Below are positions 1-64,000 of a stretch of DNA of 64,000 nt, in pieces; position 1 is the first letter of the stretch; each line of letters begins with the position of its first letter. The stretch covers positions 1 through 64,000 of the forward strand of contig CALDYY010000094.1 of NCBI GenBank assembly GCA_937944245.1. The letters are read 5' to 3'. A program made the position numbers and the translations under genes. Source of the DNA: an uncultured Saprospiraceae bacterium (lineage in GTDB: Bacteria > Bacteroidota > Bacteroidia > Chitinophagales > Saprospiraceae). A model generated the notes under the pieces. That model saw only the letters and a list, made by a program, of their open reading frames with translations. It was not told where the DNA came from and did not search any database.

Positions 1-224
1 CCTTCTTTCACCTCACCAAAATCATAACTAGGGGCTAAAAAGTTAATCTTTGCCACATTAATAGTATCAACAATTCCACTAGCAGTAATTGGACTCCTTA
101 TAATTGCTGCATTGCCTGAGATACTCTCCGTCCTGATTTCCTCTAAGCGCTTCTCCCCTACTTTAGGCTCTGATTTGCACGCCACAATTAGCAAAAAAGT
201 AACATACAATATTGAATACTTCAT
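1..224 (-). CDS. DUF1573 lipoprotein (3' end beyond the window)
   Basis: The first 74 codons of a leftward gene; the rest lies outside the window. The start is the ATG at 222-224, followed by a short positively charged and hydrophobic leader (MKYSILYVTFLLIVAC) that ends in a lipobox-like IVAC, so a lipoprotein is predicted. About 45 residues later the motif NFLAPSYDFGEVKEG matches the opening strand of DUF1573, an immunoglobulin-like domain typical of Bacteroidota envelope proteins, usually written as phi-x-FG-x-(V/I)-x-x-G. No enzymatic role is known for this family. A -7-like box lies about 20 bases upstream and a strong hairpin lies further up. The family call rests on one motif, so it is moderately sure. 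Confidence 0.7.
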   Translation of the reverse strand, partial: MKYSILYVTFLLIVACKSEPKVGEKRLEEIRTESISGNAAIIRSPITASGIVDTINVAKINFLAPSYDFGEVKE

Positions 225-244
225 TTCTACACCTTAATTTTCTA

Positions 245-252
245 CAAAAATA
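245..252 (-). promoter_or_regulatory. -7-like box of the DUF1573 gene
   Basis: Reads TATTTTTG on the minus strand, matching the Bacteroidota -7 consensus TAnnTTTG, about 20 bases before the start at 224. No TTTG stands at the standard spacing upstream (candidate TTGs are 16 or 24 bases away), so support is partial. Confidence 0.3.
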
Positions 253-274
253 TTCAATTTTCTTACACCAATCG

Positions 275-322
275 AACAAATGATTATAATTTGTACTCAT
301 AAGTTAATTATAATCATTTGTT
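275..322. other. 17-bp perfect inverted repeat (hairpin or operator)
   Basis: The arms at 275-291 and 306-322 are perfect reverse complements (AACAAATGATTATAATT on the left) with a 14-base loop. No T-run follows on either strand and no gene ends next to it, so it is not an ordinary terminator. It sits upstream of the divergently read DUF1573 and acyltransferase genes and could be a protein-binding palindrome or an RNA hairpin. Confidence 0.75.
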
Positions 323-636
323 ATGGCACATTTATTCACTAAAACATTTACTTCTTTTTTTGCAGAAAAATCTACATCGGTAATGTCAGCGTACAAAAAA
401 CATCTTCACCCGCTAATTATCTATCACATCAAAAATTGAATAACTTTTAATGTGTCATTAAAAATAATGCCGTTTTTAGCTTACTTTGTTGTAACATTCA
501 TAGAAGAATGGCAGCAATGGAAAACAATCAGAAAAAATATTATCTAAATAAGACGCAAATTATGGCATTAGAAAAGCAACGTAATGCTATTTTGTCTTAT
601 TTTCGTCATCTTAATTAAAAGAACGATTTAAAAGCA

Positions 637-1941
637 GTGATAATATATCTATCTTTAAAAAACCTTACTGGTCTCACACAAAAGATTTTCTTTCAGAAAA
701 TCTATTTTATCAATAAACATCTTATTCCAAGTAAGAAAAGCCCAATCATTTTTGCTATTAATCATCCCACGGCTTTTACAGATTCCTTTATTTTTATGGT
801 TTATACTAATCATAATTGTTATTTTATGTTAAGAGGTGATTTTTTTAAAGTTCCTCGTCCTGTAAAATGGTTTATGGATACCATTCGTTTAATCCCTATT
901 TTTAAGCAGCGAGATGGCTTCAGTGCATTGCGACAAAATCAGCAATTGTTTGAAGCATTCTATAACTTATTGCATAAAAAAGGTAGTATTTCCATAATGG
1001 TAGAAGGCTTACACGATAAAAGTAAGCGCCTTAATCCAGTGCAAAGGGGAACGGCTAAAATTGCTTTTGGCTTTTATGAAAAATATAATGACGATTCTCT
1101 AATTATTTCGCCAATAGGCTTAACTTACTCGGATGTGACTGCCTTCAGAGGAATAGTCGCTATAAAAGTAGCTGAGCCAATTTATATAAAGGATTATCTC
1201 GAAGATTATAAAAATAATGCTAGAAAAGCGGAACTAGCACTTACCAAAGAAATAGAATCGCGCATTCGACCTTGTCTGGTACATATTGCAAATCCCGAAG
1301 ATGATGAATTGGCAGAAACCTTACTAGATATACACCGCAACACCACTGCAATTCCATTATTACCCCCTATTTCTAAAAATGGACAGCCTTTAGAACATGA
1401 GATTACTTTCATCAATCAGTTTAATGAACTACCCGCAACAACAAAAGAAAATTTGCGAGAAAAAACAGCAAACTATTTTAAACAACTTAAATCTTTAAAA
1501 ATATCAGATTCAGGTGTTATAAAAAATAAACAGTTTAGCTTTATAAATACCTTTTTCATCATTTTAGGATTGCCTGTTTTTCTAATTGCGCTTCTTACTA
1601 GCGGTTTACCTATATTGCTAACCCTTCAAATTAGAAAAAAAATAAAAAAAGAAGAATTTATGGGTTCTGTAAGTATGGTCGTAGGAATGTTTAGTTATTT
1701 AATTTATTTTTCGATTTTATTGATTATAGCTTTGATAATTGGTAAATGGTGGAGCATCATTGCAGTCATTGCTATTCCACTGGTGGGCTATATTGGTTTA
1801 CTCTATCGCGATTTTTTCTTATCTTGGAACAACGCCCGAAAATTTAAAATACTTCCTAAAGCAACACAGCAAAAACTATTACAAGAAAGAACAGCTATTT
1901 TAAATAGTGTTATGGATTTAGAAAAATTATCTGTACAATGA
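637..1941 (+). CDS. PlsC-type glycerolipid acyltransferase with C-terminal membrane segments
   Basis: Probable membrane acyltransferase of the PlsC/LPLAT family, which transfers an acyl chain from acyl-ACP or acyl-CoA to glycerol-3-phosphate or lysophosphatidate in phospholipid synthesis. The catalytic motif is NHPTAFTD near residues 42-49 (the NHx4D box, here NHP-xxxx-D) and the substrate-binding EG motif is VEGLHDKSKRLNPVQRG near residues 123-139. The last 130 residues carry about three to four hydrophobic segments (for example LPVFLIALLTSGLPILLTL), a layout common in Bacteroidota homologues. No ATG precedes the first motif, so the start is taken as the GTG at 637; the frame is open only from 619. 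The acyl acceptor cannot be told from sequence. Confidence 0.82.
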   Translation: MIIYLSLKNLTGLTQKIFFQKIYFINKHLIPSKKSPIIFAINHPTAFTDSFIFMVYTNHNCYFMLRGDFFKVPRPVKWFMDTIRLIPIFKQRDGFSALRQNQQLFEAFYNLLHKKGSISIMVEGLHDKSKRLNPVQRGTAKIAFGFYEKYNDDSLIISPIGLTYSDVTAFRGIVAIKVAEPIYIKDYLEDYKNNARKAELALTKEIESRIRPCLVHIANPEDDELAETLLDIHRNTTAIPLLPPISKNGQPLEHEITFINQFNELPATTKENLREKTANYFKQLKSLKISDSGVIKNKQFSFINTFFIILGLPVFLIALLTSGLPILLTLQIRKKIKKEEFMGSVSMVVGMFSYLIYFSILLIIALIIGKWWSIIAVIAIPLVGYIGLLYRDFFLSWNNARKFKILPKATQQKLLQERTAILNSVMDLEKLSVQ

Positions 1942-1943
1942 TA

Positions 1944-3275
1944 CTACTCCAATAAATCGTCTTCCATCAGTTCCGATGGTAAGGATTTTGAGGCTTTAGC
2001 ACCGAGTTCTTTGATGCGTTCAGAGCGACCAATTAGGGTATCGCCATATTTTGGTGAATCCTTTAACTTATTGAATGCCAGTTGATAAGTTCTTTGAGCT
2101 TCTTCCAATTTTTGACCGATTAAAGTTAAATCCTCTACAAAGCCAACAAATTTATCATATAGCAAACCGCTTTGCCGAGCAATTTCTAAAACATTTTTTT
2201 TCTGGCGTTCTTGCTTCCAAATATACGCCACCGTGCGCATGGTTGCTAACAGCGTTGAAGAAGTTACCAGTACCACATTTTGCTCCAAAGCCTCTAAAAA
2301 TAGGCGTGGCGAATGCTGCATAGCTAAAGCAAATGCCGATTCCATCGGGATAAACAACAACACATAATCAGGCGTATTAATTTGATACAACTGCTGATAG
2401 TTTTTTTGGCTTAACTCCTTGATATGGCGTTGGATACTTTCTAAATGTTCTTTCAAGTGAAACGATTTTTGTATATCTTCCTCGCAATTAAAAAAGCGTT
2501 CATAAGCCGAAAGTGAAACCTTAGAATCAATAATAATTTGCTTATTATCAGGAAGTTCCACAATAAAATCAGGTCGTTTTTGCTGACCGTTTTCGTCCTT
2601 AAAACTTTCCTGTGTGCGATAATGTATGTTGCGTTCTAGCCCTGCTTTTTCGAGCAGCAACTCCAATCGAAGTTCACCCCAAGCCCCTTGCACTTGCGAT
2701 TCGCCCTTTAAGGCATTTACCAAATTATTAGCATCCTGGCTCAATTGGGTGTTGAGTAGGCGCAAATGCTGCATTTCTTGCTGCAACAGGGAACGCTGCT
2801 TGGTTTCCTCCAAAAATTTGGTATCTATTTGTTCACTAAATTCCTTAATTTTTTCCTTGAGCGGTTGTAGCAAGCCTTCCACTTGTTGCTTATTTTGTAA
2901 TGTAAATCGTTCACTTTTTTCTTCCAGTAACCGATTGGCGAGGTTTTCAAATTCCAGTCGTGCTTGCTGTTGTAGCTGCAACATTTCTTGTTTTTGTTGC
3001 AGTAATTTTTCCTCCAAAAACTGAAACCGCACTTGGTCTGCCGCTTGTTCTGAACTCAATTTGCGCAATTCCTGCTCTGCAAAAGCCAAATCACTTTTCA
3101 ATAAATCCGCTTGCTCCTCTAGTTTTTGGTAAATCGCTTTCAGTACATAATCTGCCTGCAATTCGTCCAACAACAACTGCCTCAAACGAAATTTAGCCAC
3201 CAACCAAACGGATAAACCACCAATAACAATCCCTAGAATAAAAAAAGCAAGTAAAAATATAATGATATCCGACAT
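1944..3275 (-). CDS. rmuC: DNA recombination protein RmuC
   Basis: RmuC is a predicted nuclease-fold protein that limits inversions and other rearrangements at short inverted repeats; its biochemical activity is not settled. Residues 1-25 form one membrane anchor (MSDIIIFLLAFFILGIVIGG). Residues 30-185 are a long Gln/Glu/Lys-rich coiled coil. The conserved RmuC domain follows, with VQGAWGELRLELLLEKAGL and RPDFIVELPDNKQIIIDSKVSL, which includes the restriction-endonuclease-like DF-x(10)-DSK core. The 443-residue length is normal. It converges with the acyltransferase gene, with only two bases between stops. No partner gene is adjacent. Confidence 0.95.
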   Translation of the reverse strand: MSDIIIFLLAFFILGIVIGGLSVWLVAKFRLRQLLLDELQADYVLKAIYQKLEEQADLLKSDLAFAEQELRKLSSEQAADQVRFQFLEEKLLQQKQEMLQLQQQARLEFENLANRLLEEKSERFTLQNKQQVEGLLQPLKEKIKEFSEQIDTKFLEETKQRSLLQQEMQHLRLLNTQLSQDANNLVNALKGESQVQGAWGELRLELLLEKAGLERNIHYRTQESFKDENGQQKRPDFIVELPDNKQIIIDSKVSLSAYERFFNCEEDIQKSFHLKEHLESIQRHIKELSQKNYQQLYQINTPDYVLLFIPMESAFALAMQHSPRLFLEALEQNVVLVTSSTLLATMRTVAYIWKQERQKKNVLEIARQSGLLYDKFVGFVEDLTLIGQKLEEAQRTYQLAFNKLKDSPKYGDTLIGRSERIKELGAKASKSLPSELMEDDLLE

Positions 3276-3385
3276 GAAAGGATTTGTTTTAATAGTTATC
3301 CTGTTGAAGTATTCTATTCATTCTTTCAAACCAAGCTAAACAATATATTTACTTCTTGATATAATAGTTAAAGTTACAAAAAAAC

Positions 3386-3416
3386 TTGACTATCGTCTTC
3401 GTAAGGTATATTTTTG
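3386..3416 (+). promoter_or_regulatory. Bacteroidota-type promoter (-33/-7)
   Basis: TTG at 3386-3388 and TATTTTTG at 3409-3416 with 20 bases between them, close to the Bacteroidota consensus TTTG-N19-TAnnTTTG. Transcription would begin near 3423 and leave a leader of about 100-200 bases before the M43 protease start region. The leader contains a short ORF (3523-3576, MKKLGLLYFLTFINIKL) whose TGA overlaps the next ATG at 3573. Confidence 0.45.
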
Positions 3417-3597
3417 TAACATAAAAGAAGAATAAAACAAAGGTATTGTTATGGTCTTTTTGAATGGCTAAGACCTCCTAATAATTTTCAAGGCTAAGAA
3501 CAATATTATCTTATAGTTTGTGATGAAAAAATTAGGATTACTTTATTTTTTAACATTTATAAATATAAAATTATGAAAACTTTTTCACTTGGATTAC

Positions 3598-3634
3598 ATG
3601 GTATGGTATGGTATGGTATGGTATGGTATGGTAT
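3598..3634 (+). repeat. Pentanucleotide tandem repeat (ATGGT x7) spanning the protease start
   Basis: Seven exact ATGGT units (3598-3632) followed by AT. Because 5 is not a multiple of 3, the repeat offers ATG codons in all three frames, and a gain or loss of units changes which upstream ATG is in frame with the protease. At present the signal-peptide-like start at 3573 (MKTFSLGLHG...) runs into a TGA at 3636; with six or nine units it would read straight into the protease. Seen directly; variability is inferred. Confidence 0.9.
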
Positions 3635-5887
3635 ATGATAATTTTCATATCCCAAAAAGGGCATACACAAACAGAAGATTGGTGTGGTTCAAAGCCAACA
3701 ACAGAACATATCAATTATTTAACCCAACTAGCTAATGCTACTCCTGGCTCAAGTCTAGGGAGTAATACTAGTCAGGTTTCGACATTTAATCTACGCTTCA
3801 TTGTTGTAACAAAGGATGATGGCACTTTTGATGGTCTTAATGGCATTCCTAATTTCAATGATGCCCTGTTATCTAGCATTGTTGCTAAAGTTAATACAAA
3901 TTTTAGTGGTTCAAATATTACCTTTAATTATTGTGGTCGCGAAGTCATCAATAACTCTAACTTAACAAATATTAGTGGGCGATATCCTACTTTATTTAGT
4001 ACTGCTTATTACCCAAATGCCATTAACGTGTACATAGTTAGTAATTTACAGAGCGGTGTGTTGGGTATTTCACCAATTGGTGGGGGAGGGAGCAGTTCAG
4101 TAAACTGGATTGGATTAATTGCCAATAATTTTATTGATAGTAACGCAAATGATAGGGTATTAACCCATGAGCTAGGTCACTTTTTTGGTTTACTTCATAC
4201 TTTCCATAATAACAACGAGTTAGTAAATGGCTCAAATTGTCTGTCAGCAGGTGATCTTATTTGTGATACCCCTGCTGATCGTTGGATGCAAGCGGGCTGT
4301 TCAAACACAGTTAGTGCAAGTTGTCTATATACTGGAAACTGTAGAGACCAAAATAATGTGATCATACAACCTTCAGTAAATAACTTTATGTCTTATTATA
4401 GAGCTGTGTGCCGAACAGCTTTTACTCCACAACAGAAAATGACAATGAAACTCAATGAACTGAACTATATCAGTATAAAGAATCTTGCAAATATCCCCTG
4501 TGGAAGTGCTGCGCCAGTTATTTCTGATAGAGTAGAATTTGAAGGAACAAACAAAGGATTAGGTACTAGACTTGATTATACTGCTGTATTTTTAGATGCT
4601 AGTAACAACTTAGTAAGAGGTGGAAATCTGACCGCAAGCAATAATGCAGGAAATTTTAAATTCATTCGTTACCCCAACGAAGTTAAATATGTTTGTGGCG
4701 GTGGAAATATTATTCGTTACTCAGGCGATGTTCTAGATGGGCTATCTACTCTGGACTTAACTTTGATGCAAATGCACATCCTTAACACGCAACCATTAAC
4801 AACTGGCTACCAGAAAATTGCTGCTGATGTAAATGGAAATGGAGCAATTAATGTTTTTGATGTAGTAACTTTGAATAAGGTATTACTAGGTGTTGAACCC
4901 AAGTTTCCTAGTTTTCAATTTCCTTACAGACTAATTCCCGAGTATATTCCTTTGGATTTTACAACCGCATTTAATAACGATCCTTTTAATATACCTAACA
5001 AACCTTACTCAAACTATATGTTAGTTGAACCTCCGGTAACATATGATCCTTTTGATTTGAATATCCAGATACCTATAGGAGCAACGGGGAAAAATGGTTT
5101 CGACGCTATTAAAATAGGAGATTTAAATGCATCTAATTCTATGGCTTCACCTTTTAATAATAACGTAGAATCTCGATCAAGAATCACATTTACCACAGAT
5201 GATATTCGTTGTATTAGACAAGGCGAAAAGAAGTGGATATATGTTATTGGAATACCTGATGATGAAATAGTAGCGTATCAATTAGGCTTTACATATAATA
5301 CAGATAAAATTAAAGTATTGGATATCAAAGATGACGCTTACAATGAACAAGATGATATATGGGGACTAAATGAAGAGGCTGCAAGAGAAGGCTATTTGAA
5401 AACATTGTGGGTAGATAAAAAAGTAACGGCAAGAAGATTCAACGGTAAGAAATGGCTGTCCGTAAGGATAGAGGCTCTAAAAGATATTTGCGACTTGAGG
5501 CAAATATTTGACTCTAACATCGAACAATTAGTTACTACTTTTTGGAATAAGGATTTGCTGGAAGTAGGAGGAGCAATTCGCATTTCTACAAATGGTAATG
5601 GGAACACAGCAAATAGCGGTGGTAATAATGAAGAAACATTTATTGTAAATAGTTTTCCAAACCCTACTAGCGAAGAATTGAATATTACAATTAGTACAAC
5701 TCATCAAGCAAGTGCTTTAATCGTTATTACTGATAGATTCAATCAACTGTTGAAACAGGAAGTGGAATTGTTAGATGGCAATAACCAAATTTCATTAGAT
5801 ATATCATCCCTGTCAACTGGAGTAATATTCTACAATATTTATATGATGGATGGGAAACAATATTCTGGAAGACTAATCAAATTATAA
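3608..5887 (+). CDS. Secreted M43 (pappalysin-like) metalloprotease, T9SS type A cargo
   Basis: Extracellular zinc metalloprotease. The metzincin motif HELGHFFGLLH is at residues 187-197 and is followed by ICDTPAD and a Cys-rich segment ending NFMSYY, which carries the Met-turn typical of family M43. Near residue 407, DVNGNGAINVFDVVTLNKVLLG is a dockerin-like calcium loop. The last 80 residues (FPNPTSEELNI to GRLIKL) are a T9SS type A sorting domain. The N-terminus is uncertain: in-frame ATGs stand at 3608, 3623 and 3635, all inside or next to the ATGGT repeat, and the resulting leader lacks the usual Lys residues. A start at 3573 in another frame has them. Expression or secretion may therefore depend on repeat number. 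Confidence 0.88.
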   Translation: MVWYGMVWYMIIFISQKGHTQTEDWCGSKPTTEHINYLTQLANATPGSSLGSNTSQVSTFNLRFIVVTKDDGTFDGLNGIPNFNDALLSSIVAKVNTNFSGSNITFNYCGREVINNSNLTNISGRYPTLFSTAYYPNAINVYIVSNLQSGVLGISPIGGGGSSSVNWIGLIANNFIDSNANDRVLTHELGHFFGLLHTFHNNNELVNGSNCLSAGDLICDTPADRWMQAGCSNTVSASCLYTGNCRDQNNVIIQPSVNNFMSYYRAVCRTAFTPQQKMTMKLNELNYISIKNLANIPCGSAAPVISDRVEFEGTNKGLGTRLDYTAVFLDASNNLVRGGNLTASNNAGNFKFIRYPNEVKYVCGGGNIIRYSGDVLDGLSTLDLTLMQMHILNTQPLTTGYQKIAADVNGNGAINVFDVVTLNKVLLGVEPKFPSFQFPYRLIPEYIPLDFTTAFNNDPFNIPNKPYSNYMLVEPPVTYDPFDLNIQIPIGATGKNGFDAIKIGDLNASNSMASPFNNNVESRSRITFTTDDIRCIRQGEKKWIYVIGIPDDEIVAYQLGFTYNTDKIKVLDIKDDAYNEQDDIWGLNEEAAREGYLKTLWVDKKVTARRFNGKKWLSVRIEALKDICDLRQIFDSNIEQLVTTFWNKDLLEVGGAIRISTNGNGNTANSGGNNEETFIVNSFPNPTSEELNITISTTHQASALIVITDRFNQLLKQEVELLDGNNQISLDISSLSTGVIFYNIYMMDGKQYSGRLIKL

Positions 5888-5903
5888 TTTATTTACTTAC
5901 ACC

Positions 5904-5934
5904 GAAGGATTGTATTTAAACAATATAATCCTTC
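5904..5934 (+). terminator. Hairpin between two T9SS cargo genes
   Basis: A 13-bp stem (GAAGGATTGTATT / AATATAATCCTTC, one G-T pair) with a 5-base loop lies 17 bases after the protease stop. There is no T-run. It ends only 9 bases before the next ATG, so it may be a terminator, a processing site or a start-site-masking structure for the downstream gene. Confidence 0.6.
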
Positions 5935-5943
5935 ACATTATAC

Positions 5944-8625
5944 ATGAACATTATGAAAAAGACTATTTTTACTAATTTTTTATTTTTTATAATACTCTTT
6001 GCTGCTAGTGCAAAAAGCATCTACGTTGACCAAGCCTCTATGGGCTTAAATACGGGGCAGCGTTGGGAAGATGCCTATACTGATTTGCAGGATGCCTTAG
6101 CAACTGTAGAAAATGGCGACTCTATATGGATAGCCGAAGGAACGTATTATCCGACTAATAGCACAAATCGCCGTGCAACCTTCAAAGTGAACAAAAGCAT
6201 TACTTTAATCGGTGGTTTTTCTAAAAATGAGGCTAGAATATATAACCCAGTCTTATATCCTACTATTTTAAGTGCAGATATTGGTGAAAAAGACAACAAC
6301 TTAGACAATGCTCATACTATATTAGAACTTGATGAGGCGCAAGGGAAAATACATATTCAAGGCTTCATTATAGAAAAAGCTAAAGCAACAGAAGAATTTG
6401 TTATTCAAGATAACATTATCAGAAATGGTGGAGGAATGTACGTCAAAGTGAATAACACTGCTGATTTACAACTTACTATATTAGATTGTGTATTCAATGA
6501 CCATTCCGGCATGTCACGGGGTTCTGCTATTTATCTTTTTGGCAATGCACCTATTAATATTGATTTTAACATTACTAATTGCAAATTTTACAATAACGGC
6601 TATAATGGTTTAAATAATGGCACGATTCATATTTCTACTCAAAATAACAAGCGATTTACGTTTCGCATCCATAAAAGCAAGTTCAAAAATAATTCTGGTT
6701 GGCAAGGTGAAGGTGTAGGTATCTATCGTAGAATGGATGATGCCGATGTTAGTCTTATGGATATAGAAGATTGTGTATTTGAAGAAAACTATGGAAGATA
6801 CGGGACTGTTTACGATTACATTTCTTCTAAGAGCGACTCTATGATGGTTAAAAACTCTATTTTTAAAGATAATGAAATAGCTTTCGAGGGTGGAGCAATT
6901 CGGCATTTTTCGCTAGGCACAAATAAAGTAATATATATCAAAAATACAAATTTCATTGCAAATTATGGACACTTAGAAATTGATACAGATATTCCTGCTT
7001 CTTTAGGCGGTGCTCTGATGATAGAAAATTTGGATTATACTCCTGCAAGAAATGCTCAACTTATTATTGAAGATTCAAAATTTATTAACAATGCTAGCAA
7101 AATAGGAGCAGCCATTTATAGTCAATCTTTTAACCATAAAATATCTAATTGTCTTTTTGCTGGGCATCATGCCCCACTAGAAGGGGGAGTTATCTACATT
7201 GGAAATAACTTAACTTCTAATACTTTTAATTATTATAATAATACTTTTTATAATAATTCAGCAGATGTAAATGGTGGAATATTTAGTGCGTATAGAACAT
7301 TTACTACTTTTGGACCTAATAGGATAAATTTTTACAATTCTGCTTTTATTAATAATCAATCAAAACAAGGTGCTAGTATTGGTTATTTAGAAAGTTGCAT
7401 TGTCAATTTTTATAATTGTATGATGGATAATGCTAAAAATGATTCTATTATATATTATAATGCTTGGTCAGCTTTTGCTGGAGTTAATTTTGAAAATACT
7501 TTTTTTGACACGGATGCGCTATTGGCTGCTCCAGAAGAAGGCGACTTTTCGCTAAGTCCTTGCTCACCTGCTATTGATAAGGGAGATAACAGATATATCG
7601 CTCAAAATAATTTATTAGATGTAATAGGCAATCCAAGAATTATCAATAACAGAGTAGATATAGGTGCTTACGAAAATATGATTACCCAATTAGAAGTTGA
7701 GTTTGATGTCATTGGTAATTCCTGCCGAGATATTAATACAGGGTATGTTAATTTTGAATTCAAAAATGGTTGTTCACCCTACACTTATACATGGGAGCGT
7801 AATAGCAGTAAAGGAACAGGGAATACTGATTTAGCAATAGGCACTTACAATATTACCATCACAGATGCGGTGGGCAAGCAAGGTCAAGTTTCGGTAATTA
7901 TAGATACGTTTAACCTGAGGTATGCTTCTACATTAATTCTACCCACTTGTCCAGAAAACAAGAACGGCGCAATTAGTATAAGAAATTTATCCCAAGATTC
8001 GTTGAGCTATCTATGGGCAAATGGCTCAGCTAATCCCTCTATTAGTGATTTAGGTGTTGGGCAGTACACGGTTACCATTACGAATCAAAATGGTTGCCAA
8101 GCGACTACTCAATTTGAGTTGACTATCTCAGATACGATTCAAGTATCTTATAGTATTGTTAATGCTTCTTCTTCTGATTCATCTGACGGAAAAATTAGCA
8201 TAGAAAGTATTTCAGGCGGTCAACCTCCTTACAAAGTAAGTGTTAACACGGTACCGATTGAAAGAGTAAGTAGTTTATCTGTTGGAAATTATCAACTTAA
8301 AATCGAAGACGATAAAGGATGTATAAAAGTAATCCCTTTTAAAATAGATGTAGCAACAAATACTAGGGAGTGGCAGTTATCCTCTGACATAGAGATTTTC
8401 CCAAATCCAGCAAATATTGGCAAAGTTACTATAAAATTGCCACAACAATTAGATTTAAAAGCAACAGCTATTCGCATTGTTGACCTACATGGTAGAGTAG
8501 TTTATCAGAAAGCACCATCAGGACAATTTCATGAAGTATCAATCAGCAATTTAGCTAGTGCAATGTATATCGTACAAGTAATTAGTAAAGATTATTTTGG
8601 TAGCACATCTTTCTTGATAGAGTAA
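5944..8625 (+). CDS. Secreted beta-helix/SprB-repeat surface protein with T9SS type A sorting domain
   Basis: Large exported protein with no catalytic motif that I recognise. A signal peptide (MKKTIFTNFLFFIILFAASAKS) begins at the second ATG (5953), so the start may be there. Residues 30-570 are a right-handed parallel beta-helix of the choice-of-anchor kind, opening with IYVDQASMGLNTGQRWEDAY and full of NxxF/GGxI rungs (ILDCVFNDHSG, NNTFYNNSADVNGG). Residues 580-800 hold about three SprB-like repeats (GCSPYTYTWERN, LAIGTYNITITDAVG). The last 80 residues (IEIFPNPANIGKVTI to FLIE) are a type A sorting domain. It follows the M43 protease by 56 bases and may be cotranscribed. An adhesin or polysaccharide-binding role is an inference. 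Confidence 0.8.
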   Translation: MNIMKKTIFTNFLFFIILFAASAKSIYVDQASMGLNTGQRWEDAYTDLQDALATVENGDSIWIAEGTYYPTNSTNRRATFKVNKSITLIGGFSKNEARIYNPVLYPTILSADIGEKDNNLDNAHTILELDEAQGKIHIQGFIIEKAKATEEFVIQDNIIRNGGGMYVKVNNTADLQLTILDCVFNDHSGMSRGSAIYLFGNAPINIDFNITNCKFYNNGYNGLNNGTIHISTQNNKRFTFRIHKSKFKNNSGWQGEGVGIYRRMDDADVSLMDIEDCVFEENYGRYGTVYDYISSKSDSMMVKNSIFKDNEIAFEGGAIRHFSLGTNKVIYIKNTNFIANYGHLEIDTDIPASLGGALMIENLDYTPARNAQLIIEDSKFINNASKIGAAIYSQSFNHKISNCLFAGHHAPLEGGVIYIGNNLTSNTFNYYNNTFYNNSADVNGGIFSAYRTFTTFGPNRINFYNSAFINNQSKQGASIGYLESCIVNFYNCMMDNAKNDSIIYYNAWSAFAGVNFENTFFDTDALLAAPEEGDFSLSPCSPAIDKGDNRYIAQNNLLDVIGNPRIINNRVDIGAYENMITQLEVEFDVIGNSCRDINTGYVNFEFKNGCSPYTYTWERNSSKGTGNTDLAIGTYNITITDAVGKQGQVSVIIDTFNLRYASTLILPTCPENKNGAISIRNLSQDSLSYLWANGSANPSISDLGVGQYTVTITNQNGCQATTQFELTISDTIQVSYSIVNASSSDSSDGKISIESISGGQPPYKVSVNTVPIERVSSLSVGNYQLKIEDDKGCIKVIPFKIDVATNTREWQLSSDIEIFPNPANIGKVTIKLPQQLDLKATAIRIVDLHGRVVYQKAPSGQFHEVSISNLASAMYIVQVISKDYFGSTSFLIE

Positions 8626-8635
8626 GTTTTGTTCA

Positions 8636-8680
8636 GGTACGTGGTGTTCTTAGCATGATCCTATGAAAACACCACGTACC
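8636..8680. terminator. Shared hairpin between convergent genes
   Basis: A 13-bp perfect stem (GGTACGTGGTGTT / AACACCACGTACC) with a 19-base loop between the stops of the beta-helix gene and proC. Its place and symmetry suggest a bidirectional terminator, though there is no strong T-run. Confidence 0.7.
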
Positions 8681-8702
8681 AAATGCCAAAAAACTACATA
8701 CC

Positions 8703-9512
8703 TTACCACCCCAATTTCCCTAATTCCACAGCGCGCTCCAATGCTGCTTTTGCGCCTGCCACAATATCCTGATGCACTTCGAGTTGCCGCATCTTTTTCA
8801 TAGCCGCTTCGGTCGTTCCGCCTTTTGAAGATACCCGATCAATCCATTCTTGACAAGACAAATCTGTTTTATTATAAAGTTCTATTGCGCCTCTAAAAGT
8901 CTGACCTACCAGTAGTTCTGCTTCTGATTCTGAGAAGCCCATGCCGCGAGCAGCACTCATCATGGCATCCATAAAATACCAAACATAGGCTGGTCCGCTA
9001 CCTGAAATAGCCGTAGCTGCATCAATAAAATCCTCATTTTCAACGTAAACTGTTTTTCCAGTGGTACTCAATAAATTTTGTACCGTTACCAGTTCAATGC
9101 GCGTTACTTCTTCCGAAGCAGTAAAGGCAGTCATCCCCATTCCAATTTGTGCAGGCAAATTCGGCATGGCGCGAATTACTTTTTTAATGCCTAAACCCTC
9201 CTGAATAGACTGAATTTTCACACCCGCCATAATGGAAAGAAAAACTTGTTGCTCCTGCACTAAGGGTTTGATTTGCTCAAAAAGTGTGGTATAGTCTTGT
9301 GGCTTCACCGCTAAAATGACTAAATCTGCTTGGGGTAAGCAATCTTTGGGATTCCCATATACCGTACCGATTTCTTTTTCTGCTAGACTAAATGCCTTGT
9401 CAATAGACTTTTCTAAAATCATCATATTTTCTTGACTGGTAATATGAGAACGTAAAAAACTTTGTGCATACGTCAACCCCATGTTTCCACCTCCAACGAT
9501 TAAAATTTGCAT
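8703..9512 (-). CDS. proC: Pyrroline-5-carboxylate reductase
   Basis: Catalyses the last step of proline synthesis, reducing 1-pyrroline-5-carboxylate with NAD(P)H in the cytosol. The N-terminus is a Rossmann fold with ILIVGGGNMG. The family signature AISGSGPAYVWYFMDAM lies near residue 170, and the substrate-binding tail SSKGGTTEAAMKKMRQ follows. The length of 269 residues is standard and all expected motifs are present. The gene stands alone: the proB and proA genes are not next to it. It converges with the beta-helix gene and shares the hairpin at 8636-8680. Confidence 0.96.
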   Translation of the reverse strand: MQILIVGGGNMGLTYAQSFLRSHITSQENMMILEKSIDKAFSLAEKEIGTVYGNPKDCLPQADLVILAVKPQDYTTLFEQIKPLVQEQQVFLSIMAGVKIQSIQEGLGIKKVIRAMPNLPAQIGMGMTAFTASEEVTRIELVTVQNLLSTTGKTVYVENEDFIDAATAISGSGPAYVWYFMDAMMSAARGMGFSESEAELLVGQTFRGAIELYNKTDLSCQEWIDRVSSKGGTTEAAMKKMRQLEVHQDIVAGAKAALERAVELGKLGW

Positions 9513-9848
9513 AAATGAGTAGTTTTAATCAACCTTTTTTTTACAAAGCTAATCATCTGTTGGTTAATTGTTTTAAGATTAATCGCAAAATCTGCTTTTT
9601 CATAATGTTACTCTTTTAGAACACAGATTCAACTGATTCTACGAATAGTGCACAGATAAAGAGAAAATTCGTGAAAAATCCATTCAATTCGCAGAATTTG
9701 TGTTCCATAGTTAACTTATGATATATAAATCTAATGCCATTTTGTTAACCTACATTCAAGTAATTCAAGTATAAACTAGCAAAAGACCCGATAAGATATT
9801 ATTTTTGAGGTACTTAACGAACAAAGTACAATAGAAAAGATTGTAAAA
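9513..9848. other. 336-bp intergenic region
   Basis: No gene seen. It contains an 87-bp element with imperfect terminal inverted repeats (9619-9705) and a -7-like box TATTTTTG at 9800-9807, 41 bases before the VCBS protein start; no TTG lies at the matching upstream distance. Confidence 0.6.
9619..9705. repeat. Small palindromic element, possible dispersed repeat
   Basis: The ends GAACACAGATTC (9619-9630) and GAATTTGTGTTC (9694-9705) are reverse complements at 11 of 12 positions. The interior repeats variants of GATTC/ACGAAT and ATTCG/GAATT. It looks like an eroded copy of a small dispersed palindromic repeat, but only one copy is in this window. Confidence 0.4.
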
Positions 9849-12800
9849 ATGAAATATCAACTACTTAGCACTGTTTTATTCCTTGCTATTATTGCTTGTC
9901 AAAGACCAACAACAACTACTTTTAATTTATTAACTCCTGCAAAAACAGGCATTCATTTCACCAATACCATTACAGAAAGTGATACGTTTAATATTTTGGT
10001 CAAAGAATTTGTCTATAATGGTGGAGGCGTTGCCATTGGCGACTTAAATGGCGATGGATTGGAGGATATTTTCTTTTCTGGCAACCAGGTAGATAATGCT
10101 TTATACCTCAATAAAGGTAATTTGCAATTTGAGGAAGTTACACAAACAGCAGGTGTGAGCAAAACTGATGCTTCATTTTGGTCATCTGGTATCAATATTT
10201 TGGACATCAATTTAGATGGCAAATTAGATATTTACGTCTGCAATACGTTGCATTCAGACGCTACATTTCGACGCAACTTTCTGTATATCAATCAAGGGAA
10301 TAATGCCAGTGACGTTCCCCTATTCAAAGAAATGGCAGTTGCCTATGGTATTGCTGATGAAAGCCATTCTTCTCATGCTCAATTTTTTGACTATGATAAC
10401 GATGGTGATTTAGACCTTTTCATTGGGGTCAATTGGATTGAACGCGAATATCCCAACCAATTTGTGGAACTTGCCACCGATGGCTCTGCCCCCAACCGAG
10501 ATATTTTGCTTGAAAATACTTGGAACGATAGCTTGGGACATCCTGTTTTTACAGATGTTTCTCTTAAAGCAGGTATTATTCACGATGGTTACAGCCACAG
10601 TACCTTGATTTTTGACTTTAATCAAGATGGCTGGCAAGATATTTATGTGGCTAACGATTATCAAAGCAACGACCTTATTTACATCAACAATCAAGACGGC
10701 ACATTTACCAATAAGGCGGGGGAATTGTTCAAGCATTTTTCGCTTTCTGCAATGGGCAGCGATGTAGCAGACATCAACAACGACGGGGCTGCCGACTTTT
10801 ACACCTCCGAAATGCAACCTTATTATAACAAACGCAAAAAACTATTTCAGGGCAGTAGTAGCTACCAAACACAACAATTTACAGAGCAATACGAATATAA
10901 TTATCAATATCCGAGAAACACCTTACAACTCAATGCAGGTCAACATCCTAAGACGGGGTTGCCTATTTTTAGCGAGATAAGTATGTACGCTCAAGTGCAA
11001 GAAACGGATTGGAGCTGGGCAACACTTTTTGCTGATTTCGACAACGATGGCTGGCAAGATTTGTATATTGCAAATGGTTTTCCAAAGGATGTGACCGATA
11101 AAGATTTTTCCGATTTTCGCGCTAACATGGGCAATGTAGCCACCATAAAACAGCTTCTGGACGCCATTCCTGCTGTAAAATCACCGAATTTTTTATTTCG
11201 CAACAATCAAGACCTCACTTTTGAAAACATCACACAGGCATGGGGATTGGCTTATCCATCTTTTTCCAACGGCGCAGCCTATGCCGATTTAGATAACGAT
11301 GGCGACTTGGATTTGGTGGTCAACAACATTAACGACCCTGCTTTTGTGTTTGAGAACAAAACACCATCAAATAGTCAACAAAATTATCTTAGGCTCAAAC
11401 TACAAGGAGCAAATAAAAATCCTGATGCTTTTGGTGCATCAGCAACTATTTATCATCAGGGCAAACAGCAACAACGATACTTACTCTCTGCTAGAGGGTA
11501 TCTTTCTAAACCTGAAAACACGCTACATTTTGGTTTGGGTGAAATTCTAGTAGTGGATTCTATCCTCATTCATTGGCAAGATGGCAAAGAAACTTTACTC
11601 TCCAATGTTGGTGCTAATCAGGTGCTTACAGTTGAATATGAATATGCTGCAAAAAGAGAAAAACAAAGCACAACGCTTCATAACAATACTTTTTTTGAAG
11701 ATGTAACTGCCAAATTTAATTTGATGCACAAAGACCAAGAAATTGATTTCATTGACTTTAACTTTCAACGAACACTGCCTCATAAATTTTCGCAATACAG
11801 CCCCGCCATTGCCGTAGCCGATGTTAATGGCGATGGTTTAGACGACATTTTCATTGCTGGCAGTGGAACATTTGAGGCTACCTTATTCATTCAACAAAAA
11901 GACGGTACTTTTAAATCGCAAAAAATCAACCATAAGCAACATCCCAAACTTTTGGAAGAAGATGCTGGCATTCTACTATTCGATGCCGATGGCGATGGTC
12001 ATAATGACTTATACATTGCCAGAGGTGGCGCACAATTACCAAAGGAAAATCCACTTTACCAAGATATATTATTGTTAAACGACGGTAATGGCAATTTTAA
12101 ATTAGCAGAAAACGCATTGCCTGTTACGCACATCAACAGCACTTGCGTAAAAGCAGCCGACATAGACGGCGATGGCGATTTAGACCTGTTTGTAGGTGGT
12201 GGCGTTTTGCCTAACGCCTATCCTTATGCCGAAAAAAGCTACTTGCTGCGCAACGATAGCCAAAAAGGGCAACCCAAATTTACGGACATCACCGATGCGC
12301 TTGCTCCTGATTTGAAAAATGTGGGTATTGTAAGCGATGCACTTTGGACTGATTTTGATAATGATCATCAAGTGGATTTGATAATCGCCAGTAAATGGAT
12401 GCCTATTCAGTTATTCAAAAATGAAAATGGCAAGTTTGTAAATTTCACACAAAACGCTGGTTTACAATATAAAACAGGTTGGTGGAATAGCCTTGCAGCA
12501 GCCGATTTAGATAACGATGGCGATATGGACTACATCGTTGGCAATTTTGGAGCAAACCTTTACTTCCAATGCACAGCGGCTGAACCCGTTCGCATTTATG
12601 CAAAAGATTTTGATGATAATGGCATGATTGACCCTTTAATTTCTTGTTATTGGCAGGATTCGCTAGGCAAAAGAGACGAATACCTGTACCATCCAAGAGC
12701 GGATTTAGTGAAGCAAATTCCAAGCATTAGAAAGAAATACAATACCCATGCACAGTATGGAGAAGCTACTGTATCCGATATGTTTACTGAAGAAGAACTA

Positions 12801-13409
12801 AGTGATGCGTTGATACTTTCCGCCAATTCCATGCAATCTGTTATCTTAGAAAATCTAGGCAATGGCAAATTCAAATTTATCCCTTTACCCAAACAAGCCC
12901 AACTCGCTCCTATTTACGGCATTCTACCTTTTGATGTGGACACTGATGGCAAGTTAGATATTTTATTAATTGGCAATGATTTTGGCGTAGAATTGCAACA
13001 GGGACGCGCCGATGCTTTCTATGGATTAGCCTTGATGAACAAAGGCAATTTTCAATTTGAAGCAATCGCTTCACAAAGAAGTCATTTCTTTGTACCTCAT
13101 GCGGGCATTGGATTGGTGGATGTGATGGTCAATAATCAAGCATTAATATTAGCTACGCAAAACAACGAAGCGCTTAAAGTATTTCAGCCCAATTATGTAG
13201 AAAAAACCAGTTTTTTCCCATTATCTGCTGATGTGGCAAAAGCCATTCATTATTTCGACAATCAACAGCTCGTAGAGGAATTTTACTGGGGAAGTAGCTT
13301 TATGTCCCAACGAAGCAGATATGTTCGGTTTTATAATTTAACAGAAAAAATTGAATTGCTGGATAAAAAAGGGAATTTACTGCGTACTATTGGTCAACAA
13401 GATTTATAA
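9849..13409 (+). CDS. VCBS/FG-GAP repeat lipoprotein with ASPIC/UnbV domain
   Basis: Large exported lipoprotein of the CRTAC1-like class that is frequent in Bacteroidota. The leader MKYQLLSTVLFLAIIAC ends in a lipobox. About a dozen FG-GAP/VCBS calcium-binding blades follow, with loops such as DLNGDGLEDIFFSGN, DYDNDGDLDLFIGV and DADGDGHNDLYIARG, implying one or two beta-propellers. The ASPIC/UnbV domain occupies roughly residues 515-590 (YLRLKLQGANKNPDAFGA, LHFGLGEILVVDSILIHW). No sorting domain is present, so it is probably lipid-anchored on the outer membrane. The molecular function is unknown; calcium-dependent binding is likely. It ends 25 bases before recF. Confidence 0.85.
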   Translation: MKYQLLSTVLFLAIIACQRPTTTTFNLLTPAKTGIHFTNTITESDTFNILVKEFVYNGGGVAIGDLNGDGLEDIFFSGNQVDNALYLNKGNLQFEEVTQTAGVSKTDASFWSSGINILDINLDGKLDIYVCNTLHSDATFRRNFLYINQGNNASDVPLFKEMAVAYGIADESHSSHAQFFDYDNDGDLDLFIGVNWIEREYPNQFVELATDGSAPNRDILLENTWNDSLGHPVFTDVSLKAGIIHDGYSHSTLIFDFNQDGWQDIYVANDYQSNDLIYINNQDGTFTNKAGELFKHFSLSAMGSDVADINNDGAADFYTSEMQPYYNKRKKLFQGSSSYQTQQFTEQYEYNYQYPRNTLQLNAGQHPKTGLPIFSEISMYAQVQETDWSWATLFADFDNDGWQDLYIANGFPKDVTDKDFSDFRANMGNVATIKQLLDAIPAVKSPNFLFRNNQDLTFENITQAWGLAYPSFSNGAAYADLDNDGDLDLVVNNINDPAFVFENKTPSNSQQNYLRLKLQGANKNPDAFGASATIYHQGKQQQRYLLSARGYLSKPENTLHFGLGEILVVDSILIHWQDGKETLLSNVGANQVLTVEYEYAAKREKQSTTLHNNTFFEDVTAKFNLMHKDQEIDFIDFNFQRTLPHKFSQYSPAIAVADVNGDGLDDIFIAGSGTFEATLFIQQKDGTFKSQKINHKQHPKLLEEDAGILLFDADGDGHNDLYIARGGAQLPKENPLYQDILLLNDGNGNFKLAENALPVTHINSTCVKAADIDGDGDLDLFVGGGVLPNAYPYAEKSYLLRNDSQKGQPKFTDITDALAPDLKNVGIVSDALWTDFDNDHQVDLIIASKWMPIQLFKNENGKFVNFTQNAGLQYKTGWWNSLAAADLDNDGDMDYIVGNFGANLYFQCTAAEPVRIYAKDFDDNGMIDPLISCYWQDSLGKRDEYLYHPRADLVKQIPSIRKKYNTHAQYGEATVSDMFTEEELSDALILSANSMQSVILENLGNGKFKFIPLPKQAQLAPIYGILPFDVDTDGKLDILLIGNDFGVELQQGRADAFYGLALMNKGNFQFEAIASQRSHFFVPHAGIGLVDVMVNNQALILATQNNEALKVFQPNYVEKTSFFPLSADVAKAIHYFDNQQLVEEFYWGSSFMSQRSRYVRFYNLTEKIELLDKKGNLLRTIGQQDL

Positions 13410-13434
13410 TCGCATCGAAAAAAAATAACGGACA

Positions 13435-14541
13435 TTGCAATTATTATCCATCAAAGGAATACATTTTAAAAACTACGAATCATTTGACCTCAAATTTGAT
13501 ACGAACTTGAATGGTATAGTAGGTTGGAATGGCATGGGCAAAACTAATTTACTGGATGCTATTCACTATTTGTGCATGGGGAAAAGCTATTTTTCTGGTT
13601 TAGACAAGAACTTAGTCCGAAAATCAGAAGAAAACATTGATTTTTTCAGATTGGAAGGCATTTTCCAGCGCATGGAAAAAGTGGAATCGGTGGTTGTAAA
13701 AGTGCAATTAAGTAAGCGCAAAGAAATCGAATACAACAAAGTCAAGCACCAAAAACTATCTGAGCATATCGGTATTTTTCCAGTGGTGGTGATTGCGCCT
13801 TTTGATGTTGCCATTGCGTTAGACGGTTCAGAATTGCGCAGGAATTTTGTGGACAATATGTTATCCCAATTGAATAGCAATTACTTGAACACCTTAATTC
13901 AATATAACAAAATAATCGAACAGCGCAATAGTGCCTTAAAGCAATTCGCAGAAAAACAGCAAACAGACTATACCCTACTCGACATTTACGACCAGCAGTT
14001 GATTCCATTAGGAACGTCTATCTTCGAGCAACGGCAAATGTTTTTAACCCAATTCTTGGCTATCTTTCAACAACTTTATGCTACCATTACAGGCAATCGA
14101 GAATTGGCAAACTATGAATATATTACTCAATTATCGGAATCTTCCTTTGCCAAATTATTACAAGATAATCGAGCTAAAGACCAAATATTACAACGAACTA
14201 CAGTTGGCATCCATAAAGATGACCTTCATTTTTATATCAATGAATTGCCTGTCAAACAATTTGCCTCACAAGGGCAGCTCAAATCGTTTGTACTTGCCCT
14301 AAAACTTGCACAAGCCAAAATAACGAAACAAGAAAAGGGCTTCCCTCCCCTACTGTTGCTCGATGATATTTTTGACCGATTGGATAAACAGCGCGTAAAA
14401 CAACTCATTGCTTTGCTGCTAGAAGATCATTTTGGTCAAATTTTCATCACAGATACTGACTCAGCAAGAACACAAGAATTGCTACAAATTTTTAATCAAC
14501 CTTATACTTTGTTCCATATCGAATCGGGAAAGGTCTTTTGA
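13435..14541 (+). CDS. recF: DNA replication and repair protein RecF
   Basis: SMC-like ATPase that, with RecO and RecR, loads RecA at single-strand gaps during recombinational repair. Walker A is GWNGMGKT at residues 30-37. The signature motif is ASQGQLKSFVLALKLAQA near residues 275-292. Walker B with the D-loop is LLLLDDIFDRLD near residues 304-315. The length of 368 residues is normal. No ATG precedes Walker A, so the TTG at 13435 is taken as start. It is separated from dnaA/dnaN. A DciA-like gene lies just downstream, past an oppositely oriented DUF427 gene. Confidence 0.95.
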   Translation: MQLLSIKGIHFKNYESFDLKFDTNLNGIVGWNGMGKTNLLDAIHYLCMGKSYFSGLDKNLVRKSEENIDFFRLEGIFQRMEKVESVVVKVQLSKRKEIEYNKVKHQKLSEHIGIFPVVVIAPFDVAIALDGSELRRNFVDNMLSQLNSNYLNTLIQYNKIIEQRNSALKQFAEKQQTDYTLLDIYDQQLIPLGTSIFEQRQMFLTQFLAIFQQLYATITGNRELANYEYITQLSESSFAKLLQDNRAKDQILQRTTVGIHKDDLHFYINELPVKQFASQGQLKSFVLALKLAQAKITKQEKGFPPLLLLDDIFDRLDKQRVKQLIALLLEDHFGQIFITDTDSARTQELLQIFNQPYTLFHIESGKVF

Positions 14542-14619
14542 GCAATGCATAAAATTACATAGTCATTTGCTTTAATTTAAGCAGGTTTTCGTTATATTTT
14601 TTTGCTTTTGTTATACTTC

Positions 14620-15111
14620 CTACCAGCCCCAAGTTCCTGCTTCGCCTTTGAACGGACCAACAATATCTTCCGTAATCCAGCCGCCATAGAAATCACCTGC
14701 TTGAGCCGTTACTTTTTCATCGTCCACATAGCAGGCATCAAATCGGCTAGGATAAAAGGCTAGACAACCTGTGAGCAAACTATAATTTGGAGAAGGTTGA
14801 GGATAGCTCCAAGCTACATTGGGGATAAAATGCTCCCCGAATTGAAAATTCCAATAGGTAGCCACGCCTTTAAATTCGCAAAAGGAACGTTTGTTGGCTA
14901 CTGGCACAAGCAAATCCAAATTAACATCGTCTATTGGGAAATAATAGGTGGGTGGATGGCTTGTTTCCAAGATGCGAAATCCTCGATTGGTATGGGCAAC
15001 TATTTGCCCAAATGCCTCAACACGAAGCGTTTTTCGCGTTGCCTCCAATTTAGGTGGTCGAGGATAATCCCACACACTTTCTTGCCCTGCTTTGGGTATT
15101 ATTTTTTTCAT
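14620..15111 (-). CDS. DUF427 domain protein
   Basis: A 163-residue cytosolic protein of the DUF427 (PF04248) family, whose members are small beta-rich proteins without an established biochemical role. Recognisable segments are ESVWDYPRPPKLEAT, LETSHPPTYYFPIDDVNLD and EFKGVATYWNF, and the family's closing motif appears as AFYPSRFDACYVDDEKVTA. There is no signal peptide or membrane segment. It is inserted in reverse orientation between recF and the DciA-like gene and has its own start region shared with the latter (122 bp). Confidence 0.85.
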   Translation of the reverse strand: MKKIIPKAGQESVWDYPRPPKLEATRKTLRVEAFGQIVAHTNRGFRILETSHPPTYYFPIDDVNLDLLVPVANKRSFCEFKGVATYWNFQFGEHFIPNVAWSYPQPSPNYSLLTGCLAFYPSRFDACYVDDEKVTAQAGDFYGGWITEDIVGPFKGEAGTWGW

Positions 15112-15233
15112 TACCTTGTGTTATTAATTTTGCGTTTTAACAAACCTTAATCTAAAAGGTTATATTTTTGGATGACAAACACCAAAATCATATTCGGCGA
15201 TTAGCAATAGTAGCCATGAAAACATAATACTCT

Positions 15234-15527
15234 ATGCCAATATCCAATGAACTTTCTTTGAAACAAGCTATTTTAGCTTATATTAATGCTTCGGAAAAGC
15301 TGAAAGGTAAATTGTTCTTAACAAAGGTAAAAATGCACTGGGAAACGGCTATGGGAACGCCTATCATGAAATACACCACCGACATTCATTTGCGAAAGAA
15401 AAAATTGTACGTACATATTGATTCTGCACCGCTACGCCAGGAACTGGCGATGAATGCCGAAAAAATATTGACTATTTTGAACGAATCGTTAGGCGAAAAC
15501 TATCTGGAAGAGGTTATAATAAAATAG
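15234..15527 (+). CDS. DUF721/DciA-like protein
   Basis: A 97-residue protein matching the DUF721 family, which includes DciA, the ancestral loader of the replicative helicase DnaB. The pattern is typical: an N-terminal helix (SLKQAILAYINASEKLKGKL), a VKMHWETAMGTPIMKYT segment corresponding to the family's W-x-x-hhG motif, strands (KKLYVHIDSAPLRQELAMNAEKIL) and a short tail. Proximity to recF supports a DNA-replication role. It is compact compared with proteobacterial DciA but normal for Bacteroidota. The two TPR membrane genes that follow are in the same direction. Confidence 0.8.
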   Translation: MPISNELSLKQAILAYINASEKLKGKLFLTKVKMHWETAMGTPIMKYTTDIHLRKKKLYVHIDSAPLRQELAMNAEKILTILNESLGENYLEEVIIK

Positions 15528-15553
15528 CGTTTCTAAAGTCAATTCAACATATT

Positions 15554-16057
15554 ATGCCGATTTTTCATAAGATTAGACCTTTCCTCATTCTAGCCATTAC
15601 TTTAACCATTTTATTGTCGCCAGTAGAATCATGGAAAACAATAAGTTTGGCAGCGAGCATTATTTTGCTCATTGGGCATCTTTTATTTTATAATGTTTGG
15701 CGAAGCTATCAATATCTGAAAAAAGGAGCAATCACTCAAGCAGAGCAGTTATTGCGATATGCACACCCTGTAACGCTTTTACCGATACACAAAGGATTCT
15801 ATTTTTTCACAAAAGGCATGATTGCTATTCAACAAAAGGACGGAAACAGTGGAAGACTTTTTTTAGAAAAGGCATTGCACTATTCCATAAATAAGGAAGA
15901 CCAACTTATGGCAAAATTACATTTGGCACAACTGTACTATGAAATTGGCACACTAAATAAAGCCAAATCGTATTTAGCTGCTGCTAAAAAAACACCAAGC
16001 AATAATTTACTACTCAACCAAAGTATCCAAAAATTAGCACAACAACTAGGCGTATAA
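15554..16057 (+). CDS. Membrane-anchored TPR-like protein (paralogue A)
   Basis: Unnamed 167-residue protein. Two hydrophobic segments lie at residues 8-24 and 28-47 (LILAITLTILLS, SLAASIILLIGHLLFY). A helical TPR-like region of about 110 residues follows (YLKKGAITQAEQLLRYA, GMIAIQQKDGNSGRLFLEKAL, HLAQLYYEIGTLNKAKSYLAAA). It has the same architecture and several shared positions with the next gene, so the two arose by duplication. It lies 26 bases after the DciA-like gene and may be in its operon. A scaffold role at the inner membrane is inferred. Confidence 0.7.
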   Translation: MPIFHKIRPFLILAITLTILLSPVESWKTISLAASIILLIGHLLFYNVWRSYQYLKKGAITQAEQLLRYAHPVTLLPIHKGFYFFTKGMIAIQQKDGNSGRLFLEKALHYSINKEDQLMAKLHLAQLYYEIGTLNKAKSYLAAAKKTPSNNLLLNQSIQKLAQQLGV

Positions 16058-16130
16058 TTCGCTAGAAGTATTACCTTTACGCAGTTAAACCAGCATTATA
16101 ATTCTTGCTGTTAGAAAAAAACTATTCATT

Positions 16131-16739
16131 ATGTTTTCAATCAATATATATCTTCGTTTTGCCCTTATTGCACTTTTCCTGATTGGCGGTATATTACTGA
16201 CTGTTTTCTTTGGTTTTTGGTATGCTTTTCCCTTTTATTTAGTAAGCATTTTCCTACTTGTTGGTTACATCATGCTAGGCACTATTCAATCCGCAGGGAC
16301 ATTGATGCAAGCAGGAGACCTTGAAGGTGCAGAAAAAAGATTGGATTTAACCTTTTTTCCGAAATGGCTTTTTGCTACTAATAAGGCATTTTACTATATC
16401 CTAAAGGGAACATTTGCAGCACAGCGCAAGGACATCAACGAAAGCGAAAAATGGTTGAAACTCGCACAAGAAGTAAAAGTGCCTACCGACAATGAGCGTG
16501 CAATGATTGAACTGCAACTAGCAGGCATCAACGCCAGCAAGGGCAAATGGAAGCAAGCGGAACTTCATATGCGCACTGTGAAACAATATAAAATAACGGA
16601 ACCCACCCTTAAAACACAAATTGCAGACTTTGAAAAAATGTTCGCACAACGCGGACAAGCACAAGCCGCTAGTAAAATCGGGTATAGTGGCGGTGTAATG
16701 CGACCAGGAGGCAAACGCAAAAGACCTAAAATGAGATAG
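16131..16739 (+). CDS. Membrane-anchored TPR-like protein (paralogue B) with basic tail
   Basis: Unnamed 202-residue protein with two membrane segments (residues 7-28 and 30-50) and then TPR-like helices (AGDLEGAEKRLDL, FYYILKGTFAAQRKDINESEKWLKLA, QLAGINASKGKWKQAELHMRTV). The pattern G-x3-(E/Q)AE-x2-L ... FY-x-x-KG-x-x-A-x-Q-x-KD is shared with the preceding gene. It ends in a strongly basic tail (MRPGGKRKRPKMR) that could touch nucleic acid or membrane phospholipids. The gene abuts the convergent ABM-family gene: their stops touch, with no spacer. Confidence 0.7.
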   Translation: MFSINIYLRFALIALFLIGGILLTVFFGFWYAFPFYLVSIFLLVGYIMLGTIQSAGTLMQAGDLEGAEKRLDLTFFPKWLFATNKAFYYILKGTFAAQRKDINESEKWLKLAQEVKVPTDNERAMIELQLAGINASKGKWKQAELHMRTVKQYKITEPTLKTQIADFEKMFAQRGQAQAASKIGYSGGVMRPGGKRKRPKMR

Positions 16740-17036
16740 TTATAATACTTTTTTTACACTTTGTAACGACCATGCTTCGGGTTTAGCGGCAAACAGTATT
16801 TTTGTTTTTGCCCAAGTGATTTGGAACAATTCTGATTGGCGATATTTTTCTAATGCTACCTCACTTTCCCAATGGCTATAAGTAAAAAAAATGTGAGGTT
16901 GTTGTTTGTCCTGAAGTAATTCTAAATAATGGCAACCTTCAAAAGTTCTTATTTTGTGGTGGCTTTCTTCAAATATAGCTAAGAAATTAGCAACGCCTTC
17001 TTCCTGAAAAATCATTTTTACAATTCGCTGAATCAT
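16740..17036 (-). CDS. ABM-fold (antibiotic biosynthesis monooxygenase-like) protein
   Basis: A 98-residue ferredoxin-fold dimeric protein of the ABM superfamily (PF03992-like). The pattern is a first strand (MIQRIVKMIF), helix (VANFLAIFEESHHKIRTFEGC), strand (HYLELLQDKQQP) and the family-typical FFTYSHWESEVALEKYRQSELF, in which W and the following helix are diagnostic. Members include monooxygenases, heme-degrading proteins and plain binding proteins; the heme-ligand set is not clear here. The start overlaps the end of the SAM-hydrolase gene by 4 bases, so the two are translationally coupled. Confidence 0.75.
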   Translation of the reverse strand: MIQRIVKMIFQEEGVANFLAIFEESHHKIRTFEGCHYLELLQDKQQPHIFFTYSHWESEVALEKYRQSELFQITWAKTKILFAAKPEAWSLQSVKKVL

Positions 17037-17806
17037 AGGTTTTTAAAGTCAATTTGGATAGTATCATCAATGCTTAGTCCAAGTAATTTAGCCGCTTTTC
17101 CCATATTGACGGCTATTTCGAGAAATTGAGCCGTATTGAATAAACAAAGCACCTCCCCAACAGGCACATCATAATAATAAGCACTCAACTGAATAATGGG
17201 TTCATGGCGTTTAAAGGATATTTGAAATGGACGACCATGTCCAACTTCTTCAAAAAGTGAACGATGGATATTGACAATCACATTTTCGTAATGGTCAATG
17301 TAGATAATAGAACCTCGAATTTGAGAGGTGGTCACTACTGGTCTCAACATAATGCGCTGCTCAATATCAAGTGCAGTTTGACCAATTTCTTCCAGTGCGC
17401 CATTTTCATTGATATGACGAACAATGGTAGCATATAAGTTTTTGATGACAAATTGGTCTTTCTGTTCAATCGGAATTTTTACGATTTGGAATGGAATTTC
17501 TTCTAACATTAATGATAAAATACCATTATCTGGTACAACAAAGTAATGTTCCTGATGCTTGCACAACAAAATAGCACTATGCGTTACACTGTGATTGTTC
17601 ACGCTCACGATGTGGATGGTGCCTCTGGGAAAGTCTTGATAGCAGTTTTTCAAGATGTAAGCTGCTTGAACAATATTGTGTAGTTCAATACAGTGAGTAA
17701 CATCAACTATTTGTGTATCAGTAACTTGACTTAGAATAGCTCCTTTAATCATTCCAACGTAATGATCGGTCAATCCAAAATCAGTAGTCAGTGTAACAAT
17801 AGGCAT
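17033..17806 (-). CDS. S-adenosylmethionine hydrolase (hydroxide adenosyltransferase) family protein
   Basis: Family formerly called DUF62, related to fluorinase/chlorinase; most members hydrolyse SAM to adenosine and methionine. The N-terminal motif LTTDFGLTDHYVGMIKGAI is the family signature, IVDVTHCIELHNIVQAAYIL and VVPDNGIL follow, and the C-terminal beta-barrel contains IIYIDHYENVIVNI. The canonical DPGVG loop is replaced by SVNNHSVTHS, so the active site differs from the best-studied enzymes. It is 257 residues long, a normal size. Downstream and overlapping by 4 bases is an ABM-fold gene. Confidence 0.85.
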   Translation of the reverse strand: MPIVTLTTDFGLTDHYVGMIKGAILSQVTDTQIVDVTHCIELHNIVQAAYILKNCYQDFPRGTIHIVSVNNHSVTHSAILLCKHQEHYFVVPDNGILSLMLEEIPFQIVKIPIEQKDQFVIKNLYATIVRHINENGALEEIGQTALDIEQRIMLRPVVTTSQIRGSIIYIDHYENVIVNIHRSLFEEVGHGRPFQISFKRHEPIIQLSAYYYDVPVGEVLCLFNTAQFLEIAVNMGKAAKLLGLSIDDTIQIDFKNL

Positions 17807-18008
17807 AAAGTAGTTTTAACTTAATTTAATATGAAAGATAAATGAGAATATTTTATTTTTACCCAATATTATACACGAACTTACAAGAAAGTTACCATTT
17901 TTATACATAAAAGTTTTTTTTCGTGTGAGCATTTGTGTTGTTTGTGTGTTATCTTGTGGAATTATCTGAGTATTAAATATGTTTTTGAACTAATTAATCC
18001 ATCAAAAT

Positions 18009-18016
18009 AAAGAGGT
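18009..18016 (+). promoter_or_regulatory. Shine-Dalgarno-like site supporting a TTG start
   Basis: AAAGAGGT lies 6 bases before the TTG at 18023. Such a site is rare in this window, and it decides the start of the phoH gene, for which no ATG is available upstream of the conserved region. Confidence 0.5.
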
Positions 18017-18022
18017 ACTCTA

Positions 18023-19087
18023 TTGAGCGAAATTAATTTAACGATTGAAGATGTTGATTTGCTAGAACTTTACGGAGAAAACAATGCAAAACTCAACCTA
18101 TTGCGCAGCAGTTTTCCGGAAGTGAATATCACATCGAGAGGCAATACCCTCAAAATAAGTGGTGAAAGGAAATACGCCCAAAAAGCAAAAAAGCAAGTTG
18201 AAACAATGGTTGCGCTGTTAAGAACACACAATAAACTGCCTATGCAAATGGTAGAAGACTTACTAAGTGGGGGCAATCCATTCGACCATCATATCTCAGA
18301 GGACATTTCCAAAGCTATTGTGCATGGAACACATGGTAAAATTATTAAAGCAAAGACGCGCAACCAAATGAAGTTGGTAGAAGCGTCAGAAAATAATGAT
18401 ATTGTTTTCGCTATCGGTCCTGCGGGTACAGGAAAAACCTATACAGCGGTGGCATTAGCGGTTCGTGCATTGCGCAATAGAGCTGTGAAAAAAATTATTC
18501 TTACCCGTCCAGCCGTAGAAGCGGGTGAAAACTTAGGTTTCTTGCCGGGTGATTTAAAAGAGAAAATTGACCCTTATTTGCGTCCGCTATACGATGCGCT
18601 GGATGACATGATTCCTGCTGAAAAAATCGCGCAATTTATGACCAACCGAACGATTGAAATTGCTCCTTTGGCATTCATGCGTGGTCGAACACTCGATAAT
18701 GCTTTCATCATTTTGGATGAAGCACAAAACTGTACTACGATGCAGATTAAAATGTTCTTAACTCGTTTAGGTCCATCTGCAAAGTGCATCATTACGGGCG
18801 ATTTATCTCAAATTGACTTGCCTTACAACGTCAAATCGGGTTTGAGAAGAGCTTTACATATTTTAGAACCTATTGAAGGTATTGGTATCATAAGCCTAAC
18901 CAGTGAAGATGTTATCAGACACCGACTGGTGAAGTCTATCATCAATGCTTACGACCGTGCAGAAGAGGAGTTTAGACAGTCAAAAGAAGAAGAAAAACGA
19001 AATAATACACCGCTAGCAATACCAGCAACAGTTGAACCAACAGCCGTAGAAGCGGTAAACGAACTCAACAAATATACAATAGAATGA
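18023..19087 (+). CDS. PhoH-like ATPase (YbeZ type)
   Basis: Cytosolic P-loop ATPase linked to RNA metabolism and ribosome maturation, commonly working with the YbeY endonuclease. An N-terminal KH-like part (residues 1-100) precedes the PhoH domain. Walker A is GPAGTGKT at residues 132-139, Walker B is FIILDEAQNCT near residue 233, and TGDLSQIDLP marks the SF1-type motif that follows. The start is TTG, preceded by AAAGAGGT. The C-terminus has a charged extension (EEEFRQSKEEEKRN). Its stop overlaps the start of the OsmC gene by 4 bases, which suggests coupling. Confidence 0.93.
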   Translation: MSEINLTIEDVDLLELYGENNAKLNLLRSSFPEVNITSRGNTLKISGERKYAQKAKKQVETMVALLRTHNKLPMQMVEDLLSGGNPFDHHISEDISKAIVHGTHGKIIKAKTRNQMKLVEASENNDIVFAIGPAGTGKTYTAVALAVRALRNRAVKKIILTRPAVEAGENLGFLPGDLKEKIDPYLRPLYDALDDMIPAEKIAQFMTNRTIEIAPLAFMRGRTLDNAFIILDEAQNCTTMQIKMFLTRLGPSAKCIITGDLSQIDLPYNVKSGLRRALHILEPIEGIGIISLTSEDVIRHRLVKSIINAYDRAEEEFRQSKEEEKRNNTPLAIPATVEPTAVEAVNELNKYTIE

Positions 19088-19485
19088 CATCAGAAGTAAT
19101 TTATTTAGGCGAATTAAGAACAACTGCAAAGCACTTACAGTCAGGCAATTCCATCCTTACAGATGCACCAGTGGACAATCATGGCAAAGGGCAAAACTTC
19201 TCCCCCACTGACTTAGTAGCCACTGCATTAGCAACTTGTATGATAACAGTAATGGGTATAAAAGCTAATCAAAAAGGACTAAATATAGAAGGGACTAAAG
19301 CTGAGGTAACCAAAATAATGGCAGCCAACCCTAGACGCATTGCTGAAATTCAAGTAAAATTAACGATGCCTGCTGGCAATTTTTCTGAAGAGGATAAAAA
19401 AATATTGGAACAAGTTGCCTTTACCTGCCCAGTGGCACAAAGTCTTAGTGCAGATTTGTTACAAAATGTGACGATTGTTTGGTAA
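19084..19485 (+). CDS. OsmC/Ohr-family peroxiredoxin-like protein
   Basis: A 133-residue OsmC-family protein, which in characterised members reduces organic hydroperoxides through two cysteines. Both are present: Cys52 in ALATCMITV and Cys115 in FTCPVAQSL, the latter matching the family motif (Cys-Pro-Val). The dimer-forming N-terminal strands (LRTTAKHLQSGNSILTDAP) and GKGQNFSPTDLVATALATC are typical of the OsmC rather than the Ohr branch. It overlaps the phoH stop by an ATGA-type junction. Cytosolic, no leader. Confidence 0.88.
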   Translation: MTSEVIYLGELRTTAKHLQSGNSILTDAPVDNHGKGQNFSPTDLVATALATCMITVMGIKANQKGLNIEGTKAEVTKIMAANPRRIAEIQVKLTMPAGNFSEEDKKILEQVAFTCPVAQSLSADLLQNVTIVW

Positions 19486-19929
19486 GTAATGATGAAAATA
19501 ATTCATTAAACTTCCTTCGAAAGTCCTTTAGCCTTTCTTTTTTTTCCATTTAGGATAAAATTAAAAGATACTTAAGGTTGGGGATAAGAAGAAGAAAATT
19601 ATTTTCGTAAGAAGTCTATTAACTTCTTTCCCTATAAAAAATTAACACAAAAAGTAGATTAGGAACATAATCTTAACTAGATGCAGTCGCTTACAAACAG
19701 CACGAGATTCATCATACCTATTTCCAGCGAACTAAAAATGAAAATAGCTAATATTTATTTCTGGCATTAGCTATTAGAGCAACTGTAATGACCACTGAAA
19801 ATGGCAGGTTCGTCGAAATTCTCTTCTTACCTATATAAAGTATTTATATATTTACTCTTGTAATCAGCCCTGAGAATTCGACTTGGCATATTTTAGTCTT
19901 TTAAATATTTTTTCTTAAATCAATTAAAA
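19486..19929. other. 444-bp intergenic region with hairpin
   Basis: No gene seen. It holds a T-rich stretch after osmC (near 19538-19546), a 10-bp perfect hairpin (19743-19775), and a wider inverted repeat GTCGAAATTCTC / GAGAATTCGAC (19812-19823 and 19872-19882). The subtilase start follows at 19930. Confidence 0.6.
19743..19775. other. 10-bp perfect hairpin
   Basis: The arms AATAGCTAAT (19743-19752) and ATTAGCTATT (19766-19775) are separated by 13 bases. No T-run follows. It is 258 bases past the osmC stop, so it is a doubtful terminator and may belong to the leader of the subtilase gene. Confidence 0.5.
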
Positions 19930-22569
19930 ATGAGAACATTTATCTACTTTCAAGGGGTAGCATTTGCTTTTTTTGCTACCTTTCTATTAACTATGGATGC
20001 AAATACGTTATTTGCACAAAAAAACATTACGCTCAATTTAGACATTGAACGTACACCCTTAAAATACAAAGGGACACCAGTTGCAAAAAAAATTGACCCT
20101 ATGCTCCTCTACGCCAGAGACCGTTACGAGCGTGGGGAACAATTAGACACTGACCAACTTTTTCATGTTAAAGGAAATGAAATTTTGATTAAAGCAATTG
20201 CCGAAACACCAGAAACGGCAGCTAAAGTAATCGAACAATTCAAAAGTATTGGTCTAAAATACACAGGGCACTACGAACGAGTAATTAATGGCTTTTTACC
20301 ATTTAATCAAATTGAAAAAGCATCCAAATTTGAACATCTGATGAATTTGACGTACTCTCCTCGTCCTGTACTGAAAGTTGGTCGCGTGACTAGCGAAGGG
20401 GATGCAGCTATGAATACCGATATCATCAAAAAAGGGTTAGGTTTTGATGGTACTGATGTGAAAATTGGTATTTTATCCGATAGCTACAATTCGCTAGGTA
20501 ATGCCGAAGAAGGTGTATTAAGCGGGGACTTACCAGGCGAAGGCAATCCAAATGGTTACACCACCCCCGTAGAAGTGTTGCTAGATTTGGATTCTGGTGG
20601 AAAAGACGAGGGAAGAGGGATGGCAGAGTTGATACACGACGTTGCACCTGGAGCAGCATTGAGTTTTTACTCTGCTTTTTATGGTGAAGGTGCTTTTGCA
20701 CAAGGCATTATCGCTTTAAGACAGTTTGCAAATTGTGATATCATTGTAGATGATGTTGTTTATACATCGGAACCGTTTTTCCAAGATGGGGTGATTGCAA
20801 GAGCTGTTGATGCAGTAGTTAATAATGGTGGCGTTTTCTTCTCTTCTGCTGGAAATTCTGCCAATCATTCATATGAGGCAGTATTTAACTCAGCGGGATT
20901 TGAGTTTAACTTGGGTAATTCTCCACTAGAACCCCATGTATTTCCAAATGGAGATATCTTTCAACCAATTACATTATTTCCTAGAGAATCTTTAAGTATT
21001 ACTTTCCAGTGGGATGAGCCATTTGCATCTTTAAGTGGTTTTCCGGGTTCAAGAACAGATTATAACTTAGTCGTTTTTAATGAAGATTTATCTGAAATCG
21101 TAGCCATCAGTAGTTCCGAAAATCTTTTCAAAGACCCTGTTGAAATTTTATTCTTAGAAAATAGAGATACTGTTGCTCGTAATTACAATTTATTAATTGG
21201 TAGCTACACGCCTACGTTAACTACACCCAATAATCTTTTTAAGATGGTGATAATGATTGGTAATCCTTTAATGTTTGGCGATTTAGCTTCGGAGTTTAAC
21301 AAAGCTACTAATTATGGGCATTCTAATGCAAAAGAAGCGATTGCCGTAGGTGCAGCACCTTATTACTTTACCCCTGCTTTCGGATTTGCAAATCCTATCC
21401 CTGAAATTTTTACTTCACTAAGCGGTATTCCGATTCTTTTTGACGAAAAGGGTAATCGTTTGGAAACGCCAATCGTTCGAGACAAACCAGAAATAACAGC
21501 ACCTGATGGTACAAACACTACTTTCTTTGGTAATGTTGATTTAGAAGGCGATGGCTTTCCTAATTTCTTAGGAACTTCCGCAGCAGCTCCTCATGCGGCA
21601 GCAGCAGCAGCACTAATTATTCAAGCCTATCGAGAAAATGGTCGTTCAACTAGCCCTGATGTAATCCGAAATGTATTGCAATCAACTGCCACAGATATTG
21701 TTCCAACTACAATAGACAGAGTACCAGCAGCCATATCTGGACTAGGGATTCCTCTAGGTGAATTACAACAATTTTTCCAGTTCAATGATCTTGCAATAGG
21801 GTTTGATTACTTAACTGGTGCAGGGCTTATTAACGCGGAAAGAGCATTGAGCGATTTTGCAGACCAAATTGTTTATGTAGATTTATCGCTCACAGCAAAT
21901 ACTGTTGGCAAGGTGAAGCGATTTGCACCAAATACATTAAGTTTTGAATTAACGAACAGTGGGGATAGAGCAGCAACAGATATTCTTGTAAGTATTGAAT
22001 TACCAAAATCAACACCACTAGTGGGTGGCGTTAGACCAGTTGCTTCTAATGGCAAGTACGACATATATACTAGTATTTGGTCTATTCCTTCGTTGGGTGT
22101 AGGCGAGTCAGCAACTTTAAATCTTCAAATTTTCCCTTTAACACTTGATTTTGAAGTGTTTGCACAAGTATTGGCGTTAAATGAATTAGACATTGACTCT
22201 CGCCCAGCCAACGGCTCTTGTTGTGTCGCAAATGAAGATGACGAAGTGGTATTCCGCTCTAGTGGTGTAGAAGTTACGGCGTTAGGAGTAAACCCTGATT
22301 TTTTAACAACTGTTGAGGATGCCACTTTAACGATAGAATCCATTTATCCAAACCCAGTGACGAATCAAACAACAGTAGTATTTTATAGTCAGTTGGATAA
22401 AGTGAATTACACCATTCAAGATGTACACGGAAGAACGCTATTAATAAATCAATGGAGTACAGAGCAAGGACTAAACAGAAAATCAATTGATTTATCTGGT
22501 TTTGCGGAAGGCATATATTTCCTTCAAATTGATAAGGCTACACCACAGCGTATCATAAAATTGAAATAA
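19930..22569 (+). CDS. Secreted S8 subtilisin-like protease, T9SS type A cargo (first)
   Basis: Extracellular serine protease with all three catalytic residues visible: Asp184 in ILSDSYN, His236 in MAELIHDVAPGA and Ser550 in GTSAAAPHAAAAAAL. The His block MAELIHDVAPGA belongs to the subfamily with a long insert between His and Ser, here more than 300 residues. A leader with a hydrophobic core (residues 7-27) is present. After the catalytic domain comes a DUF11/CARDB-like beta domain (LSFELTNSGDRAATDILVSI), then a type A sorting domain (IYPNPVTNQTTVVFY to RIIKLK). It converges with argG and shares its hairpin. Confidence 0.9.
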   Translation: MRTFIYFQGVAFAFFATFLLTMDANTLFAQKNITLNLDIERTPLKYKGTPVAKKIDPMLLYARDRYERGEQLDTDQLFHVKGNEILIKAIAETPETAAKVIEQFKSIGLKYTGHYERVINGFLPFNQIEKASKFEHLMNLTYSPRPVLKVGRVTSEGDAAMNTDIIKKGLGFDGTDVKIGILSDSYNSLGNAEEGVLSGDLPGEGNPNGYTTPVEVLLDLDSGGKDEGRGMAELIHDVAPGAALSFYSAFYGEGAFAQGIIALRQFANCDIIVDDVVYTSEPFFQDGVIARAVDAVVNNGGVFFSSAGNSANHSYEAVFNSAGFEFNLGNSPLEPHVFPNGDIFQPITLFPRESLSITFQWDEPFASLSGFPGSRTDYNLVVFNEDLSEIVAISSSENLFKDPVEILFLENRDTVARNYNLLIGSYTPTLTTPNNLFKMVIMIGNPLMFGDLASEFNKATNYGHSNAKEAIAVGAAPYYFTPAFGFANPIPEIFTSLSGIPILFDEKGNRLETPIVRDKPEITAPDGTNTTFFGNVDLEGDGFPNFLGTSAAAPHAAAAAALIIQAYRENGRSTSPDVIRNVLQSTATDIVPTTIDRVPAAISGLGIPLGELQQFFQFNDLAIGFDYLTGAGLINAERALSDFADQIVYVDLSLTANTVGKVKRFAPNTLSFELTNSGDRAATDILVSIELPKSTPLVGGVRPVASNGKYDIYTSIWSIPSLGVGESATLNLQIFPLTLDFEVFAQVLALNELDIDSRPANGSCCVANEDDEVVFRSSGVEVTALGVNPDFLTTVEDATLTIESIYPNPVTNQTTVVFYSQLDKVNYTIQDVHGRTLLINQWSTEQGLNRKSIDLSGFAEGIYFLQIDKATPQRIIKLK

Positions 22570-22579
22570 GCCTAGCAGT

Positions 22580-22625
22580 AATTTGCATGAAGCATAGTGA
22601 TAATCACTTATGCTTCATGCAAATT
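22580..22625. terminator. Strong bidirectional hairpin between subtilase and argG
   Basis: A stem of about 22 bp (AATTTGCATGAAGCATA and its complement, one bulged A) closes on a 3-base loop TAA at 22601-22603. It lies 10 bases past each of the two stops, as expected for a terminator shared by convergent genes. Confidence 0.85.
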
Positions 22626-22635
22626 CAAATTAATA

Positions 22636-23820
22636 TTACTCATTTACCAAATGATGTATTTTTGTAGCATTCGCTAAAATCTTTGTAAATCCTCTTACAT
22701 CTTCGCCTGTCCAAGCAAGATTCATCTCGCCGTAGCTACCAAATTTAGACTTCATTAAATCATAATTTGATTCAATACCTTGCAACTCAAAGCGATAAGG
22801 ATAAAGTTGTACGAATACTTTGCCAGTTACATTACCTTGTGTATCCTCCAAAAAAGTTTCAATATTGCGCATTACGGGGTCAAGGTACTGCCCTTCGTGG
22901 AGGAGCATGCCGTACCAATTACCAAGTTGCTCTTTCCAATATTGCTGCCATTTTGTTAAAACGTGCTTTTCCAGCAAATGATGTGCTTTAATCGTTATCA
23001 AAGAAGCAGCAGCCTCAAAGCCCACTCGCCCTTTAATGCCAATAATTGTATCGCCAACATGAATATCCCGACCAATGGCATAATCAGTAGCAATAGCTTG
23101 TAATTGTTGGATGGCTTGCACAGGACTATCCGCTGTTTTGCCATTTAATCCTACCAATTCGCCTTCCTCAAAATGGAGCGTAATTTGCTGTGGTTCAGTC
23201 GTTTTCAACTGACTTGGGTAAGCGTGTTCAGGTAGTGCTTGATGCGAAGTGAGCGTTTCTGCGCCACCGACACTTGTTCCCCAAAGCCCTTGATTGATGG
23301 AGTATTTCGCTTTTTCCCACGACCAATGAATGCCATGTTGCTGCAAATAGGCTATTTCTTCTTCTCTCGATAATTTTTTATCTCGGATGGGCGTGATAAT
23401 CGTCAAATTATTACCTAGCACATTGAACACATAATCAAAACGGACTTGGTCATTCCCTGCGCCTGTGCTACCGTGAGCTATGTGTGTTGCTCCAATCGCT
23501 TTAGCCACTTTCAGCACTTCAATTGCTTGAAACATTCGCTCAGCACTCACAGAAAGTGGATAAGTATTGTTTCTCAACACATTACCATAAACCAAATATT
23601 TCACGCAATGATGATAAAACGTTTCTACGGCATCAATAGCCTGAAAAGAAGTTGCACCCAGTTGTAAGGCTTTTTCTCGAATAGTTACTATTTCTGATGT
23701 CTTGAATCCGCCAGTATCCACTAGCACAGCGTGTACCTCAAAGCCAAGTTCTTGAGATAAATATTTTACACAATAAGAAGTATCAAGACCTCCACTGTAT
23801 GCCAGCACAATTTTTTCCAT
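22636..23820 (-). CDS. argG: Argininosuccinate synthase
   Basis: Joins citrulline and aspartate with ATP hydrolysis in the arginine pathway. The N-terminal PP-loop AYSGGLDTS is at residues 7-15. Later conserved blocks are AHGSTGAGNDQVRF, SINQGLWGTSVGGAE and GRVGFEAAASLITI. The length of 394 residues and motif order are normal. Upstream in the same direction, 81 bases away, is a GNAT acetyltransferase gene, a pairing seen repeatedly in Bacteroidota, so the two probably form one arginine operon. A 10-bp hairpin lies between them. Confidence 0.96.
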   Translation of the reverse strand: MEKIVLAYSGGLDTSYCVKYLSQELGFEVHAVLVDTGGFKTSEIVTIREKALQLGATSFQAIDAVETFYHHCVKYLVYGNVLRNNTYPLSVSAERMFQAIEVLKVAKAIGATHIAHGSTGAGNDQVRFDYVFNVLGNNLTIITPIRDKKLSREEEIAYLQQHGIHWSWEKAKYSINQGLWGTSVGGAETLTSHQALPEHAYPSQLKTTEPQQITLHFEEGELVGLNGKTADSPVQAIQQLQAIATDYAIGRDIHVGDTIIGIKGRVGFEAAASLITIKAHHLLEKHVLTKWQQYWKEQLGNWYGMLLHEGQYLDPVMRNIETFLEDTQGNVTGKVFVQLYPYRFELQGIESNYDLMKSKFGSYGEMNLAWTGEDVRGFTKILANATKIHHLVNE

Positions 23821-23852
23821 GAATAAAAAATATTTCTAGAAGTTGGTAAAGC

Positions 23853-23890
23853 TAGCTAATCGAACATGACCAAACACATCCGATTAGCTA
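23853..23890 (-). other. Intercistronic hairpin between GNAT gene and argG
   Basis: TAGCTAATCG (23853-23862) and CGATTAGCTA (23881-23890) form a 10-bp perfect stem with an 18-base loop. No T-run follows in the direction of transcription. It could set the ratio of the two messages by partial termination or by mRNA processing. Confidence 0.55.
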
Positions 23891-23901
23891 AAGATTGGAT
23901 T

Positions 23902-24486
23902 TTAAACAATTTTTGAAGGTTCTAAAATCATATGTGATAAATTGATGACCGGCATTTCTTCTTTTGAAGGTGCTAACATACCCGTACAAAGGCACATTTT
24001 GCGCTCATTACGCATCAAAATATCGTAATTTGGACAACTTTTGCAACCATTCCAAAAGGCATCATCCTGTGTTAATTCTGAAAAAGTAACAGGTCGGTAA
24101 CCTAGCTCGTGGTTTATTTTCATTACCGCTAAACTGGTAGTAATACCAAATACTCTAGCAGCAGGATATTTGTTTCGCGCCAACTGGAATGCCATTTTTT
24201 TAATGCGCTTTGCCAAGCCATTACCGCGAAAGGCAGGCAGCACTAGCAATCCAGAGTTAGCTACATATTTTTCATGTGTCCAAGTTTCAATATAACAGAA
24301 ACCTGCAAATTCTTCACCATACAAGGCAATAATAGCGTTACCTTTTATCATTTTTTGGCGAATATACTCTGGGTCTCTTTTTGCGATACCCGTACCGCGC
24401 TCTTTGGCTGAGACTGCATACATTTCGCAGATATATTCTGCATAGTGCAGATGTTCCTCGCTAGCTACGAAGATGTTTATTTCCAT
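23902..24486 (-). CDS. GNAT acetyltransferase linked to arginine synthesis
   Basis: A 194-residue protein with a GNAT fold: the acetyl-CoA pyrophosphate loop appears as VLPAFRGNGLAKRIKKMA near residues 82-99, and INHELGYRP is the C-terminal strand-helix. After the domain come clustered cysteines (CKSCPNYDILMRNERKMCLC) that could bind a metal. Its place directly upstream of argG, 81 bases away, and the absence of a classical argA nearby suggest it acylates glutamate or ornithine in the arginine pathway. The substrate is inferred from context, not from sequence. Confidence 0.8.
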   Translation of the reverse strand: MEINIFVASEEHLHYAEYICEMYAVSAKERGTGIAKRDPEYIRQKMIKGNAIIALYGEEFAGFCYIETWTHEKYVANSGLLVLPAFRGNGLAKRIKKMAFQLARNKYPAARVFGITTSLAVMKINHELGYRPVTFSELTQDDAFWNGCKSCPNYDILMRNERKMCLCTGMLAPSKEEMPVINLSHMILEPSKIV

Positions 24487-24849
24487 TTTAATAGTTGTTC
24501 CCTTTTAGAAAGGTGTGAAAAATAATGTAAAAAATATATAGTTATGGACTTAAAGACGTGCTTTTACGCAAAAGGTAACATACGCCTCGATAGGCGTGGA
24601 AGAAAAAGCGCATAATTGACAAGTAGAAAGTTACTTGTGAACTGAAACCCCCATATAAGATTCAACTTGTTTATCATTCTTCCTTTACAAATTAAGAAAC
24701 ATAGATTACTTGATAAGAGCAACCACTTATTTACATAATTGTAACAAATGTAATATAACTTTACATTTGTTACAATTTTTTTATGCACTTAACAAAAAAA
24801 TATTAATGCTTTCTACGATTTCTTGTCAAGCATTTTCAAACAAAAAACA
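24487..24849. other. 363-bp intergenic region
   Basis: No credible gene. It contains the promoter region of the GNAT-argG operon, a small CGCCT/AGGCG stem near 24582-24595, and a perfect 17-bp hairpin (24737-24777) with T-run on the plus strand. Confidence 0.55.
24737..24782. terminator. Perfect 17-bp hairpin with T-run on the plus strand
   Basis: AATTGTAACAAATGTAA and its exact complement with a 7-base loop, followed by six or more T on the plus strand. It follows the leftward DUF5606 gene by 73 bases, but the T-run is on the other strand and no plus-strand gene precedes it. It may therefore block transcription running rightward into DUF5606, or belong to an unseen small RNA. Confidence 0.65.
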
Positions 24850-25284
24850 TTATTCCTCTGCTTTTTCCTCTGTTTCTTCTATGCTTTCCTCACTTCTATC
24901 AAGTAGTCCTTTTTCATTAAGAATAGTAAACCACTTAATCACCCGACGAATATCTCTTGGATAAACCCGTTGCTCATCATGTCGAGGCAGAATATCTTTG
25001 AAGTATTCTCGCAGCTCTTCTGCACTGGCTTTGACATCTATTGGCGGATTATCCTCCAACTGCTCTAACATACTTTTGAAAACCACTTTCAACTCTGTGG
25101 ATTCCCCATCATCAGTATAAATTCCCACTGTTTCCAGTGGCGTGAATTGATTAAGGCGGGAAGAAGCAAATTTTTGCTTCGCTGTATCTAAATCCTCTAT
25201 AATTAATCCATTCTTTCGATTGGCAGTTACCTTAAATAACCCATTAATTGCTCCACTAACTGCCACTATTTTTTCTAAATTCAT
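24850..25284 (-). CDS. DUF5606 domain protein
   Basis: A 144-residue cytosolic protein resembling the Bacteroidota-restricted DUF5606 family. The start is placed at the ATG of MNLEKIVAVSGAINGLFKV; the longer frame upstream adds a non-conserved segment. Typical features are KIVAVSGxxGLFKV, RKNGLIIEDLDT, FTPLETVGIYTDDGES and YPRDIRRVIKWFTILNEKGLL, then an acidic tail (EESIEETEEKAEE). The function is unknown. It is a single gene, divergent from the second subtilase. Confidence 0.8.
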   Translation of the reverse strand: MNLEKIVAVSGAINGLFKVTANRKNGLIIEDLDTAKQKFASSRLNQFTPLETVGIYTDDGESTELKVVFKSMLEQLEDNPPIDVKASAEELREYFKDILPRHDEQRVYPRDIRRVIKWFTILNEKGLLDRSEESIEETEEKAEE

Positions 25285-25470
25285 AACAAAAAAACGTTTA
25301 AATCGAATTACCAAAACGAGTGCAAAACTAAAATTGTTTATCATTTTGTAGCATACATTTTACATTTAAGCCAAAACTAAATATTGTTTTCACTTTTTAA
25401 TGAAGGTTTAACTTTGAGTGAATCCCTTGCCACGACTAAAACCTTGTTTTTTTCGTTTATAGCATCAACA

Positions 25471-27204
25471 ATGAATACAAAGATGAAAAAATACTTACTT
25501 TTTATTGGCATAACGCTTTACTGCACCACTGCATTTACACAGAACTGGCAAAATAAGATAGATGAAGCTTTGAGAATAGAAGCCCAGTCGGGCAAACAAG
25601 TAGCGTTTCTTATTTTGCTTGAAACACAAGCGGATATACGTCAAGCAGCACCGTTAAAAACTAAAACCGAAAAAGCACAATACGTTTTTCAAGAGCTTAA
25701 AGCGACTGCTCAAAAAACACAGCAGCGTGTTATTGGCACATTAAAGGCAAATGGTGCGGATTATGCGTCCCTTTATATCGTCAACCTCATCTGGTCAAAA
25801 GGGGACTTAGCCCTCATTCAACAGATTGCTGCTTTACCTGAAGTTGCTAAGATAGCTCCAAACCCAATCGTTCATTTTAATTTTCCAGAGGAGGAAATAG
25901 ATGCCATTGAATTGCGCAATCCAGTAGAATGGGGAATCGCTAAGATAAAAGCAGATTCTGTTTGGGCAATGGGTATTGAGGGGCAAGGCGTAGTGGTTGG
26001 TGGTCAGGACACCGGCTACGATTGGCAACATCCTAGTTTAGCAAAAAAGTACAGAGGCTATAATGAAGGCTTGTTCAACCATAACTACAACTGGTATGAT
26101 GCTATTAAAAGCCCTATTGAAACAGGCGAAAACCCTTGTGGCTTAAATACGAAAGCCCCTTGCGATGACAACCGACACGGCACGCACACGATGGGAACGA
26201 TGGTAGGACAAGATAAATTCAACAATATAGGGGTTGCGCCTCAAGCGCAATGGATTGGCTGTCGCAATATGGATAGAGGTACTGGAACGCCTTTCACCTA
26301 TTTGCAATGCTTTGAATGGTTTTTAGCACCTACTGATTTGAATAACGAGAATCCTCGACCAGAGCAAGCACCACATGTCATTGCCAATTCTTGGGGCTGT
26401 CCTCCATCAGAGGGTTGTAATGAGACCAACTTTGATATACTTCGTATAGCAGTAGATAATCTCAAAGCAAGCGGTGTAGTCGTTGTAGTCTCCGCTGGCA
26501 ATACGGGAAGATCGGGCTGTGGTTCTATCAAAGACCCTGCCGCCATCTACGAAAATAGCTTTACAGTGGGGGCAACCAATATGGAAGATAGCATTGCATC
26601 TTTTAGCAGCATTGGTCCAATTACAGTGGATGGTAGTGGACGACTAAAGCCCGATGTCGTTGCGCCTGGTGTTAATATTCGTTCGGCAGTATTAAATGGT
26701 GGTTATCAAACTTTTAGCGGCACTAGTATGTCTGGTCCGCATGTAGCAGGAGCAGTTGCACTCATTATTGCTGCCAATCCTGAGTTAGCAGGACAAGTGG
26801 AAGTTATCGAAAACATACTAGAGCAAACCGCCATACCCTTTCAGACAGCATTAAGTTGCGGTAATGTTTCAGGGCAAGCCATTCCAAATAATGTTTATGG
26901 CTATGGTAGAATTGATGCGCTAGCTGCTGTAAGAGCAGCGCAGCAACTTTCTAGCGTCAAAAACGTCAATTTAACGGCATGGGTGAACGTTTATCCCAAT
27001 CCATTTCAGGATAATCTAGTTTTGCAAAATATACAGGGAGTGGATAGTGAATTATCCTTATTTGATGTACAAGGCAGACTTGTTTTGCAACAACGCTGGA
27101 ATAGCAACTTATTGGAGGTCAATACTCAACATTTGGCTAGTGGCTGTTATTTTTACCGCATTAAAAGTAATCTAGGGGTACAAAGTGGGAAATTGGTCAA
27201 GTAG
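25471..27204 (+). CDS. Secreted S8 subtilisin-like protease, T9SS type A cargo (second)
   Basis: Extracellular serine protease with an intact triad: Asp180 in GGQDTGYDWQHP, His236 in DNRHGTHTMGTM and Ser419 in FSGTSMSGPHVAG. The start is placed at the ATG at 25471 because the signal peptide MNTKMKKYLLFIGITLYCTTAFTQ begins there; the open frame extends to 25384. Residues 30-150 resemble an inhibitor prodomain (VAFLILLETQADIR). It ends with a type A sorting domain (VYPNPFQDNLVLQ to GKLVK). It is a compact canonical subtilase, unlike the one at 19930, so the two are not recent duplicates. Confidence 0.92.
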   Translation: MNTKMKKYLLFIGITLYCTTAFTQNWQNKIDEALRIEAQSGKQVAFLILLETQADIRQAAPLKTKTEKAQYVFQELKATAQKTQQRVIGTLKANGADYASLYIVNLIWSKGDLALIQQIAALPEVAKIAPNPIVHFNFPEEEIDAIELRNPVEWGIAKIKADSVWAMGIEGQGVVVGGQDTGYDWQHPSLAKKYRGYNEGLFNHNYNWYDAIKSPIETGENPCGLNTKAPCDDNRHGTHTMGTMVGQDKFNNIGVAPQAQWIGCRNMDRGTGTPFTYLQCFEWFLAPTDLNNENPRPEQAPHVIANSWGCPPSEGCNETNFDILRIAVDNLKASGVVVVVSAGNTGRSGCGSIKDPAAIYENSFTVGATNMEDSIASFSSIGPITVDGSGRLKPDVVAPGVNIRSAVLNGGYQTFSGTSMSGPHVAGAVALIIAANPELAGQVEVIENILEQTAIPFQTALSCGNVSGQAIPNNVYGYGRIDALAAVRAAQQLSSVKNVNLTAWVNVYPNPFQDNLVLQNIQGVDSELSLFDVQGRLVLQQRWNSNLLEVNTQHLASGCYFYRIKSNLGVQSGKLVK

Positions 27205-27339
27205 TGATTATTCAAACACATTTATTTTTATAAGACTTACACGATAAACAGGATATTCGTCTTTGCGTTATGTTTTATATTTGTTAATTTCATGCAACAC
27301 TATATCTGATAGTAATTTTTAACACAAAACGAAACAGCA

Positions 27340-29457
27340 ATGAAGACCAACTTTACTATTTTTCTGCTATGTTTTATCATGGCGGCTTGTCATAATGATG
27401 AAGTGCAACAATACGACTGGGCTGCCTATCAAGGAGGCAAGGAAGTCAATCAGTATGCACCACTGCAACAGATTAACAAAACCAATGCACATCAACTGCA
27501 GATAGCTTGGACGTATCAAACGGGTGATGCAGATACCGAAAAAAATAGAACCCAAATTCAATGCAACCCAATCATCATTGATGGTGTGCTTTACGGGAGT
27601 TCTGCTCGGCTAAAATTCTTTGCGCTCAATGCTGCTACTGGTGAACCCCTTTGGATATTTGACCCCTTCGAGCAAGAGGGCTATAATGCTTTTGGCATGG
27701 GCGTAAATCGTGGGGTAGCTTATTGGACAGATGGAGTGGAAAAACGGCTATTTTTCACAGCAGGTTCGTTTTTGTATGCACTGGATGCCATTACAGGCAA
27801 ACTCATTTCTAGTTTTGGAAAATCTGGAAAAGTGGATTTGCACGAAGGCTTAGATAGAGATGTAGAAGGATTATTTATTGTTTCCAACACACCAGGCATT
27901 GTTTACAAAGATAAATTGATACTAGGTTCAAGGGTTTCAGAAGCGGAAGGCGGTGTACCTGGACACATCCGCGCCTACAATGTTAAAACGGGTGAAAGAG
28001 CATGGATTTTTCATACCATTCCTCATCCTGGAGAAGAAGGCTATGAAACTTGGTCGCCAAATGCTTGGCAGCTTTCCGGAGGAGCAAATGTCTGGGCTGG
28101 CTTCAGTCTTGACGAGAAAAGGGGTATTGTCTATGCGCCAACAGGTTCTGCTTCCTTTGATTTTTATGGCGGCGACCGCTTAGGCGATAACCTTTTTGCC
28201 AATACACTTTTAGCTTTAGATGCCAATACAGGCAAGCGTTTGTGGCATTTCCAAACAGTACATCACGACCTTTGGGATAGAGATTTACCAGCACCACCTA
28301 ACTTAGTTACCGTACAACACAATGGAAAAAAAATTGATGCAGTAGCACAAATTACTAAGTCGGCGTTTATTTTTCTATTTGATAGAGTAACAGGCAAACC
28401 ATTGTTTCCGATTGAAGAACGACCAGTACCACCTTCCGATTTGAAAGGCGAAGAGGCTGCCCCTACACAACCTATTCCTCTTAAACCTGCTCCTTTCTCC
28501 AGAACTTATGTAGGCGAAGAAGACCTAACACGTCGAACACCAGAGGCTTATGCTTTTGTGAAAGCAAAATGGGAAAAACTGCACAACAGACCTTATTTCG
28601 TTCCACCAAGTGAACAAGGTAGTATCATCTTTCCCGGATTTGATGGCGGTGGTGAATGGGGAGGTGCTGCCTTTGACCCTGAATCGGGTAATTTAATTGT
28701 CAATGCTAGTGAAATGCCTTGGGTCATTCAAATGTTGCCACATGAAAACATAGCGGGCAATCAAGGTAGAATGCTATACAATAGCTACTGCCTTTCTTGT
28801 CATGGCAAGAACTTAGAAGGAAGTGCTGCCTTTGGAGGAGTGCCTTCTTTGGTAGGTTTAAAAGAAAAACTGGCGCGTCCAGAGGTCATAAAAGTAGTGC
28901 AACAAGGCAGAGGAACAATGCCTTCTTTTGGGCATTTAACAGAGGAAAAAGTAAATGATATTGCTGCTTTTTTATTAGGCGAAGAAGAAAAAGAAACCAA
29001 AGAACCATTAGGCAATAAAAAAAACTGGACTTATCCATATTTTTTCAATGGTTATAGCAAATTCCTTGACCACGAAGGTTACCCAGCGATTACACCGCCT
29101 TGGGGTACACTAAATGCCGTTAATTTAAACACAGGTGAATTATCATGGAAAGTGATTTTAGGAGAATATCCAGAATTAGTGGCGCAAGGTTTACCTCCGA
29201 CAGGTTCGGAAAGTTACGGAGGACCTGTGGTTACTTCTGGTGGACTGGTCTTCATGGCAGGTACATTAGATGAAAAATTTCGCGTGTTTGATAAGGATAA
29301 TGGAACATTACTTTGGGAAACAAAACTACCCGCAGCAGGATTTGCAACACCAGCAACTTATATGGTGGATGGCAAACAATATGTTGTTATTGCTTGTGGA
29401 GGTGGAAAATTAAATCGAAAATCTGGGGATACTTATGTAGCTTTTGCTTTGCCTTAG
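27340..29457 (+). CDS. PQQ-dependent dehydrogenase with internal cytochrome c domain
   Basis: Quinoprotein of the glucose/alcohol dehydrogenase class that oxidises sugars or alcohols outside the cytoplasm and passes electrons onward. The leader MKTNFTIFLLCFIMAAC ends in a lipobox, so an exported lipoprotein is likely. The eight-bladed propeller is seen in repeats such as LNAATGEPLWIFDPF and LDANTGKRLWHFQTV. A c-type cytochrome domain with CLSCH near residue 486 and a distal Met (RGTMPSFGHL) is inserted before the last blades (NLNTGELSWKVILGEYPEL). PQQ synthesis genes are not in the window. The substrate is unknown. Confidence 0.88.
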   Translation: MKTNFTIFLLCFIMAACHNDEVQQYDWAAYQGGKEVNQYAPLQQINKTNAHQLQIAWTYQTGDADTEKNRTQIQCNPIIIDGVLYGSSARLKFFALNAATGEPLWIFDPFEQEGYNAFGMGVNRGVAYWTDGVEKRLFFTAGSFLYALDAITGKLISSFGKSGKVDLHEGLDRDVEGLFIVSNTPGIVYKDKLILGSRVSEAEGGVPGHIRAYNVKTGERAWIFHTIPHPGEEGYETWSPNAWQLSGGANVWAGFSLDEKRGIVYAPTGSASFDFYGGDRLGDNLFANTLLALDANTGKRLWHFQTVHHDLWDRDLPAPPNLVTVQHNGKKIDAVAQITKSAFIFLFDRVTGKPLFPIEERPVPPSDLKGEEAAPTQPIPLKPAPFSRTYVGEEDLTRRTPEAYAFVKAKWEKLHNRPYFVPPSEQGSIIFPGFDGGGEWGGAAFDPESGNLIVNASEMPWVIQMLPHENIAGNQGRMLYNSYCLSCHGKNLEGSAAFGGVPSLVGLKEKLARPEVIKVVQQGRGTMPSFGHLTEEKVNDIAAFLLGEEEKETKEPLGNKKNWTYPYFFNGYSKFLDHEGYPAITPPWGTLNAVNLNTGELSWKVILGEYPELVAQGLPPTGSESYGGPVVTSGGLVFMAGTLDEKFRVFDKDNGTLLWETKLPAAGFATPATYMVDGKQYVVIACGGGKLNRKSGDTYVAFALP

Positions 29458-29468
29458 TTGTGAAAATT

Positions 29469-29501
29469 GAGAGTGCAAAGTTCGTTAAACTTTGCGCTCT
29501 C
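29469..29501. terminator. Hairpin between PQQ dehydrogenase and susD-like gene
   Basis: A 14-bp stem (GAGAGTGCAAAGTT with one mismatch) and 5-base loop between convergent stops at 29457 and 29534. Confidence 0.75.
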
Positions 29502-29533
29502 ACCAACAAAATAAATGAATAACTACAATTCAA

Positions 29534-30943
29534 TTACTTATCCCAGAAAATTCTTTCCGCTAAGGAATTAATAATCGGTACATTTTGGCGGTTTCTAGTA
29601 ATTTCCACCGTTGGATATTGCACTCGTCGGATGAACTCATTTAATTCTGCATTAGCAGGTAAGGTAAAATCTTTGTATTTGTAATCAAATCTACGAGCAT
29701 CCACCCATGCTTCCGGATGCAAAAACATAGCTACGTATTTTTCCTTCATTATTAAGTCTTTAGTTAGTGTAGCTGCCGTTAGATTCGGATATGCTGCATC
29801 AATGTAGGCTTGAGCATCTTCAGCACTTACGCCTACATCAGCCATATGTGCCTTGATACCTGCTAAAAACGCCTCTAAAGCACGCGCTGGAGCAGAAGTC
29901 AGTGCCGCTTCCGCTTCAATAAACTTTAATTCAGCAAAGGTAAATACGAATAGTGGGCTATTGTCAGAAGCATAAGCCCTAGAATTATCCAAGTATGTTT
30001 CTAGTTTTTTAGTACCATCGCCTCTTCTGCCTGCTCCATTAGGCGTACCTACAAAAGTACCGTCGGGAAGTGGTGTTGTAATTTTTGCTAGTCTTGGATC
30101 AACCACACCAAAAGTGTTGCCATTCAAAGCATCTACAAATTGCTCGGAAAGCCACCCTCCCAACACTAAATTGGCATTGTTGCGCGCTACATTTGCCCAA
30201 GGATTTCTCACATCAAACGCCTTTACCTGTGCTTGTTCCGCACTAGAAGTGAAACTATTGCTCACTGCCGCCAATATCGCAGTAGGGTTGTAGTTACCTT
30301 GCTTGGAAAAGTGGTTCAAATATCTAGCCTCCAAAGCATAGCTGAATTTCAACCAGTTATCTTTCTTACCACCTAGTAAGAAATCACTTTTCTCATTTTT
30401 GGCAATCGTACTGGTAGAATTTGGTTTTTGAATATCTGCTCTACCTTCTGCAATAAGCGATAATACAGTGCTGTAAAGTCCTTGTGCCTCATCGTATTTG
30501 GGAATAATATTTTTGCCGGTAAAGGCATCGCTGTAAGGCACGTTTCCCCACATGTCCACAAGCAAAGCTAAGTTTGCTGCCATAAGTAACTTTCCAGCAC
30601 CTGCTAACTCTGTCGAGCCTCCTTCTTCGGCAAGTTTAATTAAATCAAAAATATCGGACATAACATCGTAAATAGTATTCCACGTTCCACTTAGATCTAC
30701 TTGCTCGTACACATCGCTACCCAAACCAGCATTGGGACTAGCCAAATATTGCGTGTAGAAAGAAGTATTACTACCTACGCTGAATTGGTTAATCCCTGTC
30801 CGATAAGTAGTTACCGCCAATAGACCTGCTAATGGCGGTTTAGTTGCCACATTAGGGTTTTCGTTAATGTCCAAATAGTCCTCGCACGACGACATTCCTA
30901 TTAGTGCCAAAAGGATAAACATATATTTAATCGTGAACTTCAT
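29534..30943 (-). CDS. SusD/RagB-type outer-membrane nutrient-binding lipoprotein
   Basis: Surface lipoprotein that caps a SusC-type transporter and captures a glycan or peptide. The leader MKFTIKYMFILLALIGMSSC ends in a lipobox followed by EDYLDINENPN, the usual start of the SusD-like class 2 group (PF12771). TPR-like helices and the FAELKFIEAEAAL signature (near residue 340) are present, then YVAMFLHPEAWVDARRF, another family hallmark. It is encoded 38 bases downstream of the SusC-like gene in one operon. No degradative enzyme, sulfatase or regulator is attached, so the substrate cannot be predicted. Confidence 0.93.
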   Translation of the reverse strand: MKFTIKYMFILLALIGMSSCEDYLDINENPNVATKPPLAGLLAVTTYRTGINQFSVGSNTSFYTQYLASPNAGLGSDVYEQVDLSGTWNTIYDVMSDIFDLIKLAEEGGSTELAGAGKLLMAANLALLVDMWGNVPYSDAFTGKNIIPKYDEAQGLYSTVLSLIAEGRADIQKPNSTSTIAKNEKSDFLLGGKKDNWLKFSYALEARYLNHFSKQGNYNPTAILAAVSNSFTSSAEQAQVKAFDVRNPWANVARNNANLVLGGWLSEQFVDALNGNTFGVVDPRLAKITTPLPDGTFVGTPNGAGRRGDGTKKLETYLDNSRAYASDNSPLFVFTFAELKFIEAEAALTSAPARALEAFLAGIKAHMADVGVSAEDAQAYIDAAYPNLTAATLTKDLIMKEKYVAMFLHPEAWVDARRFDYKYKDFTLPANAELNEFIRRVQYPTVEITRNRQNVPIINSLAERIFWDK

Positions 30944-30981
30944 TTCTTATAATTTTTTGAATGTTTAAAAATTAATTAATC

Positions 30982-33900
30982 TTAGAATCTTGCTGTTAGG
31001 GTCAACATTAATCTTCTAATACCAGGGTAAGTAAATCCACCAAAACCGTCATCAGCATTACCATTTCCTCTATTTCCTTCAGGGTCGAAGCCAGAATAAG
31101 GTGTTTTCAACCATAGGTTAAATCCTGTAAGGGTAACATTCAAGCCATCTAAAGGGGTTTTATCCATCATTGATTTAGGAAAAGTATAGCCCAAACTCAA
31201 ATTTCTCCAGCGAATCCAGTCGGCATCTTCCACAAATGGCTCTGTTGCTGTTCGGTGAATAGCTCTATAATAACCACCAGAAAGGGCTGGTTCTCCGTTC
31301 GGTCCTCTTGTCTGCCCCAACCAAGCAGGCGTAGTATTTGGTGTACCGTCTGCTTTGAAGCCTTCAAAGACAACGCTTGTATTGCGATCAGTCGTGTATG
31401 GTGCAATACCAAAAGCAGAGAAGAAGTTACCCATTTGATTGTATTTTTGCACACCTTGACGAGTATCAAACATTACAGAAAGGTTAATGCCTTTGTAAGA
31501 CCAGCTACTCGTTAGTGCGCCAAACCAATCTGGTGTAGCATTTCCCAATACTTTTTGCGTTGTTTCCAAAATTGGATAACCGTTATTGTTAATCAGCAAG
31601 GGTAAACTCCTGTCTAAAATATTGGTCTCATCTGCTGGATTAGCGTAGTAACGCTTGAAACTTCTACCGTAAATATTGCCATAAGGCTCGCCTTCAATTA
31701 AGCGCAAACTAGCTGATGACCCTACATAACCGAAATGTGTACCTAACACAATTTCTTCAATGCCATCGCGGATTTTCTCCACATTGTTTCTATTGCGGGT
31801 AAAGTTAACATTCAAGTTCCAGTTAAAATTCTTCTTACTTACTGGTGTTGCGGTAACAACTGCCTCTATACCTCTATTTCGGATAGAACCTGCGTTAAGA
31901 ATAAAGGTGGTAAATCCAGTAGTCGGCGAAACAGGAACAGGAATAATTTGGTCAACACTCAAAGCATCATAGTAAGTCAAGTCAATACCAAATCTATTTT
32001 TGATAAAACGCATATCCAAGCCAACTTCCCAAGTATCGGTGCGTTCTGGGCGTAAATCCTCTGCTCCTTTTTGATTGTCTCTTGTCCAACCTGTAACATT
32101 ATTAATTGGGAAACCGGATGCAGCAGCATATACTGTATTGATGCGATATGGACGTGTGTCCTTTCCAATAACCGCATAAGAAGCTCTTAGTTTACCATAA
32201 GAAATCGCTTCAGGCAAGTCCAAATGCTCTGTAAATAAGTAGCTCAAACTTACCGATGGATAGAAGAAAGAACGAGTGCTGGCAGGCAATGCAGAAGACC
32301 AGTCATTTCTGCCAGTTACAGATAAGTACAAGTAGTTATTGAAGTCAAAAGAAATATCACCATACAAGCCCAACAAGCGATATTCTTCTTTGTAGCTGCT
32401 TGTTCTGATAACTGCTGCATTGTTTAGGCTAAACAAATTAAAAATAGCTAGTTCTTCGCCACTGGTGAAAATTCTATCTAAACTACTATCAAAAATATCA
32501 TAACCCGCTAAAATGCTTACCCCCGCTTTTTGAGAGAAATTAATGCGGTAGCTGGCACTGATGTTAGAAGTAAAATCTCTATTGCGGATTCTTGTTTCTC
32601 TCACGAATCCTAAGTTGTTGTCCTCCAATACATTTTCATTGGCAAAGCCAAAAGGTGCTGGTGCAGTCCCCGTTCTGAAATCGCTGTATTGGTCAAGTCC
32701 TATAATATAGTTAATCTTGAAATTCTCAAATGGATTCAACGTAAAGCGAAGGCTTCCAATGTATCTGTCCACATCGTCCACAAAGCGGTTAGAAAACGCT
32801 GCATAAATAGGATTATTTCCTACTTGTCCATTGTTGCGATAGCCCCTCATTGAGCCATTCTCAAATTGGAAATCTGTGACATCTACACGTGGCGCCCAAT
32901 ATACCAATCGCTCGTTGAAGGATTCTGCCGTTACTCTTGGTCCACCACTTTTTACATAGTTAATAGAACCACCCATCGTCAACCACGAAATAGGGTTGTA
33001 GTCCGCACTAAAGCGAAACGATGTATTTTTATATTCACTAAAAGGTAATACCCCTTCGTGAGAAAGATGAGAGATGGATGTCCTAAAAGAAGCTGCATCT
33101 GTTCCACCCGTTAAATTAATTGTATTTCTAATTTGTGTTCCTGTTTGATAAGCGTTTTCAAAGTTATTGAAAATCTCAGCAGGGTGCGTTGGATCAATTT
33201 TTCTTGCTTCCTCTACCGTCGGACCGAAAGAGGGCCAAAAGCTATTTGGGTCATAAACGCCGTTAAAACCTTGCGTAAACGTTTTTTGGGTTTCAGGGAA
33301 TTTATTTACTTCTTCTGTGCCGTAGCTAGAGGAAACTTCCACTGCAATTTTACCGCTTTTACCGCGCTTCGTTGTAATAATAATAGCACCATTAGCTGCG
33401 CGAAGACCATAAAGCGCCGTGGCTGCACCACCCTTTAGTACCGTCACGCTTTCAATATCGTCAGGGTTAATATCTGCCAAACGGTTGGAAACGTTTCTAC
33501 CCAGTCCACCACCAACAGTCAACGTCGAATTACTTACAGGAATACCGTCAATGACAAACAGAGGCTCGTTGTTGGCACTAGGGTCAAGTGAATTTATTCC
33601 TCTGATAATAATTCTTGACGATTCACCTGGTCCACCACCAGAACTATTAATTTGCACACCAGCTACCTGCCCTTGCAGCGCATTAAGGATATTGGGTTGG
33701 CGCGTTTCCATAATTTTTTCAGAAGAAAGTTCTTGCACCGCATAACCTAATGCTTTCTTCTCTCTACTAATACCTAAAGCAGTTACCACAACCTCTTCTA
33801 AACGGGCACCTTCTTGCATCACAATAGCTATACCTTGTGCTTGAGTGATGGGTACTTCCATTGTGGTGTATCCTGTGTAGGACACTTGAAGCACGTTTCC

Positions 33901-34098
33901 AATGGTTGCAGACAATGAAAACGAGCCATCTACATCAGTAACTGTCCCTGTGGAAGTTCCTTTCACTAACACTGTTGCCCCAATGAGGGGTTCGCCTGTA
34001 ACTGATGTAACTACACCAGTTACATTTTGCGCCGAGCCATGCACTAGGAATAGCAACAGCACAGAAAAAATTAAACCAATTTTGCATAAAGTTTTCAT
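30982..34098 (-). CDS. SusC/RagA TonB-linked outer-membrane transporter
   Basis: TonB-dependent beta-barrel importer paired with the SusD-like protein. The start is placed at the ATG at 34098, giving MKTLCKIGLIFSVLLLFLVHGSA as leader; ten more codons are open upstream. A carboxypeptidase-regulatory-like domain follows (VTGVVTSVTGEPLIGATVLV), then the TonB box region (LEEVVVTALGI), the plug with IIIRGINSLDPSANNEPLFVIDGIPV, and a barrel ending in TYPGIRRLMLTLTARF, which has the terminal aromatic typical of barrels. It has no N-terminal secretin/TonB signalling domain and no sigma/anti-sigma pair next to it. The 347-bp region upstream is shared with the divergent epimerase gene. Confidence 0.95.
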   Translation of the reverse strand: MKTLCKIGLIFSVLLLFLVHGSAQNVTGVVTSVTGEPLIGATVLVKGTSTGTVTDVDGSFSLSATIGNVLQVSYTGYTTMEVPITQAQGIAIVMQEGARLEEVVVTALGISREKKALGYAVQELSSEKIMETRQPNILNALQGQVAGVQINSSGGGPGESSRIIIRGINSLDPSANNEPLFVIDGIPVSNSTLTVGGGLGRNVSNRLADINPDDIESVTVLKGGAATALYGLRAANGAIIITTKRGKSGKIAVEVSSSYGTEEVNKFPETQKTFTQGFNGVYDPNSFWPSFGPTVEEARKIDPTHPAEIFNNFENAYQTGTQIRNTINLTGGTDAASFRTSISHLSHEGVLPFSEYKNTSFRFSADYNPISWLTMGGSINYVKSGGPRVTAESFNERLVYWAPRVDVTDFQFENGSMRGYRNNGQVGNNPIYAAFSNRFVDDVDRYIGSLRFTLNPFENFKINYIIGLDQYSDFRTGTAPAPFGFANENVLEDNNLGFVRETRIRNRDFTSNISASYRINFSQKAGVSILAGYDIFDSSLDRIFTSGEELAIFNLFSLNNAAVIRTSSYKEEYRLLGLYGDISFDFNNYLYLSVTGRNDWSSALPASTRSFFYPSVSLSYLFTEHLDLPEAISYGKLRASYAVIGKDTRPYRINTVYAAASGFPINNVTGWTRDNQKGAEDLRPERTDTWEVGLDMRFIKNRFGIDLTYYDALSVDQIIPVPVSPTTGFTTFILNAGSIRNRGIEAVVTATPVSKKNFNWNLNVNFTRNRNNVEKIRDGIEEIVLGTHFGYVGSSASLRLIEGEPYGNIYGRSFKRYYANPADETNILDRSLPLLINNNGYPILETTQKVLGNATPDWFGALTSSWSYKGINLSVMFDTRQGVQKYNQMGNFFSAFGIAPYTTDRNTSVVFEGFKADGTPNTTPAWLGQTRGPNGEPALSGGYYRAIHRTATEPFVEDADWIRWRNLSLGYTFPKSMMDKTPLDGLNVTLTGFNLWLKTPYSGFDPEGNRGNGNADDGFGGFTYPGIRRLMLTLTARF

Positions 34099-34445
34099 AC
34101 TATAAAGCAAATTTTGTGAGTAAATCAATGATTAATTCAAGTAAACATAGGTATTTTTGACGCATAAAAGAGCATATATTTTGTACAATTTTCAAAAAAA
34201 GATTTGATTTAACCAAATATATATCGGTGTTTACCATCCTAAGAGAAACGTATTGTTACTATATTGCATGAAGAATAAAAAAGACATGTAACATTATTTC
34301 GTATTATTTTTTTTATCTTTACTTTATATTGTTAAAAATTAATTGACAAAATTAAAGTTAGTTTTTAAAAGATTAGTGGATTTGTTTTATAAACTAATAT
34401 AATCGTTGCTTTTCTTTTTTACTATGATATAAAATTGAACTAAAA
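34099..34445. other. 347-bp divergent promoter region
   Basis: AT-rich, no gene. -7-like boxes TATTTTTG (34152-34159, plus strand) and TATATTTG (34214-34221, minus strand) are visible, but neither has a TTG at the standard spacing. It must contain the start sites of the susC-like operon and of the epimerase gene. Confidence 0.5.
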
Positions 34446-34847
34446 ATGAAAATAGAACACATCGGAATTGCTGTGAAACATCTAGCAAAAAGCAATTCAC
34501 TTTTTGAATTACTTTTAGGACAAGCACCTTATAAAATAGAGGTAGTGGACTCAGAAAAAGTGAGTACCTCCTTTTTTCAAACTGGAGATACAAAAATTGA
34601 ACTACTCGAAGCTACAGATAAAGATAGCCCCATAGCAAAGTTCATCGAAAAACGAGGAGAAGGCATTCACCACATTGCTTTTGAGGTAGCTGATATTTAT
34701 TCAGCGATGCAGGAAATGAAGGAAAAAGGCTTCCAACTCCTTGGCGACGCGCCCAGAAAAGGCGCTGATAATAAACTGGTTTGTTTTATCCATCCTAAAT
34801 CAGCGAATGGTGTATTGGTCGAGCTTTGTCAAACGATTGAGCCATGA
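34446..34847 (+). CDS. mce: Methylmalonyl-CoA epimerase
   Basis: Interconverts (2S)- and (2R)-methylmalonyl-CoA in propionate metabolism. A 133-residue glyoxalase-fold protein: MKIEHIGIAVKHL gives the first metal-binding His (H5), and later EGIHHIAFEVADI, IELLEA and LVELCQ supply the other ligands of the cobalt/zinc site. The length is normal. The mutase subunits and propionyl-CoA carboxylase are not in the window. It is followed by the BI-1 gene, about 100 bases later. Confidence 0.93.
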   Translation: MKIEHIGIAVKHLAKSNSLFELLLGQAPYKIEVVDSEKVSTSFFQTGDTKIELLEATDKDSPIAKFIEKRGEGIHHIAFEVADIYSAMQEMKEKGFQLLGDAPRKGADNKLVCFIHPKSANGVLVELCQTIEP

Positions 34848-34948
34848 AAATATTGCCGTAATTGGATGACGAAACCCAAATTATTTTATCTTGTAGGTCA
34901 TACTTTTTCTCCTTAAGTTTGTTCTTTATCAATAAATCATTTTCAAGA

Positions 34949-35659
34949 ATGGCAAACGCAAATCAAATTTTAGATTATACTAGAACCGTAGCGCAAGAAA
35001 CGGAATTAACACGCGCCGAATTTATCAGAAAAACCTATCAACACGTTGCTTTGGCAGTGTTGGCATTTATTTTGGTAGAAACTTTGTTTTTGAATACCCC
35101 TTTCATTGTCAAGATTGGCTTGAGCATGACTAAAGGTTGGACTTGGTTGTTGGTGCTAGGTGGCTTTATGTTTGTTACCAATATGGCAACTAATTGGGCA
35201 AATAGCACTACTGATAGAAGCAAGCAATATGCAGGCTTATTACTTTACGTGGTGGCACAGGCATTCATATTTGTACCGCTCATTTATATTGCTATTTCGA
35301 TGACTGGCGATTTATCGCTCATTAACCAAGCGGCTTTAATGACTTTGGGCTTATTTTCCGGTCTTTCCGCAGTTGTGTTTATTACTAAGAAGGATTTTTC
35401 TTTCTTGCGTTCTATGCTGACTATTGGTGGATTTATCGCCTTAGGCTTAATTGCGGCTGTTATTTTGTTTGGCTTCTCATTGGGCTTGTGGTTTTCCTTT
35501 GCCATGGTTGCTTTAGCAGCAGGTACTATTTTATATCAAACATCCAACATTATTCACGAATATAACAAGGAGCAATATGTAGCAGCTTCTTTAGGTTTAT
35601 TCGCATCTTTGATGTTAATGTTTTGGTATATTCTCCAGATTTTTATGTCAAGAGATTAA
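34949..35659 (+). CDS. Bax inhibitor-1/YccA family membrane protein
   Basis: A seven-helix integral membrane protein of the BI-1 family, which in characterised members forms pH-sensitive calcium leak channels. The start is placed at the ATG at 34949 (MANANQILDYTRT); 29 non-conserved codons are open upstream. The pattern is family-typical: FIRKTYQHVALAVLAFILVE as first helix, several GLxSGLSAVVF/ALGLIAAVILFGFSLGLW segments, and SNIIHEYNKEQYVAASLGLFASLMLMFWYIL at the end. It is 236 residues long. It probably shares a transcript with the epimerase gene. Confidence 0.92.
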   Translation: MANANQILDYTRTVAQETELTRAEFIRKTYQHVALAVLAFILVETLFLNTPFIVKIGLSMTKGWTWLLVLGGFMFVTNMATNWANSTTDRSKQYAGLLLYVVAQAFIFVPLIYIAISMTGDLSLINQAALMTLGLFSGLSAVVFITKKDFSFLRSMLTIGGFIALGLIAAVILFGFSLGLWFSFAMVALAAGTILYQTSNIIHEYNKEQYVAASLGLFASLMLMFWYILQIFMSRD

Positions 35660-35778
35660 TGTCCAGAATAAATTTGGTAAACCTATTTGGATTCACCAAA
35701 TTTTCCTAACTATAATTGCTTATTATGTTCAAGTCTTTAAGGCTTTTGTATTTTTGTTCTGGTCAATGAAATTGGAGC

Positions 35779-37572
35779 ATGGGATTAGTAACAGTAAAAG
35801 AAATTGCTAAAGTTGCTAGATTAGACAGGTACGGTGTTTTTGGCATATTCGTTAGTTGGATATTGATGCGCCTTTTGAGAATTTCCAAAATGAATGCCAT
35901 TTACAACAGAAACAAGCATTTAAGTGGAGTCGCCTTTTTAAATGCTCTTTTGGACGAATTTGATATCAGATTTGACATACCAGAAAGTGATTTCAAAAGG
36001 TTGCCCAAAGAAGGAGCTTACATTACCATTTCCAATCATCCACTTGGCGGAATAGATGGCATTCTCCTGCTTAAGTTGATGCTTGAAAAAGTTCCCGATT
36101 ACAAGATTATTGCCAATTTTTTGCTCCAGCGCATTGAGCCTATGAAGCCTTACATTTTGGCAGTCAATCCATTTGAAGAACATAAGAATGCTAAATCTAG
36201 CATTTCTGGCATCAAAGAGACACTAAAACATCTAGCCGATGGAAAACCCATCGGAATGTTCCCTGCAGGAGAAGTTTCTACTTACAAAGATGGGAAAATA
36301 GTGGTGGACAAAGCATGGGAAGAAAGTGCGATTAAACTTATCAAAAAAGCTAATGTCCCTGTTGTGCCTATTTATTTTCATGCTAAAAACAGCAACCTAT
36401 TTTATTGGTTATCTCAGTTGGGTGATAACTTTAGAACAGCAAAATTACCCTCAGAACTGCTTTCCCAAAAGCGAAGAGTAATTAAAGTACGCATTGGCAA
36501 GCCCATTAGTGTATCAGAACAGCAGAAATTTACCGATTTAGAAACCTACTCGGAATTTTTGAGGAAAAAAACCTATATTCTATCCAATGCTTTCATCAAA
36601 GGTAACAGATTGTTAATCGGACCAAATTTTAGATTAACAAAAATCCCAAGAAAAATTGCTAAACCCACAAATCAAGCAATGATTGTGGAAGAAATTGTGG
36701 CATTAAACAATAAAGACAACCAACTGCTAAAAAGTAGAAATTATGAAATTTACCTAGCCGAAGCTGAAGAAATACCTAACATTTTGAGAGAAATTGGTCG
36801 CTTACGAGAAATTACTTTCCGCTCAGTAGGCGAAGGGACGAACAGATCATTAGACTTAGACCAATATGACAAGTATTATCGTCATTTATTTCTTTGGGAC
36901 GATGAAGCTCAGAAAATAGCAGGAGCTTACAGAATGGGCTTAGGCTCAGAAATTTTCCCTAAATATGGAATTGATGGCTTTTATCTAAGTGATTTGTTTG
37001 GTTTTGAACCAGAACTATATCCTTTTATGCAGCAGGCAATAGAAATGGGTAGAGCGTTTATCATCAATGAGTACCAGCAAAGAACGATGCCCCTATTTCT
37101 TTTGTGGAAAGGAATTATACATACTACATTGAAGTTTCCCGAACATAAATACCTGATTGGCGGGGTGAGTATTAGCAATGAATTTTCGGAGTTCTCAAAA
37201 AGTTTAATGATTGAATTCATGCGCTCCCACTTCTTTGATGCTTACATCGCTCAGTATGTGAAACCTAAAAAAGAATATAAAGTAAAAATTAAAGAAGATG
37301 ATAAAAATTTTGTGTTGAGTGAGACGGAATCTGATCTTAATAAGTTTGACAAAATCATTAGTGAGATAGAACCAAACAATTTGAGACTACCTGTACTAAT
37401 CAAAAAATACATCAAGCAAAATGCAAAAGTCATTGCCTTTAATGTTGACCCCTTGTTCAATAATGCTATTGATGGTTTGATGTATATTGAGATTACTAAT
37501 ATCCCCGAAAGTACTGTGCAACCTGTTTTGGAGGAGTTTCAACGAAAATTAGAACGCGAAATTCGAGGATAA
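35779..37572 (+). CDS. OlsF-like bifunctional acyltransferase (ornithine or glycine lipid synthesis)
   Basis: A fusion of two acyltransferase domains. Residues 1-270 are a PlsC/OlsA-like O-acyltransferase: SNHPLGGIDGI is the NHx4D box and MFPAGEVST the EG motif. Residues 320-597 are a GNAT-like hemolysin/OlsB-type N-acyltransferase, with YEIYLAEAEEIPNILREIGRLREITFRSVGEG and DQYDKYYRHLFLWDDEAQKIAGAYRMGLG being diagnostic. Such fusions (OlsF) make phosphorus-free amino-acid lipids in two steps: the GNAT half N-acylates ornithine or glycine and the PlsC half adds the second chain. Which amino acid is used is not visible. Common in Bacteroidota; helps under phosphate limitation elsewhere. Confidence 0.88.
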   Translation: MGLVTVKEIAKVARLDRYGVFGIFVSWILMRLLRISKMNAIYNRNKHLSGVAFLNALLDEFDIRFDIPESDFKRLPKEGAYITISNHPLGGIDGILLLKLMLEKVPDYKIIANFLLQRIEPMKPYILAVNPFEEHKNAKSSISGIKETLKHLADGKPIGMFPAGEVSTYKDGKIVVDKAWEESAIKLIKKANVPVVPIYFHAKNSNLFYWLSQLGDNFRTAKLPSELLSQKRRVIKVRIGKPISVSEQQKFTDLETYSEFLRKKTYILSNAFIKGNRLLIGPNFRLTKIPRKIAKPTNQAMIVEEIVALNNKDNQLLKSRNYEIYLAEAEEIPNILREIGRLREITFRSVGEGTNRSLDLDQYDKYYRHLFLWDDEAQKIAGAYRMGLGSEIFPKYGIDGFYLSDLFGFEPELYPFMQQAIEMGRAFIINEYQQRTMPLFLLWKGIIHTTLKFPEHKYLIGGVSISNEFSEFSKSLMIEFMRSHFFDAYIAQYVKPKKEYKVKIKEDDKNFVLSETESDLNKFDKIISEIEPNNLRLPVLIKKYIKQNAKVIAFNVDPLFNNAIDGLMYIEITNIPESTVQPVLEEFQRKLEREIRG

Positions 37573-37685
37573 ATATTATTGTAAAAGCGAATTAAACATA
37601 ATATAAATGCAATATTCTACAAATGTTGCTAGAATGAAAATAAAATGTAAATTTACCCCCGTTCAAGCATTAAAATGGGAAATAG

Positions 37686-40199
37686 ATGAAAAATTGGTGT
37701 TTTCTTTTTTTGGTAGTGTTCACTTTCTCTGCTTACGCACAAAATACGCTACGCTCACCCGAAGACTTTCTACCTCATCCAATTGGGCAAAAATTTACCA
37801 CACATCATCAAGTAGTAAGTTATTATGAACATGTGGCAGCCAATAGCCCCTATGTAAAACTAGTAGAATATGGACGCAGTGTAGAAAATCGCCCTTTAAT
37901 AGTTGCTTTTGTATCCACACCAGAAAATTTAGCTAATTTAGAAAACATCCAGTTAAATCATTTGCGCAAAACAGGCTTAGTACCTGGAAAATCAGATGAT
38001 AAGATAGATATAGTGATAACTTGGTTAAGTTTTACTGTGCATGGCAACGAAGCAGCAGGAACAGAAAGTGCTTTGCCTGTGCTGTACGACTTGGTCAATC
38101 CAGAAAATAAGCAGAGCAAAACTTGGCTTCAAAATTCAATTGTCATCATTGACCCTTGCTTAAATCCAGATGGTTATGCACGCTATACGGATTGGTACAC
38201 CCGCTACGCCCCTGCTATCCCTAACCCTGATTTGGCTTCCATAGAACACAACGAGCTTTGGCCCAATGGTCGAGTGAACCACTATATGTTTGACTTGAAT
38301 CGCGATTGGGCATGGCTAACACAAATTGAATCACAACAACGCTTGGTGCTATACAATCAATGGATGCCTCATGTACATGCTGATTTGCACGAAATGGGCA
38401 TCAATAGTCCCTACTACTTTGCCCCAGCAGCAGCACCTTACCACGAATACATCACAAAGTGGCAACGGGATTTTCAAGTAACAGTTGGAAAGAATAATGC
38501 CAAATATTTCGATAAGGAAGGTTGGCTCTACTTCACCAAAGAGGTGTTTGATTTATTTTACCCTAGCTATGGCGATACCTACCCTACCTACAATGGCTCA
38601 ATCGGAATGACTTATGAGCAAGGCGGTTCAGGAAGAGCAGGTATTGTGGGTGAAGCAGCCAATGGCGACTTAGTTACACTAGCAGACCGAGCAGCACACC
38701 ATAAGGCGGCGGCTATTTCAACAGTTGAAGTAGCTGCTGCGAACGCTACTGCCTTAAACCGCAATTTTGAAGCATATTTTAAAACAGCACAAAACAATCC
38801 AACGGGCATTTACAAAACCTATATCATTAAGGGAACTACCCCGAAGAGCAAGTTGCAGCGTCTAACAAAATTATTAGACCAACATTTAATTCGATATGGT
38901 ACAGTCGGTAGCAAATCAAAGATTACTGCTTTTGATTATGCGACCAATGGCGAGAAACAAATAGAGGTGGAACAAGGCGATTTAGTCATTAGTGCCTATC
39001 AACCTAAAGGGGTGTTAACACAAATTTTATTTGAGCCACAAGCCACCTTAGTAGATTCTTTAACTTATGATATTACCGCTTGGGCATTGCCTTATGCACA
39101 TGGTTTAGAGGCTTATGCCACAAAACAACGCATTAATCCAGAAAATCCTTTTGTTGCAAAAGAAAACAACGTAAGCATCATAGGACAACCCTATGCTTAC
39201 GCTATACGTTGGCAGTCTGTCAACGATGCTCATTTCTTGAGTGCACTTTTGCAGGCAGGTATCAAAGTTCGCTATGCAGCAGCACCTTTCAGTGTTGGGC
39301 AAGAAAATTTTAAGCAAGGCACTCTAATCATCAATCGAGCAGATAACAAGAATAATGAACCAGGTTTTTCTAAAACAGTTGTTCAACTTATTGAGCAGCA
39401 TAAGGTAGAAGCAGTTGGCATTGCTACTGGCTTTGTGGATAAAGGAAAAGACTTAGGTTCTGATGCTTATGTGTTTATTCACTCCCCTAAGATAGCTTTA
39501 ATTGGCGATTATCCCACTTACGCTAACGATTTTGGTCATGTATGGCACTATTTAGAGCAGGATTTAAAATACCCTTTGAGCATATTAAAGATGGAGACAT
39601 TATCTCAAGTAGATATTAGCCGCTACAATACCCTTATTTTTCCAGAAGGAAATTATCGAATAAGTGAATCATTGCGCAGCAAAATTGCAGATTGGGTACA
39701 TGCTGGTGGAAGGCTTATCTTGATCGGTAGTGCTAACGCTGCTTTTGCTGACCATTCAGGATTTAGCTTAAAATCAAAACCCACCAAAGACAAGAAAGAA
39801 AGTGAGCAAAAACCAGAGGATAAATTAATTAGCTACGCCGATTCGGAGCGCGATTATGTTAGCCAATCCACACCAGGTGCAGTGTTCAAAACGATAATGG
39901 ATACTACCCATCCATTGAGTGCGGGTATTGGTGCAACTTATTTTACTCTGAAAACATCAGCCACTGCCTATCCTTATTTAGAGAACGCATGGAATGTAGG
40001 TTATTTGGATAGCACTCCTCCACTTAGTGGTTTTGTGGGCGCATCTGCAAAAGTGGATTTACAACAAAGTCTAGTTTTTAGCGTGCAGCAAAAAGGAAGA
40101 GGCTCAATAATTTATATGATAGACCACCCTCTTTACAGAGGGTTTTGGGAACAAGGTAAATTATTATTTGCCAATGCTTTATTTTTTGTTGGTCAATAA
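37686..40199 (+). CDS. Secreted M14 zinc carboxypeptidase
   Basis: Exported metallocarboxypeptidase. The leader is MKNWCFLFLVVFTFSAYAQ. Zinc ligands are visible: HGNE at residues 119-122 (His119, Glu122) and His235 in VHADLHEMG. Other family blocks are EYGRSVENRPL (substrate pocket) and DPCLNPDGYARYTDWY. After the catalytic domain, roughly 400 further residues form beta-rich and glutamine-amidotransferase-like regions (YPTYANDFGHVWHYLEQD, LIFPEGNYRISESLRSKIADWVHAGGRLILIG), an architecture usual in Bacteroidota M14 proteins. No sorting domain is present. It stands 47 bases before the dCTP deaminase gene, probably in one operon. Confidence 0.93.
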   Translation: MKNWCFLFLVVFTFSAYAQNTLRSPEDFLPHPIGQKFTTHHQVVSYYEHVAANSPYVKLVEYGRSVENRPLIVAFVSTPENLANLENIQLNHLRKTGLVPGKSDDKIDIVITWLSFTVHGNEAAGTESALPVLYDLVNPENKQSKTWLQNSIVIIDPCLNPDGYARYTDWYTRYAPAIPNPDLASIEHNELWPNGRVNHYMFDLNRDWAWLTQIESQQRLVLYNQWMPHVHADLHEMGINSPYYFAPAAAPYHEYITKWQRDFQVTVGKNNAKYFDKEGWLYFTKEVFDLFYPSYGDTYPTYNGSIGMTYEQGGSGRAGIVGEAANGDLVTLADRAAHHKAAAISTVEVAAANATALNRNFEAYFKTAQNNPTGIYKTYIIKGTTPKSKLQRLTKLLDQHLIRYGTVGSKSKITAFDYATNGEKQIEVEQGDLVISAYQPKGVLTQILFEPQATLVDSLTYDITAWALPYAHGLEAYATKQRINPENPFVAKENNVSIIGQPYAYAIRWQSVNDAHFLSALLQAGIKVRYAAAPFSVGQENFKQGTLIINRADNKNNEPGFSKTVVQLIEQHKVEAVGIATGFVDKGKDLGSDAYVFIHSPKIALIGDYPTYANDFGHVWHYLEQDLKYPLSILKMETLSQVDISRYNTLIFPEGNYRISESLRSKIADWVHAGGRLILIGSANAAFADHSGFSLKSKPTKDKKESEQKPEDKLISYADSERDYVSQSTPGAVFKTIMDTTHPLSAGIGATYFTLKTSATAYPYLENAWNVGYLDSTPPLSGFVGASAKVDLQQSLVFSVQQKGRGSIIYMIDHPLYRGFWEQGKLLFANALFFVGQ

Positions 40200-40246
40200 T
40201 TTTTACAAACTTACTAAAAAAACTTAGGCAACTTAGAACTAACAGC

Positions 40247-40783
40247 ATGATTTTATCCGACGTAAAAATCTTGAAGGCTATTGAAAACAAAGAAATTGTA
40301 ATTGAGCCATTTAGAAGTTCATGCTTAGGCACAAATTCTTATGATGTGCATTTGGGTGCTACACTGGCGCTTTATGAAGACCCTATTTTAGATGCTAAAA
40401 AGCACAACAAAATAAAGTATATTACTATTCCAGATGAAGGATATATTCTTTTGCCTGGAACTTTATACTTAGGCGTAACCGAAGAATATACCGAGACCCA
40501 TACTTGCGTTCCTTTCCTAGAAGGTAAATCTAGCGTAGGACGCTTGGGAATTGACATTCATGCTACTGCTGGCAAAGGCGATGTAGGATTTTGCAATACT
40601 TGGACGTTGGAAATTTCCTGTACCCAGCCCGTTCGTGTGTACAAAGGTATGCCTATTGGACAACTCATTTACTTCACTGTGGATGGGACGATTGAAAACT
40701 ACTACAATAAGAAGCAGAACGCTAAATACAATGAACGTACGGATAAGCCAGTGGAAAGCATGATGTGGCGAAACAAGTTCTAA
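40247..40783 (+). CDS. dcd: dCTP deaminase
   Basis: Converts dCTP to dUTP and ammonia, feeding dTTP synthesis. The 178-residue trimer-forming protein shows all expected blocks: MILSDVKILKAIENKEIVIEP, NSYDVHLGATL, EGKSSVGRLGIDIHATAGKGDVGF with the catalytic Glu and Arg, TWTLEISC and KGMPIGQLIYF. The bifunctional dCTP deaminase/dUTPase signature is not obvious. It converges with the OMP gene at 40787, with only three bases between stops. Confidence 0.95.
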   Translation: MILSDVKILKAIENKEIVIEPFRSSCLGTNSYDVHLGATLALYEDPILDAKKHNKIKYITIPDEGYILLPGTLYLGVTEEYTETHTCVPFLEGKSSVGRLGIDIHATAGKGDVGFCNTWTLEISCTQPVRVYKGMPIGQLIYFTVDGTIENYYNKKQNAKYNERTDKPVESMMWRNKF

Positions 40784-40786
40784 GCA

Positions 40787-41368
40787 CTAAAACACATAAA
40801 TTGCTTTAAAAGAAATCCATTTATTGATGAGGCGTCCATTATTGGGGTTACTTTCTAAGTCAGTAATAGCTTTTGCCCAACGGAAATCAAGTCCCCAGTG
40901 TTCATTCCAAAAATAAGTAACCCCCAGCATAGCTGCGACGTTATCGTTACTGAATTGGCTGAGGTCAGTAATGTCTTCTCCAGTTACATCAATTATTTCA
41001 TAACTGATTAATCTATTGTAAACTAACCCCGCCTTAAAATGAAATTTCCAATCTAAAAAATGAGCGAGTAGCGGTACTTCCACTGTGTTCAAAGCAATTT
41101 TATCATAAATGGAAGCAGGGTCATCATTGCGGCTTCTCAATGCGCCAAGTTGACTAAATGCAAATTCTGTACTAACTTGCCAACGCTCTGAGAGGATAGT
41201 TGACACACCTATTCCTCCATTTGCACCTATCTTGTTGTATCCTGCTAATCTATCCCCATCTATTTGAGCCATATTAAAACCTCCTGTCAAATGTCCTTTA
41301 AAACGTTGCGCTTGTGAGGATAATGAAATAAACATAACTAGGGCAATCACAAAAATATATCTCATCAT
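40787..41368 (-). CDS. PorT-like outer-membrane beta-barrel protein
   Basis: A small 8-stranded outer-membrane barrel of the OMP_b-brl_2/PorT-like kind. The start is placed at the ATG at 41368, giving leader MMRYIFVIALVMFISLSSQAQ; the frame is open for 21 more codons. The pattern of alternating strands is typical: RFKGHLTGGFNMAQIDGDRL, NKIGANGGIGVSTIL, WQVSTEFAFSQLGALRS and ending WISFKAIYVF with terminal Phe. It is not the PorT protein of the T9SS by any specific motif. A terminator for the upstream gene lies just before its start, so it has its own promoter. Confidence 0.75.
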   Translation of the reverse strand: MMRYIFVIALVMFISLSSQAQRFKGHLTGGFNMAQIDGDRLAGYNKIGANGGIGVSTILSERWQVSTEFAFSQLGALRSRNDDPASIYDKIALNTVEVPLLAHFLDWKFHFKAGLVYNRLISYEIIDVTGEDITDLSQFSNDNVAAMLGVTYFWNEHWGLDFRWAKAITDLESNPNNGRLINKWISFKAIYVF

Positions 41369-41381
41369 TAGAATGGAATAG

Positions 41382-41420
41382 TGTAAAAAAAAATAGGAGT
41401 GTTGTATAACACTCCTATTT
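41382..41420 (-). terminator. Rho-independent terminator
   Basis: On the minus strand a 13-bp perfect stem (AAATAGGAGTGTT and complement, 4-base loop; 41391-41420) is followed by at least eight T (41382-41390). It lies 30 bases past the stop of the gene at 41450. Confidence 0.9.
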
Positions 41421-41449
41421 AAGAACAACAAAAATAAGTTGAAGTTCTG

Positions 41450-42133
41450 CTAAAGTTTATTGTAATAATGAAACAGTCCAATCAAATCTTCTTCTGATTT
41501 CTTATTCATCTTTTGGACATAAGTGTATGCCTTGTCGTAATGTGTATTCATCATGCGCATTAAACCTGCTTTGGTTAAACTAACTGGCAGCGCCACATCA
41601 TTTCTATCTTTAATGTAAAAATACTCTTCTGTCCTATCTTTGATTTTCAGAAAATTATCTCTTGTTTCTCTAACATCTAATTTATACTTTCTCAACAATT
41701 TCACCTCACCATCTACTATCAATTCAAAGAAAGAATAATCAATGCCGGAGGGTGTTTCCCATTTAGCAGAAATAAAAACACTACTTCCCAATAGAATCCC
41801 TTGTAGGGAATGTGGATACAAGGCTTTGATATTTCTACCTTGAAGAATTTGCACTTCATCGTCAAATATGCGGTAACGTCCTCTTATCTCGTAGGTTTTA
41901 CCTTCTTTTGAAATCAGTAAACCGTTCTGCCATTTGCTTTCCAAATAAGGATTGCCAATAAACCTCTTGCTTAAACTTTGTCTGTAAAGAAAATAAGATT
42001 CGGCAGAACTGTTTGCACTAGCAAAATTCAAACGATGATAAAAAACATTAAGTAAAGAAATGTTATTCTGCCCAATGGCAGTAAAACCTAAGCCAATAAA
42101 AAGTAATGTGAATAGTAAAAATCTACATTTCAT
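41450..42133 (-). CDS. Exported protein of unknown function
   Basis: Not recognised. It has 227 residues, with a clean signal peptide (MKCRFLLFTLLFIGLGFTAIGQ) and no lipobox. The mature part is basic and strand-rich (YLESKWQNGLLISKEGKTYEIRG, SVFISAKWETPSGIDYSFFEL) and ends in helices with many Lys residues. It may be an outer-membrane-associated or periplasmic protein. The transcript ends at the terminator at 41382-41420. The next 380 bases upstream carry no gene. Confidence 0.7.
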   Translation of the reverse strand: MKCRFLLFTLLFIGLGFTAIGQNNISLLNVFYHRLNFASANSSAESYFLYRQSLSKRFIGNPYLESKWQNGLLISKEGKTYEIRGRYRIFDDEVQILQGRNIKALYPHSLQGILLGSSVFISAKWETPSGIDYSFFELIVDGEVKLLRKYKLDVRETRDNFLKIKDRTEEYFYIKDRNDVALPVSLTKAGLMRMMNTHYDKAYTYVQKMNKKSEEDLIGLFHYYNKL

Positions 42134-42512
42134 GAGTCTGTGCTTTTTTCGTATGGGTAACTAACTAAACTACAATTTACTGTTGCTACTCCGAAAAATG
42201 CCTTTCAACTGTCTTAACTCAATACAAAAAAGGTAGAAGATGATGTAAAGCACTAAGGCTGCAACAGACTAAACAAGTTACGCAACCTCGTATAGACAAT
42301 GCTTGACTTAGCAAGCATTTATTCTTTACTGGGTATCATAATTTGTTATGCGACAAATATAGTAACAATCTAGTTAATATAAAAATTTTTTCAATTTATT
42401 ATTTAAAAAATCTGATGTCTAGATTGCCTGAAAAATGACGGTTAAATTGTTGTTAAAAGACGTAAATTTGTGTTGTATCGCTTTGATATAGTATAAAAAA
42501 TAAGAGAAGATT
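42134..42512. other. 379-bp intergenic region
   Basis: No gene larger than a few codons. A small stem AATGCTTG/CAAGCATT (42298-42319) and AT-rich runs (42360-42415) are all that stand out; it must hold divergent promoters for the gene at 41450 and the small gene at 42513. A TAAATTTG box at 42463-42470 resembles a -7 element but lacks a partner. Confidence 0.5.
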
Positions 42513-42680
42513 TTGAGTAAAATAACTAAAACACGAACCTACAAAAGCCGCAGAGAGCGACTACAAAGAGATATGCGTAATTTCAGAATTACTGGATTTT
42601 TCGCACTTATCGCCATTGCAATATTACTTTTTAAGAACTGGTATTCCATTTGGGTTTGGCTTAGGACATTCTTTTATTAA
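42513..42680 (+). CDS. Small basic single-pass membrane protein (55 aa)
   Basis: A 55-codon frame with TTG start, too short for usual ORF cut-offs. The layout is that of a real small membrane protein: a very basic N-terminus (RTYKSRRERLQRDMRNFR), one hydrophobic helix (ITGFFALIAIAILLF) and an aromatic end (WYSIWVWLRTFFY). The positive-inside rule places the N-terminus in the cytosol. It ends 86 bases before the purH start. No family name comes to mind. The alternative is a chance ORF, but the composition argues against that. Confidence 0.55.
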   Translation: MSKITKTRTYKSRRERLQRDMRNFRITGFFALIAIAILLFKNWYSIWVWLRTFFY

Positions 42681-42766
42681 TCCTTCATTTTGTCTTGTGT
42701 AGAAGTTTGTTACTTTTACACCTCTTTAAGGCACACCTTAATGATAATCATTTTAAAGAATTATTT

Positions 42767-44290
42767 ATGTCAACAAAACATATCCACTCTGCATTAATCT
42801 CGGTCTATCATAAGATAGGTTTGGCACCCATTATCGAGCAATTAAAGGCACTCAACATAAAAATATATTCTACTGGAGGCACTCAAGATTATATTGAAAG
42901 TCTAGGTGCAGCTGTAGAAAGTGTAGAAACCTTAACTTCTTATCCCTCCATTTTAGATGGTAGAGTAAAAACACTGCACCCTAAAGTATTTGGAGGTATT
43001 TTGGCAAAAAGAGAGCAAAAACATTTGACCGAACTCATCAAATATGACATCCCAGAGATTGATTTAGTTATTGTAGATTTGTATCCCTTTGAGCAAACGG
43101 TAGCAGAGAGTAACGATGAAGCAGAAATTATTGAAAAAATTGATATTGGTGGCATATCCCTCATTCGAGCAGCCGCCAAAAACTACAATGATGTTGTAGT
43201 AGTAGCAGCTCAAGAAAATTACGCAGAGCTACTGCAGCTACTACAAGAAAAACAAGGAAATACTAATTTAGAAGATAGAAAAAGATTAGCTCGCAAGGCG
43301 TTCGCAGTTAGTTCTCATTACGATGCTGCTATCTATCAATATTTTGCCCAAAACGATACCGAAGAATTAAAACTTAGCATTCGACAGCGTGAGATGCTAC
43401 GCTATGGCGAAAACCCGCATCAAGAAGGGGTCTTTTATGGCGATTTATCCGATATGTTTGATAAATTGGGAGGTAAAGCACTCTCTTACAATAATCTAGT
43501 AGATATGGATGCAGCCGTAGGCTTAATGCGAGAATTTGAAGGCGATGCACCTACTTTTGCTATCCTCAAGCATACCAACGCCTGTGGTATAGCCACTAGA
43601 AATACGCTCATAGAAGCATGGCAAGCCGCTTTAGCTGCTGACCCAATTTCCGCATTTGGCGGCGTGTTAATTAGCAATCATCCTATTGACTTATCAACAG
43701 CCAAAGCTATCAATGAATTGTTTTACGAAGTCTTAATTGCACCTAATTTCGAGGCAGATGCACTAGCTTTGTTGCAGAAAAAAAGCAAACGTGTACTCCT
43801 CAAAATTAAGCACTTTAATTTGCAACAAAAAACATTTAAAAGTCTATTAAATGGTGTTATCCAACACGATACTGACCTTGCCATTGAAAATGCTAGTCAG
43901 CTAAAAATAGCTACTACAAAAGCACCTACCGAAGCTCAAATTGAGGATTTGCTATTTGCTAACAAAGTAGCTAAACACCTGAAATCCAATACGATAGTTT
44001 TAGCAAAAAATAAGCAGATGCTGGGTATGGGTTGTGGACAAACCTCACGTGTGGATGCACTTAGACAAGCAATTACAAAGGCAAAAGTCTTTGGTTCTGA
44101 ATTAGAAGGTGCAGTAATGGCTTCAGATGCCTTTTTCCCCTTCCCTGATTGTGTTGAAATTGCTGACCAAGCAGGTATTAAAGCAGTTATTCAGCCAGGC
44201 GGCTCTATGAAAGACCAAGATAGTATTGATTATTGCAACGATCACGACATAACAATGGTGTTTACTGGTGTTCGACATTTTAAACATTAA
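42767..44290 (+). CDS. purH: Bifunctional purine synthesis protein PurH
   Basis: Carries out the last two steps of IMP synthesis: AICAR formyltransferase and IMP cyclohydrolase. The start is placed at the ATG at 42767 (MSTKHIHSALISVYHKIGL); the frame is open 24 codons upstream but without conservation. The cyclohydrolase/MGS-like half has IYSTGGTQDYIESLG, LDGRVKTLHPKVFGGIL and GGISLIRAAAKNY. The formyltransferase half has RYGENPHQEGVFYGD, ILKHTNACGIA and GGVLISNHPID, and near the end ASDAFFPFPDCVE and QPGGSMKD. At 507 residues it is normal. Confidence 0.96.
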   Translation: MSTKHIHSALISVYHKIGLAPIIEQLKALNIKIYSTGGTQDYIESLGAAVESVETLTSYPSILDGRVKTLHPKVFGGILAKREQKHLTELIKYDIPEIDLVIVDLYPFEQTVAESNDEAEIIEKIDIGGISLIRAAAKNYNDVVVVAAQENYAELLQLLQEKQGNTNLEDRKRLARKAFAVSSHYDAAIYQYFAQNDTEELKLSIRQREMLRYGENPHQEGVFYGDLSDMFDKLGGKALSYNNLVDMDAAVGLMREFEGDAPTFAILKHTNACGIATRNTLIEAWQAALAADPISAFGGVLISNHPIDLSTAKAINELFYEVLIAPNFEADALALLQKKSKRVLLKIKHFNLQQKTFKSLLNGVIQHDTDLAIENASQLKIATTKAPTEAQIEDLLFANKVAKHLKSNTIVLAKNKQMLGMGCGQTSRVDALRQAITKAKVFGSELEGAVMASDAFFPFPDCVEIADQAGIKAVIQPGGSMKDQDSIDYCNDHDITMVFTGVRHFKH

Positions 44291-44302
44291 ACTGGCATTA
44301 AA

Positions 44303-44341
44303 TTGCAAATGACGAAATGTTATGTAGTTCATCATTTGCAA
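44303..44341. terminator. Shared hairpin between purH and the OmpA/TSP3 gene
   Basis: TTGCAAATGA (44303-44312) and TCATTTGCAA (44332-44341) form a perfect 10-bp stem with a 19-base loop between convergent stops. Confidence 0.65.
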
Positions 44342-44349
44342 CTTAACGT

Positions 44350-45930
44350 CTAATTCAAGATAAACTCGACCCTTCTATTTTTAGCTCTGCCTTCGGCAGT
44401 ATTATTCGTTTCAATAGGTTGTGATGCACCATACCCTTTATAGGAGAGACTCGCTTCTGGAACACCAATAGCAACTAAATACTCATAGCATGCACGCGCA
44501 CGATTGGTAGAAAGTTGTAAATTTTTAGTAGCATTCCCTACATTATCTGTATGTCCTTCAATTATAAGTTTTGAATTGGGGTAACGCTGTAAAATATTTT
44601 TCACCTCGCGCAGTAAATCATAGGAACTTGCCTTCAAAACGGAGCTACCTACCTCAAATTGAATATTTTGTGCAGCTTCCTCCAAGAAACTTTTATCCTT
44701 TGTAGAAGCAATACTTGATGTTTGGGAACGGAGATAAGCCTCCGTAGTGTTTGCTGCCGCGTCAGGGCAACCCGCTCTTTCTGGGATACCTGGCAGGTAA
44801 GGACATTCATCAATACCATCGTGAATGCCGTCGCGGTCTGTATCAGGGCAACCGTCAAAAGTTCCAGCAATTTCTGGGCAAAGATCTTCCCTATCTGAAA
44901 AGCCATCGCCATCGGCATCTGGACAACCTCTTGCAGAAATACTTCCCGCTTCGTCAGGGCATAAGTCTTCATAATCTGACACACCATCACCGTCGGTATC
45001 TATTGCAGGGCAACCGTTTGTGGATGGACTTCCAGGCTCATCAGGGCAAGCATCATTCTTGTCGGCAACACCGTCTTTATCGCGGTCAGGGCAGCCTCGT
45101 GCCTTACCAAACTCATCGGGGCATTCATCTTCTGAGTCAATTATGCCATCCCCATCTCTATCAGGACAACCTTTTGTCTCAGGTGCACCTGCCTGAGTTG
45201 GACATTTGTCCTCGTCATCTGGAATACCATCGCCATCAGCATCTGGACAACCTGCAAATTGTGGTAAACCAGCAACCGTTGGACAGGCATCTGCACTGTC
45301 TGCTATCCCATCGCCATCAAGGTCAGGGCAACCAGAAAGATAAGCTGGACCAAGTTGATCTGGACAAGCATCTATCTCGTCAGGAACGCCATCTTTATCC
45401 CTATCCATACTTTTCTGCCCTAATTGATAACTGTAACCTATGCCAAATTGAACGTGCGTTCTATTTTCCTTGACTCCATATCGGTATTCTGCTTGAACGT
45501 TCAAATAAGAACCATTCGCCACTTTCAGATTTACACCTGCCCCTATGGGAAATTGAACATTCGTGGATTCAAAACTTTCTACAACTACCCCAGCACCTAC
45601 CAAACCATAAGGAATCCAGCTACTCTTCCGGTCTCTTAACAAAAACTGAATAGTAGCATCTGCACCAATAAAACTTTGGTTATTAATTTTTTCAGGCGTG
45701 TGCTGTATGCCAAGGCGCAATGGAACATTGACGTTGACTTGATCAGTAAGTCCGCGACTTAGAAACAACTCAAAACCGTTGGTTAAACGAAGTGGATCAT
45801 TGGTTTCATTAGTCCAACCATAATTTAAGAATAACAACCTTCCACCAACTTGACTAGGGAATTTTTCTTGAGCATGCACAATACTCGACATAAGGACGAG
45901 CCAACAAAGTATAACAATTTTTTGATTCAT
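44350..45930 (-). CDS. OmpA-family protein with thrombospondin type 3 repeats
   Basis: Outer-membrane anchor protein. Signal peptide MNQKIVILCWLVLMSSIVHAQ. Residues 25-175 form a barrel (VGGRLLFLNYGWTNET, VQFGIGYSYQLG). Residues 178-385 carry about nine TSP3 calcium loops (DRDKDGVPDEIDACPDQLG, DADGDGIPDDEDKCPTQAG). The last 110 residues are the OmpA domain, with LIIEGHTDNVGNATKNLQLSTNRARACYEYL and the Asp and Arg that bind peptidoglycan diaminopimelate. A stretched, calcium-stabilised spacer between barrel and peptidoglycan is the likely layout. Widespread in Bacteroidota; not specific to any pathway here. Confidence 0.92.
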   Translation of the reverse strand: MNQKIVILCWLVLMSSIVHAQEKFPSQVGGRLLFLNYGWTNETNDPLRLTNGFELFLSRGLTDQVNVNVPLRLGIQHTPEKINNQSFIGADATIQFLLRDRKSSWIPYGLVGAGVVVESFESTNVQFPIGAGVNLKVANGSYLNVQAEYRYGVKENRTHVQFGIGYSYQLGQKSMDRDKDGVPDEIDACPDQLGPAYLSGCPDLDGDGIADSADACPTVAGLPQFAGCPDADGDGIPDDEDKCPTQAGAPETKGCPDRDGDGIIDSEDECPDEFGKARGCPDRDKDGVADKNDACPDEPGSPSTNGCPAIDTDGDGVSDYEDLCPDEAGSISARGCPDADGDGFSDREDLCPEIAGTFDGCPDTDRDGIHDGIDECPYLPGIPERAGCPDAAANTTEAYLRSQTSSIASTKDKSFLEEAAQNIQFEVGSSVLKASSYDLLREVKNILQRYPNSKLIIEGHTDNVGNATKNLQLSTNRARACYEYLVAIGVPEASLSYKGYGASQPIETNNTAEGRAKNRRVEFILN

Positions 45931-46105
45931 CTGAATAACTTGTAAACGATAACAGGCTTTTCCTTTTTTACGGTAAGCCTCTTAAAAAGTTGTGCGATAG
46001 GTATTTTTTTGACAGTATAAGTTTAGATGATTCTTGCCAACAAAAAAATTGAATAAACTATTTTCAATAACATTTTCCTTTCTTTGCAAGAAAAGAAAAT
46101 GTGCT

Positions 46106-47083
46106 ATGCAGGCAATAAATACTTTTAATCAAAGCTTTGAGCAATACATGCAACAGCACCCATTCAAAGCTGAACCGCTCGAACTTTATGAACCTATTGA
46201 TTATATTTTACAGTTAGGTGGCAAAAGAATGCGCCCACTAATGTTGTTGATGAGCTATGCCCTTTTCAATGACGACTATGAAAAAGCCCTACCCGCTGCT
46301 TACGCTATTGAAATATTTCATAATTTTTCATTGGTTCACGACGATATTATGGATCAAGCCCCTCTGAGAAGGGGCAAACCTACCGTACATGAAAAATGGA
46401 ACGTCAACACAGGTATTTTAAGTGGCGATGTTATGCTGGTTTATGCCTATGAGTATTTGCTCAAACTAGAAAATCTGACACGACTGCCGGAAATTATTAA
46501 AATATTCAATCGTTTTGCCATAGAAGTTTGCGAAGGTCAACAAATGGATATGAATTTTGAACGATGTACTCACGTAACTATTGAGGAGTATTTGAAAATG
46601 ATTGAACTAAAAACTTCAGTCCTACTGGCAGGTGCAATGAAAATAGGTGGCATTATCGCCGATGCTGACGGCAAAGACTTACATCATCTTTATGAGATAG
46701 GGCGAAATATTGGTCTAGCTTTTCAAATTCAGGATGATTATCTGGATACTTTCGGAGACCCAGCCAAGTTTGGCAAAAAAGTAGGTGGCGATATTGCCCA
46801 AAACAAAAAAACTTACTTGATAATCAAAGCCTTAGAAATAGCAGACACTGATAATAAAGCAAAATTGCAAATGCTAATAAGCAACAACACTATGCAAGAA
46901 GCCGAAAAAATTCAAACAGTAACGCAGCTATTGCATGATTTGGGGATTCCCGAATTAGCAAACAATAAAAAATTAGATTATCAGGAAATCGCATATGCTC
47001 ACTTGGAAGCGATTGATGTGGCGCCTAAGCGAAAAGTAGCTTTAAAGGCTATTGCTGATTATTTGTTAAATCGAGATATCTAA
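46106..47083 (+). CDS. Polyprenyl synthetase (FPP/GGPP synthase family)
   Basis: Condenses isopentenyl diphosphate units to make the prenyl diphosphates used for menaquinone, undecaprenol or carotenoids. The start is placed at the ATG at 46106 (MQAINTFNQSFEQYM); 24 extra codons are open upstream. The first Asp-rich motif is DDIMD at residues 79-83, with LRRGKPTVH after it, and the second is DDYLD at 210-214. GGKRMRP (38-44) binds diphosphate. A Phe lies five residues before the first Asp, usually a sign of short products, but the chain length cannot be fixed by eye. Confidence 0.92.
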   Translation: MQAINTFNQSFEQYMQQHPFKAEPLELYEPIDYILQLGGKRMRPLMLLMSYALFNDDYEKALPAAYAIEIFHNFSLVHDDIMDQAPLRRGKPTVHEKWNVNTGILSGDVMLVYAYEYLLKLENLTRLPEIIKIFNRFAIEVCEGQQMDMNFERCTHVTIEEYLKMIELKTSVLLAGAMKIGGIIADADGKDLHHLYEIGRNIGLAFQIQDDYLDTFGDPAKFGKKVGGDIAQNKKTYLIIKALEIADTDNKAKLQMLISNNTMQEAEKIQTVTQLLHDLGIPELANNKKLDYQEIAYAHLEAIDVAPKRKVALKAIADYLLNRDI

Positions 47084-47092
47084 ATAAAAAAA

Positions 47093-47122
47093 GCCCCCCT
47101 CCAAAACGTTTGGAGAGAGGGT
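47093..47122. terminator. GC-rich hairpin after the polyprenyl synthase gene
   Basis: CTCCAAA (47099-47105) and TTTGGAG (47109-47115) with a 3-base loop, extended with bulges by a C-run against GAGGG. It begins 10 bases past the stop. On the minus strand it is followed by T-rich sequence. Confidence 0.65.
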
Positions 47123-47358
47123 ATCCCAAAAACCGATTTAAGTATATTTTAAAGAAATTATTTTAAATAACTTCCTACTTTTCAATGCAATAATCGTAAT
47201 ATATAAGTAGAAATCCAAATATATTTCAAACAAAAACATCAGGGCATATTAACAAGTGAATAAGTACAATACTTCTTCAATACAAATATATATTTATTAT
47301 ATAAAAAAAACAACATTAATTTATTTATTAACATTTTAAATTTCAAAGTAATTTCCTT

Positions 47359-47667
47359 TCATAACTTTTCTGCTTTTTCAAAAATAGTTTCGTCATAAGT
47401 AATGCCTAATCCGTTTCCATTTGGAATATCCGTTTTCCCTTCAACGATATGGATATGTGGCGCATACCAATCAGGTGATTTCACCCCTACTCTATTGGCA
47501 GGAAACTCTTGGAAACCATATACATTTTGAGCAACTGCTATTACTTGTGCAAAAGGAGCAAACTGTGGGTCTGCTTTTGGGCTATGTGGTGCAAAAGTAA
47601 TTTTAGGCGCAAGCCTTACGCCAGCAAGCGCCGTAGTCGCATGCGCTAGGAATCGCCTCCGCTTCAT
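47359..47667 (-). pseudogene. Internally deleted enolase-superfamily (mandelate racemase-like) remnant
   Basis: A 102-codon frame joining two unrelated ends of one gene. The N-terminus MKRRRFLAHATTALAGVRLA is a Tat-type leader. The C-terminus (FPANRVGVKSPDWYAPHI, then GKTDIPNGNGLGITYDE) resembles the closing beta-strand and tail of mandelate racemase/muconate-lactonising enzymes, where P-x-G-x-GLG-x-x-(Y/L)-D is characteristic. A full member would need about 350-400 residues, so the metal-binding barrel is missing. The frame is intact, so the loss probably arose by one in-frame internal deletion. The alternative, an unrelated small secreted protein, is less likely. Confidence 0.6.
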
Positions 47668-47736
47668 GGTAGATTATTTTGCACAAAGATAATGAAAAAA
47701 TATTAATTATTGGCTAAATACAAGTTTTTCATTACA

Positions 47737-48891
47737 TTATAATGCCTGCTCCAAATCTTGAATTAGATCATTAACATTTTCTAGTCCCGCTGCAATACGC
47801 ACTAAATTATCTTTTACTCCAAAAGCAGCTCGACGTACTGGATCAGTTTTTGCCAAAAAAGAGGATACTGGATGCGTAACAATAGACCTTGCATCCCCTA
47901 GATTAGAAGTGATAGAAAATAAATTTGTTCTGTCAATAAATGCTTTTACAGCAGTTACATCTCCTTTGTATTCAAACGAAACTACACCGCCACCACCTGA
48001 CATTTGCGCTTTTGCTAATGCATATTGCGGATGCGATGACAAATAAGGATACAACACACAATCCACTTTAGCATGATTCGACAAAAACTCACTTATTATC
48101 AAGGCATTATGGCAGTGCCTTTCCATACGCAAGTGGAAAGTTTCCAAACTTTTAGAAATTACCCAAGCATTAAAAGGCGATAGAGAAGGACCAGTATGGC
48201 GCGCAAAAAATCTGATAGGGTCAATATATTCTGTTTTCCCAAGCACTAGACCGCCAAGAACACGCCCTTGCCCATCCATATATTTGGTGCTGGAATGGAT
48301 GACAATATCCGCACCTAAGTGCATGGGCTGCTGCAAATAAGGAGTAGCAAAGCAGTTATCCACCACTAAAATACAACCATAAGCCTTTGCCAAAGCAGCT
48401 ACCTGAGCTATGTTGACTAGCTTAAGCATTGGATTGGAAGGTGTTTCTAAGAAAATCAATCTGGTATTGGGTTGTAAGTGTTGTTCCCAAGTGTCCACTG
48501 CTTCTGGCTCAACATAGGTGTGGGTAATGCCCCATTTGGCAAGAAATAATTCAATAATTTGATAAGCGGAACCAAATAACGCATTCGATGCTAATACATG
48601 ATCACCAGACTTCAATAAACCTGCCAAGCAAGCAAATACAGCAGCCATGCCAGATGCAGTGGCAATACCTGTTTCTGCACCTTCCATTTGGCATACTTTA
48701 TGAATCAACTCATCTACATTAGGGTTATCATAACGAGAGTAAACATGGCGATCAATGCGATTGAGGAAGGCATCTTCCATTTGTGCCATATCCTCGAAGA
48801 CAAAACTTGAGGTAAGGTAAAGTGGTACGCTATGCTCTCCATATTGTGATCGTGGCGTTTGTATTTTTATGTTTTGCGTTTCTAAACTCAT
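47737..48891 (-). CDS. Transsulfuration-type PLP enzyme (O-succinylhomoserine sulfhydrylase/cystathionine gamma-synthase)
   Basis: PLP-dependent Cys/Met metabolism enzyme. The Schiff-base lysine is in VIHSSTKYMDGQGRVLGG near residue 200. Other family markers are YSRYDNPNVDELIHKVCQMEGAE, ASGMAAVFACLAGLL and NLGDARSIVTHPVSS. The Gly-Gln-Gly after the lysine loop favours O-succinyl- (or acetyl-) homoserine sulfhydrylase (MetZ) over cystathionine beta-lyase, but this is not decisive. The length of 384 residues is standard. It follows rho in the same direction, separated by a clear terminator, so it is probably a separate unit. Confidence 0.9.
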   Translation of the reverse strand: MSLETQNIKIQTPRSQYGEHSVPLYLTSSFVFEDMAQMEDAFLNRIDRHVYSRYDNPNVDELIHKVCQMEGAETGIATASGMAAVFACLAGLLKSGDHVLASNALFGSAYQIIELFLAKWGITHTYVEPEAVDTWEQHLQPNTRLIFLETPSNPMLKLVNIAQVAALAKAYGCILVVDNCFATPYLQQPMHLGADIVIHSSTKYMDGQGRVLGGLVLGKTEYIDPIRFFARHTGPSLSPFNAWVISKSLETFHLRMERHCHNALIISEFLSNHAKVDCVLYPYLSSHPQYALAKAQMSGGGGVVSFEYKGDVTAVKAFIDRTNLFSITSNLGDARSIVTHPVSSFLAKTDPVRRAAFGVKDNLVRIAAGLENVNDLIQDLEQAL

Positions 48892-48994
48892 TGTACTTTT
48901 CTGATTACTAAAAGCAAAGAAACAAACTTCACTCCAAAATTTATCTTTGCCCTTTATCTAAACTAAGTCAGTTTTACGACTGGATACATTTCTA

Positions 48995-49032
48995 ACAAAA
49001 AAATAGGAATGTGTTAACACCACATTCCTATT
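48995..49032 (-). terminator. Rho-independent terminator of rho
   Basis: A 12-bp perfect stem on the minus strand (AATAGGAATGTG and complement, 7-base loop) followed by a T-run (48997-49003). It lies 33 bases past the rho stop. Its stem resembles that of the terminator at 41391. Confidence 0.9.
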
Positions 49033-49064
49033 GATTTTCAATACTTGAAATATACTCATAATAA

Positions 49065-50729
49065 TTATCCATTCATAGAAGCTAAAAACTCCTCATTGCT
49101 GCTGGTATGCAACATATTTTTGCGTAAAAATTCCATTGCTTCGTCTGGCTTCATGTCTGCAAGATAATTTCTTAGGATAAACATACGTTGTAACGTATCC
49201 TTGTCCAGCAACAAGTCTTCGCGACGTGTGCTAGAACGTGTCAAATCCACTGCTGGGAACATACGTTTATCCGCAAGCATACGATCAAGTTGTAACTCCA
49301 TATTACCTGTACCTTTAAATTCTTCAAAAATAACTTGATCCATTTTAGAACCAGTATCAATCAATGCAGTGGCAAGGATAGTAAGCGAACCTCCATCTTC
49401 TACATTTCGAGCTGCACCAAAGAATTTTTTAGGTTTGTGTAAAGCATTGGCTTCTACACCACCTGAAAGGACTTTTCCACTAGCAGGCGCAACAGTATTG
49501 TAAGCTCTAGCTAAACGTGTGATGGAATCGAGCAAGATGCAAACATCGTGTCCACATTCGACTAAGCGTTTTGCCTTTTCAAGCACAATATTGGCTACTC
49601 TTACATGGTTATCAGCAGGCTCATCGAAGGTAGAAGCTACTACTTCAGCCCGTACGCTGCGTTTCATATCCGTTACCTCCTCTGGTCGTTCATCTATTAA
49701 CAATACAATTAAGTACGTTTCAGGATGGTTCTTGGCTATGGCGTTGGCTACATCTTTCAGTAAAAAAGTTTTACCTGTTTTAGGTGGTGCTACAATTAAT
49801 CCACGCTGTCCCTTTCCAATTGGTGTAAATAAATCAATGATTCTGGTACCAAAATCTCTACCTGTTGGCGAAATTTGCATCTTGAACTTCTCCTGTGGGA
49901 AAAGTGGTGTCAAATAATCAAAAGGCACACGCTCGCGAATATCTTGCGGACTTAATCCATTAATTTTGCTTACTCTCAATAAAGCAAAATATTTTTCTCC
50001 CTCTTTTGGTGGTCGAATAGCACCTTTAACTGTATCGCCTGTTTTTAGACCAAAAAGTTTAATCTGGGAAGGAGAAACATAAATATCATCAGGGGAAGTT
50101 AAGTAGTTGTAGTCAGAAGAACGGAGAAAGCCGTAGCCATCTTGCATCATTTCTAAGATACCTTCACCTTCAATAATGCCATCCAACTCTATATCAAATT
50201 TTGGCTCAACTGTTTTAGGCTCGTAAGATATTTCTTCATCGCGTCGTTGCTCCGACCTTGTTTCCATTCTTGGAGGTCTTTCTCTTTCCTCTGACCGACG
50301 TTGCATGCTTGGTTGCTGCTCCTGACGACGAGGCTGCTCTTGTTGTTTGTTTGGTCGCTTCTCAAAAGAACGTTCTTCTCTCGGTTCTTTTGGTTGAGGT
50401 TTTTTCACTTTTTCTACCACCTTCTCTACAAAATCTTCTTCATCCTCTTCTTCAAAAGTAGATTCACTTTGGGATGATAAAGTAGATAACACTTCTATTT
50501 CATCGTCATCTTCATCATCTTCTGAGATTTGACGGTTGACACCTTCACCAGATTTAGCTTGGGAAATAGCTAAATCTATAGTATCTTCTCCCATAAGTGC
50601 TTGATGATCTAGGATTTTGAAGATAAGCTCTTGCTTGTTCAATCTTCTATATCCATTCATTCCGAGACGATCTGCTAGTTCTTTCAATTCGGGAACTAAC
50701 ATATCATTTAACTGCATGATGTCTAACAT
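49065..50729 (-). CDS. rho: Transcription termination factor Rho with a long disordered insert
   Basis: Hexameric RNA helicase that ends transcription. The N-terminal Rho domain ([20 protein letters not shown]) is followed by a segment of about 130 residues (roughly 65-175) that is acidic and then rich in Gln, Arg, Glu and Pro ([28 protein letters not shown]), absent from E. coli Rho. The S1-like RNA-binding part ([23 protein letters not shown]) and the ATPase core come next, with Walker A APPKTGKT and Walker [15 protein letters not shown]. Such inserts are usual in Bacteroidota. Being 554 residues long, it is larger than the 419-residue E. coli protein. It carries its own factor-independent terminator. 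Confidence 0.96.
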
Positions 50730-51067
50730 AACTTTTGAATGGTGTACGTTCTTTAGGTAATAGCAGCATAATTAGGCTCTAAATGGAGACCTAATAAGTT
50801 TTTACCGATAAATTAATGTTTTGAAAATTATTTACTGCTCAATTAAATCATCTAATGATACTCATATCACTCAAGCTATATCTCATTGTACTTTAATTAG
50901 GAAGTGCAAAGGAATTGCAAATTTGATGTGAAATGGATTAGTATTTGGCGTGGTTTTTTACTAACCGTTGCAAATATACTGCTTATTTTCAAATAACACA
51001 CTTTCAAGCTAAAAATGTGTTACTTTTTTTTTAAAAAAACTCAATTCAGTATTTATTAAATCATTCA
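50730..51067. other. 338-bp leader/intergenic region upstream of rho
   Basis: No gene. A TATATTTG box reads on the minus strand at 50971-50978 but lacks a TTG at the normal spacing. A long leader before rho would fit autoregulation, which is known in other bacteria. The DUF3810 gene ends at 51068 with no clear hairpin. Confidence 0.45.
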
Positions 51068-52129
51068 TCACTTTGACTCCCAAGCTTTTACTAACATAAG
51101 TACCTCGTCATAATTCTGAATACCTTGCTCAATACCTTGTATTTTAAGGTAAGTGTCGTAGGTAGCTCGCCTCAATTTGGGAAGTAAACTAGGATATTTT
51201 CTGTGATTTTCAATCATAGCATTCCAATCAGCCTTGATAGCTGGCGATAATGAACTCAAATACCGCTTTGCTTCTTCTACATCATATTTTCGATAGTTTG
51301 CAAAAAGTGTAGCAAAATATTCTAAGTAGCCTGTGTATTTCATTGCAATATCATCTGAACCAGTACATGCCAAATAAGCAATAAAATTGCAAGTACCTTC
51401 ATCACCTATACCATAACCGTGTGCTAGTTCATGCGCCATCACATGAGGGATTTCAACTGGGTGCAAACCCGCATCCAAGTTGCACTCACCTGTCCAAGGA
51501 AAATACACTCCCAGTGTACTCCATCGCAACAGCGTACCTTTAGGATAAAGTAGCTGTACTTTCGGCGTAAATTGATAGGGGTAATTAAATTTTTTGAAAA
51601 CGCGCTGCACTTCACTTTGAATTTTTTGCTTCAGCGGATTCGGGAAATGTGCAAGAGTGAGTGCTATGGAATCTGTACCCAACTGACGCCGCAAATCAAG
51701 CAATTTACTGCGTGTTGCTTCTAAGCTAGTAACAAAATCTTCTTTGGTCAAAGGAATAGGCTGAATGCCTAGTTGCTGCTCTATCGGTACTCTGGCATAA
51801 TTAAAACCCCAAAGAAAAAGAAAAAAGAAAACTGCTCCACCTAAAAAAGCAGCTATGGAAAGCATTGAATATTGTAATTTTTTTTGCCAACTCAACGGAT
51901 TACGAAATAGCCAAATTACATTATATATAATGGTATAAAATAAAATACCAAGTAGTAAGTAAACCACAGGAAAGGGTAAAAAACCAATAGTGTAATCTAA
52001 TATTTTTCTAATACCCAAATAAATACCCCTAGAGTAGTAGGCTTCTACTACATTGGTTTGGTAGCCTAATATCCATCTTATTAATATGGCAAAAACACCT
52101 AATCCTATCCATATCCATTTTCGCTTCAT
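51068..52129 (-). CDS. DUF3810 membrane protein with HExxH motif
   Basis: A 353-residue integral membrane protein of the DUF3810 family, found mainly in Bacteroidota and Firmicutes. Three hydrophobic segments lie at residues 5-22, 45-72 and 88-112. The soluble part contains VMAHELAHGYGIGDEGTCNF near residue 230, whose HELAH plus downstream Glu is the zinc-site pattern of a gluzincin-like protease. MKYTGYLEYFATLFANYRKYD follows. A membrane-tethered metallopeptidase acting on the periplasmic side is plausible, but no substrate is known and I know of no proven activity. Single-gene unit. Confidence 0.85.
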   Translation of the reverse strand: MKRKWIWIGLGVFAILIRWILGYQTNVVEAYYSRGIYLGIRKILDYTIGFLPFPVVYLLLGILFYTIIYNVIWLFRNPLSWQKKLQYSMLSIAAFLGGAVFFFLFLWGFNYARVPIEQQLGIQPIPLTKEDFVTSLEATRSKLLDLRRQLGTDSIALTLAHFPNPLKQKIQSEVQRVFKKFNYPYQFTPKVQLLYPKGTLLRWSTLGVYFPWTGECNLDAGLHPVEIPHVMAHELAHGYGIGDEGTCNFIAYLACTGSDDIAMKYTGYLEYFATLFANYRKYDVEEAKRYLSSLSPAIKADWNAMIENHRKYPSLLPKLRRATYDTYLKIQGIEQGIQNYDEVLMLVKAWESK

Positions 52130-52308
52130 CTAATATTTTTTTTCCCTGAAATCGAAATCTTGTTTGTTCTACACCTATTTTAATCTCTAAATCTTATGTC
52201 TTATATCAGACAAGATGAAGGTATAATTTTTAGTTACTTGAAACTGAAAAACACGTCGAACTGTTATCAATTTGAATTTAATTTTTAAATCATAAAATCA
52301 ATATTCAC

Positions 52309-52638
52309 ATGGCATTCGAATTAACAGATGCGAACTTTAAAGAAAACGTTTTAGATAAAAAAGGTGTTGCTTTAGTAGATTTTTGGGCAGAGTGGTGTGG
52401 TCCTTGTCGTATGGTTGGTCCGATCGTAGAGGAAATCGCCAAAGAATACGAAGGTAAAGCCCTAGTGGGTAAAGTAGATGTGGACAGCAACCCTGAAGTT
52501 TCTCATAAATATGGCATCCGAAGTATTCCTACATTGCTCTTCATCAAAGATGGTGAAGTAGTGGATAAACAAGTAGGTGCTACTAGCAAATCTGTATTAG
52601 TAGGTAAATTGGAAGAACAGTTAAAACAAACTGTATAG
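52309..52638 (+). CDS. trxA: Thioredoxin
   Basis: A 109-residue cytosolic thioredoxin. The active site WCGPC is at residues 29-33 with the preceding VDFWAEW context, and the cis-Pro is in GIRSIPTLLF. The length, the KVDVDSNPEVSHKYGI block and the absence of a leader make this the general reducing thioredoxin rather than a periplasmic TlpA/ResA type. It is monocistronic. Confidence 0.96.
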   Translation: MAFELTDANFKENVLDKKGVALVDFWAEWCGPCRMVGPIVEEIAKEYEGKALVGKVDVDSNPEVSHKYGIRSIPTLLFIKDGEVVDKQVGATSKSVLVGKLEEQLKQTV

Positions 52639-52664
52639 TTTCTGATTGTTGACTATTAATTATA

Positions 52665-52724
52665 TTTAGCTGTTGAGCTAATTTTGTAACAATTATTTGA
52701 ATCTTAAAAGGTTCGACAGCTAAA
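52665..52724 (+). other. Long-range inverted repeat after trxA
   Basis: TTTAGCTGTTG (52665-52675) and CGACAGCTAAA (52714-52724) pair with one G-T over a 38-base loop. A second weaker pairing (52758-52765 with 52782-52789) follows. Either may help end the trxA message. Confidence 0.35.
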
Positions 52725-52899
52725 TCTTAAACCAAAGCCAAAGAACAAATACTCAAAAGAGTCGGTTAACCTTCTTGTCTGTCGGCTCTCTCTTCTAAAC
52801 TTAGCTCCATAAAAAACTCATTCTCAACCCTACGATAATTCAAATTATATCTAAATTAGCGATGAAATAATTTAATTCACGCTAAAACTACTTCGAGTT

Positions 52900-54378
52900 A
52901 TGCAAAAGATTAACCTTTTAGCACTGACTATCTTACTTACTTGCCAAATTTCCTTTGGTCAAGGAAAAATATTACCCGCCGATTCAGTGGTTATCACTAA
53001 ACATAAAACAACTATTAAAGGACAAACCATTAATTTTACGGCTACTTGTGGTACTCAACCTGTTTGGAATGAAGAAGGCAAAATAACTGCTGCCTTGTTT
53101 TTTACCTATTACACCCGCGATGGCATTACAGATCGCGCTAACCGCCCGCTTTTTATTTCTTTTAATGGCGGCCCAGGCTCTGCCTCCGTTTGGATGCATA
53201 TTGCCTATACTGGTCCGTTTATATTAAATGTGGACGACGAAGGTTTTCCTATTCAACCTTACGGAGTAAAGGAAAATCCACACTCTATTTTGGATGTGGC
53301 TGATATTGTGTTTGTGAATCCAGTGAATACTGCTTACTCGAGGATATTGGACAAAGACGCTAAAAAAGAAACTTTCTTTGGCGTGAATGCAGATATTAAA
53401 TATTTAGCGGATTGGGTGAATACTTTTGTTACCCGACACAACCGTTGGCAATCACCCAAATACTTAATTGGCGAAAGCTATGGTACAACACGTGTTTCTG
53501 GATTGGCACTAGAACTACAAAATCGCCAATGGATGTATCTCAATGGTGTTATTCTGGTATCCCCTACGGATTTGGGTATCGAAAGAGATGGACCTGTAGA
53601 TGCCGCCAATCGCCTACCCTATTACGCTGCTGCTGCATGGTATCACAAAAAATTACCCACAAATTTGCAAGGCAAAAAATTATTAGAACTATTGCCTGAA
53701 GTAGAGGACTACGCTATCAACGATTTAATTCCTGTGATGGCAAAAGGTGGATTCATTAGCGAAACAGAAAAAATAGCTGCTGCAGAAAAAATGGCGATGT
53801 ACTCAGGCTTATCCAAAGAATCCATTTTGGCAAATAACTTGGATGTACCTACCTCTTTTTTTTGGAAAGAACTGCTGAGGTCAGAAGGCTACACCATTGG
53901 TCGCTTGGATTCGCGCTATAAAGGCATTGACCGAAAAGCAGCAGGCGACCGACCAGATTATAACTCAGAATTAACTTCATGGTTACATGCCTTTACGCCC
54001 GCTATTAATTACTATATTCAAGAAGTGCTAGGATTTAAGACGGATTTGCAATACAATATGTTTGGACCTGTTTCTCCTTGGGATCGCAGTAATGACAGAA
54101 CGGGTGAAAATTTGAGACAAGCAATGGCACAAAATCCCTACTTAAAAGTGTTGGTACAGTCAGGTTATTTCGATGGAGCTACTTCTTATTTTGATGCTAA
54201 ATACACGATGTGGCATATTGATCCGAGTGGTAGAATGAAAGACAGACTTAGTTTTGAAGGTTACGAAAGTGGTCATATGATGTACTTGAGGAAGGAAGAC
54301 TTGCAGGCAGCAAATGACCATTTGCGCACATTTATCAAAAGCACTATACCGACAAAAGGAACTCCTGCAAAGTATTAG
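52900..54378 (+). CDS. Secreted S10 serine carboxypeptidase-like peptidase
   Basis: Exported peptidase of the S10 alpha/beta-hydrolase family. The leader MQKINLLALTILLTCQISFGQ is standard. The oxyanion-hole segment ISFNGGPGSASVWMH is followed by the nucleophile Ser193 in GESYGT; Asp425 in SGYFDGATSY and His459 in ESGHMMY complete the triad. The length of 492 residues and the order are typical. No sorting domain is present, so the periplasm or outer-membrane surface is its probable place. It is followed by a strong terminator shared with the adhesin gene. Confidence 0.93.
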   Translation: MQKINLLALTILLTCQISFGQGKILPADSVVITKHKTTIKGQTINFTATCGTQPVWNEEGKITAALFFTYYTRDGITDRANRPLFISFNGGPGSASVWMHIAYTGPFILNVDDEGFPIQPYGVKENPHSILDVADIVFVNPVNTAYSRILDKDAKKETFFGVNADIKYLADWVNTFVTRHNRWQSPKYLIGESYGTTRVSGLALELQNRQWMYLNGVILVSPTDLGIERDGPVDAANRLPYYAAAAWYHKKLPTNLQGKKLLELLPEVEDYAINDLIPVMAKGGFISETEKIAAAEKMAMYSGLSKESILANNLDVPTSFFWKELLRSEGYTIGRLDSRYKGIDRKAAGDRPDYNSELTSWLHAFTPAINYYIQEVLGFKTDLQYNMFGPVSPWDRSNDRTGENLRQAMAQNPYLKVLVQSGYFDGATSYFDAKYTMWHIDPSGRMKDRLSFEGYESGHMMYLRKEDLQAANDHLRTFIKSTIPTKGTPAKY

Positions 54379-54381
54379 ACG

Positions 54382-54429
54382 AAATTAGGTGCAGAAAACA
54401 CATGATTGCTCTGCACCTAATTTTTTTTT
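54382..54429 (+). terminator. Rho-independent terminator
   Basis: A perfect 14-bp stem (AAATTAGGTGCAGA and complement, 14-base loop) followed by nine T. It starts 4 bases past the S10 stop, and the convergent adhesin gene ends at 54430. Confidence 0.92.
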
Positions 54430-56955
54430 CTAATCTATGTCTTTAAATACTGTTACGTTACCGAAGCGAATGTAATCATTTTTACCCTCTCGCTTTACTC
54501 TAAGAACATAATAGTAAATGCCAGGTGGTAGCTCTTTGCCATTTTCCGTTTGACCGTACCAAGCATTTTCGTAGGGTTCTTGATAATACACTTTATCATA
54601 CCAACGATTGAAAATAGTAATGTCACTCTTTGCGTAGTTGGTTGGACAACCTAATTTATCCACGATTCTAAATTCTAAAGCATCGTTAAATCCATCATTA
54701 TTAGGTGTTATTCCTTCTGGAAAAACAACACGAGGGTCTATTTTTTCCAGTTCACAAATACCATCTTCATTGCTGGTAACATTAATCCGCACAGTTGCCT
54801 CATCACAAACATCCAAGCAATTCACCAAACAAACTTCATACACAAACTCATCTACTCCAGTACCTTCTTTTGCCGAATATTCAATCGTATTATCAGCCAA
54901 AACCCTAGCATTTCCAAATAGTGGTGTGGTAACTAAATTTACTGTTACCTCTCCATTTATTTTGTCATTATCCAATACTTGAAGTATCAAGTTATTAGCT
55001 GATTCTACTTCAATCGCTACATCATCCAACGCTTCAGGTGTTTCTGGAATCACAATTTCTATGCTCGCTTCACTGTAATTAGGACAATTAGTGGTTGATA
55101 AAGACCATTTAACAATGTAAGTTCCTGATTGATTTGCTGTTATTGTCGTTGCTCTAGTATTTGGATTACTAAAACTCAATCCTTGTGGCGTAGTTGACCA
55201 ACGCCCCATTGCCCCATCGGCTAAATTACCATTTAGCGACCTGCTTTGTTCTAAGCAAAGTGTAATTGAATTAACGCTGCCAGTACCACCACTTGTACCG
55301 CCACCACCAGTGCCACCGCTGCCAGGTATCGTTATTTGCGCAGCCGCTAATCCAAAGCTAGGGTCGCGCAATTCAACGCCAATAGCTCCTTGACAACCTC
55401 TGCCGTCTCTAACCCTAATAGTGTAAGTGCCTGCACCTAAATTAGTAAAAGTTGCGCTATTCTGAAAGTTGCCACCATTAATGGCATAAGTAAAAGGAGC
55501 GGCGCCGCCATTAGCCTGCACAGTAATTGCCCCATTAGTTTGTCCACATCCTGGCTTATTCGTTGAAGCAACAGTCAAATTCACACTTCCCTCATCTCGG
55601 AGTGTGATACTTTGGCTTGATTCACAGCCGTTAGAATCACGTACTCGAACCGTGAATGTGCCTACGCCCAAGCTACCAAATGTTGTGCTACTTTGAAATG
55701 CGCCACCATTTAAACTAAATTGATAGGGACTACGTCCACCAGTTGCAGATACATTGATAAATCCATTGTTTTGTCCACAACTCGGTTGACTACCAATGCT
55801 TGCCGTCAAATTTGGTGCAGCAGGAGCTGTTAAATTTATACTTTGACTTGCCTCACAGCCACTCGCATCTCGTACTCGAATCGTGAATGTGCCTACGCCC
55901 AAGCTACCAAATGTTGTGCTACTCTGAAATGCCCTACCATTTAAACTGAATTGATAAGGACTGCGTCCACCACTTGCTGATGCCGTAATTGAACCGTTGC
56001 TCTGTCCACAGCCCGGCTGATTCGTTACATTTACAGATATACTTGGAGCAGAGCCACCTGTTAAACTTACCGTCTGGCTTGATTCACAACCACTCGCATC
56101 GCGCACTGTTACCGTATAATTGCCGGAATTTAACCCACTAAACGTGCCACTGCCTTGAAAACCACCGCCTATGCTAAATTGATAGGGACTGCGTCCACCA
56201 CTTGCTGATGCCGTAATTGAACCGTTGCTTTGTCCACAGCCCGGTTGATTCGTTACATTTACAGATATACTTGGAGCAGAGCCACCTGTTAAACTTACCG
56301 TCCGGCTTGATTCACAGCCACTCGCATCGCGCACTGTTACCGTATAATTGCCGGAACTTAAGCCACTAAACGTACCACTACTTTGAAAGCCACCACCTAT
56401 GCTAAATTGATAAGGACTGCGTCCACCACTTGCGGAAGCTGTAATTGAACCGTTGCTTTGTCCACAACTAGGCTGATTGGGGAAGGATAAACTTGCAACA
56501 AGAGTACAGTCATCATCATCATTATCGCCAGTTCCACCACCACCAGTTCCACCACCGCCAGTTCCGCCACCACCAGTTCCGCCACCGCCAGTTCCACCAC
56601 CGTCATCATCATCATCGTCATCGTCGTCGTCGTCATCGTCGTCATCATCATCGCCATCTAGTAAAATAGCAGAAACTAAAACAACCTTCCCTAGCGATAC
56701 TTTTTGGGTTAAGTTATATCCATTTCTGATGTTTGAAAGATAGTAAGTGCTATCTCCTATGGCGTAAACTACATTGAAATTATCAGTTTCTTTATTGGCT
56801 GGTAAAGAAAAAGTTATTATTACTTCTTTCCCATCACAACTGGAGCGGACGTATTCATCTGAGTTAGGAGAAAGGACGATCTGAGCACACTGTGACAATG
56901 AAAAAAAAGGAGTAATAATTGATACTAGGATAATATACAATTTTATGTATCTCAT
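54430..56955 (-). CDS. SprB-repeat adhesin-like protein, T9SS type B cargo
   Basis: Surface protein of 841 residues. After a leader (MRYIKLYIILVSIITPFFSLSQ) and a short domain come a run of 17 Asp, a five-fold Gly-Gly-Gly-Gly-Thr linker, and five SprB repeats of 76 residues (GCGQSNGSITASASGGRSPY, SGNYTVTVRDASGCESS). Then follow an Ig-like and a cadherin-like (VLDNDKINGEV) domain. The end is a type B sorting domain (VVFPEGITPNNDGFNDALEF, IFNRWYDKVYYQ, GIYYYVLRV), like the gliding motility CHU_C domain. Such cargo needs PorP/SprF for attachment, and one begins at 63912. It is the second gene of a pair starting at 57770. Confidence 0.9.
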   Translation of the reverse strand: MRYIKLYIILVSIITPFFSLSQCAQIVLSPNSDEYVRSSCDGKEVIITFSLPANKETDNFNVVYAIGDSTYYLSNIRNGYNLTQKVSLGKVVLVSAILLDGDDDDDDDDDDDDDDDDDGGGTGGGGTGGGGTGGGGTGGGGTGDNDDDDCTLVASLSFPNQPSCGQSNGSITASASGGRSPYQFSIGGGFQSSGTFSGLSSGNYTVTVRDASGCESSRTVSLTGGSAPSISVNVTNQPGCGQSNGSITASASGGRSPYQFSIGGGFQGSGTFSGLNSGNYTVTVRDASGCESSQTVSLTGGSAPSISVNVTNQPGCGQSNGSITASASGGRSPYQFSLNGRAFQSSTTFGSLGVGTFTIRVRDASGCEASQSINLTAPAAPNLTASIGSQPSCGQNNGFINVSATGGRSPYQFSLNGGAFQSSTTFGSLGVGTFTVRVRDSNGCESSQSITLRDEGSVNLTVASTNKPGCGQTNGAITVQANGGAAPFTYAINGGNFQNSATFTNLGAGTYTIRVRDGRGCQGAIGVELRDPSFGLAAAQITIPGSGGTGGGGTSGGTGSVNSITLCLEQSRSLNGNLADGAMGRWSTTPQGLSFSNPNTRATTITANQSGTYIVKWSLSTTNCPNYSEASIEIVIPETPEALDDVAIEVESANNLILQVLDNDKINGEVTVNLVTTPLFGNARVLADNTIEYSAKEGTGVDEFVYEVCLVNCLDVCDEATVRINVTSNEDGICELEKIDPRVVFPEGITPNNDGFNDALEFRIVDKLGCPTNYAKSDITIFNRWYDKVYYQEPYENAWYGQTENGKELPPGIYYYVLRVKREGKNDYIRFGNVTVFKDID
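55358..56508 (-). repeat. Five SprB repeats of about 228 bp
   Basis: Tandem units of 76 codons. Units 1-3 (by protein order) are nearly identical in DNA over long stretches (for example the segments beginning at 56041 and 56269, exactly 228 bases apart), while units 4-5 have diverged. Unit number may change by recombination without loss of frame. Confidence 0.85.
56527..56601 (-). repeat. 15-bp tandem repeat x5 (Gly-rich linker)
   Basis: Five consecutive 15-bp units with the pattern RCCAGTTCCRCCACC on the plus strand, encoding GGGGT on the minus strand. In-frame, so copy-number change would only lengthen or shorten the linker. Confidence 0.9.
56602..56652 (-). repeat. Aspartate codon run (17 codons)
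   Basis: Seventeen consecutive GAC/GAT codons directly upstream (in protein order) of the Gly-rich linker. A trinucleotide run of this kind can slip in frame. Confidence 0.9.
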
Positions 56956-56957
56956 AA

Positions 56958-57770
56958 TTATTGATTAATTACAGTTATTGTTGTTGAGATTGTTTTACTA
57001 TCAAGTATTGCATTTTCGGGAGATGTTACTACAATTAAGTAATAAATTCCATTTAACATATTTTCTGGAAGTTGAAATTCCTCTGTCAACTTAAAGTTAA
57101 CATTAGCAGGCAGACTACTTAGGGACTTTGTATGCAGGAGTTTATCATTCCAGTCTAAAATGTTATCTAAGGATAAATAAATTCTAATTTCTGTTTTTGG
57201 TGTAGGCTGGTCAAATATATTTTGAAAATCAGTGCTTAGACTAATACGCTCTGCTGATGAATATTTACTTTTGTTTGGAGCAAGACTGGACGCCAATAGG
57301 AATATTTTTTTCTGTGTGCCGTAAGCCTCATTTTCAACTAATAGTTCTTTGTCCTCAATAACTATGTCTTCTTTTTTCTTTAAAAATCCTTTATCAAATT
57401 CTCCGATAGGTGATATTTCCTTACTATTCGTTGCTACTACGGTGTAGTAATAGTCCACATTGGGTTGTGCACCATAATCACAAATCCATGTACTCTTTTG
57501 CCAACCATTACTGATTTCTTGTAAAGTAGTTCCTTTTGGCGAAGTAGTACGCAATACCTTGTAATCCGTAGCTTTTTCCGTAGCCTCCCATCGAATAAGT
57601 ACAAATTTATCGTACGTACCATCACTTGCCTCAATACCTTTTGGGGAGGGAAAGTTTATAGCTTTTATACTTGAATTAGCAGACTTTGCTATAACTTGTG
57701 CGCCAACAACTTCAGTATTAAATAGTGAAATGACAATCAAAAGATTTAAAAGGAATAATCTGTTTCTCAT
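56958..57770 (-). CDS. Secreted fibronectin type III protein
   Basis: A 270-residue exported protein without sorting domain. Leader MRNRLFLLNLLIVISLFNTEVVGAQ. Residues 40-125 are an Fn3-like domain (PSPKGIEASDGTYDKFVLIRW, VDYYYTVVATNS). The second half is a CARDB-like beta domain (LSTDFQNIFDQPTPKTEIRIYLSLDNILDW, NGIYYLIVVTS). It lies two bases before the adhesin gene, so the two are made together; a chaperone or co-adhesin role is inferred. The family assignment is by fold pattern only. Confidence 0.75.
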   Translation of the reverse strand: MRNRLFLLNLLIVISLFNTEVVGAQVIAKSANSSIKAINFPSPKGIEASDGTYDKFVLIRWEATEKATDYKVLRTTSPKGTTLQEISNGWQKSTWICDYGAQPNVDYYYTVVATNSKEISPIGEFDKGFLKKKEDIVIEDKELLVENEAYGTQKKIFLLASSLAPNKSKYSSAERISLSTDFQNIFDQPTPKTEIRIYLSLDNILDWNDKLLHTKSLSSLPANVNFKLTEEFQLPENMLNGIYYLIVVTSPENAILDSKTISTTITVINQ

Positions 57771-57955
57771 ACTACTTACATTAACTATTTGTCAATTTAA
57801 TAAGATACCATTTATTCATTTCACAAAACGAAAATTGTTACAAAAGTTTTATGACATATTTTTTAAAAAATTTTAATTCAATAATTCGGTAACATTTGTA
57901 ATCCTTAGAAATGTTATTGCAAATCGAGTGAAACAAATAAAAATCACTACGGTAA
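57771..57955. promoter_or_regulatory. Divergent 185-bp control region of the adhesin and sigma-factor operons
   Basis: Very AT-rich. TTTGTAA occurs on both strands facing outward (57895-57901 plus; 57838-57844 minus) with 50 bases between. They could be elements recognised by the adjacent ECF sigma factor, but no spacing match to a full -35/-10 pair can be made by eye. Confidence 0.35.
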
Positions 57956-58525
57956 ATGAAATACACGTCAGAAGAAATAATCAGCGGGCTTATTCAGAAA
58001 GATTCTAACGTTTTTGAATACCTATATAAGAAGTATGGAAGTTTCATTACGGGACATGTTCGTAAGAACAGTGGTTCAGATGAAGAGGCGAGAGAAATGG
58101 TACAAATAGTTATTCTAGAACTTTGGATTGCAGTGAAAGAAGGTCGTTATGAAGAACAAGGTAAGTTGGATCGTTACATTTATCAATTAACCGCAAATTC
58201 ATGGCGAGAGGAACTAAGGCGAAAGAGAAATCATCCACAAAGTTCCTTAGACGATGGAGCATTGCAAATAAGGGACGAGACCAATGATAGTTTGGCGAGT
58301 GCTATTGTGAAAGACCAATACTTGCAAGCTATACACGATGGTATTCAACAAATGGGCGAACCTTGCAGAACGATTATTCAACTGTATCATTTGAATAAAG
58401 TTAGTTTACAAGATGTGGCTACGCAGATGCAATACGATTATGATAATTTGCGAAAGCGCATATTTGATTGTCGAAAAAAATTGAAAAAGATAGCAGAACA
58501 AATACTTCAATCTAACGGAGTGTAA
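57956..58525 (+). CDS. ECF-type sigma-70 family factor
   Basis: A 189-residue sigma factor with only regions 2 and 4. Region 2 lies at residues 15-95 (VFEYLYKKYGSFITGHVRKN, AREMVQIVILELW). Region 4 lies at 130-185 (MGEPCRTIIQLYHLNKVSLQDVATQMQYDYDNLRKRIFD), a helix-turn-helix. The linker is short. It heads a rightward operon with a membrane TPR protein 55 bases downstream, and is divergent from the adhesin pair. It probably activates one or both of these units. No autoregulatory motif can be confirmed. Confidence 0.88.
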   Translation: MKYTSEEIISGLIQKDSNVFEYLYKKYGSFITGHVRKNSGSDEEAREMVQIVILELWIAVKEGRYEEQGKLDRYIYQLTANSWREELRRKRNHPQSSLDDGALQIRDETNDSLASAIVKDQYLQAIHDGIQQMGEPCRTIIQLYHLNKVSLQDVATQMQYDYDNLRKRIFDCRKKLKKIAEQILQSNGV

Positions 58526-58580
58526 AAAACAAAGCACAAAGAATAAGTCAAAAATTACTCAAAAATTATTATCCAACGCA

Positions 58581-59327
58581 ATGAAGAACTTTGAAATAGA
58601 AGAAAAATTAAAAGATTTAGCAAGTGGTGAACTTTCCTCACAGGAGCGTACACAGTTGCTAGAAGAGGCAGCCAACTCAAAAGAATTGGAGCAAGAAGTG
58701 CTATTTAGCCAAAAACTTTCAATGGCACTCCGACACAAGGAATTATTGGAAGTAAACAATATTCTTAAAGCAACTATGCTTAATGAACCTTTGCCAGAAC
58801 CAGCAGTTGGCAATAGAAATATCTGGGCTTTGATGATTGGCTTTATGATAGTCAGTACGTTATCTATTGGTATCTATACCGTTGGTAACCAACAAAATTG
58901 GTGGCAAAGTCAAGAACAAAGGTTATTTAGCCAGTATTTCCAACCTATGGAAAACATTATTTTCATGGAGGGCAGTGATTCTTTTGTATCTGATAATTTA
59001 AAACAAGGAATGGAAGCATATGATAGTAAGAATTACAAAGATGCTATTAAAAAGCTCAATGCCTACTACGAATTAACTAAAGATGCAAACGGCGGTTTGT
59101 TCTTAGGAGTGAGCTACTTACTTGATAATCAGATTGAATTAGCTATATCTACACTAAATAAGGTTATACCCAATTTGGAAGCGGTAGGACAAGAAGCAGC
59201 AAATTGGTATCTATCGTTAGCTCATTTGAAAAATGGAGATAAAGTGATGTGTAAAAAGATTTTGAAAGAAATGCCAAACAACAGTTTATACGAAGCAGAG
59301 AAAGAATCACTTTTAAAAAAACTATAA
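58581..59327 (+). CDS. Membrane protein with TPR domain, putative anti-sigma factor
   Basis: A 248-residue protein. The N-terminal 75 residues are charged and helical (FEIEEKLKDLASGELSSQERTQLLEEA), like the cytosolic part of an anti-sigma factor, although the HxxxCxxC zinc motif is absent. One transmembrane segment lies at residues 80-102. The periplasmic part carries TPR repeats (MEAYDSKNYKDAIKKLNAYYEL, GVSYLLDNQIELAISTL). Its place after the sigma gene, orientation and topology support an anti-sigma role; the TPR would receive the signal. Spacing to the next gene is 12 bases. Confidence 0.72.
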   Translation: MKNFEIEEKLKDLASGELSSQERTQLLEEAANSKELEQEVLFSQKLSMALRHKELLEVNNILKATMLNEPLPEPAVGNRNIWALMIGFMIVSTLSIGIYTVGNQQNWWQSQEQRLFSQYFQPMENIIFMEGSDSFVSDNLKQGMEAYDSKNYKDAIKKLNAYYELTKDANGGLFLGVSYLLDNQIELAISTLNKVIPNLEAVGQEAANWYLSLAHLKNGDKVMCKKILKEMPNNSLYEAEKESLLKKL

Positions 59328-59339
59328 TCTACTACGATT

Positions 59340-60824
59340 ATGAACAAGATACTTACTATCGCACTGTTTTTTACTATTAGTGTATCCTTATGTTATACAC
59401 AAACGACGGGGCTTCTACTCTCTGACGAGCGATATATGAGTATTCCTGTTCTACCATCTTATAGTGGAACAAAATATAATGAAGTTCCTATCAGAGTAAG
59501 TTTACGAAAATATTGTCCAGTACCTGGCGATCAGCAACAGATGGGTTCTTGCGTGGGTTGGGCAGTTGGTTTCGGGGCTTACACAATTATGCAAGCCCAA
59601 AGCCAATCGCTCAGCGATGCTGCTATAATCACACAAAAAGCGCATTCTGCTGCATTTATTTATAATCAAATAAAGCTTGATTCTAAAGACTGTACAGCAG
59701 GTGCTTATATTGAAGATGCACTGGAGTTGTTAAAAACAACAGGTGATTGCTTGGAACAATCTTTTAATTATAAAAAAGTTGATTGCACTACCATTCCTAG
59801 CAAGACTTATTTGGAAGAGGCAGAAAGATATAGAATTGCAGACTATGCGACTGTTTTCAGCATAAATGAGCCTCCCAAAACTAAAGTAGCTAAAGCATGT
59901 AAAGTATTAGCTACCCAAACGCCTATCGTGGTTGGAATTGGTATCACTAGCGATTTTTTAGAAATACCTCCTGGCACTAGAATTTGGCAACCTGCTCAAA
60001 ATAATACTCCTATTAGTTATCATGCAATGGTTCTGGTAGGTTATGATAATGTGGAAAAGGAATTTGAATTAATGAACAGCTTTGGTACTTCTTGGGGAAA
60101 TAATGGTTTCATAAAAATAAAATACGAAGATTTTGAACAACTGTGCCGATATGCCTATATCATGTTACCTGATGTAGGCAATCAATTTGCAGAAAATACT
60201 GCTAGTAAAAACCTTACTCCTACTAACCCACTAGAGGAGTTGACAGGTTCGTTTGCATTCAGAAAACCAGCAGGCTATTTAAACACAAGCGATGGAGAAG
60301 AGATTCCTTTTTTTGAGGAAGTAAATACACGATGGAATAGCCAAGAACGGATTTATAATACTAAAACGCCCTATTTTGAGGTAGGAGAGATTTTTCAGCT
60401 TGTAGCTAGAGAAATTCCAAGAGGGAAATATGCCTATGTTTTTAGTAAAAGTAACACCAGCGATGTGAAGCTCCATTTTCCTAAGCAATTTAGAAATGAT
60501 AGAATAGCAGGATTTGTACTGGAAAAGACTGTTGAGATAATCATTCCAAGCGAGGAAACTGCTTTGCAGTTAGTGGAGCCAGGTATAGATTATCTTTGCA
60601 TTGTTTACAGTAGTGTCGCTATTAATGATATAGAAGAACGGTTAAAAAAGATAAATCCTGACATAACTTATTTTCCATCGCATGTAAGAAGTGCGTTTAG
60701 TGATATTATTATCTCAGATGATCAAGTTAGATTTTCTGAAAACACAATGTCGTTTTCGGCGCGTTCCAACAAGTCTGATAATGAAATAGCTGTTTGCCTA
60801 ATACTAAAAGTTATTGCAAAATAA
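59340..60824 (+). CDS. Secreted papain-like (C1) cysteine protease with DUF4384-like domain
   Basis: Exported cysteine peptidase. The leader MNKILTIALFFTISVSLCYTQ is clear. The catalytic set is complete: Gln67 and Cys71 in QQMGSCVGWAV, His228 in SYHAMVLVGYD and Asn246 in MNSFGTSWG, spaced as in papain. Residues 305-450 form a second domain with GEIFQLVAREIPRGKYAYVF and VKLHFPKQFRNDRIAGF, which fits DUF4384. There is no obvious propeptide of the I29 kind. The gene sits between the putative anti-sigma gene and the caspase-fold gene in a tight operon. No sorting domain is seen, so its final location in the envelope is unclear. Confidence 0.88.
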   Translation: MNKILTIALFFTISVSLCYTQTTGLLLSDERYMSIPVLPSYSGTKYNEVPIRVSLRKYCPVPGDQQQMGSCVGWAVGFGAYTIMQAQSQSLSDAAIITQKAHSAAFIYNQIKLDSKDCTAGAYIEDALELLKTTGDCLEQSFNYKKVDCTTIPSKTYLEEAERYRIADYATVFSINEPPKTKVAKACKVLATQTPIVVGIGITSDFLEIPPGTRIWQPAQNNTPISYHAMVLVGYDNVEKEFELMNSFGTSWGNNGFIKIKYEDFEQLCRYAYIMLPDVGNQFAENTASKNLTPTNPLEELTGSFAFRKPAGYLNTSDGEEIPFFEEVNTRWNSQERIYNTKTPYFEVGEIFQLVAREIPRGKYAYVFSKSNTSDVKLHFPKQFRNDRIAGFVLEKTVEIIIPSEETALQLVEPGIDYLCIVYSSVAINDIEERLKKINPDITYFPSHVRSAFSDIIISDDQVRFSENTMSFSARSNKSDNEIAVCLILKVIAK

Positions 60825-60855
60825 AGATTTCGTAACTACTCAACTACCATTTTAT

Positions 60856-63800
60856 ATGGCAATTTATAACAAATTGTGGCTCTTTCTATTTTTTTTTATT
60901 GTAAACGGGATACTTACTAGCCAGTCACTGCCTGATAAACCCCTTGTAGAAAAATTATATGGAAAGTCAGGACAAGATATAATTACAGACATCACAGAAA
61001 ACTGGCGTGGAGATATTATTGCCACTGGTACATCCAACAATGGCATAAACGGAGGTAAGGATATTTATTTGGCTATTCTTGACCCATCATTAGCCTCATT
61101 TAAAGAACGATATATAGGTCGAAACAGCAATGATGGTGCTAACCGTATTACTAATATGCCCGACGGACGCATCCTCATTGCAGGATATAGCAGCATGCCA
61201 AAAAATAAAGTACCCAATAAATCATATAAAGGGGGAAAAGATGGATGGTTACTCATTTTAGATGAGGCAGGGCAATTGGAACAAGAAATTATACTTGGTA
61301 CCCTTGCTGATGATGAATTAATTAAGGCTTTTATCATAGACCAAGACACGCTAATTGCAGTGGGAAATAGTGCAGGTAGCGTTTGGTTAGTATCCACTGA
61401 TATTCAAGGAAATGTAATATGGGAGAAAACAATACAGTCAGAAAATAAAACAACTCAAATTAATAATGCCTTAATCATAGGAAAGCAATTATTCACAATA
61501 GGTTATGTAGAAGAAAAAGGAATAAAAAAAATGTGGTTAGCTGCCTTTGATAATAAAGGCAAGCAACTTTGGGAAAAAGTTATTCCTACAAAAACAGCCA
61601 CTGAAGGGTATAAATTACTAGAAATCAGTAAAGAACGAATAGGTATTATTGGCTATGCACACGACCAAAATATCCGTGAAAACGGAATTTATTATTTGAT
61701 AGATTATAGTGGAAATTTAGCAAATTATATTTCACTGGGCGGAAGGGAAGATGACAGATTCCTAGATGCTCATCATCTTCATAATGGGCGTATTGCTGCT
61801 ATCGGGCGTAGTAAGTCCTTTGCCAGAGGCAGCCGACGCGACAGAATATGGACCGTTATACTTAATGAAAAAGATGGTAAATACGAAGTTAAAGAAGAGG
61901 CATTTTACGGAAGCAAAATGGAAGATAATGGCTATACTATATTTCAGCGCAGCAGTGGAGGAATAATAAGTGCAGGTAGAAGCAGCCAAGATATTTTAAA
62001 ATCATCACAAGGATGGATAGCGCAACTTACTAAACCTGTTGAACCTAGTGAAATAAAAAAAGAACTACAAATCACTACTTTTTCTGTAAAGTACAATAAT
62101 GGAGAGACCTTAAAACCTAAACAGAGAGCTTATTTACCCATAGAGATTTCTAATCCTAATGAAAAAGGTGTGGTTCAGCTTAAAGTAAACATTATAAAAA
62201 AGCAAAGTAATGCGCCAGAATTAAATTCAGTTATTTTAGCTCCTTTGCAAGAGAAAACGACAAGAAAAGATTACTTACCACTCCTACTACCAGATACTAT
62301 TATAGAAAGTGGAATTTATAATTATGAAATCCAAATTACACAAGCTGGTAAAGTAATTAGCGAAGCAGTACCTTTTGAATTGCATGTGGGAGAAGGTGAA
62401 GTAGCTAAAATATTAGTTAAATTATCAGCCCCTTCTATTCGTCTAAAACGCAATCAAGACAATAATATCGCCATAGAAGTCCAGAATGTAGGCAATATTG
62501 ATTTGAATAATATGACCGCTATTGTACTTGAAAATACAAGTTCTAATCAACCCAACATTTTTCTAGGAAATATTGAAAAAGCAACCTCGAAAATATATAA
62601 TGTATCTTATAAAATAGCTGCTGATTATCCACTGGATAGCCTTTGGCTAAAAATTCGATTCATAGACGAAACGCTTTCTTTTACCGAAGTCCTGGATATA
62701 TCGTTGGCGATAGAAGATGAGTTAACTGTGTCAAAACCAGATACTTTAGCCAAAACAAGTATGGATTTTATTACGGCAATCTGGCTTCACCCTAACCCTG
62801 ATTATTACAGCGAACCTCGAATTGTTTGGAACGAGGACGAAATCGTGCTACAAGTAAAAGGTATTTCCAATAAAAGTATTGATAAGCAAAATTTTTGCTT
62901 GGAAGTAAATGGACAACCTTGTACTACTGGAGCTAAAATGGATGAAGTTACACTAAAAGGTAGCCGATTTAGTAGAACTTTTATCCAAAAAGTAAAACTA
63001 GAAGAGGGTATAAATACAGTGAAAGCAGTCATTAGCAATACCTCAGGAATAACTTCGACGGAAACGCTTGAGCTAATTTACTCTCCTCGAAAACCTATTT
63101 TGCACATCGTTTCTATTGGTGTGCCTTCCGTAGATTTAAAATATACGACTAAAGATGCTCGCGATTTTATCAGTGCCATTCAAGGTCCTTTAGCTTCCAA
63201 TCAGGCATTTCAATCTGTTTTCTTAGATACCTTAACTTTAGAATCGAATACAACAAAGACAGAGGTATTAAAAACATTGCGAAGATTGCAATATAGATTC
63301 GACGATAAACAAATTATGCCTCAAGATTTAATTATCATTTTTATATCAGCACACGGTATTAGTACCAATAAAGGTGAATTTAGAATTGCGACCAGCGACT
63401 ACGACAGCCCTTTCCTACAAGAAACGAGTTTAGATTTTGAAAAGGAAATTATTAATTATTTGAATACGATTAACTGCCAAAAATTATTTTTCATAGATGC
63501 TTGTCATAGCGGAGCGGGAAAACAAGAAGGCTTTTCCGCACAAGCATCCGGCACAGAGATAGTTGATGTGGTCAATACTAGGAAAGATATTAATTTGTTA
63601 CTTTCTTGTGGGGCTAACGAATACAGCTATGAAGACGATAATTGGCAAAATGGGGCATTTACAAAAGTTTTAGTACAAACATTTCAAAATTTTGAGCAAC
63701 AACCTTCTAACTTTGACCTTAACAAGGATAATAAATTGGATATTAATGAATTGTACCAGCAATTACAAGTAAAAGTACCTCAACTGGTACAATCCAAACG

Positions 63801-63891
63801 TCCAAAACCGCAAACTAGCCAATACCCTTTGTTGATTTCAAAAAGCGCAGAAAAACCTATTATTTTATTTCAATTACCAGATAAAAAATAA
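60856..63891 (+). CDS. Exported caspase-fold (C14-like) protein with N-terminal propeller
   Basis: Large 1011-residue protein. The start is placed at the ATG at 60856, which gives the leader MAIYNKLWLFLFFFIVNGILTSQ; an earlier ATG would overlap the preceding gene. Residues 40-390 are WD/PQQ-like repeats resembling a beta-propeller (GGKDIYLAILDPS, GNVIWEKTIQ). Residues 400-690 are CARDB-like beta domains (IAIEVQNVGNIDLNNM). Residues 755-1000 are the caspase domain, with catalytic His833 in FISAHGI and Cys883 in FFIDACHSG, and a calcium-loop sequence (DLNKDNKLDINE) near 954. The specificity (metacaspase or caspase-like) cannot be told. No type A sorting domain is recognised. Confidence 0.88.
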   Translation: MAIYNKLWLFLFFFIVNGILTSQSLPDKPLVEKLYGKSGQDIITDITENWRGDIIATGTSNNGINGGKDIYLAILDPSLASFKERYIGRNSNDGANRITNMPDGRILIAGYSSMPKNKVPNKSYKGGKDGWLLILDEAGQLEQEIILGTLADDELIKAFIIDQDTLIAVGNSAGSVWLVSTDIQGNVIWEKTIQSENKTTQINNALIIGKQLFTIGYVEEKGIKKMWLAAFDNKGKQLWEKVIPTKTATEGYKLLEISKERIGIIGYAHDQNIRENGIYYLIDYSGNLANYISLGGREDDRFLDAHHLHNGRIAAIGRSKSFARGSRRDRIWTVILNEKDGKYEVKEEAFYGSKMEDNGYTIFQRSSGGIISAGRSSQDILKSSQGWIAQLTKPVEPSEIKKELQITTFSVKYNNGETLKPKQRAYLPIEISNPNEKGVVQLKVNIIKKQSNAPELNSVILAPLQEKTTRKDYLPLLLPDTIIESGIYNYEIQITQAGKVISEAVPFELHVGEGEVAKILVKLSAPSIRLKRNQDNNIAIEVQNVGNIDLNNMTAIVLENTSSNQPNIFLGNIEKATSKIYNVSYKIAADYPLDSLWLKIRFIDETLSFTEVLDISLAIEDELTVSKPDTLAKTSMDFITAIWLHPNPDYYSEPRIVWNEDEIVLQVKGISNKSIDKQNFCLEVNGQPCTTGAKMDEVTLKGSRFSRTFIQKVKLEEGINTVKAVISNTSGITSTETLELIYSPRKPILHIVSIGVPSVDLKYTTKDARDFISAIQGPLASNQAFQSVFLDTLTLESNTTKTEVLKTLRRLQYRFDDKQIMPQDLIIIFISAHGISTNKGEFRIATSDYDSPFLQETSLDFEKEIINYLNTINCQKLFFIDACHSGAGKQEGFSAQASGTEIVDVVNTRKDINLLLSCGANEYSYEDDNWQNGAFTKVLVQTFQNFEQQPSNFDLNKDNKLDINELYQQLQVKVPQLVQSKRPKPQTSQYPLLISKSAEKPIILFQLPDKK

Positions 63892-63911
63892 AAAAATGAA
63901 ACTATTTTTTT

Positions 63912-64000
63912 TTGAACAATAAATTAGGGTTTATTCTACTATGTTGGGCAGCCGGATTTATACCACTGACAGCACAGCAACTTCCTTACTACACTCAATT
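63912..64000 (+). CDS. PorP/SprF family T9SS outer-membrane protein (5' end only)
   Basis: A partial gene cut by the window edge. From the TTG at 63912 the frame reads a typical signal peptide (MNNKLGFILLCWAAGFIPLTAQ) followed by QLPYYTQ, the usual mature start of PorP/SprF proteins, which anchor T9SS type B cargo. An ATG at 63896 (MKLFFFEQ then stop) is one base out of frame because of a nine-T run at 63905-63913; with eight T it would read in frame as MKLFFLNNKLGF. So either TTG is the start, the run varies, or the read is off by one. The gene follows the caspase gene by 20 bases, completing the operon as far as seen. Confidence 0.75.
   Translation, partial: MNNKLGFILLCWAAGFIPLTAQQLPYYTQ

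Follow-up and report, generated by a model that had tools for sequence, protein, structure and literature searches.

Does the unit number of a short tandem repeat govern the making of a secreted protease in an uncultured member of the Saprospiraceae? The question is raised by a stretch of 64,000 nucleotides (the window), in which a preliminary description had read a repeat of the unit ATGGT, lying at the beginning of a gene for a secreted M43 protease, as a likely phase-variable secretion signal. The features of the locus are as follows.

3523..3576, plus strand: 17-codon upstream open reading frame, MKKLGLLYFLTFINIKL, with a TGA that overlaps ATG 3573 (ORF reading and start-context score)
3573..3575, plus strand: start codon most likely used for the protease precursor, MKTFSLGLHG... 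(start-context model)
3598..3634, plus strand: (ATGGT)7 + AT, a 5-bp simple sequence repeat (Tandem Repeats Finder and script check)
3635..5887, plus strand: protease frame from the last in-frame ATG, MIIFISQKGHTQTEDWCG... (translation; the listed ORF runs from 3608, 759 aa)
3636..3638, plus strand: TGA closing the 3573 frame at seven units and overlapping ATG 3635 as ATGA (frame computation)
4022..4450, plus strand: Peptidase_M43 domain (Pfam PF05572, E 4.1e-11; coordinates from the whole-genome search)
4748..4888, plus strand: dockerin type I-like repeat, residues 381-427 of the 759-aa ORF (Pfam PF00404, E 7.4e-6)
5654..5881, plus strand: T9SS C-terminal sorting domain (PF18962, E 6e-7; TIGR04183, 23.6 bits, over cut-off)

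From ATG 3608 the protease frame runs uninterrupted for 759 codons and matches Peptidase_M43, Dockerin_1 and Por_Secre_tail; the zinc motif HELGHFFGLLH can be read directly in the translation. The genome encodes SprA and has about 90 sorting tails above cut-off, from which we take type IX secretion to be in use; the next gene (5944) codes for another type IX cargo protein. The earlier assignment of the gene product as a secreted M43 protease and T9SS cargo is borne out by the M43 domain with its zinc motif, the Por secretion tail and the presence of a T9SS in the genome. Upstream of the gene, a search for Bacteroidota-type promoters returned nothing exceeding shuffled sequences, and the computed RNA structure of the 5′ region is no more stable than that of shuffles (z 0.33).

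The repeat is exact: a script check found (ATGGT)7 followed by AT at 3598-3634 with zero mismatches, and Tandem Repeats Finder reports period 5, 7.4 copies and 100% matches there, in agreement with the seven units first described. The array is flanked by GGATTAC on its 5′ side and by ATATGATAATTTTC on its 3′ side. It encodes MVWYG and has no stop in any of the three frames, so that growth is possible without a new stop being introduced. We compared pure arrays of period 4-9 across 372,221 bases of this 3.8 Mb genome (the window and 20 stretches; 77 cargo start regions were surveyed besides): the repeat excess of the ATGGT array is 32 bases, against 17 for the runner-up and a maximum of 13 in 30 sample-sized order-4 Markov sequences, and for this reason the array is real and not a product of chance.

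To find the start codon, we scored ATGs with a context matrix derived from 181 genes in the sample of this genome; the matrix shows the A-rich region at -10 to -15 and the A at -3 described for Flavobacterium, where A at -3 and -12/-13 has a published role at starts (PMC6847099). SprA, the sorting tails and this start context all point to Bacteroidota. ATG 3573 scores 7.69, which exceeds 89% of chosen starts and is matched by only 0.1% of 1308 internal ATGs, whereas the seven ATGs of the repeat, like ATG 3635, have scores between -3.9 and -10.1, which place them no higher than the 2nd percentile of starts (the repeat ATGs in the bottom 0-1%, ATG 3635 at the 2nd percentile). Given this difference in context, the protease precursor most likely starts at ATG 3573, and the array, once thought to sit exactly where translation begins, would then lie 25 bases inside the gene. 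The repeat ATGs do not resemble the start sites of this genome, and the idea of a repeat that supplies start codons finds no support in their context. Near their starts, Bacteroidetes genes are depleted in AUG (PMC6847099), which makes it unusual to meet seven of them no more than 60 bases from a start. Further upstream, ATG 3523 has a context score of 1.6 (25th percentile); its frame stops at 3574-3576 regardless of repeat number, and the upstream ORF is therefore outside the switch. Its product resembles the start of a signal peptide, and with the ATGA overlap at 3573 it is possibly a coupled leader ORF.

Read from ATG 3573, the assembled seven-unit state gives MKTFSLGLHGMVWYGMVWYGI, ending at the TGA at 3636-3638. 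When the frame is computed for other unit numbers (n), it continues into the protease at n = 0, 3, 6, 9 or 12, giving 759-779 aa, and ends after 11-65 codons at the remaining n up to 14. The preliminary description had stated that the 3573 start meets a stop after the repeat at present and reads into the protease at six or nine units, and that ATGs 3608, 3623 and 3635 open the protease frame as assembled; the computed frames and the translation agree with it on both points. Since reading from 3573 passes through only at multiples of three, the assembled n = 7 allele most likely represents the OFF state; at best, some weak reinitiation at ATG 3635 might follow from the ATGA overlap. As in a simple-sequence contingency locus, a pure non-triplet array exceeding chance length lies in the 5′ coding region, and its unit number alters the frame of an otherwise intact gene.

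Only where n is a multiple of three does the leader have both a positive charge and a hydrophobic core: Lys-2, then a hydrophobic stretch (MKTFSLGLHG, the MVWYG units, then MVWYMIIFIS). Simple charge and hydropathy measures suggest that the leaders at n = 3, 6 and 9 are charged and hydrophobic but mediocre; their hydrophobicity falls at about the 14-25th percentile of 57 of the genome's own cargo N-termini, below the cargo median, and they have no clear cleavage motif. In the product of ATG 3635 a hydrophobic core is all but missing (4th percentile). That of ATG 3608 in the assembled state, MVWYGMVWYMIIFIS, is hydrophobic enough for a weak signal; the leaders from 3608 and 3623 are without n-region charge, as had been noticed for the repeat-internal starts. 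Among M43 relatives in the order, most carry a conventional signal peptide with a CG-type motif within a few residues after it; DWCGSKP in this protease corresponds to that motif, so that a signal peptide is to be expected right at the array.

We consider it rather probable that the array constitutes a translational ON/OFF contingency locus within the signal peptide, closely similar to that of opa; of the readings considered, a phase-variable switch requires the fewest assumptions, and phase-variable secretion would follow from it. The gene would begin at ATG 3573, (ATGGT)n would be a portion of the signal-peptide coding sequence, and each three units would add MVWYG to the hydrophobic stretch of the leader. 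Slipped-strand mispairing is presumed to alter n and to do so reversibly. At multiples of three, the charged start (MK) would be joined to the hydrophobic core and the mature protease, and the in-frame precursor would presumably be exported by Sec and then by the T9SS; at any other n, translation from 3573 would halt after 11-65 codons and the secreted protease would be absent, save that weak reinitiation at ATG 3635 could possibly yield a protein almost devoid of a signal peptide.

This ON/OFF locus is favoured by an array that is pure, long and rare and by the strong A-rich, Bacteroidota-type context at 3573, and the intact 759-codon frame with its zinc motif and sorting tail is as expected of a gene under selection. 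Signal-coding DNA amounts by simple arithmetic to about 0.2% of the genome (about 96 cargo genes of about 75 bases each), a target in which a random array would rarely fall, though the argument is a post hoc one. Counting against the ON/OFF locus are the single array in the sample with none in 77 of the genome's own cargo regions, the lack of a length variant in the genomes searched, and the mediocre leaders at n = 3, 6 and 9 without a clear cleavage motif. Of the phase-variable signal first proposed, we retain a non-random repeat in a predicted signal peptide, the unit number of which sets the 3573 frame; the N-termini attributed to repeat ATGs are not supported.

At seven units the good start at 3573 is out of frame, which would also be seen if a recent slippage had knocked the gene out of frame in a neutral or transient expansion, the locus being in early decay and switching unselected. 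This is the less likely account, though one to be reckoned with: no orthologue and no second locus of the kind were found in the genomes and sample searched, and a same-genus M43 gene (L010, see below) is broken at a T8 run, from which it appears that such genes can simply break, but nothing else interrupts the 759-codon frame, which retains the catalytic motif and the sorting tail, and a pure 5-mer array of seven units should by its nature be unstable and able to revert. That the unit number is an assembly artefact, the true allele having six or nine units and the gene being constitutively on, is very unlikely; the genome is a 147-contig assembly and a mixed population would collapse to one unit number, yet a single short read easily covers 37 bp, and the sequencing of pentanucleotide arrays is accurate (review PMC4235727).

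Since each unit contains an ATG, all frames have one, and if these were real starts the unit number would select the N-terminus (secreted as against cytoplasmic or differently leadered), the 3608 leader having hydrophobicity enough for a weak signal and the overlap of TGA 3636 with ATG 3635 permitting coupled reinitiation. We regard such alternative N-termini, which the preliminary description had favoured, as improbable: the contexts are among the worst 0-2% of this genome's starts, the 3608 and 3623 leaders are without n-region charge and the 3635 product is without a core. With contexts so poor, loss of the secreted product, and not a different leader, is to be expected outside multiples of three. 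It is very improbable that the array is a three-way selector between a charged Sec leader (n a multiple of three), an uncharged repeat-derived leader and a leaderless reinitiated protein; were it so, slippage would move the location of the protease, not merely its presence.

No second allele, orthologue or flank match was found in three same-genus genomes, 398 family genomes, viral contigs and a species-level genome collection, nor was there a match in phage and viral collections; the best related protein is about 30% identical, and is not a close orthologue. Comparable frame-shifting arrays are absent from the 77 further cargo start regions of the genome, and none of like purity and length was seen when 40 such regions from the same genus were compared; the 77 regions show no repertoire of switches, and the ATGGT array may be a lone locus. 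The ATGGT repeat was rejected as a theme of the family, since it occurs in two of the 398 family genomes, in the other (G411) at unrelated sites. That M43 proteases are a recurrently switched family was not evident in five further same-genus genes with readable 5′ ends, two of which have T7-T8 runs near the start.

The nearest known system is opa of Neisseria, where a (CTCTT)n pentanucleotide in the leader-peptide coding region makes expression dependent on frame (PMC3960869, PMC3899988). Both loci have a pentanucleotide coding repeat in the signal peptide of a surface or secreted protein, with the frame returning at every third unit; they differ in repeat sequence, phylum and export route (an outer-membrane protein in opa, a T9SS cargo here), opa is a gene family and the present array a single locus, and switching has been shown for opa whereas this array is known from sequence alone. 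In the H. influenzae lic genes, several initiation codons lie in different frames around the repeats (PMC4235727, PMC2992063), which gives the idea of alternative starts a precedent of a kind. Like lic1A, lic2A and lic3A with their CAAT repeats, the protease gene has its repeat near the 5′ end, surrounded by multiple ATGs that differ in frame. The alternative ATGs of the lic genes, however, are upstream of the repeat, whereas here they are inside it and in poor context; the initiation codons of lic2A have been tested experimentally, and the repeat ATGs were judged by sequence context. The initial view that the arrangement had no precedent was thus too strong, opa leader repeats being textbook and the multiple start codons of lic known. 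Phase variation by invertible promoters in Bacteroides likewise concerns surface or secreted functions, and in the same phylum, but acts by site-specific inversion and not by the repeat slippage proposed here. We found no report in the open-licence literature of a phase-variable repeat of this kind on a type IX cargo gene. If the switching is real, slipped-strand phase variation of single type IX cargo proteins would join promoter inversion in Bacteroidota, and would be a source of population heterogeneity in an uncultured lineage that is not a classic pathogen.

Several other repeats were observed. The predicted signal-peptide frame of the M43 homologue at L010:1236-1350 (G003:C210, same genus) is broken at a T8 run, its upstream ATG being in frame at T7 or T10 and out of frame at the assembled T8; this could be a mutation, an assembly error or a homopolymer switch. 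The type IX cargo gene L125 (G000:C25:17997-18697, minus strand) has about seven imperfect 12-bp tandem units in its predicted signal peptide (MTNVLLTLNSTRWKSIILFTCLQVCLQVCLQVCLQTCLQTCLQTRLQAQ); 12 bp being a multiple of three, a change in number would alter the length of the leader and not its frame. In G411, of the same family, ACCAT arrays (ATGGT on the opposite strand) of 11 and 10 units occupy L218:3-57 and the last 55 bases of L219; these contig ends probably adjoin, between the end of one gene and the start of a predicted secreted protein (MRSLLLCLFSALFVSAHAQ), which puts the arrays just upstream of a gene. In the window, at 55609-56652, 228-bp tandem units (3.8 copies) adjoin a 15-bp array (CGCCAGTTCCACCAC x5) and a TCA-rich array.
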